A stretch of DNA of 64,000 nt from Deltaproteobacteria bacterium SG8_13. Lineage in GTDB: Bacteria; Desulfobacterota; Desulfobacteria; Desulfobacterales; SG8-13. Where the stretch lies: contig LJNK01000012.1 of assembly GCA_001303025.1 (NCBI GenBank), positions 1-64,000 of the forward strand, in the 5' to 3' direction. The translations under genes and the position numbers were made by a program. Position 1 is the stretch's first letter; every line of letters starts with the position of its first letter. A model generated the notes under the pieces. The model saw only the letters and a program-made list of their open reading frames with translations, was not told the origin of the DNA and did not search any database. This document shows positions 1 to 64,000 of this stretch, piece after piece.

Positions 1-100
1 GGGCGCGTTGAGCGATCACCAAGTCAAGCAGGGCATGGGCGTGCTCGTGGCTCTAACCCGTGGCTTGGCCGCTTTACAGCCGGAAAAAACCACCGCCTGA
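1..100 (+). CDS. C-terminal end of a DUF1641-like protein (partial)
   Basis: The window opens inside a reading frame (frame starting at base 2) that ends at TGA 98-100 and encodes 32 residues. The stretch QVKQGMGVLVALTRGLAALQ resembles the end of DUF1641 proteins, which finish with a short helix like 'dpeVqrgLgfllaLaraLG' and are often encoded near quinone- or formate-linked oxidoreductases. Only the tail is visible, so the family call rests on one short motif. A small Cys-rich gene follows 80 bases downstream. Confidence 0.4.
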   Translation, partial: GALSDHQVKQGMGVLVALTRGLAALQPEKTTA

Positions 101-180
101 GTCGACCGGCCCTACCAGTCACCCCTAACCGGCCCGACCGCTAACCGTCGCAGGCCGATGAAAAGAGAGAGGTAACCATC

Positions 181-345
181 ATGAGCGACGACGCCCAATT
201 CTCATGCACCGCCTGCCATATTCACGCTGATAACGATGTCATGACCGCCTGCCGCCTGTGCGGCCGTCTGCACTGCTCCGAATGCGTGGATGAATTCGGC
301 CGCTGTGTGGAGTGCAACAGCGAGAAGGAAAAAACAGACCACTAG
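181..345 (+). CDS. 54-aa Cys-rich, probably zinc-binding protein
   Basis: ATG 181 follows a GAGAGAGGT ribosome site and the frame runs 54 codons to TAG 343-345. The protein has four CxxC pairs (CTAC, CRLC, CSEC, CVEC) within about 40 residues, plus His at CHIH and LHC. This spacing fits a compact two-site zinc ribbon, B-box or RING-like fold. It has no signal peptide or membrane segment and ends in a charged tail (EKEKTDH). It lies between the DUF1641-like end and the GYD gene, so it may be an accessory or regulatory protein. The function is unknown and the zinc binding is inferred from the cysteine pattern. Confidence 0.6.
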   Translation: MSDDAQFSCTACHIHADNDVMTACRLCGRLHCSECVDEFGRCVECNSEKEKTDH

Positions 346-507
346 CCCTGGCGTGTTGTATCGGTCTGCGCGAAAAGTTATCTCACCATTTCATGAACAG
401 ATTTTCCGTGCTTTTCTGCAGCAGCAGACTGTCAGGACACAGCGTTTCGAGATTACCAATTTGTCCCGGGGATCATCACAACGGCAAACCGGAAAGGAGG
501 CCCAACC

Positions 508-801
508 ATGCCGACATACGTTTCACTGATCAAATACACCCAGCGGGGCGCGGAAAATATGAAAGAAAGCCCCGCCCGGCTCGACGCCGCGAAAAAACTT
601 TTTCAGTCCCTGGGCGCCGAGCTGAAGTCGTTTCACCTGGCAATGGGCCGGTATGACGCGATTGTCATGTCGGAAGCACCAAACGACGAAACCGCCATCA
701 AGGCGGCGATGACCATCGGTGCGGCCGGTGCGGTCCGCACGGAAACTTTCAGGGTGTTCACCGAAGATGAATACCGCAAACTCATTTCCGAGCTGCCCTG
801 A
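508..801 (+). CDS. GYD domain-containing protein
   Basis: A 97-aa protein starting at ATG 508 behind a strong AAGGAGG ribosome site. It opens with MPTYVSLIKYTQRGAENMKE and carries FHLAMGRYDAIVMSEAPND, the diagnostic core of the GYD family (small ferredoxin-like alpha/beta proteins of unknown role, named for a Gly-Tyr-Asp motif, here GRYD). Its length is normal for the family. No signal peptide is visible, so it should be cytoplasmic. GYD proteins are often proposed to bind small ligands as dimers, but no reaction is established. Confidence 0.85.
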   Translation: MPTYVSLIKYTQRGAENMKESPARLDAAKKLFQSLGAELKSFHLAMGRYDAIVMSEAPNDETAIKAAMTIGAAGAVRTETFRVFTEDEYRKLISELP

Positions 802-1025
802 AACAGATGTCCGTTCCAACCGTAGCGAGCCAGCGTGATAATCCCCGGGCAACCGGCTGCTACCGATTTCTATGCACCACCACCACCACCCCCCGAGCCG
901 CTGCCGCTAACGCAATGCCTTGGTTTTGCCGGCCACAAACCGCTGTAAGGATTCCCTGCATGCCGCGACCGTAGACCAGGGCTGGTTGAAAAACAGCCAC
1001 TTTATCCGAAAGTGAGGACAGCACC

Positions 1026-1487
1026 ATGAATCGAAAGCCTGTATTGAATGTCGGATTGGTATTGGCGGGGCTGCTTGTGGTGGCGGCATCGGCCTACGCA
1101 GCCGGCTATCAACTCGGCAATGTGGGGGCCGGCGGCTACGATGTCGTCTCTTACTTCACGGAAGGAAAGGCCGTGCGCGGCACAGGGTGGCACGTGGCGG
1201 TTCATCAAGGGACCACCTACCTGTTTGCCAGCAAGGCAAACCGCAAGCAGTTTGCCGAATCGCCGGAACAATACCTGCCGCAGTTTGGCGGCTACTGCGC
1301 CTTCGGCGCCGCAATGGGCAAAAAATTCTATGCCGATCCAACGGTGTGGAAAATCGTCGACGGCAAGCTCTACATGAATCTGGACAATAAAATCCAGAAA
1401 AAATGGGCAGGCAATCTTTCCGAAAACCTGGAAAAGGGGTATGCCAATCGGCCGAAAATTCAACATAGCGCCCCCGAAGGTATCTGA
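1026..1487 (+). CDS. Exported YHS domain protein
   Basis: A 153-aa protein with a clear Sec signal peptide (NRK followed by a hydrophobic run ending ASAYA, about residues 1-25). The mature part matches the YHS family: GYDVVSYFTEGKAVRG near the start, then YLFASKANRKQFAESPEQYLPQFGGYCAFG. In characterised proteins YHS domains bind metals or accompany metal-handling enzymes. This one is a stand-alone periplasmic version, like those found near copper or redox genes. A strong terminator at 1524-1551 closes the gene, and no co-transcribed partner is evident. The role here is inferred only from the fold. Confidence 0.85.
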   Translation: MNRKPVLNVGLVLAGLLVVAASAYAAGYQLGNVGAGGYDVVSYFTEGKAVRGTGWHVAVHQGTTYLFASKANRKQFAESPEQYLPQFGGYCAFGAAMGKKFYADPTVWKIVDGKLYMNLDNKIQKKWAGNLSENLEKGYANRPKIQHSAPEGI

Positions 1488-1523
1488 CCCGTCCGGCCGG
1501 AAAGATCTATTGCCCTCAACAAC

Positions 1524-1554
1524 AAGACCCTGCAGTCGGCTGCAGGGTCTTTAC
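1524..1554 (+). terminator. Rho-independent terminator after the YHS gene
   Basis: A perfect 12-bp stem (1524-1535 with 1540-1551) closes a TCGG tetraloop, and the 3' arm ends in a short T run. It sits 37 bases after the YHS stop codon. The A-rich 5' flank could also let it end minus-strand transcripts from the convergent gene at 1588. Confidence 0.85.
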
Positions 1555-1587
1555 GTAGTTTTCGACGCTCTGATGTAGAAACGGCTC

Positions 1588-1854
1588 TTACAGTCTGGCC
1601 CGCATCACCATGATACCGAACAGGACCGCTCCCAGCAGGGAAAAGTAGAGCCCGTTGAGGGTCTGGCGGTACTTGATCTTGCGCTTTTCATCGGGTTCGC
1701 TGCGCAGCAGGTCCTTGAATTTCCGGTGGTCTTCCAGCAGACCCTTGAAGGTGTCCACCGTGTGCCCTTTTTCTTTCAGCACCATTTTCATCTGCTGCAG
1801 GTTGTACAGCGCGATAACAATCGAAAAGATCAACGCAAATTCGAGCATTCCCAT
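1588..1854 (-). CDS. Small membrane protein with two TM helices, unknown function
   Basis: From ATG 1854, preceded by AAGGAT, the frame encodes 88 residues (an alternative start is ATG 1848). A hydrophobic helix at about residues 4-20 is followed by a charged helical segment (KEKGHTVDTFKGLLEDHRKFKDLL) and a second hydrophobic helix near the C-terminus (YFSLLGAVLFGIMVM). The frame is open upstream, but that part lacks membrane-protein character and overlaps the neighbouring methyltransferase. It lies downstream of that methyltransferase on the same strand, about 106 bases apart. I do not recognise the family. Confidence 0.6.
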   Translation of the reverse strand: MGMLEFALIFSIVIALYNLQQMKMVLKEKGHTVDTFKGLLEDHRKFKDLLRSEPDEKRKIKYRQTLNGLYFSLLGAVLFGIMVMRARL

Positions 1855-1960
1855 GGGGGTGCCATCCTTTTTTTCCGGCCATTGCCTCGTTCGAAGGTTA
1901 CCCATATCATCATTGGCGGTCGCCGCCAAGCGGGAAAAGGGCAAAACACCTGCCGGGCCC

Positions 1961-2614
1961 TCAAATTCGCTTGGCTGCAACAAGGATGTAGAGCTGCGGC
2001 TGGTCCACAAACGCTGCGATCGCAAAGCCGTATGGTCCCAGCAGCCTGATGGCCGCGGATTTTTCCGGGAAGTCGTCGAGGGGAAAGGTGGTGGTTTTTC
2101 TGAGAGAATCGATAAACGATTTGCCCAGCGGGTGGCTGATGACCAGCCGGCCGGCCGGCTTCAGCATCCGGGCCAGATTGGTGAAAGCGCCGGCCTTGTC
2201 GGCGATATTGGGATAACACGCATTGATAAACACCGCATCGATGCTGTTTTTCGGCAGGTCCAGATCACGGACATCGGACAAAAGGGTCTTCACACCCGGG
2301 TGATTGCTGCGCAGCTTTTTGAGCATCTTGCGGGAAAGATCACAGGCGTATATGCGCCCCGGCCGGAACTGCTGAATCAGGGGGACGAGAATCCCCGTGC
2401 CGCTGCCCACGTCGAGCACGAAATCACCGGCCGAGATCTCGGCAGCGGCCACGATTTGTTCCAGCCGCTCGGGCACGCCCTCGGGCAGCGGCGGCTCGAA
2501 CAGGTGCACGATCTCATCGAAGAGTTTCCGTTGGAGCCGGTTGATCCTCTCGATGTCTTTCTCATCCGTAGCCTTGAAGCTCACGCCGGGCCCCCCCCTG
2601 CCGTCGGCCGGCAT
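1961..2614 (-). CDS. Class I SAM-dependent methyltransferase
   Basis: A 217-aa protein with the Rossmann SAM-binding signature FVLDVGSGTGILVPL (motif I, about residues 66-80), an acidic motif II (IYACDLSRKMLKKL) and a motif IV-like region (SIDAVFINACYPNIADK) typical of Methyltransf_11/25 proteins. The substrate cannot be deduced. The ATG at 2614 has no clear ribosome site. A GTG at 2584 (VSFKATDEKD) follows a G-rich stretch and is a credible alternative start. It is divergent from the SDR gene at 2727. Confidence 0.8.
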   Translation of the reverse strand: MPADGRGGPGVSFKATDEKDIERINRLQRKLFDEIVHLFEPPLPEGVPERLEQIVAAAEISAGDFVLDVGSGTGILVPLIQQFRPGRIYACDLSRKMLKKLRSNHPGVKTLLSDVRDLDLPKNSIDAVFINACYPNIADKAGAFTNLARMLKPAGRLVISHPLGKSFIDSLRKTTTFPLDDFPEKSAAIRLLGPYGFAIAAFVDQPQLYILVAAKRI

Positions 2615-2726
2615 TCAAATCGTTTGCCACGACCTCGTCGCCCGTCGACACCACCAGAATAACACACATTCGGTTGGACACGGAAGAATCAATGTTTATC
2701 TTCTCCAAAACAGTAAGGAGGTGAAC

Positions 2727-3518
2727 ATGGATCTGGGTATCAACGGAAAGATTGCCCTGGTGACCGCCGCCAGCCGGGGTCTGGGTCGCGGCTGTGCCGA
2801 ACGGCTGGCCGCCGAACAATGCCGGGTGGCGATCTGCTCCCGGGACGCTGCTGCGGCCGAGCAGGCGGCCAAAGAGATTGCCGCCGCCACCGGGGCGGAA
2901 GTCGTCGGATTCGGCGCAGACATGAGCCGAACCGGGGACATCAGCGGCCTGTTGGAGCAGGTTCGGCAGTCGCTGGGAGATCCGGACATTCTGGTCACAA
3001 ATGCCGGCGGGCCGCCGCCGGGAACCTACGCCAGCACCGAGCTGGACCTGTACGAAAAGGCTTTCCAGCTCACGCTGATGAGTGCCGTGCGGCTGATACA
3101 CGGCACGACCCCGGCGATGATCGAAAAGCGCTGGGGCCGCATCATCGCCATCACTTCCATATCGGTCAAGCAGCCGATCGGCAACCTGCTCCTGTCCAAC
3201 ATGGCGCGTGCCGGGCTGACGGGCTTTTTGAAGACCCTTTCCACGGAGCTGGCGGCCAGCGGCATCACCGTAAATGCCCTGCTGCCGGGTACCCACCGGA
3301 CGTCGCGCATCGACCAGCTGGTGCAGGACCGCAGTGCCCGTGAGGGCAAATCTCCCGACGACGTCTACCAGGAAATGATGGCCGAAATTCCCAGCCGCGC
3401 CATCGGTGACCCGGCGGATTTCGGTGCAGCGGCGGCATTTCTGGCCGGCAAGCAGGCCCGTTATATCACCGGTCAGAGCCTGCTGGTCGACGGCGGCCGC
3501 TACAGCGGGCTGCTGTAA
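2727..3518 (+). CDS. Atypical short-chain dehydrogenase/reductase (FabG-like, non-canonical active site)
   Basis: ATG 2727 follows a perfect TAAGGAGGTG ribosome site; 263 aa. The cofactor loop TAASRGLGRG is at about residues 13-22, the NAGG motif near 92-95 is followed by PPPG, and the C-terminus has the usual SDR ending (ARYITGQSLLVDGG). The catalytic Ser144 is present, but the positions expected for Tyr and Lys (157 and 161) read Ser and Arg in LLLSNMARAG. This matches the 'BKR-like SDR' subgroup, known to deviate from the catalytic tetrad. It may therefore act by a modified mechanism or have another role. VOC and cupin genes follow on the same strand. Confidence 0.85.
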   Translation: MDLGINGKIALVTAASRGLGRGCAERLAAEQCRVAICSRDAAAAEQAAKEIAAATGAEVVGFGADMSRTGDISGLLEQVRQSLGDPDILVTNAGGPPPGTYASTELDLYEKAFQLTLMSAVRLIHGTTPAMIEKRWGRIIAITSISVKQPIGNLLLSNMARAGLTGFLKTLSTELAASGITVNALLPGTHRTSRIDQLVQDRSAREGKSPDDVYQEMMAEIPSRAIGDPADFGAAAAFLAGKQARYITGQSLLVDGGRYSGLL

Positions 3519-3567
3519 ACGGCCAGTTTGTGAAATCACCGGCAATAACCCTTGCGGGAAGCATGAC

Positions 3568-3945
3568 ATGCCTGAACACGAAAAAATCAACTATGTTGAA
3601 TTCCCGTCAACCGATATCGGTGCCACCAAGGCGTTCTTTTCAGCCGTTTTCGGCTGGACGTTCACTGACTACGGCCCTGAATACAGCGCCTTTACCAATG
3701 AAGGCATCGACGGCGGCATCTATAAATCGGGACTACAAATGTCAACGGACAGCGGCAGCGCTCTTATCGTTTTCTACAGCGACGATTTGGAGCGAACGCA
3801 GGCCAAAATTGAAAAGGCCGGTGGTTCGATCATCAAGCCGATATTCTCGTTTCCGGGTGGTCGCCGGTTTCATTTCGCTGACCCCAACGGCAACGAATAC
3901 GCCGTGTGGACGGGTGCCGCCCCGCAAGAGGGCCAAGGCCCTTGA
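3568..3945 (+). CDS. VOC (glyoxalase/bleomycin-resistance fold) protein
   Basis: 125 aa from ATG 3568. The frame is open upstream, but similarity begins at MPEHEKINYVEFPSTDI. The sequence has the paired betaalphabetabetabeta layout of single-domain VOC proteins: INYVEFPSTDIGATKAFFSAVFGWTF early, then FADPNGNEYAVWTG at the end. It resembles the 'glyoxalase-like' VOC group without an obvious complete His/Glu metal set, so binding or simple lyase activity is uncertain. It starts 49 bases after the SDR stop and 65 bases before the cupin, consistent with one transcript. Confidence 0.85.
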   Translation: MPEHEKINYVEFPSTDIGATKAFFSAVFGWTFTDYGPEYSAFTNEGIDGGIYKSGLQMSTDSGSALIVFYSDDLERTQAKIEKAGGSIIKPIFSFPGGRRFHFADPNGNEYAVWTGAAPQEGQGP

Positions 3946-4010
3946 CCTGCAGGGCATTTTTGATCGGCCGACGGTTTCGACTGCATCATCGAGCCGAAAG
4001 GAGAAACGAA

Positions 4011-4334
4011 GTGTTTTACAAAAAGAGCAGTGAGGGCTACCGGCAAATGGCCGAAGGGATTGAGATGAAAACCCTGGTGCACGGCGAAAAAACATCGATG
4101 TGCGAATTTCGCCTGGCAAAGGGCGCCGAGATCCCGCGGCACGACCACCCCCACGAGCAGACCGGGTTCATGGTTTCCGGTGTGCTCCGGTTCGACGTGG
4201 AAGGGGAGGTTTTCGATGCGCGGGCCGGCGACAGCTGGAATCTCGCCGGTGGCAAACCGCATTCCGCCACCGCGCTGGAAGACACGGTGGTGGTGGAAAT
4301 TTTTTCACCGGTGCGTGAAGAATACCTTCCCTGA
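4011..4334 (+). CDS. Cupin domain protein
   Basis: 107 aa from GTG 4011, preceded by AAAGGAGAAACGAA. Cupin motif 1 is visible as IPRHDHPHEQTGFMVSGVLRF (the usual HxH...E...G, metal-ligand His and Glu present). Motif 2 is PHSATALEDTVVVEIFSP with a single His. It is a one-domain beta-barrel, cytoplasmic by sequence. It closes the SDR-VOC-cupin run. Small stand-alone cupins of this type bind sugars, acids or metals; the substrate is unknown. Confidence 0.85.
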   Translation: MFYKKSSEGYRQMAEGIEMKTLVHGEKTSMCEFRLAKGAEIPRHDHPHEQTGFMVSGVLRFDVEGEVFDARAGDSWNLAGGKPHSATALEDTVVVEIFSPVREEYLP

Positions 4335-4529
4335 CAGGCACGCCCTGCGAGTTGCCGCAGTGACACGATCAACTCGGCCGGCCCGACAACCGGCAGGCAC
4401 TGCAGGCCGTACACCGACGTGATCCCGCCTTCGACAAGCGCCATTGCGAATTTACCGACGACCCAATTTCGCTCGGTGTCGCGATCAACGGTACGCAGTT
4501 CGCAGCGACAGGCAGCCCCCTTGTAGTGA

Positions 4530-4718
4530 AAAAATGCCCGGCCCACGAGTCCGCGGACAGGAGAGCTGTTGAAAGAGGGCCTTTCGAAAGAAGCGGTGAA
4601 CGATCTCACCAAGCGATGTTTGCGATACGATCGCGACAAGTCTGAGAAACAAGAGCGCGTTGCCCGGTTCGTAGATCGCATCGGCATTGAAAACGTCAAG
4701 GAAGCTTTCTTGCGGTAG
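4530..4718 (+). pseudogene. Possible C-terminal remnant of a sirohaem nitrite/sulfite reductase, or a 49-aa protein
   Basis: After an in-frame TGA (4527) the frame reads to TAG 4716-4718 with coding-like codon use. The translated tail (KEGLSKEAVNDLTKRCLRYD then QERVARFVDRIGIENVKEAF) resembles the end of nitrite/sulfite reductases, which close with 'yre...ERfg.fidRiGle.fk'. No haem or Fe-S part of such an enzyme is visible upstream. A TTG at 4569, five bases after AGGAG, could instead start a genuine 49-aa protein. The preceding stretch 4335-4529 gives no convincing gene on either strand. Both readings are tentative. Confidence 0.3.
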
Positions 4719-4794
4719 CGTTCAATCGACGGAGACAAGGGGCATATTGCCCTGATCACCAAGCCATCAATTCGATAACAGCGGTGCTACGACG

Positions 4795-4899
4795 ATGTCA
4801 AAAACTAGAGACACCCGAAAAGATGTAAAGAAAAAGCCGGCCAAAACGATCAAAGAAAAGCGGAAAGAGAAGCAGGAAAAGAAAAAAACCGCCCGGTAG
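4795..4899 (+). CDS. 34-aa lysine-rich microprotein
   Basis: ATG 4795 to TAG 4897-4899 encodes 34 residues, about half of them Lys or Arg, with no hydrophobic segment. The pattern is SKTRDTRKDVKKKPAK followed by KEKRKEKQEKKK, a continuous charged helix. The ribosome site is weak. Such tiny basic proteins can bind nucleic acids or be ribosome-associated, but nothing here proves function. It sits in the gap before the convergent typA gene. Confidence 0.35.
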   Translation: MSKTRDTRKDVKKKPAKTIKEKRKEKQEKKKTAR

Positions 4900-5019
4900 G
4901 GTACGGCCGGGCAGTGATGCCGAACGAATAATCCTGCCCACGCCGGCGCTGCTGCTTCGTTTCATTTACTGCCGGCAGCTGTTTGCCGTCGGCGCGCTGC
5001 GGCACGGTAAGCCCAGCCG

Positions 5020-6855
5020 CTACGCCGCAAACTTTTTTTTCGCTTGGGACGCCCGCAGCGTGCGTCGTTTTTGCGCAGGGAGCACGGCTTTGCGCATGCG
5101 CACTGCCTTGGGGGTCACTTCCACCATCTCGTCTTCACGGATGAAGCTGATGGCCTGCTCCAGGTTGAGGGGCTTGGCCGGCGCAAGAATGATGTTGTCG
5201 TCCTTGCCTGCCGCCCGCATGTTCGTCAATTTCTTCTCCTTGCAGGGGTTGACGTCGATATCCTCACCGCGATTATGCTCTCCGATCACCATCCCTTCGT
5301 AGACCAGGTCACCGGGAACGACAAACAGACGGCCTCGGGGCTCAAGGTTGAACAGGGCATAGGGAACGGCCTTGCCGCTGCGGTCGGCTACGATGGATCC
5401 GGTAAAGCGGCTGGGGCAATCCCCCCTGTATTCGGAATAGCCGTCGTAGAGGGCATGCATGATGCCGGTGCCGCGCGTGTCGGTGAGAAATTCGTCCCGG
5501 TAGCCGATCAGCGCGCGCGCGGGAACGGAAAACTCGGCCCGGGCCCGACCTCTTCCGTTATTGACCAGTTTGATCATTTGCCCCTTTCTCTGGGAGAGCT
5601 TTTCGGTTACCACGCCCAAAAATTGTTCCTCACAATCGACCAGTAGGCGTTCGATGGGCTCGAGCTTGCGATTGTTTTCCCAGCGGTAGATGACCTCCGG
5701 TCGTCCCACGCAAAATTCGTAACCCTCCCTGCGCATGGTTTCGATCAGAATCGCCAGCTGAAACTCACCACGCCCCTTGACCACGGTGCTGTCCCGCTCC
5801 TGGCCGGCTTCCACCCGGATGGCGACGTTGCGAAGGGCTTCCTTCTGCATGCGCTCGCGAATGCGGCTCGATTGGACATATTTTCCGTCCTTGCCCCCTA
5901 CAGGTGAATTGTTGACGGAGAACACCATGGACACCGTCGGCTCCTCGACAACGATCCGGGGCAACGCCCGGGGAGCCTGCTGGTTACAGATGGTATCGCC
6001 GATTCGGACCTCATCGATGCCGGCCAGCACTACGATGTCTCCGGGCTCAACTTTATCCACATCACGCGTTTTGTTACCCTCGTACACCTGCAAGTTGGAA
6101 ACCTTCAACGACGAACTCGCACCGACGGCATCGATGCACACCAGGTTGTCTTTGGAATGCGCCGATCCGTTGAAGATTTTTCCGATCGCCAGCCGTCCCA
6201 GGTAGTCCGAATACCCCACATCCGACACCAACATCTGAAACGGTGCTGCGGGATCGTAGGATGGACCGGAAATGTTCTCGATTATCGTATCCAGAAGTAC
6301 ATGAAGATTCTCGCCGACTTCGTCAAGATCGGCCTGCGCAATGCCCTCTCTTCCGACCGCATAGAGCAAGGGAAATTCCAGCTGTTCCTCGGTGGCATTC
6401 AGGTCGATCATCAGATCGTAGATTTCGTCCAGGACTTCTGCGGGGCGCGCGTCCTGGCGATCGATTTTGTTGATGACCACTATGATCTTCAGGCCGGCTT
6501 CGAGCGCTTTTTTCAAAACGAAGCGGGTCTGGGGCAGCGGACCTTCGGCAGCGTCGACCAGCAGCATTGCCCCATCGGCCATGGACAGGGCCCGCTCCAC
6601 TTCTCCGCCGAAATCCGCGTGGCCGGGTGTGTCGATGATGTTGATCCGCACGCCTTTCCATATCACCGAACAGTTCTTGGCCGCGATGGTGATGCCGCGC
6701 TCGCGCTCCAGGTCGAGCGTGTCCATCAGCCGCTCTTCGACCGCCTGGTTGGCCCTGAACAGGCCGCTTTGACGGAACATGGCATCCACCAGGGTGGTTT
6801 TGCCGTGGTCGACATGGGCAATGATGGCAATGTTTCGCAGTTGGTTGTTTTTCAA
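5020..6855 (-). CDS. typA: Ribosome-associated translational GTPase TypA/BipA
   Basis: From TTG 6855 (after GGGGAC; no ATG lies nearby) this encodes 611 aa, the normal TypA length. All GTPase motifs are visible: G1 AHVDHGKTT near the N-terminus, G3 [12 protein letters not shown], and G4 [10 protein letters not shown]. The EF-G-like domains II, III and V and the BipA-specific C-terminus ([20 protein letters not shown], then the basic tail) follow. TypA binds 70S ribosomes near the A site and supports assembly and stress or cold adaptation. The longer upstream open frame lacks similarity. A sigma-70 type promoter lies just upstream at 6914-6941. Confidence 0.95.
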
Positions 6856-6913
6856 GTTTTTGTCCCCGTGTATGAAGAGTATCGGTTGAACACGTTTAGT
6901 GGCAAAGCGGACA

Positions 6914-6941
6914 AGTATAATCACCTGGCCGCCGAATACAA
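6914..6941 (-). promoter_or_regulatory. Probable sigma-70 promoter of typA
   Basis: On the minus strand TTGTAT (6941-6936) and TATACT (6919-6914) are separated by 16 bases. The predicted transcription start is near 6907, giving a leader of roughly 50 nt before TTG 6855. Confidence 0.5.
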
Positions 6942-7606
6942 GGGCTTTTTGTAAGGATTGGGCAATCACAGTGTGCGGCTGCCATAACAGTTTTTCCGGC
7001 AGCCACTCTGGCAGAAGTCCGAAAAATCCATGGTGCCGATTGCTCTTTCCGCGAAGCCCCATTGGGAACCTGCTGGGGAATGCTTGGCACCCGCGCCAGC
7101 GCAGACCCGCAGGTCGTGATTCGTATTCGACCGCTGACCGATGACAGCAATCCTTTCAGGGCCTATGCGGTCCTGGCGGTGCATCCCTTCAGCAGCGCCG
7201 CGCTATGGCTTGCTGCTCTTAGCGTCTGGAGGAGGTCAACGATGTAGTTACCTTGCGGGAAACATGTAAAATACGGGCGGCCGGCGGTGCTTTGGTTATC
7301 GATTCAGCCGCCAGAACTGCTGTGAAGCCGGCTTTGCCCTCCCAATAATTTCCAAGCAATTTGAATGGGTTATTTCACCCAGGGGGGGGTGGGTGAAAAC
7401 CCCCAACCGGGCCTTTCTCCACAGCGGAGTACCCTGCTGCGATCTCACGTAACCTTCTGTAATTCTTACCAAACGTCTCCTTGCCTGTACTGGTACGGAT
7501 CTTGCGTTTTATAGAGCCACGTTTCATCATGATTTCATTCGATCCATAGAATCGACAATTTCCCCGACACATTTATACGGCAGTCCCGGCACAAAGGACT
7601 ATTTCA
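6942..7606. other. Non-coding gap between typA and the histidine kinase gene
   Basis: About 665 bases without a convincing gene. Short frames on both strands have no ribosome sites or recognisable products. Two items stand out: a GGAGGAGG ribosome-like site followed by ATG directly abutting TAG (7242-7247), and a hairpin with an all-G loop at 7373-7398 (9-bp stem TTTCACCCA/TGGGTGAAA around eight G). The last 200 bases are AT-richer and probably hold the kinase promoter. Confidence 0.5.
7373..7398. repeat. Inverted repeat with G8 loop
   Basis: TTTCACCCA (7373-7381) and TGGGTGAAA (7390-7398) form a 9-bp stem around a run of eight G. It lies 209 bases before the histidine kinase start. It is not a terminator because no T tract follows. 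Confidence 0.6.
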
Positions 7607-9673
7607 ATGAAACAAAAAAGAGACTCGATATTGCCCAGCACTTTGCTCGGGCCCCATGAAATGAATATCAACCCTTTCACGCTTTCATTTCCTGCCGATA
7701 TCGAGGCAATCTTCCGCCACGAATATTATAAATCGTCTTTGAGCCTTGTCAGAATATCCCTGATAGCCGGTATCGCATTGTACAGCCTGTTCGGAATTCT
7801 TGATGCGGAGCTTGTACCGGAAATGCGCAACAGCATTTGGCTGGTGCGCTTTGCATTGGTAGTGCCGTGTTTAACGGCAGTAATCATATATTCTTACTAT
7901 CCCGGTTTCGAAAGGTTTTTTCAGCCGTCGGTTTCCCTGGTCATGATCGTCGCAGGCCTCGGTATCAATATCATGATGGCGATCATCCCTTCCGAGATCG
8001 GCCATTCCTACTACGCCGGGCTCATACTGGTGTTCATATGGGGGTACTCCTTTACGAGGGTACGATTCGTGTGGGCCACGCCGGCAGGGTGGCTGATCGT
8101 TATATCTTATGAAATTATCGCGGCATACCTGAAAAACACGCCGCATCTAATTCTTCTGAGCAACAATTTTTTCTTTATCAGCGCCAACATGATCGGAATG
8201 TGTGTTTGTTACGCCATCGAATACTATGCCCGTTCCAATTTCTACATAGCGTACCTGTTGGATAAGGAGAGAGAAAAAATAAAATCGGCCAATCAGCGAT
8301 TAGAGCAGATCGTAGACAACCGAACTGCAGAACTTGTCAGCGTCAAAGATTTATTGGAGAAGGAACAGAAGAAGATTAAAGCGGTTAACCGCAAACTGGA
8401 GGATATGGTCGAAAAGCGCACGGCTCAGCTTGTCAAGGCAAACAAGGGGCTTAAAAAAGAGTTTGAGGAGCGTCAGCGGCTAGAGGAGAAGAGAAGGCAG
8501 TTGGAAATGCACCTGCAACGCGCCGAAAAACTGGAAGCCATCGGCACACTGGCGGGCGGCGTGGCCCATGATTTCAACAATCTTCTGATGGGAATTCAAG
8601 GCAGCATTTCAGTGGCTCGTGCCAAGCTCGGCAAAAAGCACCGTGCTCGCGGAAATCTGAAAGATGCGGAAGATTATATCAGCAAGAGTGCCAAACTTGC
8701 CGACCAGTTGTTGGGTTTTGCGAGGTGCGGCAAATATGAGCTGAGCATCACCGATTTAAACCAGCTGGTTGCACAAACTGTCGATCTGTTCAGCCGGACC
8801 AACAAGGGAATTACCGTAACTGCGGATTATTCAGAAGAACCCACCTTAACGGAAGTAGACCAGTCACAGATAGAGCAGGTGATATTGAACCTGCTTGTAA
8901 ACGCCGGTCATGCCATGCCGGACGGCGGAGACATCAGTATCCGCACCGAAATAATGTGGCTGGAGGGCAAAATTTTAGAACCGAACAACTTAGAACCGGG
9001 AGATTACATAATAACCGTCGTTGCGGATAGTGGAACCGGGATGGATCAAACCACCCTGGAGAAAGTGTTCGATCCGTTCTTTACCACAAAGCAAAGAGGC
9101 AGGGGGACGGGCCTGGGGTTGGCCTCCGCCTATGGAATCGTGAAAAACCATGGAGGCTTTTTCGAGGTGTCGAGTGAAGTCGGACGCGGGTCGACCTTCA
9201 TCTTTTACCTGCCTGCAACCACAAAGAGAAAATCGAGCCATCACAGTGCCGAGGAAGATTTTTTATACGGCAACGAACATATACTTCTCATAGACGATGA
9301 GGACATGATCCTGCAGGAGGTCGGTGAAATGCTCGATATGCTGGGCTACCAGGTCACAACTGCAAAAGGCGGCCGGAAAGCCGTGCAATTCTTCAAGGGA
9401 AGAGAAAGCTTGGTCGACCTGGTGATTCTGGATTTAATTATGCCCGATATGAACGGCGAGCAGACGTTCGACATGCTTCGAGTTCTCAACCCGCGTGTCA
9501 AGGTCCTTCTGGCAAGTGGCTACAGTATCAACGAAACCGCTAGAAGAATTCTCGAAAACGGCGGAGAAGGCTTCATAAAAAAACCGTTTGGTCTCAAGGA
9601 GCTGTCGCAGAAGGTCAGGACCATACTAGACCGCGAAACCAGTTCGACAATGAAAATTTCGCTCGCCAATTAA
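7607..9673 (+). CDS. Membrane hybrid histidine kinase (6-TM sensor, HisKA, HATPase, receiver)
   Basis: 688 aa from ATG 7607, with AAAGGA eight bases upstream. Six hydrophobic helices (about residues 47-210) form a sensor resembling the MASE-type module seen in some cyclases and kinases. It ends in NNFFFISANMIGM and is followed by a long coiled coil (about 215-305). The HisKA motif GGVAHDFNNLL places the phosphorylated His at 321. The ATPase has DSGTGM and GRGTGLGLASAYG boxes. A C-terminal receiver carries its acceptor Asp at 609 (VILDLIMPDMNG). The next gene, nine bases downstream, encodes a PhcB-like methyltransferase, so signal sensing linked to fatty-acid-ester synthesis is plausible. No DNA-binding output is present. 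Confidence 0.9.
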   Translation: MKQKRDSILPSTLLGPHEMNINPFTLSFPADIEAIFRHEYYKSSLSLVRISLIAGIALYSLFGILDAELVPEMRNSIWLVRFALVVPCLTAVIIYSYYPGFERFFQPSVSLVMIVAGLGINIMMAIIPSEIGHSYYAGLILVFIWGYSFTRVRFVWATPAGWLIVISYEIIAAYLKNTPHLILLSNNFFFISANMIGMCVCYAIEYYARSNFYIAYLLDKEREKIKSANQRLEQIVDNRTAELVSVKDLLEKEQKKIKAVNRKLEDMVEKRTAQLVKANKGLKKEFEERQRLEEKRRQLEMHLQRAEKLEAIGTLAGGVAHDFNNLLMGIQGSISVARAKLGKKHRARGNLKDAEDYISKSAKLADQLLGFARCGKYELSITDLNQLVAQTVDLFSRTNKGITVTADYSEEPTLTEVDQSQIEQVILNLLVNAGHAMPDGGDISIRTEIMWLEGKILEPNNLEPGDYIITVVADSGTGMDQTTLEKVFDPFFTTKQRGRGTGLGLASAYGIVKNHGGFFEVSSEVGRGSTFIFYLPATTKRKSSHHSAEEDFLYGNEHILLIDDEDMILQEVGEMLDMLGYQVTTAKGGRKAVQFFKGRESLVDLVILDLIMPDMNGEQTFDMLRVLNPRVKVLLASGYSINETARRILENGGEGFIKKPFGLKELSQKVRTILDRETSSTMKISLAN

Positions 9674-9681
9674 CCAAATGG

Positions 9682-10893
9682 GTGGTCGCCATGAAATCCG
9701 AAAACGCTGATGCGAGCTTTCAAATACAGTCCATCGACAGCCCGGCAGGGATCATCGAAAAAATGGATGCAACAATTAAAGGTGGGAACATGGACACGGC
9801 AATTCACAAGGAGTTCAGGGCTCTCTTTCATGAGCTTGAAATAAAACACCTGGACATCAGGAAAAGGCTAAACGCGATAACCATCGATGGAGAGGCTTTG
9901 GAAGAACGGTTAAAAAAGGAGATCGCCGATTTCGAAATCTGGCGCTTCCCGATCATGGATAGACTCGGTGAAATATCACAAAATTTCAGCGAGTTGGAAA
10001 AATCCAGGCATCAGGAGTATATACGAAAGTCGAAGTATTTCAAAATTATTCAAGAGGCGCCGTTTTACTGGAGAATCATTAACAAGCCAAACGGATATTC
10101 AGGCGATGCCGAAATGATGAGTTACATATACCGCGATTCATTTGAAGGAGATACGCCTTTCGGTAAATTTCTGCACAAACACGCCGTATCCACCAAAGCC
10201 TGTCAGGCGGTAAGAAACCGAAAAGAATATTTAACCGATCAAATCATGCAAAAAACCGGAAAATTTCTCAGCCTCGCCGCCGGGCCTTCCAAAGAAATAA
10301 TGGAAGTGATGGACACCACGAACAACGGGCGGCAGTTTCTGGCGCTGGACCACGATCTCGAAACATTGGTAAAGTATAGACCGCAGGAAAAAACGGATCA
10401 GTTTACGTATGCTCTGGCGAACGCATTTCAGTTCATTTCCGGCAACTATTTCGCAGCACGCCCGCGGGGTTTCTTTGAAAGATACTGCTCACCGAGAACC
10501 GACTTTACCGGACTGCATAAATTATTCAGCTTTATAAAGTACGAAATGATCGAGCTCAGTCAACAACGATTCGACATGATCTACAGCGCCGGCTTATATG
10601 ATTACATCAAGACGTTTCAGTTGGATGACAGCAAGGGCACCGTCGGTTTGACAAAAAGTTTGTTCGACCTGCTGCATCACGATGGCCTGCTGATTGTCGG
10701 CAACTTCAATAAAAACAATCCAAGGGATCTGGTGTTTGTGATGGAGTATGTCTATGACTGGCAGTTGATTTACAGGGATCGGGTGGATTTAAAAGAATTC
10801 GCGAGATCAATCGATGAGAAGGAGATCAAAAACATCGAAATCATAGAAGAACCTTTGGGCATTAATTATTTTCTGAAAATAGAAAAAGTCTGA
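9682..10893 (+). CDS. PhcB-type SAM-dependent methyltransferase (3-OH-PAME synthesis family)
   Basis: Up to 403 aa. Starts at GTG 9682 or ATG 9691 are possible, and ATG 9790 has the best ribosome site (AAAGGTGGGAAC). The core has the family's GYSGDAEMM motif, a divergent SAM loop LSLAAGPSKEI, an acidic LALDHD motif and DMIYSAGLYDYI. These traits fit the group annotated as 'extracellular factor 3-hydroxypalmitic acid methyl ester biosynthesis protein', of which Ralstonia PhcB makes a quorum signal. The N-terminal 100 residues are helical and charged. It is probably co-transcribed with the upstream hybrid kinase. Substrate and signal function are inference. Confidence 0.7.
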   Translation: MVAMKSENADASFQIQSIDSPAGIIEKMDATIKGGNMDTAIHKEFRALFHELEIKHLDIRKRLNAITIDGEALEERLKKEIADFEIWRFPIMDRLGEISQNFSELEKSRHQEYIRKSKYFKIIQEAPFYWRIINKPNGYSGDAEMMSYIYRDSFEGDTPFGKFLHKHAVSTKACQAVRNRKEYLTDQIMQKTGKFLSLAAGPSKEIMEVMDTTNNGRQFLALDHDLETLVKYRPQEKTDQFTYALANAFQFISGNYFAARPRGFFERYCSPRTDFTGLHKLFSFIKYEMIELSQQRFDMIYSAGLYDYIKTFQLDDSKGTVGLTKSLFDLLHHDGLLIVGNFNKNNPRDLVFVMEYVYDWQLIYRDRVDLKEFARSIDEKEIKNIEIIEEPLGINYFLKIEKV

Positions 10894-11009
10894 TTTCTCA
10901 GGCCTTGGGAAAGAAGGCAAACGGTAAATTTATATCGTCCGGATCGGTTGACTTTGGTGACTTTATCCTTAGGGTTACAGGAATGCCAATCAACCAAAAG
11001 GAGATTTCG

Positions 11010-11507
11010 ATGGACAAAGTGGAAAACGGTCTGTTCGTTAGCGTGCATTACACGGGAACGCTCGACGACGGGCAGGTTTTTGACAGCAGCCAGGGACGCC
11101 AGCCCCTTGAAGTGGAGGTAGGCGCCGGTCGGGTACTGAAAGAGTTCGAAACGGCCCTGATGGGAATGGCCCTCAACGAGAAAAAGGTGTTCACCCTGTC
11201 ACCCGATGATGCATACGGCGATCGCAAGGATGAGTTGAACCACAGCTTTGCCCGTTCGGAACTGCCCGCCGATGCCGATCCGAAAGTCGGTGACGTGCTG
11301 ACCCTCACCTCTTCGGACGGCCAGCAGTTCCCCGCACGGATTGCCGAGGCGGATGCCGAAAAAGTGGTGGTGGACCTGAATCACCCGCTTGCCGGTCAGT
11401 CGCTGACCTTCGACGTAGAGGTGGTGGGTATCAGTGCAACACCCACACAGCCGCAGATGGGATGCGGCAGCGGTTGCGACTGCTCCTCTGGAGGCTGCGA
11501 CTGCTGA
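11010..11507 (+). CDS. SlyD-like FKBP peptidyl-prolyl isomerase with metal-binding tail
   Basis: 165 aa from ATG 11010 after AAAAGGAGAT; the open frame upstream is not used. FKBP signatures are clear: VSVHYTGTLDDGQVFDSS, GAGRVLKEFETALMGMALNEKKVFTLSPDDAYG, and the IF-domain insertion (SSDGQQFPARIAEADAEKVVVDLNHPLAG) that gives SlyD chaperone activity. The tail CGSGCDCSSGGCDC holds six Cys, in place of the His-rich tail of E. coli SlyD. It should fold proteins in the cytoplasm and may store or deliver metals such as nickel. A terminator follows at 11588. Confidence 0.92.
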   Translation: MDKVENGLFVSVHYTGTLDDGQVFDSSQGRQPLEVEVGAGRVLKEFETALMGMALNEKKVFTLSPDDAYGDRKDELNHSFARSELPADADPKVGDVLTLTSSDGQQFPARIAEADAEKVVVDLNHPLAGQSLTFDVEVVGISATPTQPQMGCGSGCDCSSGGCDC

Positions 11508-11587
11508 CAGGCCCGGGTGCCGGTCTGAAAATGTGCAAACAAAAGCATCCCGTGCGACAGCCCCGGGTCGCTGAACACCAATCAACG

Positions 11588-11625
11588 AAAGCCTTCCCTT
11601 TGTGCAAACCGGGAGGCTTTTTGTT
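11588..11625 (+). terminator. Terminator after the FKBP gene
   Basis: AAAGCC-T-TCCC (11588-11598) pairs with GGGAGGCTTT (11611-11620), leaving one bulged base and a 12-nt loop, followed by TTGTTTTT. It lies in the convergent gap before the GDPD gene and may serve both strands. Confidence 0.7.
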
Positions 11626-11675
11626 TTTCCGCTCCCCCACCTGTGACGCGGACCTGGGATCTTGCCGATCACGCC

Positions 11676-13637
11676 TCAATTCCTTGGGCGGTCGGCCTTT
11701 TTTTCCGCTGCTGTCTCCTGCTCCGCAAACAGGTCCCAGAAATGGCGAAACCGCAGCAGCAAGCGTTCGACCGGCAGCAGTTCCTGCACGCTGCGGATGA
11801 CCTCGATCGCCATGGCCGAATCGTCGGTGATCAAACCGTCGACCCCCAATTCCATCATATCGAGCATGGCGTCGGCATTGTTTACGGTCCATACGTACAC
11901 CCGAAGACCCTGTCTGTCGGCATCGGCCAGAAGTGCGGAAGAGACGACACCGGTCGACACGGCCAGAAAGTCGAGATCGAGTCGGGCAAGATTGCCGAGA
12001 CCGACCGCAGACAGGTACCCGGCCGGGATCGCGGGGGACAGGCGCTGGGACTGCCTCACCCCGGTCAGATCGAGAGACATCACGGCCACCTGCCCTTCCA
12101 TGCCGGCCCGGCGAACCAGGCGGATGGTTTCCTCCGCCAACCCGGGATCGCTGCCGTAGTATTTCAATTCGATCATCAGCTTGATGTGTCCCGCGGCCCG
12201 CTGCAGAAAATCCGACAGTCGGGCGACCCGCTCGCCGGCAAAGTCCGGGTGAAACATCCGCCCGATATCGATTTTCGTCAGGTGCGCGTAGTCGGTCTCG
12301 CGGATGCGGCGCGGATCCCGCGCCATCCTCATCAGGTCCGCATCGTGGATGACCACCACCTGGCCGTCACGGGTTCGCTGAACATCGATCTCGGCATAAT
12401 CGGCCCGTTGCCGAATCGCGATCTGCAGCGCCGCCAGGCTATTCTCCGGTGCGTGCAGTGCCCCGGCCCGGTGAGCAATCACCACGGGCACTTTGTCCGG
12501 CGGTTTGCGCTTCAGCAAAAACAGGCTGACACCGATGCTGGCCGCCAGCACAATGCCGAGCGCCAGGGCAACGACCCCGTATCGAAGCGCAGGTCGCGGT
12601 GGCCGCTGTCGGGGTTGGTTGCGGGAGGGCGCTTCCGGCGCTGGTGCCGGCGGAAGGGCCGCAGGCCGGTCAGCGTGATAGCAGGTAACCAGGATACAAA
12701 CGACCCAGGCGATGCCGATAAACGAGAACACCGCTTCCAGCGCGGCACCGGTAACCAGGTAAACCGAAATAGTGAAAAACAGCGCGGTGACCGCGTTCTC
12801 CAGCTGCCTGACGATGAGCCCGAACGTGGCGAACAGGCCGCCTTCCAGCAGCAGGCGAACCAGGATCACGCAGGCAAGGCACACCCCCAGGTTCCGCAGC
12901 AGTGAAGGAAAGGATTGACGGGTGGCCTGCCAGCTCAGACGCAGGGTGGAGCGAAACGGCCGGACACCTTCGAGCCACAGCGGAAACGCATACAACCATC
13001 GCAGCAGCACCGCACCGGCCGCACAAGTCCACAGCAGCAGCCAGCTCCCGCCGCAGATCAGCGCCCAGCGCCATTCAGCCGGCCGGACCGTCAGGTAGTA
13101 GTTGATGTCGTGGGCACCCCAAAACAGCAGGTACACGCCGCCCAGACCGGCGGCCAGCGGCAGCAACGAAACCGTGCATAGCAGGAAGGCCCCGAGGCAG
13201 AACCGCAACAGCTGCGGGAGGGTCGACACCAGACGGTGGAGGGTGCGTCCGGCAATGAACACGTTTTCCCGGGTCTGGTTGCCTGCGATCCAGATCAATC
13301 CGGTCGCCTGCAATACGATCCCCAGCATCGCCAGCACCCCCCAGAGCGTCAGGCTCAACAGACCTTCGGGGGAAAGCAGCCAGGTGATCAGCTCGGTGTT
13401 GCCGACCACCAGTTCACCGGAGCGCGCCACCAGCCGGTTGAGGGCCCATGAGGTAAACGGAGACAGCACTGTCAGCACTGCCGCCCACACCAGCAGGCTG
13501 TAGCCCGCCATCGGTTTCCAGCAGGATAGAAACAGGCGCCAGCCGTGCTGAAGAACCTGCAATGATCGGATGGTTTTCACGGAAAACTTCCTGTTGTCGG
13601 TAATATACCTGCTGTAGTCATTCCTGTTCTCCATCAA
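11676..13637 (-). CDS. Glycerophosphodiester phosphodiesterase with N-terminal membrane domain
   Basis: 653 aa. Residues 1 to about 380 hold about eight hydrophobic helices of the glycerophosphoryl-diester-phosphodiesterase membrane domain. A Pro-rich linker and a further TM helix lead into a complete GDPD catalytic domain. Active-site motifs are visible: VIAHRAGALHAPENSLAAL (HR and EN), EIDVQRTRDGQVVVIHDADL (ExD and His) and MIELKYYG. The enzyme hydrolyses glycerophosphodiesters to glycerol-3-phosphate and an alcohol. Start ATG 13637 lies 30 bases after the MFS gene on the same strand, so uptake and hydrolysis may be coupled. Confidence 0.9.
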   Translation of the reverse strand: MMENRNDYSRYITDNRKFSVKTIRSLQVLQHGWRLFLSCWKPMAGYSLLVWAAVLTVLSPFTSWALNRLVARSGELVVGNTELITWLLSPEGLLSLTLWGVLAMLGIVLQATGLIWIAGNQTRENVFIAGRTLHRLVSTLPQLLRFCLGAFLLCTVSLLPLAAGLGGVYLLFWGAHDINYYLTVRPAEWRWALICGGSWLLLWTCAAGAVLLRWLYAFPLWLEGVRPFRSTLRLSWQATRQSFPSLLRNLGVCLACVILVRLLLEGGLFATFGLIVRQLENAVTALFFTISVYLVTGAALEAVFSFIGIAWVVCILVTCYHADRPAALPPAPAPEAPSRNQPRQRPPRPALRYGVVALALGIVLAASIGVSLFLLKRKPPDKVPVVIAHRAGALHAPENSLAALQIAIRQRADYAEIDVQRTRDGQVVVIHDADLMRMARDPRRIRETDYAHLTKIDIGRMFHPDFAGERVARLSDFLQRAAGHIKLMIELKYYGSDPGLAEETIRLVRRAGMEGQVAVMSLDLTGVRQSQRLSPAIPAGYLSAVGLGNLARLDLDFLAVSTGVVSSALLADADRQGLRVYVWTVNNADAMLDMMELGVDGLITDDSAMAIEVIRSVQELLPVERLLLRFRHFWDLFAEQETAAEKKADRPRN

Positions 13638-13667
13638 TTATCGGCGATCGTTTTTCTGCATCCTGTT

Positions 13668-14900
13668 TCAGCCGCCTGCATCCGAGCGGCGGCCTGCCGG
13701 CCGGCAGTAACCGAGTATCGCCCAGGCAAACACGGCGACAAAGGGGAGATTGATCACACCGGTCAGCAGAAATCCCCGGGCAAAGCCGACTGCCTCGATC
13801 AGCGGTCCCAGCCCGATGGAGCCGGTCATCAGGCCGAAATAGATGCAGGTGTTGTACCCGCCCATGGCCATACCGCGAATCCGGGGCTCGGCAATTTCGG
13901 CGATCAGCGCACCGATGGAGGTGAAGGCGATGGCCATGCTCACCCCCAATCCCAGCGAGGCCGTAATGAACTGCAGGTACGTTTGGGCCGGCGCGAAACC
14001 GGCGATGGAGACGGTCACCAGCGCGACGCCGAACAGGGCCTGGTATTTGCGCTGCCCAACGCGGTCGCTGAAAAAGCCGAAGGGAATCCGCGACAGCGCG
14101 TTGGTGACCGACTGGACCAGGTAAACGACCCCGATTCGGCCCACATCCAGCCCGCTGTTGTCGGCGTGCAGCGGCATGAAGGAGAAAAACATCCCGGCGA
14201 TCACGCAGGCGCCGAAGGTGGCTGCCCAGCAGCCGATCAGGGGCCGGTCGGTGAGCACGCCGGCCAGATTCTTGCGCCACCGTCCTCTTTCCGCACGGGC
14301 GGCGGTTGCAGGTTCGGCCGCAGGCAGGAAACGCTGGACCGCCCAAAGATTGACGGTCACCACCGCAGCGCCGATCAAAAACACCGGACGCAGCCCCAGA
14401 GCCTTGCCCAAGGCCCCGCCGGCAGCCGGTCCCATGCCCAGTCCGCAAAACAAGGCGGTGGTGTACCAACCGTAGGCACGACCGAGGTGCGAGACCGGAG
14501 AAATCTCGGCCACCCACGACATCATGGTGGGACCGAAGGCCGCGATGCCGCCGCCCAGCAGCAAATAGAGTCCGGTCAGCTGCACGTAGGATCGGCCGAA
14601 ATAAAGCAGCAGCATGCCCGCAAACAGTATGACCGATCCGGCTGCGGCAAGACGCCTGCGACCGAGCAGATCCGACAGCATCCCGGACGGCACGGACAGC
14701 AGCCCGGCCATCAGGTAAAAGGCCGCGTTGATCACCCCGATCTGGGCCGTGGTGATGCCCAGCCCGCGCGCGTGCAGCGGCACCACGGGCAGCCGCATGG
14801 AAACGGCGAAATAGCAGCCGAAAGTGACCAGGCAGACAAGGCTCAGCAGGGTGACGAAGGATCTTCTGTCGTTTTGAGCAGGTTGAGCAGGCATACGCAT
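13668..14900 (-). CDS. MFS transporter
   Basis: 410 aa with about 12 hydrophobic helices, a loop 2-3 motif of MFS type (GMLSDLLGRRRLAAAGS) and a matching loop in the second half (GFFSDRVGQRKYQ). The substrate cannot be read from sequence. It is the first gene of a two-gene unit with the membrane GDPD, which makes a phosphodiester or glycerol-phosphate related cargo possible but unproven. The start is uncertain (ATG 14900 or 14894), with no strong ribosome site. Internal symmetry and length are normal for the family. Confidence 0.88.
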   Translation of the reverse strand: MRMPAQPAQNDRRSFVTLLSLVCLVTFGCYFAVSMRLPVVPLHARGLGITTAQIGVINAAFYLMAGLLSVPSGMLSDLLGRRRLAAAGSVILFAGMLLLYFGRSYVQLTGLYLLLGGGIAAFGPTMMSWVAEISPVSHLGRAYGWYTTALFCGLGMGPAAGGALGKALGLRPVFLIGAAVVTVNLWAVQRFLPAAEPATAARAERGRWRKNLAGVLTDRPLIGCWAATFGACVIAGMFFSFMPLHADNSGLDVGRIGVVYLVQSVTNALSRIPFGFFSDRVGQRKYQALFGVALVTVSIAGFAPAQTYLQFITASLGLGVSMAIAFTSIGALIAEIAEPRIRGMAMGGYNTCIYFGLMTGSIGLGPLIEAVGFARGFLLTGVINLPFVAVFAWAILGYCRPAGRRSDAGG

Positions 14901-15096
14901 ATGGTTGCAGCAGGGCTGTTGGATCGCTCACCGTCGATTCGGCGGCAACAAAGCGCCCGCATCCTACAGGAATTGCGCCGGATCTTCAACATGCTTGTGA
15001 CAGGCCAATTTGTCACCCTTCGGTCAAAAAGGCCGCCTGTTTACAACGAACACTGGAAACCGGCATCCCCTCGCCGAAAACAGCAGGCCGCTCCCC
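14901..15096. other. Divergent spacer between the MFS and CGGC genes
   Basis: The 325-base gap (14901-15225) divides the two divergent genes. The left part shows no gene or clear promoter for the MFS gene. The right part, listed separately, holds a strong promoter and palindrome for the CGGC gene. Confidence 0.4.
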
Positions 15097-15125
15097 TTGA
15101 CATGCGGACGTGTGCCGGATATTTA
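15097..15125 (+). promoter_or_regulatory. Strong sigma-70 promoter of the CGGC gene
   Basis: A perfect TTGACA (15097-15102) is followed after exactly 17 bases by TATTTA (15120-15125). The expected start lies near 15132, inside the palindrome at 15125-15140, giving a leader of about 95 nt. Confidence 0.75.
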
Positions 15126-15140
15126 TGAGCATAGTCTCAT
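15125..15140. promoter_or_regulatory. Operator-like palindrome over the start site
   Basis: ATGAG-N6-CTCAT, 16 bp, covers the predicted +1 just after the -10 box. Its position would let a bound dimer block transcription. The regulator is not encoded next to it. Confidence 0.45.
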
Positions 15141-15225
15141 TACCAGGCGTGGTGCAACACCCACCCGCCTCTTCCACCACAAGGTGCCGTTACCGACGGG
15201 GACGACCCGGAGAAAGGAGGTCGCT

Positions 15226-15570
15226 ATGGAAAAAGTGGCAGTCATCGGCTGCGGAGCCTACATGGACAACGGCTATGGATGCCCGGGCGAATGGCGCTGC
15301 CTGAAGGCCGCTTCGCTGGGGGAGGGAAATTTTGCGCAAGCCTCGCAGGTGGTTTCCTTCCTGAAGTGCGAGTGCCCCGGCAGGTCACTGGCGCCCAACA
15401 TGGGTATGGCCATGAAACTGTCGGAGACCAAACCCGACAAAATTTACCTGAGCTCCTGCCTGGTAAATGCCAAGCCCGGCTGCCCGTATTCGAGTGCAGA
15501 CGAGATGGCAGACATCCTGGCAAACAAGTTCGGCGTCGAAGTGATACAAGGCACCCACGACTATCACTGA
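15226..15570 (+). CDS. CGGC domain-containing protein
   Basis: 114 aa from ATG 15226 after an ideal AGAAAGGAGG site. It has the Cys pattern of the CGGC family (a putative metal-binding domain of about 100 aa): IGCGAYMDNGYGCPGEWRC at the N-terminus, FLKCECPGR in the middle, then YLSSCLVNAKPGCPY. No signal peptide is seen. Its own promoter, operator-like palindrome and terminator make it a single-gene unit that looks conditionally expressed. Function is unknown; metal or redox sensing is the common guess for this family. Confidence 0.85.
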   Translation: MEKVAVIGCGAYMDNGYGCPGEWRCLKAASLGEGNFAQASQVVSFLKCECPGRSLAPNMGMAMKLSETKPDKIYLSSCLVNAKPGCPYSSADEMADILANKFGVEVIQGTHDYH

Positions 15571-15615
15571 ACCGACTGCGTCAACTGGGTGTGCCGTCGT
15601 CGATCGTCTTCGGAA

Positions 15616-15648
15616 CCGCCCCTCCTTTTCCGGAGAAAAGGCGGGCGG
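15616..15648 (+). terminator. Hairpin terminator after the CGGC gene
   Basis: CCGCCC and CCTTTTC (15616-15621, 15624-15630) pair with GAAAAGG and GGGCGG (15635-15641, 15643-15648) around a CGGA loop, giving 13 bp with a small internal bulge. A pyrimidine-rich tract follows. It sits 46 bases past the stop. Confidence 0.6.
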
Positions 15649-16095
15649 CGGCGGCTCCTTCCTTTTGCTCAGGCACGACACCCCGCCGCTGCGGAAAGGT
15701 TGCCTGCGGGACCTCCATTGCCCGCCGGGGGCATCCTGCCCGGCAAAACATCTGTCAGTGAAACCGAACCGCCGCCCGATGGTCGCGGAAGATATTGCAG
15801 CGCGAACCCAAACTTCCCGGTTTCCCGCTTCCAAACCCGTAGCTTTAGAGCCGGCAAGGTCTCGCAGTTAGCGCGGTTCCGATGCCACCATCAGGCATGC
15901 GACCGGGGCCGATGCGGCACTGCTGGCCGCATGGCGATACCGCTGCAGACCCGGTCGAAGGGTGCGGCCGCTTCGCGGCAGCTGCCGAATCGGATCGTCG
16001 GTGTTTGCCCTACAATCAGGTGTTGCCGGGGCGACCAATACCATGCTACTTTGTAGCATTTTCATCACCTGCCAACCGGCTGAGCGGAGAGAAAT
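15649..16095. other. Gap before the aldo/keto reductase
   Basis: About 450 bases. Frames on either strand are short or antisense to nothing recognisable. No promoter, repeat or RNA structure stands out apart from the terminator already listed. Confidence 0.4.
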
Positions 16096-17289
16096 ATGCC
16101 CTTTTACCCTCTGATAAACCGGCGCCATTTTCTGAAGGTGGCCGGCGCCGCCACCATGGGGTCGATCCTGTCCCCCCTGCACCCCGTGGAGGCCGCCGTC
16201 AAACCGACTCCGGTGCCCACCCGTCCTTTCGGCAGGACCGGGATCGACGTGTCCATTCTGTCATTTGGCGGCAGCTTGCACCTTCCGCAGCTGATGCTGC
16301 GGCAGGCGTTCAAATGGGGCGTTACCTACTGGGATACCGCCAACTCCTACATGGGCGGAAACAGCGAACAGCGCATCGGCAAGTACCTGGCCGCCTTCCC
16401 CCAGGACCGAAAAAAGATCTTTCTGGTTACCAAATCCCATGCCTGGAGCACCGAAGGTATGAGCGCCGACCTGGACGAATCCCTTCTTCGGATGAACACC
16501 GATTATGTCGATCTTTTTTTCGTCCACGGCATCAGCGGCATCGACGAGATGGACGACGACAAACGCCGCTGGGGCGAGAAGAAAAAGGCGGAAGGCAAAG
16601 TGCGCCTATTCGGGTTCAGCACCCACAGCAACATGGAGCAGTGTCTGCTGTCGGCAGCGGGTCTCGGCTGGATCGACGCCATCATGATGACCTACAACTA
16701 CCGTCTGATGGACACCGACGAGATGCGCAGGGCGGTGGACGCCTGCGCCGAAGCCGGAATCGGGCTGACGGCTATGAAAACGCAGGGCGGGGGCTCTTTT
16801 CGCTGGGCCGGGGACCGGGCCCGGGAAATCACCGACCGGTTTGTAGCCAAAGGGTTCACCGAGGGCCAGGCAAAGCTAAAAGCCGTTTGGGAGAACCGTC
16901 AGATCGCCAGCATCTGCTCGGAGATGCCGAACATGAAGTTGCTGATGGAAAACGTCTCGGCCGCGCTCGACCGCACCCGGCTTTCGGCCCGCGACCGCCA
17001 GGTGCTGCAGCGTCACGCCCGATTGACCCGCTCGGGTTACTGCGCCGGTTGCGCGCGGATATGCGAATCGGCCGTCACGGCAGAGGTGCCTATCCGCGAT
17101 GCCATGCGCTATTTGATGTACGGCAGAAGCTACGGCGACCGGCACCGGGCCGCACATCATTTCCAGCAGATTCCGGAACACACGCGACAAACGATGGCCG
17201 TACTGGACTATTCCCACGCAGAACAGGCGTGCCCGCAGCAGATGGCCATCGGCCGGCTCATCCGGGAGGGGTTGATCGAATTCACCTAA
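16096..17289 (+). CDS. Tat-exported aldo/keto reductase with C-terminal Fe-S cysteines
   Basis: 397 aa from ATG 16096 (GGAGAG upstream). The N-terminus has a twin-arginine signal (NRRHFLKVAGAATMG, cleaved after about residue 33). The AKR barrel shows the catalytic Asp in YWDTANSY, Lys in LVTKSH and His in LFFVHG. The C-terminus adds CAGCARICE and a later Cys (ACPQQ), the CxxCxxxC...C arrangement seen in Fe-S aldo/keto reductases. The enzyme is expected to be folded with its cofactor in the cytoplasm and exported. The physiological substrate is unknown. A PHP protein and an amidohydrolase follow. Confidence 0.88.
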   Translation: MPFYPLINRRHFLKVAGAATMGSILSPLHPVEAAVKPTPVPTRPFGRTGIDVSILSFGGSLHLPQLMLRQAFKWGVTYWDTANSYMGGNSEQRIGKYLAAFPQDRKKIFLVTKSHAWSTEGMSADLDESLLRMNTDYVDLFFVHGISGIDEMDDDKRRWGEKKKAEGKVRLFGFSTHSNMEQCLLSAAGLGWIDAIMMTYNYRLMDTDEMRRAVDACAEAGIGLTAMKTQGGGSFRWAGDRAREITDRFVAKGFTEGQAKLKAVWENRQIASICSEMPNMKLLMENVSAALDRTRLSARDRQVLQRHARLTRSGYCAGCARICESAVTAEVPIRDAMRYLMYGRSYGDRHRAAHHFQQIPEHTRQTMAVLDYSHAEQACPQQMAIGRLIREGLIEFT

Positions 17290-17316
17290 GCGTCGGAATT
17301 CGCCGGCCCGACTGGA

Positions 17317-17615
17317 ACGTCGGGGGACAGTATGCTGCCGGTCTCAGCCGGGCAGAGGTTCGAAAGACATTTAGAAACTATGCCGGTGCGCTGCAGATCA
17401 TCGAGACCGCACCGGCCGAACAGACGAATCTCAATAAAGCCCTGTTTTTGAAGGCCCCGGTGCTTCTGGAAAGCATGGATCGCCGGTGCGAGGCAAAGCA
17501 GTGCCTGGTGCCCTTATTGCGAAGCGAGCCGAAGGACACCCGTCTGTACCAATGGGGCAGTCGGCCTGTACAAGGAAGTCATCGCAGCCGGCTGCAGCGA
17601 TGCAGGAAAGCCTGA
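17317..17615 (+). pseudogene. Possible decayed TPR-like coding fragment
   Basis: Between the AKR and PHP genes one frame has coding-like codons and helical repeat character (AEVRKTFRNYAGALQIIET, NKALFLKAPVLLESM, EAKQCLVPLLRSEPKDTR). After about 17545 the likely protein continues in another frame (GAVGLYKEVIAAGCSDAGKP). No start codon with a ribosome site is present. This looks like the remains of a TPR gene with a frameshift, but the evidence is only compositional. Confidence 0.25.
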
Positions 17616-17651
17616 TATTCCTTCTGAAACACCGTTTGCAAAAATACCGAC

Positions 17652-18245
17652 ATGCGTTACGATCTGCACACTCACACGGCCGAATATTCCCCCTGCAGCG
17701 CGATCACAGCCGACGAGTTGTGCCGGCTGGCACCGGCACTGGGCATCGACGGCATCGCTCTGACCGAGCACGACCTCTGGCGTCCGCAAGGCGAGCTTGC
17801 TGCCCTGCGGGAGAGCCACCCCGAACTGACCATCTTCGACGGGATGGAGCGCTCGTGCCGGGAAGGCCACTTCCTGGTGTTTTTACCGGAGGAGACCGGC
17901 CTGCACGCCGCTATGCCGCCCGACACCGTCCATGCCCTTTCCGCCTGGACACGCGAGCGGGGCGGTTTGCTGATCTGGGCCCACCCGTTTCGCTTCGAGA
18001 GCAGGCGTATTCCATTCTGGCTGAGTACTGTGCCCATCGACGGTATCGAAGTGATCAGCAGCAACATGGACCTGCAGCTAAGCGAGCTGGCCGAAAGTGT
18101 GGCAACCGAATACGGAATTCTGCCGTTCTTCAACAGTGACGCCCACGAGGCCGAATCGGTGGGACGCTACTGGAACGAGTTCGACGCGCACCTGCACAGC
18201 GTGGATCAGCTCATCGCCCATGTAACCAACGGATCGCTTCGCTGA
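17652..18245 (+). CDS. PHP-domain phosphoesterase-like protein
   Basis: 197 aa. PHP metal-binding motifs are in order: MRYDLHTHTAEYSPCS (HxH near the N-terminus), IDGIALTEHD (EHD), IWAHPFR (HP) and FFNSDAH (DAH). The length fits a minimal single-domain PHP hydrolase, cytoplasmic by sequence. PHP proteins use two or three metals for phosphoester hydrolysis, but the substrate cannot be named. It starts 362 bases after the AKR and is followed within 27 bases by the amidohydrolase gene. Confidence 0.88.
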   Translation: MRYDLHTHTAEYSPCSAITADELCRLAPALGIDGIALTEHDLWRPQGELAALRESHPELTIFDGMERSCREGHFLVFLPEETGLHAAMPPDTVHALSAWTRERGGLLIWAHPFRFESRRIPFWLSTVPIDGIEVISSNMDLQLSELAESVATEYGILPFFNSDAHEAESVGRYWNEFDAHLHSVDQLIAHVTNGSLR

Positions 18246-18272
18246 ACCGGCACACCGTGAGATAGGAAACAC

Positions 18273-19730
18273 ATGCGCCTCAGATTTTCACTTCTGGCAT
18301 CGACGCTCATTTTCCTGATGCAACCGGAAGCGGCCCCGTGGGCCGGGACAGAAACGGTGACCGCTTTCGTGCACGTGAACCTGGTCCCGATGACAGAAGA
18401 AATCGTTTTGCCGGATCATACGGTCCTGGTGGCCGGAAAACGGATCGTGGCCATCGGCCCGGCCGGCCGGATCGACGTTCCGGCCACCGCTCGGGTCATC
18501 GATGGATCCGGCTGCTTTCTGATGCCCGGTCTGGCAGACATGCACATCCACCTCCGGGAAAACTGGCTGGGCGGCAGCTGGCCGGTTTCGCCCTTTTTCC
18601 TCTACCTGGCAAACGGCGTCACGACGATCCGCTGCTTCGGACCCGGGGGCAAAAGCGGTCGGTACGCCCTGCGATGGCGCGAAGAGATCGACAGCGACAG
18701 GCGCGTCGGCCCGCGGATCTACACCTGCGGCCCGTCGCTGAGGGGTCCGGTGCAGCACCCCGAACTGGAAGTGATCAGACAAAGATACCGGGGTTTTGAT
18801 TTCATCAAGATTTACTCGTATGTGACACCGGCCGAATTCCGGGAGGCGACGGCAACGGCCGCAAAACTGGGCATCTACACCGCCGGTCACATACCGTTCC
18901 AGGTCGGTCTGGACGGGGCCTTATCTGCAAAAATGGATGAAATCGCCCACGTGGAGGAGCTTTGGTGGGAACTGGTCGATTTCGACCGGCACAAGGCCCT
19001 GAGCGGCGCCGCCTGGATGCCCTACGTCATCGCTGCGGCGTTCGAAGAATACCGCCCGTTTCTCGGGCTCGACGAGTCGGAAATCGAAAACCGAATGGGG
19101 CCGTTAATCGCGGGCATCGTTGCCAAACTGAAGGGCAAAGCAATCCCGGTGTGCACGACCCTATTTATCGACGAAGTGATCGTTGAGAAACTGCACCGCC
19201 CGCAGGCGTTTCTGGATAAACCGGTGAACCGGTACCTGCCGCAGTGGTACATCGATCAATTCCGGCAGGGAAAGGAGAAACACCAGCGGCAGTTTAAAGG
19301 GGGCGAGGAATTTGCCCCCTTCAAGTACAGCATCGACCGGCTGATTTTGAAAGCCCTCAGAGAGAACCGAATCCCCCTGCTGCTGGCCACCGATGCCGGC
19401 ACCGGCGGTATGGGCCTGGTGCCCGGATTTTCCATCCACGACGAACTGCGCATCCTGGTGGAAAACGGCTTCAGCCCCTACGAGGCCCTTGCCACCGGAA
19501 CGACAAACGTATCGCCGGTGATCCGGGACATGACCGGCCAGGGCAACCTGGGTACTATCGAGGTGGGCCACCGGGCGGACCTTCTCCTGGTAGAACGAAA
19601 CCCTTTGGACGATGTCGCCCACATCCGAAAGCTGCGTGGAGTGATGGCAGCCGGCAGATGGCATGAAGCACAAGCACTGCGGGAAATCATTTCCCTCGGC
19701 ACTTCTACAGATTCAGGAGGTCTTCAATGA
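18273..19730 (+). CDS. Exported amidohydrolase-superfamily protein
   Basis: 485 aa with an N-terminal signal peptide (MRLRFSLLASTLIFLMQ, cleavage around residues 22-26). The metal-dependent hydrolase fold is shown by DMHIHLRENW (HxH), a Lys-containing strand (FDFIKIYSYV), GHIPFQ, and LLATDAGTGGMG (catalytic Asp). The C-terminal beta-sandwich ends GTIEVGHRADLLLVERNP, typical of imidazolonepropionase or prolidase-like members. The substrate (peptide-like, cyclic amide or other) is unknown. Its stop overlaps the start of the lipoprotein gene by four bases, showing translational coupling. Confidence 0.88.
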   Translation: MRLRFSLLASTLIFLMQPEAAPWAGTETVTAFVHVNLVPMTEEIVLPDHTVLVAGKRIVAIGPAGRIDVPATARVIDGSGCFLMPGLADMHIHLRENWLGGSWPVSPFFLYLANGVTTIRCFGPGGKSGRYALRWREEIDSDRRVGPRIYTCGPSLRGPVQHPELEVIRQRYRGFDFIKIYSYVTPAEFREATATAAKLGIYTAGHIPFQVGLDGALSAKMDEIAHVEELWWELVDFDRHKALSGAAWMPYVIAAAFEEYRPFLGLDESEIENRMGPLIAGIVAKLKGKAIPVCTTLFIDEVIVEKLHRPQAFLDKPVNRYLPQWYIDQFRQGKEKHQRQFKGGEEFAPFKYSIDRLILKALRENRIPLLLATDAGTGGMGLVPGFSIHDELRILVENGFSPYEALATGTTNVSPVIRDMTGQGNLGTIEVGHRADLLLVERNPLDDVAHIRKLRGVMAAGRWHEAQALREIISLGTSTDSGGLQ

Positions 19731-20341
19731 AACGAGAACGCGCAAAATACCTTGGCCTGACAGTTATCGCCGCTGCAGTGCTGCTCGCCTGCGCCGGCAC
19801 CGATCTCACTACCAAGCGAATCGACCAGAGCGCTTTGATCAAACCGGTCTCCGACATCCTTGTCATCGTGGTGGCGGACAGCGACGAAACGAGACGTTAT
19901 TTCGAAGGCCGATTCGTTGAGGCCCTGAAGGCGGCCGGCGTTGACGCGATTGCCAGTGCGGATGCCATCCCCATGCCGTCCGACCTGGAGCTGAAAAAGG
20001 AGGCGATCCTGCAAGCGGTCGCGCGGCATGAAAGCGACGCCGTTCTAGTTACCCACCTGGCCGATATCGCGTACACGGAAAGCCGCAGTCGCGCCAATCC
20101 GCAAGAGTACGGTTATTACAGTTACTACGGCATTTTGTACAAATACTACCACGACCCGGGCTACTCCCGCACCTATGCAACGGTTTTGTTGGAAACCAAC
20201 GTGTTCGACGTGCAGACGGAAAACCTCATCTGGTCCGGTCAGACAAAGTCCCTGGACAAGGCGCAGGTGGAGATCATCAACGACACGATATCGCTGGTGG
20301 TGCGCGATCTGATCAACAAGAAACTGCTCGCACCCAAATAG
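19727..20341 (+). CDS. Lipoprotein of unknown function
   Basis: 204 aa; ATG 19727 overlaps the amidohydrolase stop (ATGA). A type II signal with lipobox LLAC is at about residues 19-22. After the Cys, the sequence alternates strands and helices, with ILVIVVADSDETRRYFEGRFVEALKAAGVDA suggesting an alpha/beta domain, then a Tyr-rich middle (YGYYSYYGILYKYYHDPGY). The family is not recognised, though the general layout resembles small DUF4136-like envelope lipoproteins. Coupling implies that it acts with the exported amidohydrolase. Confidence 0.75.
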   Translation: MKRERAKYLGLTVIAAAVLLACAGTDLTTKRIDQSALIKPVSDILVIVVADSDETRRYFEGRFVEALKAAGVDAIASADAIPMPSDLELKKEAILQAVARHESDAVLVTHLADIAYTESRSRANPQEYGYYSYYGILYKYYHDPGYSRTYATVLLETNVFDVQTENLIWSGQTKSLDKAQVEIINDTISLVVRDLINKKLLAPK

Positions 20342-20390
20342 CACCGCAACCGACGAGCGTTGCTGCCGTTCTCCGCAGCACCGCTGCCCA

Positions 20391-20705
20391 TCAGAACCGG
20401 GGGATGATTCCCCCTACCAGGGGCTCGTAGATCCGGTATTCCGTTTTTCCTCCCAGCAGTTCATCCACCTGGTTTTGCAGCTCCTGGCGTTCTTTGCTGT
20501 TCAGCCACCGGTTCCAGTCTTCCAGCGTGTTCCAGGTGCTGATCACCAGGTATTCACCGGCACAGTCCAGACAGCGGAAGGTGCGGCCCGTTATGTACCC
20601 CGGCTGGATCGTGGCCAGCGACCGCAGTTTTACGATCAACGGGGCCAGCTCGGCCGCTTTGTCCGTCTCGCTGAAAGACCGCCGTATCAAAACCGATACT
20701 GCCAT
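20391..20705 (-). CDS. Antibiotic biosynthesis monooxygenase (ABM) domain protein
   Basis: 104 aa from ATG 20705, behind AAGGAGGGAG. It shows the ABM ferredoxin-like fold pattern: IRRSFSETDKAAELAPLIVKLRS, then PGYITGRTF, and the YLVISTWNTLEDWNRWLNSKERQEL block that is the family hallmark. ABM proteins include cofactor-free monooxygenases and haem-degrading or unknown members. The actual role here cannot be assigned. It is convergent with the lipoprotein gene. Confidence 0.85.
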   Translation of the reverse strand: MAVSVLIRRSFSETDKAAELAPLIVKLRSLATIQPGYITGRTFRCLDCAGEYLVISTWNTLEDWNRWLNSKERQELQNQVDELLGGKTEYRIYEPLVGGIIPRF

Positions 20706-21006
20706 GAGCTCCCTCCTTGTCAGCTGCTGTGAATGGTGTGCGGAAAGGCCCGTCAAATGCCTTCTGTCCTGCCGCATTGCCACTATAGTACGCGTCGGGC
20801 TCGGGTCAAAGGAAAATATTCATCTCGTGTGGGCTGGGAAAAAACGGCGAGTCTGCTCATAATTGATACCGCAGAATCCCTCTGGAAATCGCACGCAAGA
20901 GTTCTTCTATTCGTATGCCTTGCCATGAACCGGATTGGTTTGCTATGAAGTGTTCTTTTTCAGTGTAGCGGTTTTCCGGAGTGCCATACCAAATTCAATC
21001 ATTTTT
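20706..21006. other. Divergent spacer, no gene seen
   Basis: About 300 AT-richer bases between the ABM gene and the exported PHP protein. It presumably carries both promoters, but I see no clear -35/-10 pair. Short frames here have no ribosome sites. Confidence 0.35.
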
Positions 21007-22122
21007 ATGCGGCATGTCATGCAAAAAGATCCTTTCTACCACCATCGCACCTTACTGCTGGTCATATCTACGTGCCTGTGGACCTGGTTCTGCAGCACCC
21101 CTGCCGCCGCCGGGCAGTACCGCGTCTACTACGGCCACGTCCACAACCACTCCAATGCGTCCGATGGGAAAGGGAGCCCTGAAAAAGCCTACAGCGATGC
21201 TCAGAAGGTTGCCGGACTCGACTTTTTCGGCCTTTCCGATCACGCCGAGCGGATGAGCGCCAGTGAGTGGAAAAAAATCAAGGCCGTCGCCGAAGCCCGT
21301 AATCAAGAGGGCGTGTTTGTCACCTTCTGGGGATTCGAGTGGTCCAGCTACACCCACGGCCACGTGACCGTGATTCAAACCGATGATTACACCAGCGCCA
21401 GAAAGACCCGTACCGACACGTTTGCAGAATTGGCGGCCTGGGTGTCGGCCAGAAATGCGATCGCCTTTTTCAACCACCCCGGCCGGCAGGACAAGATTGG
21501 CGCCGAGTTCGGCCATTTCAGCTCCCCTCCTTCCCGCCAATTTGTCGGCATCGACCTGTTCAACAAGATCGACGGATTCGAGCAGTACTATTACAACGAC
21601 GGTTACCAGCGCAACGACGGCCACAAGGGGTATTACGACGAAGCCCTGTGGGCGGGCTGGCGCGTCGGTGCGGCCGGTTCGGACGACAACCACAGCGGCA
21701 CTTGGGGCAGCCGGACCGACTACCGCCTGGCGGTGCTGGCCCCGGCCAAAACCCGGTCGGCCATAACCGAAGCCCTTGTCGCACGGCGGTTTTTTTCCAC
21801 CCTGGACAAAAACCTGTCGCTTTCCATCGAAATCTGCGGACAGCAGATGGGCTCACTGGTCGAGGCCGGCAGCTGCGAATGCGTCATCCGCGCCGCCGAC
21901 GGCGACACGGAAAGGTTCGAGCAGATCCTGCTCGTCAAAGACGGCACCGTGAATCGGGTCTGGCATCCCTACGAAACCGCTCCAACCGTAACCGCAGCTC
22001 TAACGACTCGCGGCGGTGAATATTACTACGTCAAGGTTACCCAGGCCGACGGCGACGAAGCCATTTCATCGCCCATCTGGATTACCGAACCGCCCGCTCC
22101 GGCACCCTCTGCCCGAAAGTAG
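21007..22122 (+). CDS. Exported PHP-type (CehA/McbA-like) metal-dependent hydrolase
   Basis: About 371 aa. Start ATG 21007 or 21019 places a signal peptide (HHRTLLLVISTCLWTWF...AAA) at the N-terminus; the frame is open further up but without a ribosome site. Metal-site motifs are YYGHVHNHSNASDGK (HxH), FFGLSDHAE (DH), FFNHPG and GSDDNH, matching DUF3604/CehA-like PHP proteins. The C-terminal 100 residues form a beta-rich domain (SLSIEICGQQMGS, VWHPYETAP). It should act in the periplasm on a phosphoester or related bond. It is unlinked by operon to the cytosolic PHP protein at 17652. Confidence 0.85.
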   Translation: MRHVMQKDPFYHHRTLLLVISTCLWTWFCSTPAAAGQYRVYYGHVHNHSNASDGKGSPEKAYSDAQKVAGLDFFGLSDHAERMSASEWKKIKAVAEARNQEGVFVTFWGFEWSSYTHGHVTVIQTDDYTSARKTRTDTFAELAAWVSARNAIAFFNHPGRQDKIGAEFGHFSSPPSRQFVGIDLFNKIDGFEQYYYNDGYQRNDGHKGYYDEALWAGWRVGAAGSDDNHSGTWGSRTDYRLAVLAPAKTRSAITEALVARRFFSTLDKNLSLSIEICGQQMGSLVEAGSCECVIRAADGDTERFEQILLVKDGTVNRVWHPYETAPTVTAALTTRGGEYYYVKVTQADGDEAISSPIWITEPPAPAPSARK

Positions 22123-22300
22123 CCGCCCCTCCAAAGGCCCCACAATCTTCGCACCAGCGGTTGAGTTGACGAAACTTGTCACTTTTCAGGGACAATTTTT
22201 GTCTTCCCGCGGCGAAAAAAATATACAACTAACTAAAATAACTCCCTTTTTGTCAAGGTACGCTTCTTGCTGCCAATAACGCAGAGGGGTTTGACAATAA
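22123..22300. other. AT-richer spacer after the exported PHP gene
   Basis: No gene. It contains a short inverted repeat (TTGTC ... GACAA around 22178-22197) and an AT-rich block (22215-22255), probably regulatory for downstream sequence. Confidence 0.3.
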
Positions 22301-22483
22301 AAGCCGACGGGCGCCTATCCGGGCTGCGGTATCCTCAGCCGGAAAAACCGACCCCTGTTCGCCGCCTGGAGCCGGCAGGACCCGGTGGACGACTGGGAGT
22401 GTGAACGGGCCCGCCGGATCGAGCGCATTCAGTGCAACGAAAACCCGTTTGTCAAAGACGACTGCGTGCAGCTGTCACTTTGG
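22301..22483 (+). pseudogene. Remnant of endonuclease I (EndA/NucM family), C-terminal fragment
   Basis: Beginning just after an in-frame TAA (22298-22300), the frame reads YPGCGILSRKNRPLFAAW, then RQDPVDDWECERARRIERIQ and NENPFVKDDC. This is the conserved end of secreted endonuclease I, whose E. coli member ends '...[34 protein letters not shown]'. The catalytic N-terminal and central parts are absent from the upstream sequence in every frame. It is therefore a truncated gene about one quarter of normal length. Beyond 22483 the similarity stops and the frame drifts into non-coding-like sequence. Confidence 0.7.
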
Positions 22484-22818
22484 AAATCGCTTTTGCTAAG
22501 GACTCCTATTCTGTCGCCGGGACAATTCATTTCAAGGACAGGTTCGATGTCAGATCTCCGATCGATTGAGGCGTGCGGTATTTCGTGGTATAATAGCTTG
22601 CCGTTCCAGCCCTGTCGATTCAGAACCATCCATAAGTCCGCACTCCAGCTCTGTCCGGTTTACAGTCAGTCCCTGATCGGCCCCTGCTCCCGCATCCAGG
22701 GTTCGGGGAGACACCCATTGAACTGATTGGCTCTCCGAAAGGGCCACAAGGACACACTGGCGGTCGTCTTGAAACCGTCGCCAACCACCGGCATTTACAA
22801 AGCGAAAAGTATAAGCAG
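22484..22818. other. Gap between the endA remnant and the ankyrin gene
   Basis: 335 bases. No ribosome-site-preceded frame and no repeat. It probably carries the ankyrin gene's promoter. Confidence 0.3.
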
Positions 22819-24888
22819 ATGGCACACGCAAATACTGTTGGTATCAATACGATGACCAGCAACCCCACCAAGCGACAGAAGGCCTCTGCCCGGCGCCTTA
22901 TACTCTGGAAGCTGGCCAACGCCCTTACGCTGATCTGCCTGCTGGCCACCGGGCTGTTGATCCTGTGCTATATTCTGGGGCCCAAATCGGGAATGGAGGC
23001 CCTGGCGCTCATCATCCCCTGGATGATCGCCTTTGTGGTCAACCTGCTGCTGGTGGTACCCGCGGTTTTCTGCGCGGCATTTTCCGGATTCCACATCCGA
23101 AATCTTTGGATATACGGGTATTTTGCCCTGTTCTTTTTCACCCACGGCGCTTTTTTCGTCAGCGTAAACAAGATCGACGTCCAGCTCGCCCGACACTACC
23201 ACAACCTGGTGCATCCGGAGGAGATGGCGCTCAGCCGTGACCTGAGAGCGATGAGTATCCGGGTGCACAGCGGCCAGTTGCCGGATGCGAACCGGATGAA
23301 CCGCACCAAAGAGCGGATTCGAAGCGGTGTCGACGCAAACCGGAAAATCCCGGGCGAACCGCACGCGGCCCTGTTCTATGCCTGCAGGATCGGGGACCCG
23401 GAGCTGGTCCGTCTGCTCATCGAACACGGGGTTCGGATCGACGATCCGGGACCGCACACCGCCTCGCTGCTCAAAGAGGCGATCCGGTCAGGCCGCCCCG
23501 AGGTGGTGGCCGTGCTGCTGGAAAGCGGGGCGGATCCCAACTTCAAGGATCACGACGGTCAGACACCGCTGATGATCGCCACCTCCGGGGCCGACGATCG
23601 CAGCGTAGAGGTTCTTTTAGCGGCGGGTGCCGACCCTTCGGTCACCCATTATTCCGGGTCGGCCCTGTCCCGTGCGGTGCATGCCGGTGAAACGGGCATT
23701 GTCCGCCTGTTGCTATCCGTCGGTGCTAATCCCGCCGAAATTAGCCCAACCGGAAAAACGCTGCTCTACACGGCCGTGGAGAAAAACCTGCCGGAGATTG
23801 CCGCGCTGCTCCGATCCGCCGGATCGGTCCCTGAAAAATCATCCGGGGAGGCGGCAAGCTCTTCAGACGATCTTTATCGGGCGCTGACCAGGGGTAAATT
23901 CCAAACGCTCCAGCGATTGCTCGCACTGGGGGTACCACCGGATGAACGCGATGCCAAGGGCCGGACGCTGCTGGCCCGGGTCTGTGCGAACGGCTACCCC
24001 TCGCTGCATCACATGCCGGCGTTTCACGTTGCCCGCATTCTGGTCGACAGCGGGGCGGATGTGAATGCGGTGGACCACCACGGTCTGACACCGCTGATGA
24101 ATACCGCCGGTTCGGGAGCCCTGGACATCGCGGCGCTGCTGGTGACCAACGGCGCCCGGGTGGATGCCGCAACCGAAGACGGGCAGACTGCCCTGATGAT
24201 CGCCGCCGGCAAGGGACACAGGGATATCACGGCCCTGCTGCTGGAGGCCGGGGCAGACCCGAACGCCCGCACCCGGAGAAAGATGAACAACATCTACCCG
24301 CTCTACGGGGCCGTTAAAAGCGGTGATCCGGATCTGCTGAAAATGCTGTTTGATGCGGGAGCGGTCATCGATGAAGGGGGCCGTGACAAGGGCGATCTGT
24401 TTCAGAATGGGGCCGGTGAACCGCGGATCGTTCGCCTGCTGGCAATCTACGGTACCGCCCTCAACATGCCCGACAGCATGAACCGCTATGCATTGACACA
24501 GGTGCTCGATTACGGACGTTCCGAGTCGGCCCGCGTACTGCTTTCTTTGGGCGCACGGCCCGATATCCGGGCCCACGGGGGCAAACATCCGCTGGTGCTG
24601 GCCTCCGCCAGAGGGCACGTGGATATCCTTCCGCTGCTTTTCGATGCGAGCGAGAGCCTTCGAACGGACGGTAACATACAAAAGCGCGCGCTTCGTTCGG
24701 CGATCGAACGCGGTCAGGCCGGCTCCGTACAGTACCTTCTGGATCGCGGTGTGCCGGGATCTCTGGCGGAAGCGGAGTCGATCATGAAACACTCCCGCGA
24801 CCTGCGGAAGTCGCCGGAAAAAAAAGAGGCCATTCGCATCCTCTTCCGGGAAAAGGAGAAAAGCGGTGTGCTGCTGATGGTTCCATAA
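22819..24888 (+). CDS. Membrane-anchored ankyrin-repeat protein
   Basis: 689 aa (ATG 22819; ATG 22852 also possible). Three hydrophobic helices near residues 27-54, 61-90 and 95-116 anchor the protein. From about residue 180 on there are at least ten ankyrin repeats, recognisable by 'G.TPL..A...G....V..LL..GADPN', for example HDGQTPLMIATSGADDRSVEV, HHGLTPLMNTAGSGALDIAAL and EDGQTALMIAAGKGHRDITAL. Late repeats are degenerate. Ankyrin domains mediate protein binding, and the partner is unknown. A strong terminator ends the gene, so it is a monocistronic unit. Confidence 0.9.
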   Translation: MAHANTVGINTMTSNPTKRQKASARRLILWKLANALTLICLLATGLLILCYILGPKSGMEALALIIPWMIAFVVNLLLVVPAVFCAAFSGFHIRNLWIYGYFALFFFTHGAFFVSVNKIDVQLARHYHNLVHPEEMALSRDLRAMSIRVHSGQLPDANRMNRTKERIRSGVDANRKIPGEPHAALFYACRIGDPELVRLLIEHGVRIDDPGPHTASLLKEAIRSGRPEVVAVLLESGADPNFKDHDGQTPLMIATSGADDRSVEVLLAAGADPSVTHYSGSALSRAVHAGETGIVRLLLSVGANPAEISPTGKTLLYTAVEKNLPEIAALLRSAGSVPEKSSGEAASSSDDLYRALTRGKFQTLQRLLALGVPPDERDAKGRTLLARVCANGYPSLHHMPAFHVARILVDSGADVNAVDHHGLTPLMNTAGSGALDIAALLVTNGARVDAATEDGQTALMIAAGKGHRDITALLLEAGADPNARTRRKMNNIYPLYGAVKSGDPDLLKMLFDAGAVIDEGGRDKGDLFQNGAGEPRIVRLLAIYGTALNMPDSMNRYALTQVLDYGRSESARVLLSLGARPDIRAHGGKHPLVLASARGHVDILPLLFDASESLRTDGNIQKRALRSAIERGQAGSVQYLLDRGVPGSLAEAESIMKHSRDLRKSPEKKEAIRILFREKEKSGVLLMVP

Positions 24889-24907
24889 GGGCCGGCTCGG
24901 AAAGACA

Positions 24908-24941
24908 AAAAAGGCAGCGCCTCGAAATGCGCTGCCTTTTT
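24908..24941 (+). terminator. Strong bidirectional terminator
   Basis: A perfect 13-bp stem AAAAAGGCAGCGC/GCGCTGCCTTTTT around CTCGAAAT. The arms give a T tract on either strand, so it can end the ankyrin gene and also the small minus-strand gene at 25000. Confidence 0.9.
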
Positions 24942-24958
24942 GTTGCTAAGGAGGAACG

Positions 24959-25087
24959 ATGAAGTGTTACTCTAAATCAATACGCTGCCCGATCTGCGAT
25001 CAGCCCTGGACATCGATCCCGAGATCGCAGCCCAGGTGCGGATCCTTGTTTTCGCAATCAAAGTTTTTTTCACGGGTATCAACGTGA
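24959..25087 (+). CDS. 42-aa candidate with CxxC knuckle, overlapping an antisense ORF
   Basis: ATG 24959 is preceded by CTAAGGAGGAACG, an excellent ribosome site. The frame encodes 42 residues including RCPICDQPW and a later Cys-Gly, like half a zinc ribbon. Codons such as AGA, AGG and ATA, and the full overlap with an antisense frame with its own good ribosome site, make this the less certain of the two. The site lies directly after a terminator, so it would need its own promoter. Confidence 0.3.
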   Translation: MKCYSKSIRCPICDQPWTSIPRSQPRCGSLFSQSKFFSRVST

Positions 25088-25134
25088 CCCTCGTTGTTGT
25101 CGTCATGAAAGTAGTCTTGCGTATTTTCTGCCAT
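25000..25134 (-). CDS. 44-aa acidic microprotein
   Basis: ATG 25134 follows CCAGGAGGTGTATC, an ideal ribosome site. The product is acidic and hydrophilic (DYFHDDNNEGHVDTREKNFDC), with two Cys in FDCENKDPHLGC, and ends at TGA 25002-25000. Codon choice is more like neighbouring genes than that of the overlapping plus-strand frame. The terminator at 24908-24941 would end its transcript. The family is not recognised. Confidence 0.5.
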   Translation of the reverse strand: MAENTQDYFHDDNNEGHVDTREKNFDCENKDPHLGCDLGIDVQG

Positions 25135-25388
25135 GATACACCTCCTGGAGTTTCGCAGGTTGATTTGTCCGGTTATCGACCCTTGACTTTGACAGATAAA
25201 GTAGGCACGATTGGGCCCCTGACAACAATAAACAAATCAGGGTTAAATAGTAGTATAACCCTACATATTTGGCCGGTATCCAACCCCATCGCGCGGCAGT
25301 TTCGCCGGGCAAGCGCGCGGAGGTTGGCATATCCGGGGTTTCGACTGCCGGATGCATCTTGCAGCGGGTCCGTGGGCAGACAGCCGGC

Positions 25389-25766
25389 TCAGTCACCGAC
25401 TTTTGGACCGGTCTCGATCCGGATCAGCCGGCCGTTTTCGAAATAAAGGGTTCGGACAAGGCGGGTGGGGTCGGGGTCGTAAATCCAGATTTCCACCCGG
25501 ATGGGGGTGTCGACGCGAACCGGTGCCTGGTAGCGCTCGGTCTCGTAATCAAAGATCCGCGCAACGGCGGTGTTGTGCCCCTCCTGCCGGTGAAGGATCT
25601 GGTCCGGCTCGCCGCATATCTGCTTTACTTCGGAAGCGCTGTCACCGATGGAAACCAGGCGTCCCCGGCATCGCAGGGTGCGCTCGGAAGCGCCGGCGTC
25701 CGCGACCCACAAAACGGACAAAACCGCCGGCAGCAGGAAAAATATTTTCACGCAAATGCCGATCAT
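25389..25766 (-). CDS. DUF2845 exported protein
   Basis: 125 aa with a Sec signal (ICVKIFFLLPAVLSVLWVADAGA). The mature part has RCRGRLVSIGDSASEVKQICGEPD, the DUF2845 core, then RVEIWIYDPDPTRLVRTLYFENGRL. These small periplasmic proteins resemble SmpA/BamE-like 'outer membrane assembly' folds in their 'G.s..eV...cG.P' motif, but their function is unknown. The next gene upstream on this strand (25829) lies 62 bases away, so they may share a transcript. Confidence 0.85.
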   Translation of the reverse strand: MIGICVKIFFLLPAVLSVLWVADAGASERTLRCRGRLVSIGDSASEVKQICGEPDQILHRQEGHNTAVARIFDYETERYQAPVRVDTPIRVEIWIYDPDPTRLVRTLYFENGRLIRIETGPKVGD

Positions 25767-25828
25767 CAGGGTTCCTGCACCTTACTTCACCGGCGTGCAT
25801 CGAATCGCCTGGGTGTTGCCGGCATGCG

Positions 25829-26566
25829 TCAACCCCGCGGCGTGATTACAACGGATGCAAGCAGCAGATCGATTTCTTTCTGGTCGAGCGCAGACAGCTT
25901 GATTCGATACAGGCGGTCCGACATATCGAACAGGTAAACAAAAACCGCTCGTCCTTGTTGGGGATTGCCGAATTGAAACCCCCTGAACCGTTTGGTTTCG
26001 TATTGATAGATGACATCGCCGAGCGGACTGTAGGCCGCCTTTAAGAGCAGCATCGAAGGCAGCCGCATCAATTCCGTTCTGCTGCTGAATATTCCGCCCT
26101 TGTCCGGTGTGGCATGCAGGCAGGTTTTCACAGCCGCGTATTCCGATCGCAGGTTTTCCTCGCCCCAGAACCGCCGCATGGCTTCGGCCTGTTCGGGATC
26201 ATCGCCGAGCAGTGCGCTGAGCACGCCGTCACCATCTTTCTGGCCGGCAACGATCACCGATTTGCCGTCTGCGAACACAAATGCCTTGGCATATTCGGAA
26301 TCAAAGGTCCGGATCGCCTGCAAAGGAACCCGAAATCGCAGGTTGCCGCTGGTGTATTCGTAGCCGCTGTCCGAATCGACCCCGTCTGTGACGACCCGAT
26401 CTTTGGGGACCAGATACATGCGCGGGGATTTGTTTCGGGTGTATTTCAAGCGGAGCGGCACGATGACCTTCAAGGTGGGGAAAAGGTAAACCGTCAAGCC
26501 GCCAAGGACGAACACCGCGGCAATCGTCGGAAGAAGGACCTTTCTTTCAAGGAATCGATGCGCCAT
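25829..26566 (-). CDS. Uncharacterised membrane-anchored protein
   Basis: About 245 aa from ATG 26566, with GGAG nine bases upstream (GTG 26581 is an alternative). One N-terminal TM helix (LLPTIAAVFVLGGLTVYLF) is followed by a roughly 210-residue extracytoplasmic domain rich in strands, with no recognisable motif. The segments GYEYTSGNLRFRVPLQAIRTF and VIYQYETKRFRGFQFGNPQQ look like a lipocalin-like or jelly-roll surface. It is probably co-transcribed with the DUF2845 gene. Function unknown. Confidence 0.7.
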   Translation of the reverse strand: MAHRFLERKVLLPTIAAVFVLGGLTVYLFPTLKVIVPLRLKYTRNKSPRMYLVPKDRVVTDGVDSDSGYEYTSGNLRFRVPLQAIRTFDSEYAKAFVFADGKSVIVAGQKDGDGVLSALLGDDPEQAEAMRRFWGEENLRSEYAAVKTCLHATPDKGGIFSSRTELMRLPSMLLLKAAYSPLGDVIYQYETKRFRGFQFGNPQQGRAVFVYLFDMSDRLYRIKLSALDQKEIDLLLASVVITPRG

Positions 26567-26711
26567 TTTTTCGTTCTCCACCCGCCTTCCACCCGAAATC
26601 CCTGACGGTCCAAAAGCATCGGCCCCGCGTCGATCGAACTCTCGAATCCCGGGGGCGATGTTCAGGCCGGGTTGCCTGCCCGCCGGGCCGGCAGGCTCTC
26701 TATCACCCCTG

Positions 26712-26993
26712 TTAGATCCCTTCGGCGAGGTCGACGAATCCTAATTCGATGCCGCCGCTGTCAAGTATGCGAAACAGGTCGAGGACCTGTCGCAGTTCGC
26801 TGGTGAAGATTTCCGCGCAGCGGCTTTGCACGACGATATCGAAGCGGTGTTTCTCCAGCAGGCGGATTGCTTCCGGCAGGCGGTCCACCAGTATGGCGGG
26901 CAGCGAGAAATCTCCCATGTATTCCAAGGGCATCGACCGTTCGACCAAAGCATGCCGGGCCGGATCGCCGGCTTTCTGCTCATTGGACAACAT
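26712..26993 (-). CDS. Small hypothetical protein
   Basis: 93 aa from ATG 26993 (GGAAGGA six bases upstream; ATG 27008 also has a G-rich site). It contains no signal or TM segment. The sequence LPAILVDRLPEAIRLLEKHRFDIVVQ followed by LRQVLDLFRILDSGGIELGFVDLA suggests a small alpha/beta domain. The family is not recognised. It is divergent from cbiX. Confidence 0.55.
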   Translation of the reverse strand: MLSNEQKAGDPARHALVERSMPLEYMGDFSLPAILVDRLPEAIRLLEKHRFDIVVQSRCAEIFTSELRQVLDLFRILDSGGIELGFVDLAEGI

Positions 26994-27008
26994 CGCTATC
27001 CTTCCCAT

Positions 27009-27300
27009 CTTCCCCCGCTCCCAATCGTCTCCTCGAGTGCAGTACCGTCACCACCTATACACCGTAGCCGTCCAAAAAACAAACCGCCAACTGGACGGGA
27101 GCGAACAGGCGCCCACTGCTTATCCGTTACAATCCCATCGCTCCGTCGGCGCGCTCTGGCAGCCGGCGCGGCGGCGACAAGGCTCGCGGCGAGCGTTTTA
27201 GCAGTTTATGCCGGCACCGCAGCGGTGGCGCAAATCAACTAATTGTGAGATAACGACCGCGTTCGATTGCACTCCAACTCTTGCTGTGGTATCGCTGATC
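27009..27300. other. Spacer upstream of cbiX
   Basis: Holds no supported gene. I looked for a cobalamin riboswitch because cbiX follows, but the conserved B12-box core is not recognisable. The distal end runs into the hairpin at 27301-27341. Confidence 0.35.
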
Positions 27301-27341
27301 ACCGTGCCGGCTGCACGTCGTTGCCGTGCAGCCGGCACGGT
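27301..27341. repeat. Perfect 17-bp inverted repeat in the cbiX leader
   Basis: 27301-27317 and 27325-27341 are perfectly complementary (ACCGTGCCGGCTGCACG and its complement) around a 7-nt loop. The repeat ends 13 bases before the AGGAGG ribosome site of cbiX. No T tract follows, so it is not a simple terminator. It could be an mRNA-stability hairpin, attenuator or protein-binding palindrome. Confidence 0.8.
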
Positions 27342-27367
27342 TGAACTCTTCGCAAACAGGAGGCCTG

Positions 27368-27736
27368 ATGAACGGATTGCTCATAGTGGCGCATGGAAGC
27401 CGCAAACAACCATCCAATGAAGAAGTCCTGGATCTGACCAGGCAGATCCGCCTGCTGGCGGGCGGTGTCTTCGACCGGGTTGTGTGCGGTTTTGTGCAAT
27501 TCGCCGAACCGACTGTTGAAAGCCAGATCGAAAAGCTCGTCAGCGACGGTGTCGAGAACATGGTCGTCTTTCCGTATTTCCTCGGTTCTGGCAGCCACGT
27601 TTCAAACGACATCCCCCGCCTGGTGCAGGAAACCGCAAGCCGTCACCCCGGCATTCACATCCGCGTCACCGAACATCTGGGCAAGCTCGACGGACTTCAG
27701 GCCCTCATATTCGACGCGGTCAGAAAATTCGATTAG
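27368..27736 (+). CDS. cbiX: CbiX/SirB-type sirohydrochlorin chelatase (small form)
   Basis: 122 aa from ATG 27368 after CAGGAGG. It carries MNGLLIVAHGSRKQPSNEE (the HGSR metal-chelatase motif with catalytic His) and VVFPYFLGSGSHVSNDIP (second conserved block with His). The single-domain length matches small CbiX, which inserts Co2+ (B12) or Fe2+ (sirohaem) into sirohydrochlorin in the cytoplasm, usually as a homodimer. No cob genes flank it, so siroheme or B12 use cannot be decided. The hairpin at 27301 may regulate it. Confidence 0.9.
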   Translation: MNGLLIVAHGSRKQPSNEEVLDLTRQIRLLAGGVFDRVVCGFVQFAEPTVESQIEKLVSDGVENMVVFPYFLGSGSHVSNDIPRLVQETASRHPGIHIRVTEHLGKLDGLQALIFDAVRKFD

Positions 27737-27765
27737 CTGCATCCGCGGGCCGGGCAAGTTGTTTT

Positions 27766-28791
27766 TTGGGGACACCGAAAACGAGGCAACGAGACGTGAG
27801 AAACGCAATGATCCCTTCCGTTGCAGCACTGGCAGTCGCTGCCTGCCACACCGGAGCGACGATCAGCCCTGAAGACGCCGGCCACCCGCTTCGTGGGATC
27901 CGAGTAATCGGTCACCGCGGTGCCGCGGGCCTGGCGCCGGAAAACACCCTGGCCGCTTTCCGGAAAGCGATTGACCTGAAGATCGACGCTGCGGAACTGG
28001 ACGTGCAACTCAGCAGCGACGGTGAGCTTGTGGTTTACCACGATTTTTGGTTGAACCCGGACATCACCCGCGCACCGGACGGCGGCTGGGTAAAAGATAA
28101 AGTCTTTATCAGAGACACCTCGCTGGCCGAGCTGAAAACCTATGACGTCGGTCGCCTCAAGCCCTTGTCGATCTATGGCCTCCGGTATCCGGACCAGCTG
28201 GCGCTCGACGGTGAGCGCATCCCCACGCTGAAAGAAGTCGTGTCTTTGTTCAGGGGCAGCCGCAGCGGCAACAGACCGCACCTGTGGATCGAGATCAAGA
28301 CCTCGCCGGAAGCGCATGAGCGGTCCAGCACGCCGGAAGCGGTGGCGGATGCGCTTGTCGAACTGCTGCAACAGGAGAACACCACAAAGCAGGTGCACAT
28401 CCTTTCCTTTGATTGGCGGGCCCTGTACCACGTGCAAAAAATTTCTCCGGAAATGCCAACGATCTACCTCACCCGTATCGGCGGAAGTGTGAAGAACGTT
28501 CAGCCGGAGAAGCCGGGCCCCTCGCCTTACACTTCTCCCATCGATGTGGACGATTTCGGGGGATCGATCCCGCAGGCAATCCAGGCCGCCGGAGGACGCG
28601 GTTGGGCACCGCATCACCGGGAAGTGTCCGAAGCGTCGCTGCAGGAGGCCCACCGGCTGGGGCTGAAAGTTTTTGTGTGGGCGCCGGACGGCACCGGCCG
28701 GATGCGGCGGATGATGCAAAAAGGCGTCGACGGCATCATCACCGATCGCCCGGACATCTTGGGATCGATCGTCAATCGCAGGCAGCGCTAG
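27766..28791 (+). CDS. Exported glycerophosphodiester phosphodiesterase
   Basis: About 341 aa. Starts at TTG 27766, GTG 27796 or ATG 27808 are possible; all keep a basic n-region and short hydrophobic run ending AVAAC, which may be a lipoprotein signal. The GDPD domain is complete: VIGHRGAAGLAPENTLAAF, AELDVQLSSDGELVVYHD, LWIEIKTSPE, and a C-terminal KGVDGIITDRPD. It would release glycerol-3-phosphate in the periplasm, as GlpQ does. The metal-ligand Glu and His are present. It is separate from the membrane-type GDPD at 11676. The cbiX gene ends 29 bases upstream. Confidence 0.88.
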   Translation: MGTPKTRQRDVRNAMIPSVAALAVAACHTGATISPEDAGHPLRGIRVIGHRGAAGLAPENTLAAFRKAIDLKIDAAELDVQLSSDGELVVYHDFWLNPDITRAPDGGWVKDKVFIRDTSLAELKTYDVGRLKPLSIYGLRYPDQLALDGERIPTLKEVVSLFRGSRSGNRPHLWIEIKTSPEAHERSSTPEAVADALVELLQQENTTKQVHILSFDWRALYHVQKISPEMPTIYLTRIGGSVKNVQPEKPGPSPYTSPIDVDDFGGSIPQAIQAAGGRGWAPHHREVSEASLQEAHRLGLKVFVWAPDGTGRMRRMMQKGVDGIITDRPDILGSIVNRRQR

Positions 28792-28855
28792 CAGCACATG
28801 TCCAGACGGCGAAACGCTTTCGCCGCTCGTGGGAAAAGCCGGTTCGGCGGAAACA

Positions 28856-29233
28856 ATGGTGAATCTCTCCCAGAAAGAATTCGATCGCATGGTCCACCTT
28901 GCGATACGGCGCATTCCAGAAGCGATCCGAAAACAGTTGCACAACATCATCATCACCGTTCAACGGCGCCCTTCCCGAAAGCTGCTTGCAGAGCTCGATC
29001 TGCCGGCAGACGAGCCGCTGCTGGGGATCTTCCAGGGAACGCCCCTGACGGAGCGCTCCGCCACCGTGCCGCCCTTGTATCCGGACACCATTTTTTTGTT
29101 CCAGGAGCCTCTGGAGGCGATGTGCGCAAACCTCGAAGAGCTGCAATTGGAGATCGAAATCACGGTCGTGCACGAAGTCGCGCACTATCTGGGAATGGGT
29201 GAAGCGGAACTGGCCGCGCTGGGCTATGAATGA
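28856..29233 (+). CDS. Zincin-like metallopeptidase-family protein
   Basis: 125 aa from ATG 28856 (GGCGGAAAC upstream; GTG 28829 would add nine residues). It has the HExxH signature in TVVHEVAHYLGMGEAEL, with a third ligand candidate among the C-terminal acids. The N-terminus FDRMVHLAIRRIPEAIRKQL and the IFLFQEPLE segment match the 'metallopeptidase family protein' group (Zincin_1). Length is normal for this family. Proteolytic activity is not established for it. It ends 30 bases before the convergent OmpLA gene. Confidence 0.85.
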   Translation: MVNLSQKEFDRMVHLAIRRIPEAIRKQLHNIIITVQRRPSRKLLAELDLPADEPLLGIFQGTPLTERSATVPPLYPDTIFLFQEPLEAMCANLEELQLEIEITVVHEVAHYLGMGEAELAALGYE

Positions 29234-29263
29234 GCCGGGCGGGCGGGACGCTGCGGCAGCGCC

Positions 29264-30493
29264 TCACCGGATGATGGCAAACCCGAGGCGCAGGACACGG
29301 GTTCGCTCCTGGTAGTTCAGCAGACTTTCGGCCAGCGCATTGACATACTGTACCTGAAAATAAAGATCGATGTTCCCGAACAAAAACCGATGCAGGGGAA
29401 CCGTCAGGTCCAACTGCACGGAACCGCCCTCGGCGGCCCACCCCAAAACCGAGCGAAACACCGGGCCGTCCGCTTTTCCGGCCTTGACCTCCAGGTCGAC
29501 GTAGCCCCTGTAGCGAGCCAGGTCCGGGTTGGTCTGATCGTCGTTGCCGGCGTACAACCACACCTTCGGCGCCACCAGCAGACCGAGCATGCTGCTCTCC
29601 CGGTAAAAGACGAACATCGGTTTCAGGTAGGCGGTGTTGGTACTCCTGGAGTCGTCACCGCCGCGACCGTTGGATTCATGCCGCAGTCCGGTCTGCAGAA
29701 AAAAGCCTCTCAGTCGGCCCCAACCGGTGTCGATGTTCGGCGACAGGAAAAACAGCTCCGGCTTGTAGCTGGTATCCTCAAAGGGTTTGGACGCGGACTG
29801 CAAATCCCAAAATGAGGTCTGGGTGTATCCCAAATGAAAGCCCGCCGCCCAGGGATGATTTTGCACCAACGGACCGTTGGAATTGAAAAACTGGTACTTG
29901 AAACTGATCTGGAATTTGCTCTTTTCCGGTTCAGTCCCGACGAGGAAATAGGTCGGTTCATAAGCGCCGACATTGCCGAAATACGGTTGATACAGGGAGG
30001 TGATTTCATCGAAGCTGCGCAAATTCGGTGTGTCCGGTCGGCTGTCCGGCGCGGCAGGCACGGGGGCCATTTTCCCGACAGCCCGGACCTCGAAAGTAAC
30101 GGCGGCATGGTCAAGATCAGGCACCTGCAAGGTGACCCATCCCTGGAGGGCTGCCGGTACGGTCAGACGATAGTCTTGTTGCAAAAATTGCCCGCCACGG
30201 ATCTCCACCGTTTCATCGGTTCGATTAGAGATCCCTTCAGCTTTCGTCTCGATCTCGACAGCTGCGGATTTCAGGCGGCAGGCAATCCGATTCGGCAGCC
30301 GTGTGCGCTCGGCGGCCTCGCCCTGGTTGACGATCAGCACGGTCAGGATCATTTCCCCGCCGGCCAGCGGTGGATCGGCCGGCGGCGACAGCACGGTATA
30401 AAGCGTGCCGGCGGACGCCACCACGGGGCCGACAGAAACCAGCCATGCGACCGTCAACCCCGCAGCCAGGATCTTCAGGCGTGAACTTCTCAT
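29264..30493 (-). CDS. pldA: Outer-membrane phospholipase A (OmpLA) with N-terminal extension
   Basis: 409 aa with a signal peptide (about 1-28). Residues 30-150 form an extra beta-rich periplasmic segment absent from E. coli PldA. The barrel domain follows (about 165-409). The catalytic triad is visible as GLRHESNGRGG and SRSTN: His272, Ser274 and Asn286, with exactly the H-x-S and S-to-N spacing of E. coli OmpLA (H142, S144, N156). It hydrolyses outer-membrane phospholipids when dimerised with Ca2+. It is the only gene in its unit. Two GDPDs elsewhere in the window could process its lysolipid products. Confidence 0.85.
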   Translation of the reverse strand: MRSSRLKILAAGLTVAWLVSVGPVVASAGTLYTVLSPPADPPLAGGEMILTVLIVNQGEAAERTRLPNRIACRLKSAAVEIETKAEGISNRTDETVEIRGGQFLQQDYRLTVPAALQGWVTLQVPDLDHAAVTFEVRAVGKMAPVPAAPDSRPDTPNLRSFDEITSLYQPYFGNVGAYEPTYFLVGTEPEKSKFQISFKYQFFNSNGPLVQNHPWAAGFHLGYTQTSFWDLQSASKPFEDTSYKPELFFLSPNIDTGWGRLRGFFLQTGLRHESNGRGGDDSRSTNTAYLKPMFVFYRESSMLGLLVAPKVWLYAGNDDQTNPDLARYRGYVDLEVKAGKADGPVFRSVLGWAAEGGSVQLDLTVPLHRFLFGNIDLYFQVQYVNALAESLLNYQERTRVLRLGFAIIR

Positions 30494-30589
30494 GTCGGCA
30501 GGCTCATTTACGAAGGGTGATCTTCGAGCTTGTGTGGTGAAGGCAATGCAAACCGCGTGCAGACGACGATTGTGCTGAAAAACACCTTA

Positions 30590-32767
30590 TCAGGCGGATT
30601 TTTCCACGATCGGAACGCGCAACTCCTGGGCGGGCATCAGAGAGTTGAAGTCCACTCCCAGGTTGTACCTGCGGATCAGCCAGAGCGGCAGCTCGAACTG
30701 TTCCCGGGAAAGGGTCCAGATGTTGTCGCCCCGCTTGATGGTGTACGACTGGACCTCCTCGATGCGGTAGGAAGCCAGGAAGTCCTCTACCAGCTCCTGG
30801 TGGAATTCATGGCGCCGGGTCTCGAAATCTTCCCTGGCCACCCGGTGCAGTGGAATCTTCAGCGACTGACCGAGGTGGATCAGTCCGCCGTATGGAAGCC
30901 CGTTGAGACTGCGGATATCCTGTGTTTTCACCCCAGCCCACTCGGCATAGTGGCCGAGGGTCTCTTCGACCTCCACCCGCAATATCCCGACCCGGGAGCC
31001 TCTGCGCTCCAGCACGTCCTCAAAAAACAGGTTCACCCCCACCACCGTGGGGCTGGGGGGCATGCGCTCGCGCTGGTAGCGCGCCATCCAGCCGTCCATC
31101 TTCACTTCAGGTTCGACAGCCGGAGACTCCGCAGGCGGGGATGCAACCGGCGGTTGGTCATCGGCTTGCCTTTTGCGGACCGGTTGCGGGGACTCCGTCG
31201 CCGCGATCACCGCTTCCGCCGGGGCCTGCATCTGTATTTTCGCCGGCAGCTCGGCCGGGGGCTTCCGCTCGGCTGTCGGCTCCGGAGCCGATGGCAACGC
31301 GTCCTCGGTCCGGGCAATCACAACCGGCGGTTTTTCCGGTGCCGCTGCAACCGCTGCGGCAACCGGTGCGGCCTTCGGCGGAGGCACTTCGACGGCCACC
31401 AGGCTGCCGGAACCCTTCACCGGCTCGTCCGGGAGGGGAATCGTCAGGGTCTGGTCCACGTGAATGGTGGCCGAGACATCCAGATTGTTGGCTGCAACCA
31501 GGTCGCTGAGACGGACACCGTGCCTGCGGGCGACCTCACTGGCCGTGTCCCCCCGGCGCACCTTGTAATACCGGCTGCGCTTCTGGGCGTCTTTGAACAG
31601 GTCTTCGGAGAGTTCGGCCAGCAGGGCCTCCCAGTCCCGCTCGTCGGCGGGAAGGTTCAACCGGTATCCCCGGGGAATGTATTTTTGCCCGGTAATCACC
31701 GGTTTGCGCAGTGCCGGGTTCAAGCGGCAAACCGTTTCCAGTTCGATTTCCATCTGCCGGGCCAGCTCCGGCAGCAGCGCGTAGCCGGCCAACGTCACCC
31801 GCTGATGATCCAGGGGCGGCTCGAAGGGCAGCTCGCCGAAATAGAGCCGGTAATTTTTGGCCACTTCCCGGGCAGCCAGAAATTCCGAATAGAAATTGCG
31901 GGATGCGAATTGGAACAGGCGACTTCGATAGCTTTCGAAGATGGCCTCGTAGGATCCTCTGGCCCGCTTTGCCCGCAGCATGCCGTTGATCCCGTGATTG
32001 TAGGCCGTAATCGCCATCGGCCAGTCCTGCAGCCGCTTGTAGTTGTATTTCAGCAGCCGGGCGGCCGCATGGGATGAAAGGATGGGGTCCCGGCGTTCGT
32101 CCACACTGTAGCCGACTCTCAAGTACTGCTTTCCGGTCGGGCGGGTGAACTGCCAGATGCCGGCCGCACCGAACTTGCTGTACGCCTTGTGGTTGAAAGA
32201 GGACTCCACGTGCGGCAGGTAGGCCAGGTCTTCGGGGAGATCGTAAGTCCTGAAGATCTCTTTTATTTCTTCAATATACGCCCCGGAACGGATCAGACCG
32301 GCCCGGAATAGATTCCGCTGGCCGACCTGGCAGCGGATGTTCCGGCTGTAATGATAGTAATCGGAGGGGGTGGCATCCGGGCCGATCAGATCGACCACCT
32401 GCTGTTCCTCGTCATTGGCCGGCGGCTCTCTCAGCGCCAGCTTGCGCAGTATGGCCCGGTATCGCTTTTTTGCTTCCCGGGTGCGATGGCGATTGTTCCT
32501 GCCGCTGCCGGGCACGTCGGGATGTTCCAGATCGATGACCGCGTAAACGATGCTCAAATCCGTTTTGTCGTGCAGCACTCCCTGATCGGAAGCGTAGCGC
32601 GTGTAAATGTCTGTCCAGAATGCGACGTTGGCCTCCAGGACCGGATATAGTGGAAAGGGGTCGGACTGGGCCCGCGCAGAGACGGCAGCGACCAGGCAGA
32701 TCGCTATAAGGCCCGCTGTTATTCCCAGTATTGGCTTGGTTTTGGTCAATGCGGTCTCCCTGTTCAT
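30590..32767 (-). CDS. mltD: MltD-like membrane-bound lytic murein transglycosylase with LysM domains
   Basis: 725 aa from ATG 32767 (GAGG upstream); the frame is open further but without similarity. A signal or anchor (ILGITAGLIAICLVAAVSARA) precedes an SLT domain with the catalytic Glu in PHVESSFNHKAYSKFGAAGIWQF and the AITAYNHGINGM block. LysM repeats follow: YYKVRRGDTASEVARRHGV, a Pro/Ala-rich linker of about 100 residues, a second LysM-like unit, and a third (QSYTIKRGDNIWTLSREQF) at the C-terminus. It cleaves peptidoglycan glycosidic bonds with 1,6-anhydro product formation. Monocistronic. Confidence 0.9.
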   Translation of the reverse strand: MNRETALTKTKPILGITAGLIAICLVAAVSARAQSDPFPLYPVLEANVAFWTDIYTRYASDQGVLHDKTDLSIVYAVIDLEHPDVPGSGRNNRHRTREAKKRYRAILRKLALREPPANDEEQQVVDLIGPDATPSDYYHYSRNIRCQVGQRNLFRAGLIRSGAYIEEIKEIFRTYDLPEDLAYLPHVESSFNHKAYSKFGAAGIWQFTRPTGKQYLRVGYSVDERRDPILSSHAAARLLKYNYKRLQDWPMAITAYNHGINGMLRAKRARGSYEAIFESYRSRLFQFASRNFYSEFLAAREVAKNYRLYFGELPFEPPLDHQRVTLAGYALLPELARQMEIELETVCRLNPALRKPVITGQKYIPRGYRLNLPADERDWEALLAELSEDLFKDAQKRSRYYKVRRGDTASEVARRHGVRLSDLVAANNLDVSATIHVDQTLTIPLPDEPVKGSGSLVAVEVPPPKAAPVAAAVAAAPEKPPVVIARTEDALPSAPEPTAERKPPAELPAKIQMQAPAEAVIAATESPQPVRKRQADDQPPVASPPAESPAVEPEVKMDGWMARYQRERMPPSPTVVGVNLFFEDVLERRGSRVGILRVEVEETLGHYAEWAGVKTQDIRSLNGLPYGGLIHLGQSLKIPLHRVAREDFETRRHEFHQELVEDFLASYRIEEVQSYTIKRGDNIWTLSREQFELPLWLIRRYNLGVDFNSLMPAQELRVPIVEKSA

Positions 32768-32871
32768 GCGCCGAACCTCGGAAACAACGTCCACGGAAAT
32801 ACCGTTTCGCAAATTTCCGCCCGTGCCGATACCGCACCGACCTGACGGAGCGATTACAGATCTAGAAACGA

Positions 32872-32915
32872 TGGGGGTGCGCCGGATTCGAGCCGGAAGC
32901 CGATGCACACCCCCA
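32872..32915. repeat. Inverted repeat with tRNA T-arm-like interior
   Basis: TGGGGGTG (32872-32879) pairs with CACCCCCA (32908-32915). Inside, on the minus strand, CCGG-CTCGAAT-CCGG forms a second stem-loop resembling a tRNA T-arm next to an acceptor stem. The whole is only about 44 bases and lacks D and anticodon arms, so it is not a tRNA gene. Confidence 0.5.
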
Positions 32916-33164
32916 ACAACTGTTCTGCTAATAGTGTAACCGATTTTACCCCACGACTCAAGGAAAACGCCCGACCGCGCACAGCAGAAGAACCTGCAGT
33001 GCGCGTATTAGATTAGATTTCGGCAGGTTACGGTTTGTCGTCCAACCGGTCCCGCGCACGGTGGATATGGCCGCCGTAACCTTTGGCGACCGCATCGCAG
33101 CGGTCGGCCACAGCGGCTGACAGGTCATGAAATCGTCGATGGAGCGGCTGCAGCCGGCGTTTGA

Positions 33165-34427
33165 TCAGCTGTCGAAGACCCGCTGCATGTCCTCGTCTGT
33201 AAAGCACCGCTCGGTATCATCCGGACTCATGGCGTCGGCCTCCAGCTTCCGGCGCTCATAGGTCTCTTCCAACACCTCCCGGTAATATTCGTGCTGGATC
33301 AACAGGTTCATGATCTCGCTGGTTCCGGTCCAGATCATCCCCAGCCGCATGTCCCTCAGGGCGCGCTCGACGGGGTAGACATCCGTGTAGCCGATACCGC
33401 CCATGATCTGCATCGATTCGTTGACGACATCCCAGGCGGCTTCGGTCGAATACCGTTTGGCCTCGCTGACCAGCCGCCGCGCGTTGGGGGCGTCGGCGTC
33501 CACCGCGCGGGCCGCCATGTATGTCAGCGCACGGGCGGCGTCCAGTCGGGTGATGGCATCGGCCACCTTGAAGCTGACGCCCTGGAATTCCCGAATTCTG
33601 CTCCCGAACGCCCGTCGACGGTCGGAATAACGCACGGCCAGATCGAGGGCCCCCCAGGCACCCAGGCAGCCGGCAGCCGAGGTCAGCCGTTCGGGGATCA
33701 TCATCTGGTGAAAGCACTGCGCTCCGCCGTGCAGTTCGCCGATCAGGTTCTCCCGCGGCACCCGCACATCACGAAAAACCAGCCGGCCGGTGCCCCCTCC
33801 CCGGCAACCCAACAGGTTGTATAGGTATTCGGCCTTCACGCCGGGACCGCGCTCCACGAGCAGAAGGCTGAGGCGGTTGTACTTGTGGACACGGGCCCCG
33901 AAATTGGTCCGGCAGTAGACCAGGAAAAAATCCGCGCCTTCCGCACCGACCACAAACCGCTTCATTCCGTTGAGGATAAAGTGGTCCCCCTGAAGCTCGG
34001 CCCGGGTCATGGCCCCGAAAAAATCGGAACCGCCGCGGGGTTCGGTCAGAGCCTCTGCCGCCGTCAGCTTGCCTTCAATCATCGGTTTCAGGAATTGTTT
34101 CTTCTGCTGCTGCGTCCCGAACACCTGCAGTGCCTCCCCTACGATCGACGGCATGACAAACGCACACCCCAGGGCAATACCCAGGCATCCGATTTCCTCG
34201 ATGGCCGCAACTTCCGCCGTCCAGCCCATCCCCCGGCCGCCGTATTTTTTGGGAAAGCGGATGCCCCGCAGCCCGCGCTCGGCGCATTTGGCAACAAATT
34301 CATGGGGATAGGTTACTTCATTTCGGTCCATCCGGCGCAAAAAATCAGCCGAGACTTCCTCGCGCACGAACCGGCGCACCTCCTGCTTCAGGGCGCGCTC
34401 TTCATCGGTGAGCAAACAATCGTACAT
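33165..34427 (-). CDS. Acyl-CoA dehydrogenase family protein
   Basis: 420 aa, slightly longer than the usual 380-390. Family signatures include [35 protein letters not shown], and the C-terminal [19 protein letters not shown] and [15 protein letters not shown]. The usual YEGT catalytic Glu is replaced (WTGT). A Glu is present at the alternative position known from isovaleryl-CoA dehydrogenase ([12 protein letters not shown]), so activity is plausible. It is a flavoprotein using an electron-transfer flavoprotein, acting in the cytoplasm on an unidentified acyl-CoA. Monocistronic. Confidence 0.88.
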
Positions 34428-34837
34428 GGCTTCCGGTCTCCTTTCTCGCCCGAGGCATCAGCGATATTCCAGCCCCGGCGGTTGTCAACGGATTTCGGCG
34501 GGCGGATCACCAGCGCAAGTGTGACATCCTGCCCGGCATGTCCCCGGCTTGGCAGCGACCCGATCCCCGAAATTGCCGGCGCAAAAGCGGCAGCCGGTGT
34601 GATCCATGGCAAAAGGGGTATCCAGTGGGCCTTCACCCGGTGGTTTGTCGATCCGTGAAGCAAAACAAAAAGCCAGGGCGCCCGCAGAAGGCATCCTGGC
34701 TATCGGTTACGAGTGTTGCGTCGCATCACTCCCATACTCCCCTCGATGGGTATCCTGCCATCACCGGTACCAGGATTTCCCTGAATAATCAAACCGGCAA
34801 ACGCGTCAGAAATGTCGGCCTCGACGGCAAACGGCAG
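34428..34837. other. Divergent gap between acyl-CoA dehydrogenase and ppiB
   Basis: Contains no supported gene. One stem (GCCAGG...CCTGGC near 34672-34700) could form a hairpin. The promoter-proximal part is listed separately. Confidence 0.35.
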
Positions 34838-34865
34838 TTGAAATTTCTGACAAAATGTATAAAGT
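34838..34865 (+). promoter_or_regulatory. Probable sigma-70 promoter of ppiB
   Basis: TTGAAA (34838-34843), 16 bases, TAAAGT (34860-34865). Start expected near 34872, just upstream of the hairpin at 34881-34903. Confidence 0.5.
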
Positions 34866-34880
34866 ACGATCATCACAGCG

Positions 34881-34903
34881 GCCTGCCACCAAGTTCGGCA
34901 GGC
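34881..34903 (+). promoter_or_regulatory. Leader hairpin upstream of ppiB
   Basis: GCCTGCC (34881-34887) and GGCAGGC (34897-34903) form a 7-bp stem at the very 5' end of the predicted mRNA, with loop ACCAAGTTC. It may stabilise the message; a terminator role is unlikely without a T run. Confidence 0.4.
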
Positions 34904-34930
34904 CCGTTTCATTATGAAAGGAGAAACCAA

Positions 34931-35428
34931 GTGGTAAAGTTCGAAACGAGCATGGGCGACATAGTGATTGAACTCGACGAGGAGAATGCTCCGAAAACAA
35001 CGGCCAATTTTCTGCAGTACGTCAGCACCGGCCACTATGACGGCACCATCTTCCACCGGGTCATTGACGGCTTCATGATCCAGGGGGGCGGAATGACCGC
35101 CGAGATGAAGGAAAAACCCACCCGGGATCCGATCGAAAACGAAGCCGACAATGGTCTTGCCAACGATGCCTACACCATCGCCATGGCGCGCACCATGGAT
35201 CCCCACAGCGCCACGGCCCAGTTTTTCATCAACGTGAAAAAAAACGATTTCCTGAACCACACGGCCAAAACCCCCCAGGGATGGGGCTATGCGGTTTTCG
35301 GAAAGGTGGCCGAGGGACAGGGTGTGGTCAACAAGATCAAAGCCGTCGCCACCGGGCGAAAGGGCATGCACGACGATGTCCCATCAGAGCCGGTTTCCAT
35401 CATCAAGGCCGAGGTGGTGGCGTCCTAA
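34931..35428 (+). CDS. ppiB: Cyclophilin-type peptidyl-prolyl cis-trans isomerase
   Basis: 165 aa from GTG 34931, behind AAAGGAGAAACC. Cyclophilin motifs are intact: [20 protein letters not shown], the catalytic [32 protein letters not shown] and AVFGKVAEG. It lacks a signal peptide and matches the cytosolic PpiB length. It catalyses prolyl isomerisation during folding. A good promoter and leader hairpin lie upstream. The DUF2889 gene starts 30 bases downstream and may be co-transcribed. Confidence 0.92.
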
Positions 35429-35458
35429 AGACGGTTTCCGACGGGAAACAGCGACCCC

Positions 35459-36052
35459 ATGAAGATGACTCCCGCCTGCACCGGATGCAAAATCCAGAGT
35501 CGCAGCATCGACATCAGCTCTTTCGAGTGCGACGACGAGCACATCGTCGTCTCCGGAGAACTTTGCGACCGCCGGCTGGTCCCCACGACCGATCTGAAGG
35601 GAAACCCGAACGAAGCGGGCGTCGTGCACCAGTTGCGCATCTGTATGAAAGTGGCAACCCGCACCCTGGTCATCGAGGAGATCGAGGCGGACATGCAACA
35701 CTTCCCCCACGAAGAATGCGCCGGGATGCATCGCAGCGTCGAAGCGATCAGGGGGTTGACCCTCTCACCCGGTTTTTCTTCCCGGGTCAAAAAAAAAGTA
35801 GGCGGTCGCAACGGGTGCATCCACCTCACCACCCTGTTGCTGGCCATGGCACCGGCAGCCCTCCAGGGGTACTGGGTTCACAACGACCGGAAACCGGAAC
35901 GCCGCCAGATCTCGGGAAAGCACCTGGAACAGTATCTGATCGACACCTGCCGCGTCTGGCGAAGAGAGGGACCGCTGGTCAAAATGGTTTCCGAGACGGC
36001 GGGCATCGACCTGCCGGAGAAGAACGTCAAAAAACCGTCTGCCGACAGATGA
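35459..36052 (+). CDS. DUF2889 protein
   Basis: 197 aa (ATG 35459 or 35465). Matches DUF2889: RSIDISSFECDDEHIVVSGELCDRR, then a His-containing strand (VVHQLRICMKVATRTLVIEEIEADM), PHEECAGMHRSVEAIRGL, and a GCIHL motif (GRNGCIHLTTLLLAM). The paired Cys residues suggest metal or disulfide chemistry. The N-terminus MTPACTGCKIQSR adds a CTGC pair. No signal peptide. Function unknown. It is convergent with the cytochrome gene at 36118. Confidence 0.85.
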   Translation: MKMTPACTGCKIQSRSIDISSFECDDEHIVVSGELCDRRLVPTTDLKGNPNEAGVVHQLRICMKVATRTLVIEEIEADMQHFPHEECAGMHRSVEAIRGLTLSPGFSSRVKKKVGGRNGCIHLTTLLLAMAPAALQGYWVHNDRKPERRQISGKHLEQYLIDTCRVWRREGPLVKMVSETAGIDLPEKNVKKPSADR

Positions 36053-36117
36053 CTCCCCCGAAAGACCGCCAGCCGGACAAGGCCGGGGATGCGGCGCAAT
36101 CGAGGGCCGTCAAACCG

Positions 36118-36966
36118 CTATCGTTGGAAGGTGTGACACTCCAGGCAGCCACCGGCGCCGTTGCCGTAATCCCAGCGCATGGCGTCGCTGTAGGAAGTGG
36201 CGTGCGCCCGGTGGCAGGTGAGGCAAAACACCCGGGCACCGGTCGGGTTGGCCGGGTCTCCGGAGGGCAATTCGGCCTGGGTGACCTTGTTTGCCGCACT
36301 GACCCACCCATTAAAATCCGCATTCGTCGCCGTTGAGACGTTGATTCCCACCGGATGCCGCACCCAACCGTTCGCCCCCCGGGTATTGTAGTCTCCGTAA
36401 AATTTCTCGTGGCAGGCGCCACAGAATTGACTCATTCCGGAAATATAGACGTTATTTCGATAATTGGGGTCCGCAAGGGCCCGGACCGGTGTCGGAATTC
36501 CGTTGATTTCCGTTTTCAGGTTACGAAAGTTGCCGTTATTGTTCGGATCGTGGCAGCTCAGGCAGTCCATTTCGACCCTGGGATCGCCACCAGGGGGTGT
36601 CAGCCCCAGGGCGGCATCTTCGACCTGAATGTTGTGCCCGTTTCCATCGGTGAGCAGGGTGGCGCTAAATGACCCACCCGCCAGATCGACCGGCCCGTTT
36701 AACACGTAAGGTGGATGCTGGCCCGATGTGTCCCGAAGGGCATCGTGGCAGGCGAGGCACAAAGCGCTTTCGGGCATGTCAGGGTGGATCTGCCGGATGT
36801 GCGGGACCTGGCTGGCCAGCTGATCGAGACAATCGGCGCATCCAACCTTCTCATGGACCCCCAGAGCATCGGTGGCAAGCATCATTGCAATGGCCAGAAA
36901 AATGAAAAACCAGGTGGTTTTTCGAACCGATCGGTTACCGTAAAACGGGATTGTTTCCACACCCAT
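36118..36966 (-). CDS. Exported multihaem c-type cytochrome (five CxxCH)
   Basis: 282 aa. After a TM or signal segment (about 18-36) come five CxxCH haem-binding sites: CLACH (70-74), CLSCH (135-139), CGACH (182-186), CLTCH (248-252) and CLECH (274-278). A first CADC (43-46) is followed by Leu instead of His, so it cannot be a standard haem c site. His residues between them may be distal ligands. It is periplasmic. Such cytochromes shuttle electrons in respiratory chains. The N-terminal hydrophobic segment could be uncleaved. No redox partner gene is adjacent. Confidence 0.88.
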   Translation of the reverse strand: MGVETIPFYGNRSVRKTTWFFIFLAIAMMLATDALGVHEKVGCADCLDQLASQVPHIRQIHPDMPESALCLACHDALRDTSGQHPPYVLNGPVDLAGGSFSATLLTDGNGHNIQVEDAALGLTPPGGDPRVEMDCLSCHDPNNNGNFRNLKTEINGIPTPVRALADPNYRNNVYISGMSQFCGACHEKFYGDYNTRGANGWVRHPVGINVSTATNADFNGWVSAANKVTQAELPSGDPANPTGARVFCLTCHRAHATSYSDAMRWDYGNGAGGCLECHTFQR

Positions 36967-37516
36967 CAGCAGTGTTCTCCTGATTACCCAAGGTCAGTTC
37001 AACCTTCTACCGGCAACCATTCGGAGGCATAAAAGGACCTCCACCCGCCGCGAATCAATGTCGGTGATTGCGTTGAAACGCCAGGGCTTTGGGGTCGCCG
37101 TAACGTGTCGTTACAATAGAGGTGCTGCTGCCGATCGCTGCGCGATCGGCGCAAGGTGGAATGAGTTGGCGTGCGGACGAACAGTGTTGCTGTAGGTGTC
37201 GGATCGGTAACGGTAAAACCTGCCGCTATTGTATCACGAACAAAACGATTTCTCAATTGGCACCGCCCTGGCGGGTCGCGATGGTTGACATTTCCTGAAT
37301 CATCCCTAAGGTCCTACACAGTGGTATAAAAGCACACTGTGCCCTGCCCTGCTGCGCCTTCTGCTGCCTCGATCCACCCCAGAACCGACCGTTGGGCCGG
37401 TGTCGCTTGAACCGGTATCGCGGCCCCGGATCCGAAAAACCACTTCGGCCCACGAACAAGACCAAACCGGCCGCATCCTTCTAACGCATCGACCGTTCAC
37501 ACTGGAGGACCGATTC
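36967..37516. other. Gap with two small hairpins
   Basis: About 550 bases without a supported gene. GTAACG-TGT-CGTTAC (about 37099-37113) and a 9-bp stem GCCGATCGC/GCGATCGGC around TGC (37130-37150) occur in tandem. Neither is followed by a T tract. The right end should carry the methyltransferase promoter, which I cannot pinpoint. Confidence 0.4.
37130..37150. repeat. Palindromic hairpin GCCGATCGC-N3-GCGATCGGC
   Basis: 9-bp perfect stem with a 3-nt loop in non-coding sequence, 387 bases before the methyltransferase start. Confidence 0.6.
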
Positions 37517-38608
37517 ATGCCTGTTGCGGAAAAAAAGCCCGAGTTCAATGCGGCCAAGGCAGAAGCCTTTGCCGATAGTTACCTGAAAACGCTCAACAGC
37601 GGTGCGCTGTGCCTGATGACATCCATCGGTCACCGCGCGGGAATTTTCGACGCCATGAGCGCAATGCCCCCTTCGACCGCTGAAAAAGTCGCTGCAAAAT
37701 CCGGCCTGAACGAACGCTACGTGCGCGAGTGGCTTGGAGCGATGGTGACGGCCGGAGTGGTGGAAGTCGATCCGACCAGCACCAAGTATTCCCTGCCGGC
37801 CGAACACGCCGCTTTTCTTACCCGGGCCGCCGCCGCCGACAATATGGCGGTCTTCACCCAGTACATCGGCATGATGGGTACGGTCGAAGATGAAATTGTT
37901 GCGTGCTTTCGCAAGGGCGGCGGCGTTCCCTATGAAAAATTCGAGCGTTTTCACGCCATCATGGCCGAAGACAGCGGCCAATCGGTGCTCTCCTCACTTG
38001 AATCTCACGTTCTGCCGCTGGTGCCGGGACTGACCTCCCGGCTTCGGGAAGGAATCCGCGTACTGGATGTCGGTTGCGGAAGCGGCCGGATTATGATTCG
38101 CCTGGCAGAAATGTACCCGGCCAGCCGGTTTACCGGGATCGACCTGTCACCGGAGGCGACAGAAACCGCCCGCCGGGAAGCGGCCCGGAAGAACCTGGAG
38201 AACATTGAGTTCGAAATTCATGACCTGAGTGATTTTGACCGAACCGCCGAGCCGGAAGCCTTCGATCTGATCACCACCTTCGACGCCATTCACGACCAGG
38301 CCAAACCGCTCAATGTGCTCAAGGGGGTCCACCGCGGCCTGAAAACCGACGGAATCTACCTGATGCAGGACATTCGGGGATCGAGCCATGTCTACAACAA
38401 TGTCGGACATCCCATCGGCACGTTTCTGTATGCCATCTCCACCATGCACTGCATGACGGTATCGCTGGCACAGGGCGGAGAAGGACTGGGGGCCATGTGG
38501 GGAGAAGAAAAAACGCGGGAGTACCTGCAAAAGGCCGGCTTCGGCGCAGTGAAGACCCACCAGCTGGCCCACGACATCCAAAACAACTGGTACGTGGTGC
38601 GCAAATGA
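37517..38608 (+). CDS. SAM-dependent methyltransferase with N-terminal winged-helix domain
   Basis: 363 aa from ATG 37517; the open frame above it lacks similarity. Residues 20-110 form a winged-helix dimerisation domain (STAEKVAAKSGLNERYVREWLGAMVTAGVVEVD). The C-terminal part binds SAM (VLDVGCGSGRIMIRL, about residues 180-194) with an acidic FTGIDLSPEATE. This layout is that of O-methyltransferase-like and Rv2258c-type proteins, used on small aromatic or lipid acceptors. The acceptor is unknown. It stands alone, convergent with the cyclase gene. Confidence 0.85.
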   Translation: MPVAEKKPEFNAAKAEAFADSYLKTLNSGALCLMTSIGHRAGIFDAMSAMPPSTAEKVAAKSGLNERYVREWLGAMVTAGVVEVDPTSTKYSLPAEHAAFLTRAAAADNMAVFTQYIGMMGTVEDEIVACFRKGGGVPYEKFERFHAIMAEDSGQSVLSSLESHVLPLVPGLTSRLREGIRVLDVGCGSGRIMIRLAEMYPASRFTGIDLSPEATETARREAARKNLENIEFEIHDLSDFDRTAEPEAFDLITTFDAIHDQAKPLNVLKGVHRGLKTDGIYLMQDIRGSSHVYNNVGHPIGTFLYAISTMHCMTVSLAQGGEGLGAMWGEEKTREYLQKAGFGAVKTHQLAHDIQNNWYVVRK

Positions 38609-38687
38609 GGCTGTCGACCGTGGCGGTGTTTCAATTGATCGGGCACGGGGCAGGTATAGCCAGCGGCAGCAGGGAACCAACAGCTGC

Positions 38688-40457
38688 TTACAGGCCGGCT
38701 CGTGTTAACCGGCCGACGAGCTGCTCGAGATCTTGCGGATTTTTGTAGGGTTGACGACGTGCAAAGCGTTGAAGGTTGAAATCCGGCCTGGCTCGCCGGA
38801 TGTTCTCCACCGCCGCCCGGGCCTCGGCACTGCGATCCATCGCGGCGTTGGCGGCTGCACTGACGACCAGTGCGTCGATATTCCCGGGATCGACCTGCAG
38901 GGCGACATCGGCCGCCGCAACGGCTTCTTCGAACATGCCGGAGCCGTAATAGGATACCGCCAGCACCGCCGGGTAGTAGGAAGGAAAGACCGGTGATAGC
39001 CGCATGGCGAACCGGGCCAGATCGATGGCTTGCTCAGGCCGGCCCACGTAGTTGAGAATATTGGCTTTGAGGGCGTAGGAGGCATCGCAGCTGGGTCGCG
39101 CCAGGACCGCTTTTTCGGAAGCAACCAGGGCTTTGTCGTGTTCTTTGTTATGCAGGTGGATCTGGGCCATCACCATCTCCGGCATCCCGGTGATGTCTTT
39201 CATTTGCAGCGCCTGGTCGGCGAGTTGAGTTGCCCGCTGCCGAACGTGGGGTTCAACCTTCCCTTCCTTTTGTATCAGTTCGAACCAGTAAGCCCAGGCG
39301 GCCAGCGCGTATCCCAGGGAGGAGTCCGGTTCCAGGCGGATCGTCTCTTCGAACATGCTTTGTGCCACGTGAAGGGCATTGGGAGAAGAACTGAAAAGCG
39401 CCCCCCATCCCTTGTAGTAGGATTCGACCGCCAAAGGGTTGTGAAGGGCCTGCCGAATGGTCAGGGCCTGCTGGCCGCTGACAAGCTCGACGTCCATGGC
39501 CGTAACGATCTCGTTGGTGATTTCATCCTGGACCGCGAACATGTCGCCGAGTTTGCGGTCGAAGCGCCGAACCCAGAGCTGCCGGCTGTCGGCGGTCTCG
39601 GTCAAACGGGCGGTGATGCGGATCCGATCTCCAGATCGACGCACACCGCCGTCGAGCACGTAGCCGACACCCAGCTTGCGACCGATCTCCCGGATGGAGT
39701 AAAGGCTCGATTTGTAATCGAAGCTCGTTATGTCGCTGATCAGCAGTAAGCCGGGAATCTGCACCAGTGCCGCGATAATGTCCAGGGTCAGACCGCGGGT
39801 AAAATCGTCCTGCTCGTAGCCGGCACTCAGATTGACAAGCGGCAGCACCGCCAGGGATGGTTTGGCGGGCAGCGGCAAGGCGGGCTGCACGGTATCCGAC
39901 CTGGCCACTGCAGCTTTTTGCGAGGCCTCGGCGGTCGGATCGATCCGAAACACCCGAACCGGATCGGGGATGTTTTTGAGGTGCTGCTCGCCGAGATCGG
40001 AAATACCGATATGGATTTTGCCGTGAATCTGCCGGTACACCAGGTCGGAGATGCAGGTGCTGCCGGGATCGGCCAGGGCCTGGATGCGGGCGGCGATGTT
40101 GACCCCGTCTCCGTAAAGCCTTTCACCGTCGGTCATTACGTCCCCCAGGTGAATGCCGATCCGAAATCGGAGATGACGGTCCTCGGACAGGTTGGTGTTG
40201 AGCTCCGCTAAGGACTGATGGATGATTTCCGCGCACCGGACCGCATCCAGGGTGTTGGGGAATTCGGCCAGCAGGTTGTCGCCCACAAAATCGACCAGGC
40301 GCCCTCCTTTTTCGCCGATGACCGCGGCGATTCGCTGGCGGCAGGCGGTCAGGGCCCGGACGGTGGCGACCTCGTCATCGGCCATCAGGCGGCTGTAGCC
40401 GACCACATCGGCGTTGATCAGCGCGGAAAGTCTGCGCTGGAGAAGGTGCTCGGCCAT
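38688..40457 (-). CDS. Class III adenylate/guanylate cyclase with TPR domain
   Basis: 589 aa. Residues 1 to about 175 form a class III cyclase: NADVVGYSRLMADDE (first metal Asp), DFVGDNLLAEF (second), RIGIHLGDVMTDGERLYGDGVNIAARIQ. Next comes a FlgO/TolB-like segment (PSLAVLPLVNLSAGYEQDDFTRGL...DSRQLWVRRFDR), then several TPRs to the C-terminus. It should make cAMP in the cytoplasm. It is divergent from the sigma-54 activator gene. The cyclic-nucleotide domain on the SulP protein at 48318 is a possible local reader. Substrate choice (ATP or GTP) is not provable here. Confidence 0.9.
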   Translation of the reverse strand: MAEHLLQRRLSALINADVVGYSRLMADDEVATVRALTACRQRIAAVIGEKGGRLVDFVGDNLLAEFPNTLDAVRCAEIIHQSLAELNTNLSEDRHLRFRIGIHLGDVMTDGERLYGDGVNIAARIQALADPGSTCISDLVYRQIHGKIHIGISDLGEQHLKNIPDPVRVFRIDPTAEASQKAAVARSDTVQPALPLPAKPSLAVLPLVNLSAGYEQDDFTRGLTLDIIAALVQIPGLLLISDITSFDYKSSLYSIREIGRKLGVGYVLDGGVRRSGDRIRITARLTETADSRQLWVRRFDRKLGDMFAVQDEITNEIVTAMDVELVSGQQALTIRQALHNPLAVESYYKGWGALFSSSPNALHVAQSMFEETIRLEPDSSLGYALAAWAYWFELIQKEGKVEPHVRQRATQLADQALQMKDITGMPEMVMAQIHLHNKEHDKALVASEKAVLARPSCDASYALKANILNYVGRPEQAIDLARFAMRLSPVFPSYYPAVLAVSYYGSGMFEEAVAAADVALQVDPGNIDALVVSAAANAAMDRSAEARAAVENIRRARPDFNLQRFARRQPYKNPQDLEQLVGRLTRAGL

Positions 40458-40564
40458 GACAGGTTTTCCTCCCGAGAAGTGAGGGTAACTTTGCTGGAAG
40501 CAAACGTTAATATGGTAATGACGAATTACAGTAAATCAACAACCTTCAAATATAGGGAACAACG

Positions 40565-42490
40565 ATGAAGACGTATTCCGATTCCTCTGAATGCAGTCTC
40601 CACAGCGATGACCCTTTACGAATACTGCTGGAGGGCACTGCCACTGCAACCGGCGAGAAATTCTTCGAGGCGCTCGTGGAGAGCATGGTCCGGGCGCTGG
40701 ATACCAAATATGCCTGGGTCACCGAATACCTGCCAGATCTGCGCCGTTTGCGGGCTCTGGCGTTCTGGGTCGATGGGGAGCTGATCCCCGACTTTGAGAT
40801 AGACATCGACGGTACGCCCTGCGAGGAAGTGATCGATAAAGCGCAGCTGGTTCATTACCCCGACAACATCCGTGAGCTCTTTCCACGCAGCGCGAAGCTG
40901 AAAGAGCTGGGAGCGGTCGGTTACATGGGGGTGCCGCTGATGGGCCTAAACGGTACGATAATAGGGCACCTGGCGGTGATCGACGATCGTCCCATGCCGG
41001 AAGAGCCCAAGCGCATCACGTTGTTCCGGATTTTCGCCGCCCGGGCGGCAGCGGAACTGCATCGAATTCGGGCCGAGTCGAGAGTAAAAGCGCAAGAAGA
41101 AAAGCTGAGCCACCTGGTGGCCAGCGTTATGGACGCCATGATCGAGATAGATGAAAATTTCGAGATCGTGCTGGCAAACCCGGCCGCCGAAACGCTTTTG
41201 GACTTTCGGCTGTCGGAAACCGACGACAAAGATTTCTCCCGTTTCTTGACCTTCGAAAGCCGCCGAAAGCTCTCCGACTTGATGAGGGACCTGGCCGAAC
41301 GCCCCGCCGGCCAGCAATATCTCTGGGTGCCTGCAGGCCTGGGGATCATCGACTCCAACGGCACCCGAATAGCCACGGAAGCAACACTGTCACAGTTTGA
41401 AATGCAGCGCCGGTCTTTCTATACCTTGATTTTGCGAAACATCAACGAACGTCTCGAGGTTGAACGCAAACTGCAGGCTCTGCGCGAAGAGGCTGCCTAC
41501 CTGCGGGAAAAGGTCAATGTCCTGGGTAATTTCAAAAAGATCGTCGGTCAAAGTCGACCGTTGCTGAAGGTTCTGCGAAGTGTCGAACAGGTGGCCGCAA
41601 CAGATACAAGTGTACTGCTTTTCGGTGAGACCGGCACCGGCAAGGAGCTCATCGCAAGGGCCATACACGCTACCAGCTTGCGAAAAAACCGTCCGTTTAT
41701 TGCCGTAAATTGCGCGGCCATCCCGGAAACATTGATGGAAAGCGAGTTTTTCGGCCATGAAAAGGGAGCATTCACAGGCGCCACCCACCGGAAGGAAGGC
41801 TTCTTATCCGTTGCCAATGGCGGAACTATCTTTCTCGATGAGGTGGGTGAACTGAGCAAAAACCTGCAGGCAAAGCTGCTGCGGGTTTTGCAGGACGGCG
41901 AGTTCACGCCGGTGGGAAGTGCACAGGCCCGCCGATCAGATGCGAGGGTGATTGCCGCAACGAACTGTGACCTGGCGGTGGCGGTTCAAGAGCAACGGTT
42001 TCGGACGGATTTATATTACCGTCTGAATGTATTCCCCATCGATGTACCGCCCTTGCGGCAGCGCAGTGACGATATCCGTTTGTTGGCCGAACACTTCGTC
42101 CGGCAGTATTCGGTGCGAATGGGCCGCAGGATCGAGCCGCTCAACCGTGATTGCGTCGAAGTGCTGAAAAAGTATGACTGGCCCGGTAACGTTCGAGAGC
42201 TGCAAAATGTAATCGAACGAGGAGTCATTACAGCCCGGGATGGTCGTCTGAATTTAGACTCCTTTCTTTCCGAGCCGATGAAATACGCAACGGAAGAATT
42301 GCCCAAGTCGCAAAATTCTGTCCGAACGGTCCAGCAGCTTCGGCAGCTCGAGCGCAATAACCTGCTGATGGCTTTGGAAAAATCCAATTGGCGAGTCGCC
42401 GGTAAAAACGGTGCGGCAATGCTGACGGGAATGCCACCATCGACCTTCCAATCACGAATGAAAGCACTCGGCGTCAGACGCTACCACTGA
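40565..42490 (+). CDS. Sigma-54-dependent activator (GAF-PAS-AAA+-Fis)
   Basis: 641 aa. An N-terminal GAF domain (about 10-165) and a PAS domain (about 175-300) form the sensor. The AAA+ domain has Walker A GETGTGKE (354-361) and the sigma-54 contact loop GAFTGA (401-406), both intact. The C-terminus is a Fis-type HTH ([26 protein letters not shown]). Such proteins bind upstream sites and use ATP to remodel sigma-54 holoenzyme. Three palindromes and a consensus sigma-54 promoter directly follow this gene, so osmC downstream is the likely target. The sensed ligand is unknown, plausibly redox or aromatic. Confidence 0.93.
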
Positions 42491-42530
42491 GATCCGTTTG
42501 TTTCCTGTTTCGGCAGGATCGGACAAGGCA

Positions 42531-42583
42531 ACGAAATCTCGGTGCTGCCACTCACGAGATCTCGCCACCCACGAGATCTCGTG
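42531..42583. promoter_or_regulatory. Three palindromic upstream activator sites
   Basis: ACGAAATCTCG (42531-42541), ACGAGATCTCG (42554-42564) and ACGAGATCTCG (42571-42581). The third extends to the 14-bp perfect palindrome CACGAGATCTCGTG (42570-42583). Centres are spaced 23 and 17 bp. They lie about 105-145 bp before the predicted sigma-54 start site, as expected of enhancer sites for the activator gene next door. Confidence 0.75.
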
Positions 42584-42653
42584 ACGGCAAGTCCAGTCAA
42601 ACACGTCAGTCTATCTATCTGAAATTACGGTAAAAGCAAGGCAGGCACTTCAT

Positions 42654-42670
42654 CTGGCACGTCTTATGCT
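42654..42670 (+). promoter_or_regulatory. Sigma-54 promoter of osmC
   Basis: CTGGCACG-N4-ATGCT, with GG (42656-42657) and GC (42668-42669) exactly 10 bases apart, is a near-consensus -24/-12 element. The start is predicted near 42681, about 60 bases before the osmC ATG. Confidence 0.8.
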
Positions 42671-42743
42671 CTTCCTTTATGCACACGCAAGGAATCCCCT
42701 TGCAACAAACACACGAACTCACCCAGCAAGGAAGGCTCATCAA

Positions 42744-43322
42744 ATGGAACAGGCCCTGAAGAATTCAAAAATGAACAGCGTCGTCAACGGTGTTAATGTT
42801 GACGAATTGTTTGGAACCATCGACGCCATTAAATCAGCACCCGTAATCGGGAAGTTCAAGTTCAAAGCCGGCAACAAGTGGATCAACGGCGGGCTGAATC
42901 GCACCACGATACAAAATTTTTACGGCGCACAAAAGGAGCTTTCGCATAAACAGCCCTTCGTGCTGGACGCGGATGAGCCGCCGCTGCTGCTCGGCGAAGA
43001 TCAGGGTCCGAACCCTGTCGAATACGCCCTGACAGCTCTGGCAGCCTGTGTGACCACCTCCATCGTATACCATGCCGCCGCAAAAGGGATCGAACTGAGG
43101 TCGGTGGAGTCCAGGTTGGAAGGAGATATCGATCTACGCGGTTTTCTCGGCATCTCGGAGGACGTCTCACCGGGATATGAGGAGATTCGCATGGTATTCA
43201 AGATCGACTCGGGTGCCCCCGCAGAAGCGATCGACGAACTGATTCGGTTCGCTCCGAATCTGTCACCGGTCTACCGCACGATTACCGGGAAGGTGCCGGT
43301 TTCAGTAAAGCTGGAAGCCTGA
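42744..43322 (+). CDS. OsmC-family protein with one conserved Cys
   Basis: 192 aa from ATG 42744 (AAGGAAGG upstream). OsmC-fold motifs: GPNPVEYALTALAACVTTSIVYHAAAKGI with the peroxidatic Cys102, and a final LSPVYRTITGKVPV in which the second Cys of true OsmC/Ohr is Ser. A two-Cys hydroperoxide mechanism is therefore lost. Members of this type are common and their function is debated (peroxide or thiol handling). It is the first gene after the sigma-54 promoter, followed by a flavin oxidase. It is cytoplasmic. Confidence 0.88.
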   Translation: MEQALKNSKMNSVVNGVNVDELFGTIDAIKSAPVIGKFKFKAGNKWINGGLNRTTIQNFYGAQKELSHKQPFVLDADEPPLLLGEDQGPNPVEYALTALAACVTTSIVYHAAAKGIELRSVESRLEGDIDLRGFLGISEDVSPGYEEIRMVFKIDSGAPAEAIDELIRFAPNLSPVYRTITGKVPVSVKLEA

Positions 43323-43404
43323 CAGCCGATCCATCTTTGTGCCGGGCTCTGGAGTGGAGAAAGGAGCAAATCAGATTCTAACCGTCCGTGAAGGGAGGAC
43401 TGAA

Positions 43405-44823
43405 ATGGATAGCGTAAACGTGCAGACGGCCGATGGCAGCCGGTCGACCGTCGACTTGACGGCGATAGACGCACTGGATGCAAACGCCAAAGGCAGGATT
43501 CTTCTGGCCGGTGATCAGGAGTACGAATCATCCCGCAAAATCTGGAACGGCTTTTTCGACCGCAAACCGTCCATCATCGCGCGCTGTATGGAATCGGGCG
43601 ATGTGGTCAAAGCCGTGAAATTCGCACGGGACAACTCGCTGTTGTTGTCCGTCAAAGGCGGCGGCCACAACTCGGCCGGCACTGCAGCGGCCGAGGACGG
43701 CATGATGGTCGACCTGTCGCTCATGCGGCAGGTTACGGTCGACGGCCGGAAAAAAACCGCCAGGGTGGAAGGCGGTGCCCTGCTCAGCGACGTCGATTTT
43801 GAAACCCAGCAGCACGGTCTGGCGGTCTCTGCGGGAATCATCTCGCACACCGGCGTGGGCGGGCTGACACTGGGCGGGGGCTTCGGCTGGATCAGCCGCA
43901 AACACGGCCTGTCGGTGGACAATCTGATATCCGCCGAGGTGGTTACGGCGGACGGTCGCAAGGTAACGGCCAGTGCAGAACAAAATCAGGACCTGTTCTG
44001 GGGCATCCGCGGTGGAGGGGGAAATTTCGGGATTGTCACATCTTTCGAGTTTCAATGTGCGCAGATCGGCACCGAAGTTTTTTCGGGCCTGATCGTTAAA
44101 AAGTTTGCAGACGCCAGAAAGTACATGCAGTTTCACCGTGACTTTGTGCGCGGTCTACCCGACGAGATGACGGTTTGGATGGTAGTGCGCCATGCGCCTC
44201 CCCTGCCCTTTCTGAACGAAGCGGTACACGGCAGCATGGTAGTGATCGTGCCCTTTGTCTGGCTTGGAGAAAAAGATAAGGGCGAAGAGCTGGTAAAGCC
44301 GATTCGCAGCATCACGGCGTCGCACGGCGAGGCGATGGGCATGAACCCGTGGGTAAACTGGCAGTCCGGCTTCGATGGCCTGGTGGAACATGGGGCCCGT
44401 AACTACTGGAAGTCCCACCATCTGACCGATCTCTCCGATGGGTGCATCGACGCCATTCTCGAGTTTGCATCCAAGCTGCCGACCGATGAGTGTGAAGTGT
44501 TTATTCCGCACATGGAGGGTGTCCCCGGCCGGGTGTCGGAGACACGTACGGCTTTTGCTCACCGCCGGACACCGTTTTTGCTCAACATTCACACCCGGTG
44601 GCGGAAGGCCTCGGATGACGAGAAGTGCATCCGCTGGGCCAAAGATTTTCATGACCGCACCCAGCCGTTTGCAAAGGGCGTTTACGTGAATTTCCTCAGC
44701 CAGGAGGGAGAGGACCGGGTCAAGGAGGCCTATACACCCGAAGTGTGGGAGCGTCTGGTAGCGGTTAAAAAGAAATGGGACCCGACCAACCTTTTCCGCT
44801 TGAACCAGAACATCAGGCCCTAG
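43405..44823 (+). CDS. FAD-binding oxidoreductase (berberine-bridge type)
   Basis: 472 aa from ATG 43405 after AAGGGAGG. It has FAD_binding_4 (VKGGGHNSAGTAAAED, His88 for 8-alpha-histidyl FAD, and GVGGLTLGGGFGW) and a C-terminal BBE domain (NFLSQEGEDRVKEAY, then WDPTNLFRLNQNI). The second covalent link of bicovalent members needs a Cys, which reads Val171 here (GLSVDNL). It is predicted monocovalent. No signal peptide is visible. It oxidises an unknown alcohol, sugar or amine and reduces O2 or another acceptor. It likely forms an operon with osmC, 82 bases upstream. Confidence 0.9.
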   Translation: MDSVNVQTADGSRSTVDLTAIDALDANAKGRILLAGDQEYESSRKIWNGFFDRKPSIIARCMESGDVVKAVKFARDNSLLLSVKGGGHNSAGTAAAEDGMMVDLSLMRQVTVDGRKKTARVEGGALLSDVDFETQQHGLAVSAGIISHTGVGGLTLGGGFGWISRKHGLSVDNLISAEVVTADGRKVTASAEQNQDLFWGIRGGGGNFGIVTSFEFQCAQIGTEVFSGLIVKKFADARKYMQFHRDFVRGLPDEMTVWMVVRHAPPLPFLNEAVHGSMVVIVPFVWLGEKDKGEELVKPIRSITASHGEAMGMNPWVNWQSGFDGLVEHGARNYWKSHHLTDLSDGCIDAILEFASKLPTDECEVFIPHMEGVPGRVSETRTAFAHRRTPFLLNIHTRWRKASDDEKCIRWAKDFHDRTQPFAKGVYVNFLSQEGEDRVKEAYTPEVWERLVAVKKKWDPTNLFRLNQNIRP

Positions 44824-44927
44824 CCGGGCCCAGCATGGGGTGATCGAGACGCGACGGCGATCGCTCGCCGGGAAGGTGCCCGCTGCATGCTGCCTTACAC
44901 TGCATTTCAAGGAAGAAGGATATCACA

Positions 44928-45254
44928 ACGGTAAAATCGATTCCACCGAATGAAGGCGATTTCTTCGACTTCAGGGGTCTGGGCGTAAACTGGAAGATCG
45001 AGGGTGCCGACAGTGGAAGACGCTTTGCCGTCGTGCACCATCCGACAGCCCCCCACGCACTGGCTGCCCCTCTGCACTTTCACCACAACGAGGACGAGTA
45101 TTCCTTCGTTCTCGAGGGCTCGCTGGGCGCTTTGCTCGGTGAGAAGGTGGTTATCGCCGAAACGGGCAGCTGGGTCTTCAAACCGCCCGGTCAACGGCAT
45201 TTCTGCAGTAAGCGCCGATCGGGTGAAAACGATGAAACCCAATATAAGGAGTAG
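44928..45254 (+). pseudogene. Broken cupin gene (no start codon, C-terminus lost)
   Basis: The frame TVKSIPPNEGDFFDFRGLGV to HFCSKRRSGENDETQYKE matches a one-domain cupin with metal motif APLHFHHNEDEYSFVLEG and GSWVFKPPGQRH. The position expected for the start, after AAGGAAGAAGG, reads ACG (44928), and no ATG, GTG or TTG lies between there and the upstream stop region. After FKPPGQRH the usual FWN... ending is missing and the frame runs into unrelated residues until TAG. About 109 codons survive. A GTG at 45033 could start a shorter product without the N-terminal strands. Confidence 0.6.
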
Positions 45255-45260
45255 ATAAAA

Positions 45261-46940
45261 ATGAGACTTCCCACCATAGCGATCGTTTTGACGATCCTTG
45301 CATTCACAGCCCAGCCGAGCGGGGCGCAAATTCACGACCCGCGGGCCCTGAACGAAGATCCGTCACGGGCCGAGGCGCCCATCGCGCCAAAGCTCGATGG
45401 CCTGGGGGACTATCACTTCGCGGTGACAACGCAAAGCCGCGAGTCACAGCAGTTCTTCGACCAGGGACTGCGCCTGACCTATGCCTTCAACCACTCGGAG
45501 GCGCTGCGCGCCTTCAAGGAAGCCGCGCGGCTCGATCCGCAAAACGCTATGGCTTACTGGGGCTGGGCGCTGGTGCTAGGCCCCAATCTCAATCTGCCGA
45601 TGCTTCCGTACGTGGTGCCGCAGGCCTACGGGGCAATTCAGCGTGCGGTGGCGCTCAAGGACAAAGTTTCCGAGCGCGAACGCGCGTACATTGAAGCGCT
45701 GGCCGCAAGGTACGCCAGCGACCCCACTGCCGATCGCAAACCGTTGGATCGAGCCTATGCACAGGCCATGGAGAAGCTGGCCAAGCGTTACCCCGACGAT
45801 CTCGATGCCGCAACGCTGTATGCCGCCTCACTGATGAACCTGAGTCCCTGGAACTACTGGAACCTGGACGGCAGCCCCAAGGGCCGAACTGCGGAGATCC
45901 TAATAACCCTGCAGTCGGTGGTCGATCGCAACCCCCGCCACGCCGGCGCGCTGCATTACCACATCCACGCTGTCGAAGCGCGCCACCCGGAGCGCGGCGA
46001 AAAGCAGGCCGACATGCTGGGCGGACTGATGCCGGGAGCCGGGCACCTCGTGCACATGCCGTCGCACATCTACATGCGGACCGGCCGTTTCACCGACTCC
46101 TACGAGGCGAATCGCCGGGCCGCGTCGGCAGACGAGGACTACATCACCCAGTGCCGGAGCCAGGGCCTCTACCCGCTGAACTACTACCCGCACAACATCC
46201 ATTTCATGGCCTGGTCAGCCATGTTCCAGGGGCGCCCCGAGGCCGCGCTGGAGGCTGCGAGAAAGATCGTCGAAAAGGTGCCGCCGGATCTTTCGGCCGA
46301 CAAAAACACCTGGGCGCTCTACGAGACCTTCCTGTCACAGCCGATGTTCGTGATGGTGCGCTTCGGTATGTGGGACCGGATGCTTGCCGAGCCCAAACCG
46401 GACATCGAGTCGCGGTTCATGACCGGCATCTGGCACTACGGCCGCGCCATCGCCTATATTCACACCAATCAGCCGGCCGAAGCCCGGCGGGAGCTTCGCT
46501 CTTTGAGCGCGGTCCGAGAGGCGATGGAAGAAGCGGGACACTACATCGGCTTTTCCACCGCAGCAAAATTGATGACGATTGCCGAGGAGACGGTACAGGG
46601 AGAGTTGGCCTACAACCAGGGCAACGAACTGGAGGGGTTGGCGCACCTCGAACGGGCCGTGCGGATGGAAGACACGCTGCGCTATAATGAGCCGCCCGAT
46701 TGGTACTTCCCGCTGCGGCACTTCCTGGGGGCCATGCTCCTGGATGCCGGTCGACCGGACGAGGCCGAGGTGGTGTATGCTGCCGATCTGCGGAAAAACC
46801 CCGAGAACGGCTACTCGCTGTTCGGGATGAAGGTTGCGCTGGAACGGCAGGGCAAATCCGAAGATGCCCGGGCCGTTGCCGGGCGCTTCGACCGCGCATG
46901 GGCAGACGCCACCCACGAGCTGACCTCGTCGCGGTTTTAG
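45261..46940 (+). CDS. Exported TPR-repeat protein
   Basis: 559 aa from ATG 45261, AAGGAG upstream, six bases after the cupin remnant. A signal peptide (LPTIAIVLTILAFTAQPSGA) precedes many TPR-like helices (YAFNHSEALRAFKEAARLDPQNAMAYWGWAL). The family-specific block LHYHIHAVEARHPERGEKQADMLGGLMPGAGHLVHMPSHIYMRTGR is intact. This His-rich signature suggests metal binding, but no function is established. Codon choice is very GC-rich compared with the flanks, possibly recently transferred or simply highly biased. It closes the sigma-54 operon candidate. Confidence 0.85.
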   Translation: MRLPTIAIVLTILAFTAQPSGAQIHDPRALNEDPSRAEAPIAPKLDGLGDYHFAVTTQSRESQQFFDQGLRLTYAFNHSEALRAFKEAARLDPQNAMAYWGWALVLGPNLNLPMLPYVVPQAYGAIQRAVALKDKVSERERAYIEALAARYASDPTADRKPLDRAYAQAMEKLAKRYPDDLDAATLYAASLMNLSPWNYWNLDGSPKGRTAEILITLQSVVDRNPRHAGALHYHIHAVEARHPERGEKQADMLGGLMPGAGHLVHMPSHIYMRTGRFTDSYEANRRAASADEDYITQCRSQGLYPLNYYPHNIHFMAWSAMFQGRPEAALEAARKIVEKVPPDLSADKNTWALYETFLSQPMFVMVRFGMWDRMLAEPKPDIESRFMTGIWHYGRAIAYIHTNQPAEARRELRSLSAVREAMEEAGHYIGFSTAAKLMTIAEETVQGELAYNQGNELEGLAHLERAVRMEDTLRYNEPPDWYFPLRHFLGAMLLDAGRPDEAEVVYAADLRKNPENGYSLFGMKVALERQGKSEDARAVAGRFDRAWADATHELTSSRF

Positions 46941-47257
46941 ACGCACTAATGGAAATCCGTGTGCGTGCAGTCGTATACGCATTTACGCGCGCACACGTCT
47001 AAGCTTGCGGGCCTGTGCGATGAAGAGGGGCTTCGAGGTTTGGTTCCTCCAAACCCCCCGGTCCGCACCCGGGTGGCGCGGGGAGTCAGGACGGGAGCAT
47101 TTTCAACGAAACACGAATGCCGCCCTGTCTTCAATTCTCCGCACGCAGTCAGGCAGGTGCTGGTCTGCGACCATTCAGCCGGAATGTCGGTGGTTGAAAC
47201 CCGGGAGAGCCGCGCTTCGACCAAAATCGGCAACCGCATCGGCAGCAGGCAAGATAA
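46941..47257. other. Gap before the EamA gene
   Basis: No supported gene. GTGTGCGTGC and GCGCGCACAC (near 46958-46998) form an imperfect inverted repeat. A short frame here reads QSYTHLRAHT, discussed under rejected items. Confidence 0.35.
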
Positions 47258-48253
47258 ATGAAATCTTCAGTTGCACGTTTTTCAGGAGCAGGAAAGACGC
47301 ATATCGCCTGGCTGCGGGTGGGAGTGTGCACGTTTCTGGCACTTACCGCTTTTGCCTCCAACTCGATTATCTGCCGGTTGGCTCTGGGTGCCGGTGCCAT
47401 CGATGCCGCCGGCTTTACTGCCGTCCGGCTGGCTTCCGGCGCACTGATGCTGCTGCCGATAGCGGCCGTTATCAACCGCAGAAAAAGGGAGCGAACGTAT
47501 CCCGGCAGCTGAACATCGGCTGCCATGCTGTTTGCCTATGCGGCGGCTTTTTCGTTTGCATACATCGGTCTCACCGCCGCAGCCGGGGCGCTGATTCTTT
47601 TCGGAGCGGTGCAGGTCACCATGCTCCTGGCCGGCCTAGCCCAGGGTGAACGCCTCGGCCGGCAACAGTGGGCCGGGCTGATAGTCGCCCTGTCCGGTCT
47701 GGTATACCTGGTGCTGCCCGGTTGGCAGGCCCCGCCGATCTGGGCCGCCGCCCTGATGGCGGTCGCCGGAGCCGCGTGGGGCATCTACTCCCTACGGGGT
47801 CGCGGTTCCGCCAACCCCATCGTGGCCACCGGCGAAAACTTCCTGCGCACCCTGCCGATGGTAGCCCTGTTGTGCCTGGTGGCCGTTCGCGTCATGGACA
47901 TCTCCTGGCAGGGGGTGCTGCTGGCCGCATTGTCCGGGGCCGTCACCTCCGGCCTGGGCTACGTGCTGTGGTATGCGGCCCTGCGGGACCTCTCGGCTAC
48001 GCGGGCGGCAACGGTGCAACTGCTGGTGCCCGTATTGGCGGCGCTGGGTGGAGTCATATTTCTCTCCGAACAGATCACGCTCCGTCTCGTCATCTCTTCG
48101 CTGCTGATCATCGGTGGCGTCGGATCGACACTGATGGATCAACGGGGGACTTTTTATCCGAAGGATCGGTCTCTTCGGGGCCGCCAACAGGAAAGAACGA
48201 AGGCATGGGAAGAACTGAAAGATTGCATTATCAGGCGACAATGCGGTATGTGA
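47258..48253 (+). pseudogene. EamA/DMT-family transporter gene interrupted by one in-frame TGA
   Basis: The reading frame continues for 331 codons with one stop at 47510-47512. The residues around it (YPGS-stop-TSAAMLFAYAAAFSFAYIGL) fit EamA proteins, in which this position is typically Trp (GSW..AA.LFAYAAAFSFAY), so TGG to TGA is the likely change. The N-terminal half has two TM helices and the rest about eight. As it stands the product is either an 84-aa fragment or a shortened protein started at ATG 47525. Sequencing error and readthrough are alternatives. It would export small metabolites if intact. Confidence 0.75.
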
Positions 48254-48317
48254 GGTGCGTAGATCCAGAACATGCGTGACGAATCCGCTGTCTAACCCGG
48301 ATAGAAAACGAATCGCC

Positions 48318-50516
48318 ATGGAAGACGCACGCTCTCAAAACCTCTTCTCCTCCTTGCTTGCCGCTTTGGTCATCGGATTGATCAACATTATCTACACCGT
48401 TTCTTTTTCCGCCCTGATTTTCAACGGCCCGTTGACCGCCTACTATAAACTCGGCATATCCACCATCTTGTTTTCCTACGCCATCTCCAGCATCGTGATG
48501 GCCGCCGGCAGCTCGCTTCCGGGTCTCATCGTCACGCCAAAAGGTGTCATCACCGCCATCGTCAGCATTATCTCCGTTTCACTGATCCACTCCGGTTTGC
48601 CTGCTGCAGGCGCAGATACGGTTGTGGCCAGCTTGTTCACCTGCCTGCTGATCAGCGCGTTTTTAACGGGCCTGTTCTTTTTTCTTCTGGGGCTGTTTAG
48701 GGGCGGCAACCTCATCCGCTTTATTCCCTTCCCGGTTCTCAGCGGGTATTTCGGCGGTGTGGGCGTCATCCTGATCAGCGGTTCGATCTACATCATGACC
48801 GGGCATACGCTCACCTGGCCGGATCTGCCGCGCCTGGTCGACAGCGAAATGCTTTACTTGTGGGTACCGGGATTGCTCTTTGCCGTGGTTTGTCTGGCAG
48901 CCGCCAAACGATATTCGCACTTTCTCACCATGCCGCTGCTGATCGCTATCGGCGTGCTGCTGTTTTTTACCCTGTCCGCATCGATGGGCGTGTCGGTTGA
49001 CGATCTGAGAATCAGAGGATATCTGATGCCGGCAATGGACACCGGCATCACCTGGCCGCAGCTGTTTCCCGAGTTCATCACGCGGGCAAGCTGGCTTGCG
49101 GTGTCGGACCAGTGGGGCCACATCCTGTCCATCGTGCTGATCAGCAGCATATCGGTGCTTCTCTACATCAGTATCACGGAGGTCGCCACCGGCCGGGAGA
49201 TCGATCTCGGGCGGGACTTGAAGGCGGTCGGACTGGCCGGCATGGCCAGTTCGGCGATCGGCGGCTTCATCAGTTTTCACGAGCCGGTGGACACTAAACT
49301 GTCCTATCGTCTCGGCGGCACAAACCGTCTGGTCGGGGTTTTTTTCGGCGCCGTGTGCCTGTTGTTCGTTTTCGGCGGCAGCCATGTTATCGGCTATTTC
49401 CCCAAACCGATCATGGGCGGGTTGGTGCTGTTTGTCGGTGTCGACCTGTTTGCGGAAAACCTTTCCAAGAGTTGGCGGCAACTGCCGAAGTCAGAGTTCG
49501 CACTGGTTCTCATCATTGTTCTGTCGATCACCCTGCTCGGTTTCCTGGAGGGCATCGGCGTTGGGATCCTGGTCGCCACGGTTCTGTTTGTCGTAAACTA
49601 CAGCCGGATCGACGTGGTAAAAAATCAGCTATCCGGCGACATCTACCACAGCAAGGTGGAGCGTCCGCAGGCAGAGCGCCGGCTGCTGAAACAACACGGG
49701 CAGCAGCTGCGAATCTTTATCCTCCAGGGGTATATCTTTTTCGGCACTGCAGAGCGTTTGCTGGGCACCATCCGCCGTTCGCTGCGCAACCCATCGGGTC
49801 AACCGGAGAATCGGGTGACAACCATCGTCCTCGATTTTCGGGGTGTACTGAACATCGACTCCTCGGCATTGAATGCCTTCTCGAAACTTCGAACAACCGC
49901 CGATAAAGAACAGATCACGCTGATCCTAACGAACCTGAATGCTTCCATAGATTCTCATTTCAAAAGCGTCCGGTTTTTCGACGGCGAGCGTACGTTGCAT
50001 TTTGCCCATCTCGATTACGCCCTGGAGTGGTGCGAAGAGAAGTTTCTCAAAGCAACCGCTGCGGAATATCGGCGCCCGGATGACATCGATTCACGACTGG
50101 AAGAAATTTTGCAGTACCCGAACCTGGTCGCCCATTTTAAAATGTACCTCGAGCGCATCGAGCTGAAAGCCGGCGACGTGGTATTTCGTATGGGAGATCC
50201 GTCCAATTGTTTGTATGTGATCGAATCCGGCCGGATATCGACCCTGCTGCCGGGGGCCAACGGGGACCACCTGAGGCTGAGAACCATGGGGGCCGGCACG
50301 CTGGTCGGTGAAATCGGCCTGTACACCGGCAAACCGCGCTCAGCCGATGCAGTTGCCGACAGCCCGTCGACCCTCCATGCACTCTCTTATGAACGGTTCA
50401 AGCAGTTGGAACGCGAGCATCCAGGTGTCGCCCGTCAGTTTCACAAACACGTGGTCCTATCCATCTCCCAGCGCATGGCGCTCGACAGCGAGGCGATGCG
50501 GGCACTGGCGCCATAG
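48318..50516 (+). CDS. SulP-type anion transporter with STAS and cyclic-nucleotide-binding domains
   Basis: 732 aa from ATG 48318 (upstream codons lack similarity). About 11-12 TM helices form the SulP core (residues 10-420). A STAS domain follows (about 430-560: TTIVLDFRGVLNIDSSALNAF). The C-terminal cNMP_binding domain (about 600-715) has AGDVVFRMGDPSNCLYVIESGRISTLL and LVGEIGLYTGKPRSADAVAD, the phosphate-binding cassette. SulP proteins carry sulfate, bicarbonate or other anions. cAMP or cGMP might gate it directly. The nearest cyclase is encoded at 38688. Transported ion unknown. Confidence 0.9.
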   Translation: MEDARSQNLFSSLLAALVIGLINIIYTVSFSALIFNGPLTAYYKLGISTILFSYAISSIVMAAGSSLPGLIVTPKGVITAIVSIISVSLIHSGLPAAGADTVVASLFTCLLISAFLTGLFFFLLGLFRGGNLIRFIPFPVLSGYFGGVGVILISGSIYIMTGHTLTWPDLPRLVDSEMLYLWVPGLLFAVVCLAAAKRYSHFLTMPLLIAIGVLLFFTLSASMGVSVDDLRIRGYLMPAMDTGITWPQLFPEFITRASWLAVSDQWGHILSIVLISSISVLLYISITEVATGREIDLGRDLKAVGLAGMASSAIGGFISFHEPVDTKLSYRLGGTNRLVGVFFGAVCLLFVFGGSHVIGYFPKPIMGGLVLFVGVDLFAENLSKSWRQLPKSEFALVLIIVLSITLLGFLEGIGVGILVATVLFVVNYSRIDVVKNQLSGDIYHSKVERPQAERRLLKQHGQQLRIFILQGYIFFGTAERLLGTIRRSLRNPSGQPENRVTTIVLDFRGVLNIDSSALNAFSKLRTTADKEQITLILTNLNASIDSHFKSVRFFDGERTLHFAHLDYALEWCEEKFLKATAAEYRRPDDIDSRLEEILQYPNLVAHFKMYLERIELKAGDVVFRMGDPSNCLYVIESGRISTLLPGANGDHLRLRTMGAGTLVGEIGLYTGKPRSADAVADSPSTLHALSYERFKQLEREHPGVARQFHKHVVLSISQRMALDSEAMRALAP

Positions 50517-50543
50517 CGGCTGTGAGCATCCCTTACCGCGGCA

Positions 50544-51665
50544 TCATCTGAAGCAGGGATAGCCGCCGGAAAGTCCGTTTTTTGAAAAAACGACCTGCCA
50601 GAGTTGGTTGCGCCGGGATCGAAATGCACCGGCGCAGCACAGCAGGTAGTAGGTCCACATGCGGTAAAACCGTTGACCGTACTTTTCGCGAAGGCGATGC
50701 CAGTTTCGGGTGAAGTTGCGGTACCAGGCCATCAGCGTGAGATCATAGTCGGGTCCGAAGCTGTGCCAGTCCTCCAGGACAAACAGGCCTTCGGCAGCGT
50801 TGGTGATCTGCCGGGCGGAGGGCATCATCGAGTTGGGGAAAATGTATTTGGCGATCCAGGGATCGACGGTTTTCACCGAAGAGTTCCCGCCGATGGTGTG
50901 CAGCAGAAAAAGCCCGCCGTCCTTCAGGCACCGGTGCACCACCTGCATGTAGGTCCGATATTTTGAAGCACCGACATGCTCGAACATCCCGATGGAGACC
51001 ACCCGGTCAAAAACGCCCTGGATCTGGCGATAGTCCTGCAGTTCGATACACACGGGCAACTCCGCGCAGCATCTTCGGGCGCTGTCGACCTGCTCGCGGG
51101 ACACGGTAACGCCGGTCACCTCGACCCCGTATTTTTTGGCGGCGTAAATCGCAAAAGCGCCCCAGCCGCAACCGATGTCCAGCACCCGCATGCCCGGAGA
51201 CAGCAGCAGCTTCCGGCAGGTCAGCTCCAGTTTGGCCTCCTGGGCCGCATCGAGGTTGTCGGCCTGTTTCCAGTAGGCGCACGAGTAGTTCATCCGCTTG
51301 TCGAGCATGGCCTCGAACAGGTCGTTGCCGATGTCATAGTGGTGTTTACCGACCTCGAAGGCCCGGGCCCTTCCCTGGGTGTTGGTGAGCCGGGATTTGA
51401 GCACCGCCCACAGAAGGTCTTTTGACTTTCGGACTTTTCGGTCGAGGCGGGCAGCGGTGATTCGCTTGAAAAACCGATCCAGCTGCTCGCACTCCCACCA
51501 GCCATCCATGTAACTTTCCCCCAGCGCCAGCGAACCGCCGGCAACCACTCGCGGATAAAAGGCGGGGTTGTGAACCCGAATGTCAAACGGTCTTTCACCG
51601 TCGATCTGCACACCGGCGTGGTCCAGAAGATACTGCACCAGCCGCCTTTCCCTGCTCTGTTTCAT
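50544..51665 (-). CDS. cfa: Cyclopropane-fatty-acid-phospholipid synthase
   Basis: 373 aa from ATG 51665 (GGGGAGGATACGCC upstream). CFA synthase motifs are complete: FEVGKHHYDIGNDLFEAMLDKRMNYSCAYW, SAM loop MRVLDIGCGWGAFAIYAAKKYG, VSREQVDSARR, and a late HSFGPDYDLTLMAWYRNF. It transfers a methylene from SAM to cis double bonds of membrane phospholipid acyl chains, usually at entry to stationary phase or acid stress. Length is normal. It stands on the opposite strand to the SulP gene and convergent with it. Confidence 0.93.
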   Translation of the reverse strand: MKQSRERRLVQYLLDHAGVQIDGERPFDIRVHNPAFYPRVVAGGSLALGESYMDGWWECEQLDRFFKRITAARLDRKVRKSKDLLWAVLKSRLTNTQGRARAFEVGKHHYDIGNDLFEAMLDKRMNYSCAYWKQADNLDAAQEAKLELTCRKLLLSPGMRVLDIGCGWGAFAIYAAKKYGVEVTGVTVSREQVDSARRCCAELPVCIELQDYRQIQGVFDRVVSIGMFEHVGASKYRTYMQVVHRCLKDGGLFLLHTIGGNSSVKTVDPWIAKYIFPNSMMPSARQITNAAEGLFVLEDWHSFGPDYDLTLMAWYRNFTRNWHRLREKYGQRFYRMWTYYLLCCAGAFRSRRNQLWQVVFSKNGLSGGYPCFR

Positions 51666-51779
51666 GGCGTATCCTCCCCTGCGGTGTGGGTTTTCGGAGC
51701 GCGCCAACAGGTTCAGGTGATCACCCGGCAGATGTGTCGAAACAGGAAGAACGGAGTCTGAATTTTTGCACTGTCATCT

Positions 51780-52823
51780 TCACTCGATGGTAACCGTTAT
51801 GGCGTGCTCGCGCACTCCGTTGTTGCCGTATCCAAGCACGTTCCACTGCGCTTGCATGGGTTGCCGGTTTCCATCTGCGTCGGTGGCGCGGGCCATAACG
51901 GAGTAATCGCCCCTTTCCTCCACCTCCCAGATGTACTGCCACTGCCGCCATGCAAACGGTTCATGGGGTCCCAGAAAACTCGCCTCCTTCCAGCTGTTTC
52001 CTCCGTCCACCGACACCTCGACGGCTGCCACGGAACCCTCTCCGGCGTAGGCAGCCCCCAGCACCGCGATGCTGCCGGGTGGAAGGGCCTCGTCGTTGCG
52101 CGGTTGGGTGATAATCGATTTCAACCCGATCTCCGCGACGATTTCCCCGGTTTTTGAGTCCTGCCCTTTCTGAAATACCCGGTAGACCTTGTCCATGAAA
52201 AAACCTTCATACGGTTTTTCCAGCACCGTGATGCGGCTCAGCCACTTGACGCAGTTTGCTCCCGTCCATCCAAGCGCCAAAGCCCGCAGCGGAAATCCGT
52301 GCTTGACGGGCAGGAACTCACCGTTCATTTCGTACGCGAGGAGGGTCGATTCCATCGCTTTTTGCAGCGGTATGCTGCGGATAAACCGAATCTGCGCCGA
52401 ACCCAGCGATTTTTCAAAACCTTCGAAGGCTACGTGTCGGGCACGCTCGGTCAATCCGGCCCGGTTCAAAACATCCCTGAGCCACACGCCTGCCCACACG
52501 GCGTTGCCCACCCCGCCGATGGTCCACGGATTCCCCCTGCTTTTTTCCTGCAGCAGGGAGCGACCGTTGCCGGAGCACTCCAACGTGTTGGAAACGATGG
52601 CTTTCGGCATGCGGCAGATCTCATCGAAATCGATTGTCAGAGCAGTATCGACTTCTCCTTCCACCACCAGTTTCCAGTCCCGCAAATCGACCGGCTCCTC
52701 GGGTATCTGCCCCTGGTTGCGATCGAAAAACACCTCGTTGCCGGTAATCCAGGATCTCAGGCGCTCCACCGGGGTTTCCGCGTTCAGCGGTTTTTCGCTC
52801 ATCACCCGCATTTTCTTTTTCAT
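51780..52823 (-). CDS. Sulfite-oxidase-like molybdopterin protein, cytoplasmic form
   Basis: 347 aa from ATG 52823 after TTGGAGGCACC. It has an oxidoreductase molybdopterin domain with the Mo-ligating Cys in NTLECSGNGR (Cys83), GVWLRDVLNRAGL, and a C-terminal Mo-co dimerisation domain (AVEVSVDGGNSWKEASF, WQYIWEVEERGDYSVMARATD). No signal peptide or Tat motif is visible (MKKKMRVMSEKPLN), unlike exported SorA or YedY. It might oxidise sulfite or another oxyanion, but the substrate is inferred only. It lies upstream of cfa on the same strand, 114 bases apart. Confidence 0.85.
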   Translation of the reverse strand: MKKKMRVMSEKPLNAETPVERLRSWITGNEVFFDRNQGQIPEEPVDLRDWKLVVEGEVDTALTIDFDEICRMPKAIVSNTLECSGNGRSLLQEKSRGNPWTIGGVGNAVWAGVWLRDVLNRAGLTERARHVAFEGFEKSLGSAQIRFIRSIPLQKAMESTLLAYEMNGEFLPVKHGFPLRALALGWTGANCVKWLSRITVLEKPYEGFFMDKVYRVFQKGQDSKTGEIVAEIGLKSIITQPRNDEALPPGSIAVLGAAYAGEGSVAAVEVSVDGGNSWKEASFLGPHEPFAWRQWQYIWEVEERGDYSVMARATDADGNRQPMQAQWNVLGYGNNGVREHAITVTIE

Positions 52824-52876
52824 GGTGCCTCCAAGCGACGCTGCGTTTTGATTTGAAAATGACAGCACTGCGGTGT

Positions 52877-53401
52877 TCAATCAACGTTTTTTTTCAAGTT
52901 GGCAGTGATTTCCTTCAGCAACTGCTGATGGCGTTCATTTCCCGGTTCGGCTGCATGGGCCATGCGAGCCCAGTAAACCGCATCCCCCCACTGCTGCAAC
53001 CGGCGGTAGTTTTCGGCAATGACATAGTAAAGGTGCTTGAGCGGGACTTTGCGCTGACGTTTCGGGAAGTGCACCAGCCGGCTGAAGTCAGCGATGGCCA
53101 GATCGTGCTGTTGGGTGACGGTGTAACAGCTGCCTCTGCCGATCAGGCTTTCCTCATCCATCGGATTGACCGCCAGTGCGCGGGTGTAGTGCATGATGGC
53201 TGTTTCCAGCCGTCCCTCGACTTCGTGGATTTTACCGAGATAAAAATGGGGATTGTCACCGTCCGGATGGCAGTATGCCGGATCCAGGTCCACGACGCGT
53301 TCCATGGCTTTGACGGCACCCACACCGTCAGGGCGGTGAAAGCAATCGCGCCCCTGTTCGAACCACTCGGCAGCAGTGCGGGGCGGTTTTTTATCCGGCA
53401 T
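52877..53401 (-). CDS. TPR-like protein
   Basis: 174 aa from ATG 53401 (GAGAGGAG upstream). Tandem helix pairs read RTAAEWFEQGRDCFHRPDG, NPHFYLGKIHEVEGRLETAIMHYTRALAVNP and EESLIGRGSCYTVTQQHDLAIADFSRLVHFP, matching about three TPRs. No signal or TM segment, so it is a cytoplasmic adaptor. It lies 53 bases upstream of the sulfite-oxidase-like gene on the same strand, so the two may be co-transcribed. Partner unknown. Confidence 0.75.
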   Translation of the reverse strand: MPDKKPPRTAAEWFEQGRDCFHRPDGVGAVKAMERVVDLDPAYCHPDGDNPHFYLGKIHEVEGRLETAIMHYTRALAVNPMDEESLIGRGSCYTVTQQHDLAIADFSRLVHFPKRQRKVPLKHLYYVIAENYRRLQQWGDAVYWARMAHAAEPGNERHQQLLKEITANLKKNVD

Positions 53402-53540
53402 GGCGGACTCCTCTCTCCCGGAAAATGGCAGGGCGTGGCCTTGGGTCTGCCGAGCAATCAATCGATACAATTTGGACTATCGCACCATCTTACGATTTTC
53501 ACAAGCCTTGAAAACTTTTCTATCGGATGTAAAAAAGTAT

Positions 53541-53568
53541 TTGATTTTTGTAAAATCGTGTATAAAAT
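53541..53568 (+). promoter_or_regulatory. Probable promoter of the cold-shock gene
   Basis: TTGATT (53541-53546), 16 bases, TAAAAT (53563-53568). The implied leader is about 120 nt, as in cold-shock mRNAs, where a long 5' UTR regulates translation. Confidence 0.5.
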
Positions 53569-53693
53569 AGGGGCAAATCATCCAAGGCCTGTACAGGTGG
53601 TGCGGGTCAGTTTCGTTCTGAAGGAAGTACCGCTTTGGTGTGGCACCTCCAGTATCGAACGATGAGAAACTTTGAGAAAGGAGGATGCCGATT

Positions 53694-53894
53694 ATGCTGA
53701 AGGGTACCGTTAAATGGTTTAGCGACAAGAAAGGCTACGGTTTCATCGAGCAGGAAGATGGGCCGGATGTCTTCGTTCACTTTTCCGGGATCAGCGGAGA
53801 TGGATTCAAAACCCTGGCGGAAGGCGACCAGGTGACGTTTGAAATCCAAGAAGGTCCGAAAGGTGCTTCCGCAGTGAACGTCAACGTTGCCTAA
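53694..53894 (+). CDS. Cold-shock protein (CspA family)
   Basis: 66 aa from ATG 53694 after AAAGGAGGATG; an ATG at 53685 lies too close to the ribosome site. It has the nucleic-acid-binding motifs KGYGFI (RNP1) and VFVHF (RNP2) of the five-stranded OB fold. It acts as an RNA chaperone. It is flanked by an apparent promoter with long leader and a strong terminator, so it is a single-gene unit. The name cspA would be generic, so none is given. Confidence 0.95.
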
Positions 53895-53912
53895 TCGCAC
53901 CAGACAAAATTG

Positions 53913-53956
53913 AAAGGGCATTTCGACACGTACCGTCGAAATGCCCTTTTCTGTTT
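53913..53956 (+). terminator. Strong terminator after the cold-shock gene
   Basis: A perfect 15-bp stem (53913-53927 with 53935-53949) around ACGTACC, then TTCTGTTT. It lies 19 bases past the stop codon. Confidence 0.95.
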
Positions 53957-53975
53957 GGTAGCATCGAATCGGCAA

Positions 53976-54437
53976 TTACTTGCCGACCACCCAGACCCTC
54001 TCTTTTTTCCAATGCCCTTCCGAAACCGGCACTTCGATCCAGCGACCCGGAATCCAGCGCCCCCTGCGGTTGCGGTGTCCCGGTTTCCAGTCTTTTTTAA
54101 CGGCGGGCGGCACCCAAATCCGCTTCAACTCCCAGTGCCCGCGCCGGTGATGGTAGCGATGCTTCGGCTGATTGCGGTAGGCCGGAGTTTTCCGGTGGCC
54201 ATCCCTGCGGTGATGATACCGCTCCGGGGCGGGAGGACGGCGATCGACCGGGGCCTGGTAGCGCTCTGCCGGGTGGTGTTGGTGTATCAGCGCATGGCCG
54301 AGAACGGCCGCGCCAAAACCCAGGGCGAAGCCCTCGAAGCGACCCCGCTCCCGACTGCCGGCAGTTGCCGGTGCGGCAGCGATCCCGACCAGTAACAACG
54401 CACCAATAACAACGGAGATGATGGGTTTCGTATTCAT
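53976..54437 (-). CDS. Exported basic His-rich protein of unknown function
   Basis: 153 aa from ATG 54437 behind AAAAGGAGG; upstream codons are not used. Signal peptide MNTKPIISVVIGALLLVGIAAAPATA. The mature protein is strongly basic with many His and Arg residues (HQHHPAERYQ, RYHHRRDGHRKTP, KHRYHHRRGHW) and repeated Trp-containing strands (WVPPAVKKDWKPGHRNRRGRW). It may bind metals, polyphosphate or cell-wall polymers. Not recognised as a named family. It has its own ribosome site and lies 219 bases past the ECF-operon gene at 54657. Confidence 0.75.
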   Translation of the reverse strand: MNTKPIISVVIGALLLVGIAAAPATAGSRERGRFEGFALGFGAAVLGHALIHQHHPAERYQAPVDRRPPAPERYHHRRDGHRKTPAYRNQPKHRYHHRRGHWELKRIWVPPAVKKDWKPGHRNRRGRWIPGRWIEVPVSEGHWKKERVWVVGK

Positions 54438-54656
54438 GGATTGCCTCCTTTTCAGCGAAATTCCTGCTTCAATTTTTCTGACCGGCATATCCGAGACGCA
54501 CGGCCTCGCATTTGATGGGTTAGACACCGGCACTGAAAAAAAGTTCAATCCCGCGATGTTTTTTTTAAAATCGAACGAAGACCGTCGATCTGCCCGGGGC
54601 GGATGGCGCCGGGAGGGAAACACTTGAGGTGATGGCGGCGGTTTTTCGACCGGCAG

Positions 54657-55133
54657 TTAAAAAGCGGAATAGATATTGAAAAGCAGGTAACCGTTTTCGT
54701 ATCGGGGCCCGCCGACGATGATACTGCTGCGGTTGTTCAATCGAATGCTGGTCTCAAACACACTGTTGCGGTCCTTGAACATTTCCAGCAGCAGCTCGAC
54801 ACGACGGCTATCAACCCCCCGGTAGGTAATCTGCAAGCGGCGGTTGCCGGGCAGCGCAACGCTGCCGGTTTGACGGGGCTGAAGCGTCAACCGATCCCGG
54901 CCCAGCAGGCGGTAAGAGGTGTAGCGAAACAATCCCTGGAGCTCTCTGGCCATTTCGGCCAACCGGGGATCGAGATAGGTTTCACCGCTGGAGGCCAGGA
55001 CGGTTTTCACCTCGATGGAGACCGGAGGGGCAGCCCAACCCAAGACGGGCAGCAGGACAGTAAACAAGCCCAACATAAAGAAAAGATTACAGTTTTTTGC
55101 TTTCGGTCCCATTGCCCTCCATTGCCTCTTCAC
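54657..55133 (-). CDS. Exported protein encoded in the ECF operon
   Basis: Up to 158 aa (GTG 55133; ATG 55112 trims seven residues). A signal peptide (CNLFFMLGLFTVLLPVLGWA) precedes a beta-rich domain with VEVKTVLASSGETYLDPRLAEMARELQGLF and TYRGVDSRRVELLLEMF. Its start overlaps the end of the anti-sigma gene, so it is translationally coupled. I do not recognise the family. It may be the effector or signal sensor of the sigma/anti-sigma pair. Confidence 0.75.
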   Translation of the reverse strand: MKRQWRAMGPKAKNCNLFFMLGLFTVLLPVLGWAAPPVSIEVKTVLASSGETYLDPRLAEMARELQGLFRYTSYRLLGRDRLTLQPRQTGSVALPGNRRLQITYRGVDSRRVELLLEMFKDRNSVFETSIRLNNRSSIIVGGPRYENGYLLFNIYSAF

Positions 55134-55596
55134 GGTACCAGATCACGGTGTGGTGGCTTTGCGGAGTTTCCAGGATCATAACAGATGACACCTTTCCTGT
55201 AAAAGAATTAATGATGGCCGAAGGGCCCGACGCCGCCGGGGGCTGAAGCTGAAACAGATTGGTGAAAAAAAACAGAACCAGGGCCGCAGCAGCCGCAGCG
55301 GGCAGTATCAACTTCCATGAAAACAGCGTTTGGCGAAAACGATCCTGCAGGCTCGGCTGCCCGCCGGCTTGGTCAACAATTCGCTTTTCGAGCCGCTGGA
55401 AGTCAACCCCCTGCCGGGCGACGGAGACCTCACGGCGCAACCGCTGCGCCAATTCCGCCTGCTGCTGAACGTATTGCCGGCAGGCGCGGCAATGCTGCAG
55501 ATGGCGGTCGACTTGCCGCGACTCCTCCGGGCTCATCTCCCCGTCGATATAGAGACTCAACAGCTCTTGATTGCACTGTTCACTGGCACCGTTCAT
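55087..55596 (-). CDS. ZAS-type anti-sigma factor
   Basis: 169 aa with a zinc-finger anti-sigma motif, His32-x3-Cys36-x2-Cys39 (HLQHCRAC), in an N-terminal domain and one TM helix at about 94-115. The periplasmic tail is short. It should hold the ECF sigma factor inactive in the cytoplasm until a signal triggers release. ATG overlaps the sigma stop (ATGA, 55593-55596), so translation is coupled. The stop overlaps the next gene. Confidence 0.85.
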   Translation of the reverse strand: MNGASEQCNQELLSLYIDGEMSPEESRQVDRHLQHCRACRQYVQQQAELAQRLRREVSVARQGVDFQRLEKRIVDQAGGQPSLQDRFRQTLFSWKLILPAAAAAALVLFFFTNLFQLQPPAASGPSAIINSFTGKVSSVMILETPQSHHTVIWYREEAMEGNGTESKKL

Positions 55597-56216
55597 GATC
55601 CTTCTCCATCTTTAAATTCCCGCAGCATCGATTGTAGCTGCTTGCGGGCATAGTGCAGCCGGGAGCTTACCGTACCCCGGTTCAAGCCGAGGGTTGCCGC
55701 GATCTCGTCATAAGAGCGCCCCTCGAGCTCTTTGAGCACGTAAACGGCCCGGGCCTTATCCGGCAGCGCCTGCAGCGCTTGGAGATAGTGCTGTCGGAGC
55801 TGCTTCTCCCGGATTCGAGCTTCCGGTGTGCGCTCATCCGGCAGTGTTACAGCAGACGGCTGGTCGCTTTCCTCCGACAACGGGTGTTGCTGCCAGCGCC
55901 GGCGGTGAAACCAGCGCCTTTTCCAGTTCAGGCAATGGTTGACGGTGATCCGATGCAGCCAGGTGGAGATTTTCGACTCACCCTTAAACGTGCCGATGTG
56001 GCGGTAGGCTTTCAGAAACACCTCCTGAACAATGTCTTGACTCTCCTCGCGATCCAGGGTCATCGCATAGGCGAGCCCGTAGAGCCTAGCCTGAAATCGA
56101 CGCACCAGCATCACAAAGGCCGCCTCGTCCCCGTCTCGGAGACGGTCCACCAACTGGGATTCGTCCCATGGATCGCTCATTGGTTGATTAGACACCGGAT
56201 GATCCAAAATATTCAA
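55593..56216 (-). CDS. ECF RNA polymerase sigma factor (RpoE-like)
   Basis: 207 aa from TTG 56216 (ATG 56180 is a shorter option). Region 2 is MLVRRFQARLYGLAYAMTLDREESQDIVQEVFLKAYRHIGTF, with promoter -10 recognition residues. Region 4 is LPDKARAVYVLKELEGRSYDEIAATLGLNRGTVSSRLHYARKQL, the -35 HTH. Its partner anti-sigma follows with a 4-base overlap. Likely autoregulated. Target genes in the window are not evident. Confidence 0.92.
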   Translation of the reverse strand: MNILDHPVSNQPMSDPWDESQLVDRLRDGDEAAFVMLVRRFQARLYGLAYAMTLDREESQDIVQEVFLKAYRHIGTFKGESKISTWLHRITVNHCLNWKRRWFHRRRWQQHPLSEESDQPSAVTLPDERTPEARIREKQLRQHYLQALQALPDKARAVYVLKELEGRSYDEIAATLGLNRGTVSSRLHYARKQLQSMLREFKDGEGS

Positions 56217-56536
56217 TCCGTTGCATCGGTATTGCCGGACGGTTTCTGAAACCGGGAAAGGCCGTCATACCGGGATTCACATCGCACCCGGTTGATCATA
56301 AATACGCTCTTTTGCACGGAAATTCAAACGGTACGGCAGGCCAGCGGGTGCATTGCCACCGGCGTTGCCATCCGCAGGTCGTTGCTGAAAACAGTGTGAA
56401 ATAGATGGTACCGGTCGAGGAAATAGATCAAGGTGGTCTGCGCACGCTTGCATAAAACCAAAAAGAAAGGTAAACGGGCAGTATAACCGAAACCATCGAT
56501 TCGAACGGTCGCCCACACTCTTTTGACACGGGCGCA
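56217..56536. other. Divergent spacer between ECF operon and hydroxyacid dehydrogenase
   Basis: About 320 bases. A minus frame here lacks family similarity and ribosome site. Presumably contains the ECF promoter, but no recognisable -35 motif (GGAAC-type) was seen. Confidence 0.35.
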
Positions 56537-57601
56537 ATGTTGAAACCTCAGGCGCAGCAGATGCCCCCCAGAATCCTCATCACCCCGCGGACATTTGCAA
56601 GGGACGACCCGACCCCCGCGGACATTCTTCAAGAAGCCGGCTGTGAGTTGATTCGTAACCCCCACCATCGGGTTCTCACCGAGCAGGAACTGGCGGCGCT
56701 GATCCCGGGCATGGACGGACTGATCGTGGGACTCGATCCGGTCACGGAGACGGTGCTGCGCGGGGCCGACCGCCTCCGGGTGGTGTCCAAGTACGGTGTG
56801 GGTATCGACAACATCGATCTGCCCGGTGCGACACGCAGGGGAATTGTCGTTGTTAACGCTGCAGGCTCCAACAGTTCGGCGGTTGCCGAATTGGCCTTCG
56901 GCCTGATGCTCGATGTCGCCCGGCAGATCTCGACCTCGGACCGGCGCATACGACAGGGCCGGTGGGAAAGTCACAAGGGTTTCGAGCTGTGGCGCAAAAC
57001 GCTCGGCATTGTCGGAACCGGAAGAACGGGCCGCGAACTGGCCCTGCGGGCTCGAGGATTCGAAATGCGGCTGATCTGCTGCGACACCGTGCCCGATGAT
57101 CAGTGGGCCCGACGGCTGGGGGCGACCTACCGGCCGTTGAACCGCGTTTTGGCCGAGGCCGACGTGGTGAGCCTTCACATCCCCCTGACCGCGGACACCC
57201 ATCACCTCATTTCCGCCGCTGAACTGGCGCTGATGCAACCGCACGCGATCCTGATCAACACGGCCCGTGGCGAGCTCGTCGATGAAAACGCACTGGTTGC
57301 TGCCCTTTCGCAAAACCGGCTGGCAGGAGCCGGCCTGGATGTTTGGGAAACGCAGCCGCCGGTGAACACGGCCCTTTGCGGCCTGGAAAACACGGTGCTG
57401 ACCTCCCACATCGGAGCCCACACCCAGGAGGCTACCGCAGCAATGGGTGAGCTGGCAGCTCGAAACCTGGTAAGCGCGCTGGCAGGCGATCTGCCCGAAT
57501 CGACCGTAAACCCGGAGGTCGGCGCGGTGCGCAAGACCAGACAAGCACCATCAAAACGACCGGTGGCATTTCTCCGGCGCGGATGGAAAGGTAACCATTG
57601 A
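56537..57601 (+). CDS. D-isomer-specific 2-hydroxyacid dehydrogenase (phosphoglycerate dehydrogenase-like)
   Basis: 354 aa (ATG 56537; ATG 56561, MPPRILITPRTF, also possible). Catalytic residues are in place: Arg in INTARGELVDENALV, Glu in the WETQPP region and His in LTSHIGAHTQEA. The NAD loop is LGIVGTGRTGREL. It reduces or oxidises an alpha-keto or hydroxy acid. Its stop overlaps the kinase start, so the two act together, perhaps in gluconate or sugar-acid metabolism. SerA regulatory ACT domains are absent. Confidence 0.88.
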   Translation: MLKPQAQQMPPRILITPRTFARDDPTPADILQEAGCELIRNPHHRVLTEQELAALIPGMDGLIVGLDPVTETVLRGADRLRVVSKYGVGIDNIDLPGATRRGIVVVNAAGSNSSAVAELAFGLMLDVARQISTSDRRIRQGRWESHKGFELWRKTLGIVGTGRTGRELALRARGFEMRLICCDTVPDDQWARRLGATYRPLNRVLAEADVVSLHIPLTADTHHLISAAELALMQPHAILINTARGELVDENALVAALSQNRLAGAGLDVWETQPPVNTALCGLENTVLTSHIGAHTQEATAAMGELAARNLVSALAGDLPESTVNPEVGAVRKTRQAPSKRPVAFLRRGWKGNH

Positions 57602-59109
57602 GCATCGTATTGGCTGTCGATATCGGCACCGGTAGCTGCCGCAGCGCGCTGTACAACCCACAGCTCGAGCGCCTCGGCGCCGCAGCGGTGGAGTACGCAA
57701 CCCGATACCCCCGACCGGGCTGGGCCGAACAGGACCCGGAGGGCGTTTTTTCCGCCGTGCTGCAGGCAGTCTCCGGCGCCATTTCCGAAAGCGGCCTGCG
57801 GCCCGCTGAAATCACCGCCCTCACCCTCGATGGCCCGCTTCACACGTGCCTCGGATTGACGGCAGATAAAAAACCGGCAACGCCGGTGCTGACCTGGGAA
57901 GATGCCAGGGCTTACCGAGCCGCAGAGAAACTGAAACAAGCGGGCGTTGGCTCTGAAATCTATGAACGGACAGGATGTCCCCTGCACCCGATGTATCCTT
58001 CCGCCAAGATCGCCTGGTGGCAGGAGCAGCATCCGGATCTTTTTGCGGACATCAAAACGTTTGCATCGGTAAAGGCGTATGTTCTATATCGGCTCACTGG
58101 GGAGCTCCTCGAAGACCAGGCAACGGCATCCGGCTCCGGCTTGTTGAACGTCCACACGCTCGACTGGGATGCGCGGGTGCTTGAACTCACCGGTGTGTCG
58201 ACGGACCAACTTCCTGCGGTGATCGAACCGGCGCAAATCGTCAACGGTCTGGATCGCTCGATCAGCTCGCAAACGGGTTTGCCGGTTTCAATCCCGGTGG
58301 TGGTCGGTTCATCCGATGCAGCCATGTCCAGCCTGGGATCCGGCACCATCGATCCCGAGCAGATGACGGTTATGGTCGGCACCAGCGGCGCCGTTCGCAG
58401 ACTGGTCAACCGTCCCGCCCTGGATCCGCAGCAGCGAACCTTTTGTTACTACTCCGCAAACGGGGTGTGGTTTGCCGGCGGAGCCATCAACAACGGCGGA
58501 ATTGCGCTGCGCTGGTTCAGGGATCATTTCGGGGAGCGCGCACGCATCGAGGCCTCACATTCCGGAGAGTCCGTTTACACGGTCTTGTGCCGCTATGCCG
58601 ATGGTGTGGCGCCTGGTTCCAACGGCCTGTTTTTTCTTCCTTTTCTGGCAGGTGAGCGCAGTCCGCACTGGGGCAGCAATGTGCGGGGCAGCCTCATCGG
58701 GCTTTCGCTTCACCATGGTCAGCCTCACGTGATCCGCGCCCTGCTGGAAGGTGTCTGTTATCGCATTCACAGCGTAGCCCAACCACTGGAGGAACTGGTG
58801 GGAAATTCCAGGGAGGTGCGCGCCACGGGCGGCTTTGCCCGATCTTCGGTGTGGCTGCAAATCCTGGCGGACGTGATGGGAAGGGAGCTGCTGGTGGCCC
58901 GAGAGCCGGAGGGTTCGGTTCTCGGAACGGCCGCCCTGGCTTTCCGGTCGCTGGGCATGATCGATTCATTCCAGTGCCTGCTCGACAAAAACCCGCTGCG
59001 GAAGACCATCCGCCCCCGGGATGAGGAGCATCGTTTTTACGCGGCGTCTTTTAAGCGGTATATGCAGCTGTACTGGAAACTGCGACCGGAGTACCAGCAG
59101 GGGCAATAG
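57598..59109 (+). CDS. FGGY-family carbohydrate kinase (gluconokinase-like)
   Basis: 503 aa from TTG 57598, which overlaps the dehydrogenase stop by four bases. FGGY features: LAVDIGTGSCRSALYNP (ATP phosphate 1), GSSDAAMSSLGSGTIDPEQMTVMVGTSG and the FGGY-like C-terminal ATP site VRATGGFARSSVWLQILADVMG. It phosphorylates a sugar or polyol; gluconate, xylulose or rhamnulose are possible. The paired 2-hydroxyacid dehydrogenase hints at a sugar acid. Sugar transporter genes are not adjacent. Confidence 0.85.
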   Translation: MSIVLAVDIGTGSCRSALYNPQLERLGAAAVEYATRYPRPGWAEQDPEGVFSAVLQAVSGAISESGLRPAEITALTLDGPLHTCLGLTADKKPATPVLTWEDARAYRAAEKLKQAGVGSEIYERTGCPLHPMYPSAKIAWWQEQHPDLFADIKTFASVKAYVLYRLTGELLEDQATASGSGLLNVHTLDWDARVLELTGVSTDQLPAVIEPAQIVNGLDRSISSQTGLPVSIPVVVGSSDAAMSSLGSGTIDPEQMTVMVGTSGAVRRLVNRPALDPQQRTFCYYSANGVWFAGGAINNGGIALRWFRDHFGERARIEASHSGESVYTVLCRYADGVAPGSNGLFFLPFLAGERSPHWGSNVRGSLIGLSLHHGQPHVIRALLEGVCYRIHSVAQPLEELVGNSREVRATGGFARSSVWLQILADVMGRELLVAREPEGSVLGTAALAFRSLGMIDSFQCLLDKNPLRKTIRPRDEEHRFYAASFKRYMQLYWKLRPEYQQGQ

Positions 59110-59214
59110 CGGTTATCAGCCGACCGGAAAAGCAGATCGCCCGGAAAAAGAGCGCGACGGCCATATGCACCGCTACCGGGTCCGGTGCCGCCGCAGAGGG
59201 TTGCAGGCGGTTGG

Positions 59215-60327
59215 TCAGCTCACCGCCCTGCCGACAATTTCTTCCATGCGCTCATCGCCTTCCGGCGCTTCGGCTCCGGCTGAAACCATCAACTGTCTGG
59301 ACATGCCGGACATGAAGGTATCGGAGACCAGTGTGTCGATGTCGGCTGTCCGATGGATCAGGCCATAGCCTTGCATCATCGACAAAACCGCCTTGCCGGA
59401 GCTCTGGTAGACAAAGGGATCAAAATCGGTGCGTCCCGGGCGAAACGCTTTCTTGATCGCCGCCAGCGGAACCTGGCTGTACGGCCGGGCGTCCCTGTGC
59501 ACCCGGGCCAGCGCTTCCTCCCTGCCGGCCGGATCGTTTAACATGATACTGCTTTTCACCGTCGCGCCGTACAATGCGTGCGCCCTGTCCGGATTTTCCT
59601 CGAAATAGTCCTTTCGCATGGCCACGATGCAGCAGGGATGGCTCGGCCACAGGTCTTTGGTTATCATCAGTTCGCGACCCGCCTGCTTTTTGATGGCAAA
59701 AGTGCCGAGCGGTTCCGGGTTGATGAAGGCATCGATTTCTTTTCGCATCAGGGCCGGGATGAGATATTTCATATGCACGAGTTTGATCGTGATATCGCTG
59801 GACGGATCGATGCCGTGCTGCTGAAACATCCGGTTGACCAACAGGCTGTGAACCATAAACGGACTGTGAACGCCGATGGTCTTTCCGGCCAGGTGCTTCG
59901 GTTCGTCAATGCCGGTCTGGTTGCCGACCACCAGTACACCGCCGTTTGTACCCGCGATCTGAGCGGTGACCAGCGCCTTTGCATTGCCGGTAAAAGGCCC
60001 GACTCCGGAATTGACGGCAAAAAAGACCGGAGAAATCAGTTGACCGACGTCGATTTCTCCATCCAGCAGCCCCTTGGCTACATAGTGCATGTCCATGTAT
60101 CGGATCTGCGCGCGAATGCCCGCCTTTTCCAGCAAGCCGGTATGAAATGCATGCACCATCGGCAAAGCGCAGTGCGACGGCGCCACGACGCCGATTCGAA
60201 CCTCTTCCGGGGACAGCGCCATGGCGGACCGCACGCCGGTAGCCATACCGGCGAACCCTGTCAGGCACGCGGTTCCGAAAGCCGCCGAAGCTGTCCTGAT
60301 GAAATCCCTGCGAGTGATGTGTTTCAT
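59215..60327 (-). CDS. Tat-exported substrate-binding protein, NrtA/CmpA type
   Basis: 370 aa. The N-terminus carries a twin-arginine signal (TRRDFIRTASAAFG). The NMT1-like periplasmic binding domain follows (LVVGNQTGIDEPKHLAGKTIGVHSPFMVHSLLVNRMFQQHGIDP, then MRKEIDAFINPEP). It resembles nitrate, bicarbonate or thiamine-precursor binding proteins. No permease or ATPase gene is adjacent, so it is an orphan component. Ligand unknown. Confidence 0.85.
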   Translation of the reverse strand: MKHITRRDFIRTASAAFGTACLTGFAGMATGVRSAMALSPEEVRIGVVAPSHCALPMVHAFHTGLLEKAGIRAQIRYMDMHYVAKGLLDGEIDVGQLISPVFFAVNSGVGPFTGNAKALVTAQIAGTNGGVLVVGNQTGIDEPKHLAGKTIGVHSPFMVHSLLVNRMFQQHGIDPSSDITIKLVHMKYLIPALMRKEIDAFINPEPLGTFAIKKQAGRELMITKDLWPSHPCCIVAMRKDYFEENPDRAHALYGATVKSSIMLNDPAGREEALARVHRDARPYSQVPLAAIKKAFRPGRTDFDPFVYQSSGKAVLSMMQGYGLIHRTADIDTLVSDTFMSGMSRQLMVSAGAEAPEGDERMEEIVGRAVS

Positions 60328-60726
60328 GAGTTTCCTCCTGAAGGTGTTTTGTAACGCTCTGGCGGTGTGATGACCGTCGTTCGATCCGTTAGTTGGGAAC
60401 CGTTAAATCAGCAACATTTGTGCCGAAAGCTGGATTCTGTTATATTTCATATATTTTCAGATAATTACGGTTATACCGCACAGGACCGGCAACCAGGCGC
60501 CACGATCTGTTGGGGCAAATAACCCAAATTTGCAGGTAAATTTGACCCAATTGCCCCCCGTTCCGTATTCTGTTATTTTTTTGGAAATGTGGTATCTTTC
60601 GCTGGTTGGCAGCCGGCCGTTGTCATCGACCCCCCGCTTCTGTGTGAAACGCTGCCAGCCATGCCGGCAGGAGGGCAGCGGGCGATGGAGACCGGAAATG
60701 GCTCGCGTGAAAGGAAAGGTGGACGC
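60328..60726. other. Divergent spacer, AT-rich, with a possible promoter
   Basis: About 400 bases. TTGTGC (60418-60423), 17 bases, TATATT (60441-60446) is a possible plus-strand promoter. The stretch TATTCTGTTATTTTT near 60567 resembles the -10 area of a second. No gene. Confidence 0.4.
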
Positions 60727-61641
60727 GTGAACGAAAATAAAACGTCTGCAGACGAATGCGCGCAGGAAAATGTCCTGAAACAGCTCCTGCATCTGCTGGA
60801 GCTCGAAAAGATCGAAGAAAACATCTTTCGCGGCCAGAGCCAGGACCTGGGATTCGGCAGCGTATTCGGCGGGCAGGTACTGGGTCAGGCCCTTTCGGCG
60901 GCCTACCGAACCGTATCCGCACAGCGGCGCGCCCACAGTCTGCACGCCTATTTTCTGCGCCCGGGAGATGCCCAACAGCCGATCGTCTACCAGGTGGACC
61001 GCATTCGCGACGGCAAGAGCTTTACGACCCGGCGGGTGGTGGCACTGCAGAAAGGGCAGGCCATATTCAACATGTCGGCCTCCTTTCAGGTGGACGAACC
61101 GGGATTCGAACACCAGGAGAGTCCGCCGCCGCACATTCCGGGTCCCGAAGGCATTCCTTCCGAACTGGAGCTTGCACGAAGCGTGTCCGACAAGATACCA
61201 CCGCTGATAAGAGACAAGCTGCTGTGTGGCAAGCCGATCGAGATCCGACCCATAGATCCGATCAATCCTTTTTCACCGGAGAAAAGGGCGCCGGTGCGCT
61301 ATTCCTGGATCAAAGCGATCGACCGGATGCCCGACGATCCGGCCGCACACCAGTACCTGCTGGCCTACGCGTCGGATTTCGGGTTGGTGATTACTTCCCT
61401 TTATCCACACGGTCACAGTTTCTGGGATCCGGATATGCAGGTGGCCAGCCTCGACCACGCCATGTGGTTTCATCGTGATTTTCGCATGGATGACTGGCTG
61501 CTGTACATTATGACCAGTCCCAACGCCAACCGGGCAAGAGGGTTGAGCAACGGACGCGTCTACTCCCGGGACGGCAAACTGGTGGCCTCCATTGCCCAGG
61601 AGGGATTGATTCGCTATCGGGCTGCAAAAAACACCCACTGA
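60727..61641 (+). CDS. tesB: Acyl-CoA thioesterase II
   Basis: 304 aa from GTG 60727, behind GAAAGGTGG; the longer upstream frame is not needed. The double-hotdog signature is present: GQSQDLGFGSVFGGQVLGQALSAAYRTV, HSLHAYFLRPGD (catalytic Asp region), and LDHAMWFHRDFRMDDWLLYIMTSPNAN in the second half. It hydrolyses medium or long acyl-CoA. Length is near E. coli TesB (286). Cytoplasmic, monocistronic. Confidence 0.92.
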   Translation: MNENKTSADECAQENVLKQLLHLLELEKIEENIFRGQSQDLGFGSVFGGQVLGQALSAAYRTVSAQRRAHSLHAYFLRPGDAQQPIVYQVDRIRDGKSFTTRRVVALQKGQAIFNMSASFQVDEPGFEHQESPPPHIPGPEGIPSELELARSVSDKIPPLIRDKLLCGKPIEIRPIDPINPFSPEKRAPVRYSWIKAIDRMPDDPAAHQYLLAYASDFGLVITSLYPHGHSFWDPDMQVASLDHAMWFHRDFRMDDWLLYIMTSPNANRARGLSNGRVYSRDGKLVASIAQEGLIRYRAAKNTH

Positions 61642-61963
61642 GAAAGTAATACGTTCAGCTGACATATGTCTGCATACGTGATGCCCGGATTGCGTTCGCT
61701 TCTGCCCGGGATTCCCGCCGTTATCCCCTTCCCCGCAAGCAATTCTCCCTTGTGGTTCTTTCTTCAACTCCATGCCACTTGTATTACAATGAGTAGTAAA
61801 AGAATTATTAATGTAAGTTTTTCAATTGGTTATGATATTATTGCCATACAAAAGATGTTTTTTTTTACCCAGTATTGAGCAATTAATTACCGAACGAGTT
61901 TTTTACTTCCCCGGCCATATCTAAATAACTATCTGTTTACTTACATTTTTTCCCTTTTTTTTC
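61642..61963. other. AT-rich gap before the HD-GYP gene
   Basis: About 320 bases, notably AT-rich from 61770 onward, with poly-T tracts. No supported gene. The sigma-54 promoter listed next lies at its downstream end. Confidence 0.35.
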
Positions 61964-61982
61964 TTCTGGCATTATTTTTGCT
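61964..61982 (+). promoter_or_regulatory. Sigma-54 promoter of the HD-GYP gene
   Basis: TTCTGGCATTATTTTTGCT: GG (61968-61969) and GC (61980-61981) are exactly 10 bases apart, with the TTGCT -12 element intact. Start near 61993, giving a leader of about 105 nt to ATG 62098. No clear enhancer palindrome was spotted upstream. Confidence 0.75.
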
Positions 61983-62097
61983 CTACAAGCACTTGTCTTT
62001 CAATAAACCGATTATAACATCTTTTGCATTTCATTGTTTTACAAAATGTTTACCGACCGGGATCTGCGGGCCGATGGCACGTGCACAGGAGAATAAT

Positions 62098-64000
62098 ATG
62101 AAAATCACAGCGAAAAAGCTGAAAAACGGAATCTGTTGCCGCCTGCGCACCAAATTTCTACTCGGCATCATTGTCCTGCAGTGCATGACCATGATCTGCA
62201 CGATTCTGGTGGTTGAACGCAAGATGCGGGCAACCATTGAAGAGGAATTCCTGCAGCTCGGAATGGCCATCAGCAAGAATCTTTCCGCGGTCAACACCAG
62301 CTTTGTCACCACATACAACTATGTCGGAATCGAACAAAACGTCTCCCAGGCGGTAAAAGACAACGATCTGGCATATGCCATGGTGCAGTTCTTCGACGGC
62401 GAGATCGCCGCCTACAGCGGCGACCTGGCGATGAAAAAGAACGCCGTTGTCAGCCGCATCGATGAAAAGGAATTCAGCCGAAAAGATCATCAGATCCGTT
62501 ACTTCGACGGAATGGACCGCTCGGCGAAAATCTGTGAAATTGCCTCGCCGATTATCATCGGCGATACCAAATGGGCTGTCGTGCGGGTAGGCCTGTCACT
62601 TGAAAAGATTCACCTGGTTATCGGCGATACCCGCAGGCTGCTCTTTATTCTTGGGATGGTCGCGCTGGGTCTCGGCTGCACGGCCTCGATCCTGTTTGCC
62701 CGGCGCATCACCCGTCCTGTGGCCAGCCTGGTGGAAGAAGTCGAAGCGATCGCTAAAGGTGACTACGAACAGGTGATGAGCATACATACCCACGATGAGA
62801 TAGGCTTGCTGGCGGATCGCTTCGGCACCATGAAAGAGTCGTTGAAAAACAATATCCAGCTGCTGAAAAATTCCAACCTCGAACTGACCAACACCAACCA
62901 ACGGCTGCAGAGCCTGTTCAAGGCGAGCCAGGCCATGAATTCGTTCAAAAACCAGTACCGCCTGTACGATCTTATCCTGGACACGGCCATGATGGCAGTC
63001 GAAGCACACGGGGCTGCCCTGGTGATGGTCGAACCGGAAGGCTCGGTGCAGGTGGTGGCCAGCATCGTGAAGAAATCCAGCGATCCGGTCACCCGGCAGA
63101 TTTATCAGAAGCTGCTGACCGAGCAGCTGTTCCTGGGACACCTGCACTCGGTCGACACCAGTCTGGGCGCTTGCTCCTATCAGCTCGAATATCTGGAAAA
63201 CACGCCGTTTTTTCGCATCTGCATCAGTGCCTATCCGCACCTGGAGATATACTCGCTGCCACTGGGAACCGCGAACAATATCACCGGGTACATCAATTTA
63301 CTCCGCGACCAGAAGGGCCCGCTGGGCATATCGGAGATACAAACTTTGATCGTGCTCGCCAGTCAGACAACGACTTCTATTGAGAACAGCCATCTCCTCC
63401 AGCAGCTGGAGCAGGCGTATTTCAGCTCCATCCGGTCACTGGCCAAAACCCTGGAGTTTAAAGATGAATACACCCAGGGGCATGCAGAGCGGGTCGCCGG
63501 CGTCTGTAAGAAGATCGCCATGCGCATGGACATGGACAAGCAGTCGATCAAAACCCTTTACAACGCGGCCCTGCTGCACGACATCGGGAAAATAGGAGTT
63601 CTCGAGGGCATTCTCAACAAGGATTCCCATTTGAACAACGAAGAAGTACTTATTCTGAAAAAACACCCGGTGATCGGAGAGGAAATCCTTCGTCCGATCC
63701 AGAGCCTGGACAAAGAACGCAAGATCGTGCGCCATCACCATGAGCGAGAGGACGGCCAGGGGTATCCCGACGGCGTGGACGGCCGCCAGCTGTCGCTTTC
63801 GGAAAAAATTATTATCGCGGCCGATGCATTCGACGCCATGAATTCCAAACGCAGCTACCGGGTAGCCCTGGAGTCGGAGCGCATCGTCGAAGAGTTGGAA
63901 TCCAACCGCGGCAAACAGTTCGATCGCCAAGTCGCAGATGTGCTGGTCGACCTTTTTCGCCGGGAAACTCGGCACCTGCCGACCCGCAGCGGTGTCATTT
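62098..64000 (+). CDS. HD-GYP phosphodiesterase with membrane sensor, HAMP and GAF (partial)
   Basis: ATG 62098 after CAGGAGAATAAT; 634 codons are visible and the gene runs off the window. Two TM helices (about 20-40 and 180-200) enclose a periplasmic sensor of about 140 residues. Next come a HAMP linker (RRITRPVASLVEEVEAIAKGDY), a GAF domain (about 270-430) and the HD-GYP domain. The metal pair HD is at 494-495 (HDIGKIG) and the GYP motif at 555-557 (HHHEREDGQGYPDGV). It should hydrolyse cyclic-di-GMP at the membrane. Sigma-54 control ties it to motility or stress regulation. Confidence 0.92.
   Translation, partial: MKITAKKLKNGICCRLRTKFLLGIIVLQCMTMICTILVVERKMRATIEEEFLQLGMAISKNLSAVNTSFVTTYNYVGIEQNVSQAVKDNDLAYAMVQFFDGEIAAYSGDLAMKKNAVVSRIDEKEFSRKDHQIRYFDGMDRSAKICEIASPIIIGDTKWAVVRVGLSLEKIHLVIGDTRRLLFILGMVALGLGCTASILFARRITRPVASLVEEVEAIAKGDYEQVMSIHTHDEIGLLADRFGTMKESLKNNIQLLKNSNLELTNTNQRLQSLFKASQAMNSFKNQYRLYDLILDTAMMAVEAHGAALVMVEPEGSVQVVASIVKKSSDPVTRQIYQKLLTEQLFLGHLHSVDTSLGACSYQLEYLENTPFFRICISAYPHLEIYSLPLGTANNITGYINLLRDQKGPLGISEIQTLIVLASQTTTSIENSHLLQQLEQAYFSSIRSLAKTLEFKDEYTQGHAERVAGVCKKIAMRMDMDKQSIKTLYNAALLHDIGKIGVLEGILNKDSHLNNEEVLILKKHPVIGEEILRPIQSLDKERKIVRHHHEREDGQGYPDGVDGRQLSLSEKIIIAADAFDAMNSKRSYRVALESERIVEELESNRGKQFDRQVADVLVDLFRRETRHLPTRSGVI

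Follow-up and report, generated by a model that had tools for sequence, protein, structure and literature searches.

The closest described counterparts of the locus analysed here belong to the Phc system of Ralstonia and Cupriavidus (phcBSRQ and phcA, with 3-OH PAME or 3-OH MAME as the signal), in which PhcB makes the ester and PhcS senses it (PMC8578825, PMC11960443). Fatty-acid-ester signalling is known from Ralstonia and its close relatives, and the phc cluster has been reported as restricted to Betaproteobacteria (PMC10653808). The LqsA/LqsS and CqsA/CqsS systems rely on a lipophilic autoinducer of the alpha-hydroxyketone type and on a six-transmembrane (six-TM) histidine kinase encoded with the synthase (PMC4821796, PMC10653808), CqsS and LqsS being six-TM quorum sensors with lipophilic ligands (PMC4821796). 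Fatty-acid receptor function has been reported for the membrane domains of Rv1625c and of mammalian adenylyl cyclases (PMC11606603, PMC12505454).

The window, a stretch of 64,000 nucleotides from contig LJNK01000012.1 of Deltaproteobacteria bacterium SG8_13 (order Desulfobacterales), contains two neighbouring genes that resemble these systems in several respects. The host genome is 3.8 Mb in size; judging by its gene content, the host is an organism bearing a dissimilatory sulfite reductase, since its dsrA scores well above the curated cut-off. The first gene (positions 7607–9673; this and all features below lie on the forward strand) encodes a hybrid sensor histidine kinase of 688 amino acids with a fused receiver, as supported by the ORF call, Pfam matches and full-length orthologs, and its ATG start at 7607 is backed by N-terminal conservation through the motif ILPxTxxGPHEM in the orthologs. 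Pfam searches revealed an HATPase_c domain (8858–9220, residues 418–538, E-value 1.5e-21) and a receiver domain (9281–9619, residues 559–671, Response_reg, E-value 4e-22), both far above the cut-offs, while the HisKA match is just below the Pfam threshold with an intact histidine motif. The HisKA alignment indicates that the predicted phospho-acceptor, His321 (8567–8569), lies in the sequence GGVAHDFNN, and the receiver carries Asp609 (9431–9433) and Lys659, so that the protein has the composition of a hybrid histidine kinase, with a HisKA/HATPase module, a C-terminal receiver and both His and Asp intact. The first-pass annotation, made from the letters alone, had described the same two reading frames and a single hybrid kinase with a fused receiver, and had placed H321 and D609 correctly. 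It had also given the kinase six transmembrane segments; a simple hydropathy count yields five, whereas homologs and an AlphaFold2 model, which contains about six membrane helices followed by a coiled-coil exit, agree on six.

The second gene encodes a PhcB-type class I SAM-dependent methyltransferase. The longest open reading frame begins at a GTG codon at 9682, 8 nt past the kinase stop codon. Homologs start at the residue corresponding to ATG 9790, and this codon is directly preceded by the Shine-Dalgarno-like sequence AAAGGTGGG (9778–9786); for these two reasons ATG 9790 is probably the true start, giving a protein of 367 amino acids (9790–10893, delimited by homolog starts and profiles). 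The nine-base gap originally noted between the genes is thus an artefact of the start codon, and the distance is probably about 116 bp. A search for a terminator-like site between the two genes found none, and co-transcription is therefore likely.

Searches with the single methyltransferase sequence gave no match in NCBIfam or PDB, and the only Pfam match (Methyltransf_20) was sub-threshold; since no family emerged from the single-sequence NCBIfam and PDB searches, profiles were used instead. The AlphaFold modelling of the methyltransferase and of the six-TM domain used alignments of the window and betaproteobacterial sequences only, and the models are of moderate confidence (pLDDT 64 and 75, respectively), so they are taken as support for the fold class only. 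A Foldseek search with the methyltransferase model returned 545 matches at E ≤ 1e-3, the best being class I SAM methyltransferases with several O-methyltransferases among them, and the enzyme as modelled has a class I Rossmann-type SAM-binding fold with motif I. The superfamily signature KPNGYSGDAEMM, followed by serine (10084–10122), is near-invariant across 27 diverse homologs, and in the post-SAM motif DMIYSAGLYDYI (10573–10608) the Y, G, D and Y residues are invariant or near-invariant; all the core positions conserved among the 27 homologs are retained in the window protein. The two motifs quoted in the first-pass annotation as traits of the PhcB family, KPNGYSGDAEMM and FDMIYSAGLYDYI, turned out to be where conservation is highest across the PhcB-type superfamily as a whole.

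The comparison with PhcB itself was made with named proteins of Paraburkholderia, Cupriavidus and Janthinobacterium, where Cupriavidus orthologs stood in place of Ralstonia solanacearum PhcB; the Phc products of Cupriavidus are reported to be 56–75% identical to their Ralstonia counterparts (PMC2842291). As the diverse methyltransferase alignment (A1) was too heterogeneous for a contig scan, a two-row alignment (A5) was employed, and the scan detected 80 loci, all betaproteobacterial and mostly from Paraburkholderia, Cupriavidus and Janthinobacterium, which are methyltransferase–kinase–receiver operons of the phcBSRQ type; a plasmid of P. graminis has the same gene order. HHalign clearly indicated the relationship between the profile of the window subfamily and the named PhcB proteins (probability 99.8%, E-value 4e-28, about 270 columns), and a methyltransferase HMM made solely of sequences from the order, with no betaproteobacterial ones, detected PhcB in 81 of 81 loci with E-values from 3e-68 to 7e-42. 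In the maximum-likelihood tree, the kinase-linked methyltransferases form their own clade (support 100/100) apart from the PhcB clade, and the nearest relative of PhcB in the order is a methyltransferase of another genome (G101), which shares 41% identity with the P. graminis protein. The window protein, of about 367 residues, does not possess the N-terminal domain of the PhcB type, PhcB orthologs being 462–473 residues long. It also contains an insertion (10441–10506, ...R-[FY]-C-[SY]-P-R-x-D-F) that is present in all three subfamily rows of alignment A1 and in none of the other 14; it is a low-confidence loop in the structure model and might serve as a substrate lid. Because this insertion is unique to the window subfamily, the substrate may differ.

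Sequence comparison identifies the methyltransferase as a PhcB homolog within the PhcB-type superfamily, yet not as a PhcB ortholog, as the tree places the kinase-linked subfamily in a separate clade. PhcR and PhcQ in the B-S-R-Q order are absent from the locus, where the fused kinase–receiver and the methyltransferase are followed by an FKBP-type isomerase. The kinship with PhcB proposed at the outset thus stands as homology, and membership in the Phc system proper does not, given the separate clade, the absent N-terminal domain, the insertion and the missing PhcR and PhcQ. Filing the pair as a Phc system was considered and ruled out by clade, architecture and gene content.

The six-TM sensory domain of the kinase (7661–8260) was delineated with alignment A3, PDB profile matches, Foldseek and matches to PhcS. 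An HMM of this domain built without betaproteobacterial sequences detected PhcS in 81 of 81 loci (median E-value 3e-15, worst 2e-4), and this result is the independent test, since profile A3 contains one PhcS row. Profile A3 gave a single match per genome, always PhcS, in five whole betaproteobacterial genomes of 3–10 Mb (C. necator, C. pinatubonensis, a Ralstonia-labelled strain, Nitrotoga and P. xenovorans). When PhcS is compared directly with the six-TM domain of the window subfamily, the match is weak (probability 32%, score 31, 154 collinear columns) and scores above 15 polytopic controls (18 or less); owing to this weakness, the homology runs via intermediates. A search of the PDB (177,635 sequences) with the six-TM profile found only two matches, adenylyl cyclase 5 (E-value 3.5e-7) and the diguanylate cyclase ImcA (8wcn, E-value 0.0014), and in Foldseek the model came closest to the membrane domain of ImcA and to those of adenylyl cyclases 9 and 5, with TM-scores of 0.49–0.57 (0.57 for adenylyl cyclase 9) and weak E-values; for adenylyl cyclases 9 and 5 the probability was high and the E-value near 1. 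The Pfam family AC_N was matched weakly by 2 of 23 six-TM members. With a profile in which PhcS rows predominate (A7), the PDB search yielded nothing meaningful, so the link to adenylyl cyclases rests on profile A3, which is weighted to sequences of this order. By these profile and fold comparisons, the domain is homologous to the membrane domain of PhcS and related to that of adenylyl cyclases.

Apart from the window protein, scans of the order revealed eight methyltransferases of its subfamily, 45–62% identical to it and distributed over four other families. In seven of these eight genomes, an orthologous kinase (46–53% identical, full length) is encoded immediately upstream of the methyltransferase, so that, with the window included, the methyltransferase adjoins the orthologous hybrid kinase in eight of nine subfamily genomes. 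The exception (G756) has an unlinked methyltransferase (45% identity) and a single six-TM kinase, 34% identical, elsewhere in the genome. A profile search of the window genome detected exactly one PhcB-type methyltransferase and one six-TM gene, both inside the window. The pairing of the two genes is well supported by these neighbourhoods, which in the relatives are based on crude longest-ORF calls. The suggestion of the first-pass annotation that the locus may be a divergent signalling system in another lineage is supported; it had named a methyltransferase of another family and a lack of conserved linkage as outcomes that would speak against it, and both checks came out the other way.

One set of 291 genomes of the order was searched with both domain profiles; in some genomes only part of the candidates was scored, and the hit counts are therefore lower bounds. 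At least 52 PhcB-type methyltransferases were detected in 38 genomes and at least 143 six-TM domains in 82 genomes; 36 genomes contain both domains, 2 the methyltransferase only, 46 the six-TM domain only and 207 neither (Fisher p 8e-21). The two methyltransferase-only genomes are incomplete (65% and 78% complete). Counted by genus, the six-TM domain is present in 24 of 24 genera with the methyltransferase versus 24 of 114 others (p 7e-14); both statistics treat genomes or genera as independent. A six-TM gene lies within 4 kb of 38 of the 52 methyltransferases. Random adjacency of the two genes was ruled out by these order-wide counts. Conversely, 97 of the 143 six-TM genes have no PhcB-type methyltransferase nearby, for which reason the six-TM domain may sense several ligands.

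The output domains joined to the six-TM domain vary, including kinase–receiver hybrids, kinases, PAS–kinase–receiver(–Hpt) proteins and SpoIIE phosphatases, the latter sharing their operons with genes for a SiaC-family protein and an HATPase protein. The PhcB-type methyltransferases stand alone or are fused to N-terminal domains, cNMP-binding ones among them. One member of the family is fused to a type I polyketide synthase (PKS), and another homolog is located beside a desaturase. Outside the order, the methyltransferase adjoins a six-TM kinase in Pseudanabaena, and in alphaproteobacteria-like loci it is divergently oriented to a GGDEF-EAL protein that matches the six-TM profile weakly (E-values from 2e-5 to 2e-8). 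Among 14 further Pseudomonadota genomes with the methyltransferase, a six-TM match at 1e-4 was found in only 7, beside the methyltransferase in 4 of those, so the rule is not universal.

Taken together with the known systems, the locus shares with Phc a homologous methyltransferase with all the signature residues of the superfamily, a kinase with a homologous six-TM domain encoded next to the synthase gene and a receiver that lacks a DNA-binding output, a trait also reported for PhcR and PhcQ. It differs from Phc in that the kinase gene comes first, the receiver is fused to the kinase with no PhcR or PhcQ, and the methyltransferase belongs to another clade, without the N-terminal domain and with an insertion. 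Like LqsA/LqsS and CqsA/CqsS, the window pair consists of a six-TM histidine kinase encoded with a putative synthase, but the synthase of those systems is a PLP enzyme and that of the window a SAM methyltransferase. The class III adenylyl cyclases (AC_N; Rv1625c, AC5/AC9) have a six-TM domain related by profile and fold, but their output is a cyclase, their ligands are free fatty acids or anandamide, and no linked synthase has been reported. Pseudomonas ImcA, the top fold match and second profile match of the six-TM domain, differs in its c-di-GMP output.

We suggest, with a probability of about 0.5, that the kinase and the methyltransferase are a synthase–receptor signalling pair, a divergent variant of PhcB/PhcS acting through a fatty-acid methyl ester or a similar lipophilic ester. 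Directly established for the pair are the homologies, the intact motifs, the conserved linkage and the co-occurrence at genome level. The mechanism proposed on this basis would begin with the methylation of a lipophilic acid at its carboxylate, SAM being the methyl donor, and would yield a membrane-permeant ester; the acid would most likely be a fatty acid or a 3-hydroxy fatty acid. The ester would enter the membrane and bind the six-TM domain of the adjoining kinase, and this binding would alter autophosphorylation at H321; the phosphate would then pass to D609 of the fused receiver and leave it via a presumed unlinked partner. In such an arrangement, the partner of a PhcB-type methyltransferase would be a six-TM receptor with an interchangeable output domain.

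The best-surviving alternative, in our view an unlikely one, keeps the synthase–receptor pair and replaces the fatty acid with some other carboxylic or hydroxy acid. The divergence of the subfamily from PhcB with its specific insertion, the homologs that are fused to a PKS or located next to a desaturase, and the fact that sequence does not reveal the substrate specificity of the methyltransferase are in line with it, but members and relatives of the six-TM family, namely PhcS and the adenylyl cyclase membrane domains, answer to lipophilic ligands (PMC11960443, PMC11606603). It is quite improbable that the enzyme is instead a CheR-like protein carboxyl methyltransferase that adapts the kinase or another protein and makes no signal. 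The best solved-structure sequence match of the methyltransferase profile is indeed CheR (5ftw, E-value 4e-7), 8 of 27 family members match Pfam CheR weakly and the gene adjoins that of a membrane sensor, as in chemotaxis-like adaptation; all these CheR matches, however, cover only the SAM-binding core common to many class I methyltransferases, and PhcB, the nearest homolog that has been characterised, uses a fatty acid as substrate (PMC8578825). Moreover, the outputs encoded nearby are highly diverse (kinase, SpoIIE phosphatase, GGDEF-EAL), neither a common methyl-acceptor region nor a methylesterase was seen among them, and in one family member the enzyme is joined to a type I PKS. Mere co-transcription, with the kinase sensing an unrelated cue and the methyltransferase having an independent metabolic role, would fit the 97 of 143 six-TM genes without a methyltransferase neighbour and the unlinked G756 gene, but seems hardly probable given that the same two domain families adjoin recurrently in many architectures and several phyla and that their genome co-occurrence is near-complete.

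The synthase–receptor reading of the window pair can be extended, tentatively and at slightly short of an even chance, to the proposal of a general and widespread class of lipid-ester synthase–receptor systems, made up of PhcB-type methyltransferases and adenylyl-cyclase-type six-TM domains with interchangeable outputs, a class in which Ralstonia Phc would be one betaproteobacterial case. The outputs would comprise hybrid kinases, kinases, SpoIIE phosphatases with SiaC-like partner switches and c-di-GMP enzymes. No earlier description of the pairing was found in the mostly open-access literature covered.

Since the pairing recurs across many genomes, such lipid signalling may extend far beyond the few bacteria from which it is now known; a conserved pair in bacteria of the sulfate-reducer type, along with the recurrent link between the methyltransferase and the six-TM domain, would extend this kind of signalling to other phyla. 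What six-TM membrane domains of the cyclase type sense is a long-standing question that becomes directly testable, the product of the adjoining enzyme being the candidate ligand. The general class, if real, would provide dedicated ligands, made next door, for a family of membrane domains whose ligands are largely unknown.

Within the order of the window organism (291 genomes profiled), the PhcB-type methyltransferase nearest to true PhcB is that of genome G101, where the gene cluster (locus L063:2-3388) comprises the methyltransferase, a radical SAM protein and a six-TM kinase. Neither the methyltransferase nor the six-TM kinase was found in G001, a genome of the same genus as the window genome; as G001 is only 72% complete, a joint loss of the two genes is no more than a possibility. 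Elsewhere in the window, inspection of the translations by eye suggests a soluble protein (38688-40457) in which TPR-type repeats appear to accompany a domain of the class III adenylate cyclase kind, and a SulP-type transporter (48255-50516), apparently fused with STAS and cyclic-nucleotide-binding domains.

In Rhizobium and similar genomes (loci L030, L072, L192, L194 and L196-L198), a multi-TM GGDEF-EAL gene is divergent from the methyltransferase gene, and the profile search revealed a weak match to the six-TM profile at the GGDEF-EAL loci L192, L194 and L196-L198. A Deinococcus plasmid (L070:3401-6759) carries a PhcB-type methyltransferase gene in one run with a fatty acid desaturase gene, and a type I polyketide synthase encoded by an Enterobacter ludwigii plasmid (L071:3736-6873) ends C-terminally in a PhcB-type methyltransferase domain, which perhaps serves for methyl ester release.

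Seven loci (L054, L056, L057, L059, L060, L061 and L171) contain an operon encoding a HATPase protein, a SiaC-family protein, a methyltransferase extended at the N-terminus and a six-TM SpoIIE phosphatase; in many cases, a six-TM kinase comes next. In this operon, the PhcB-type methyltransferase is joined with a Sia-like partner switch.
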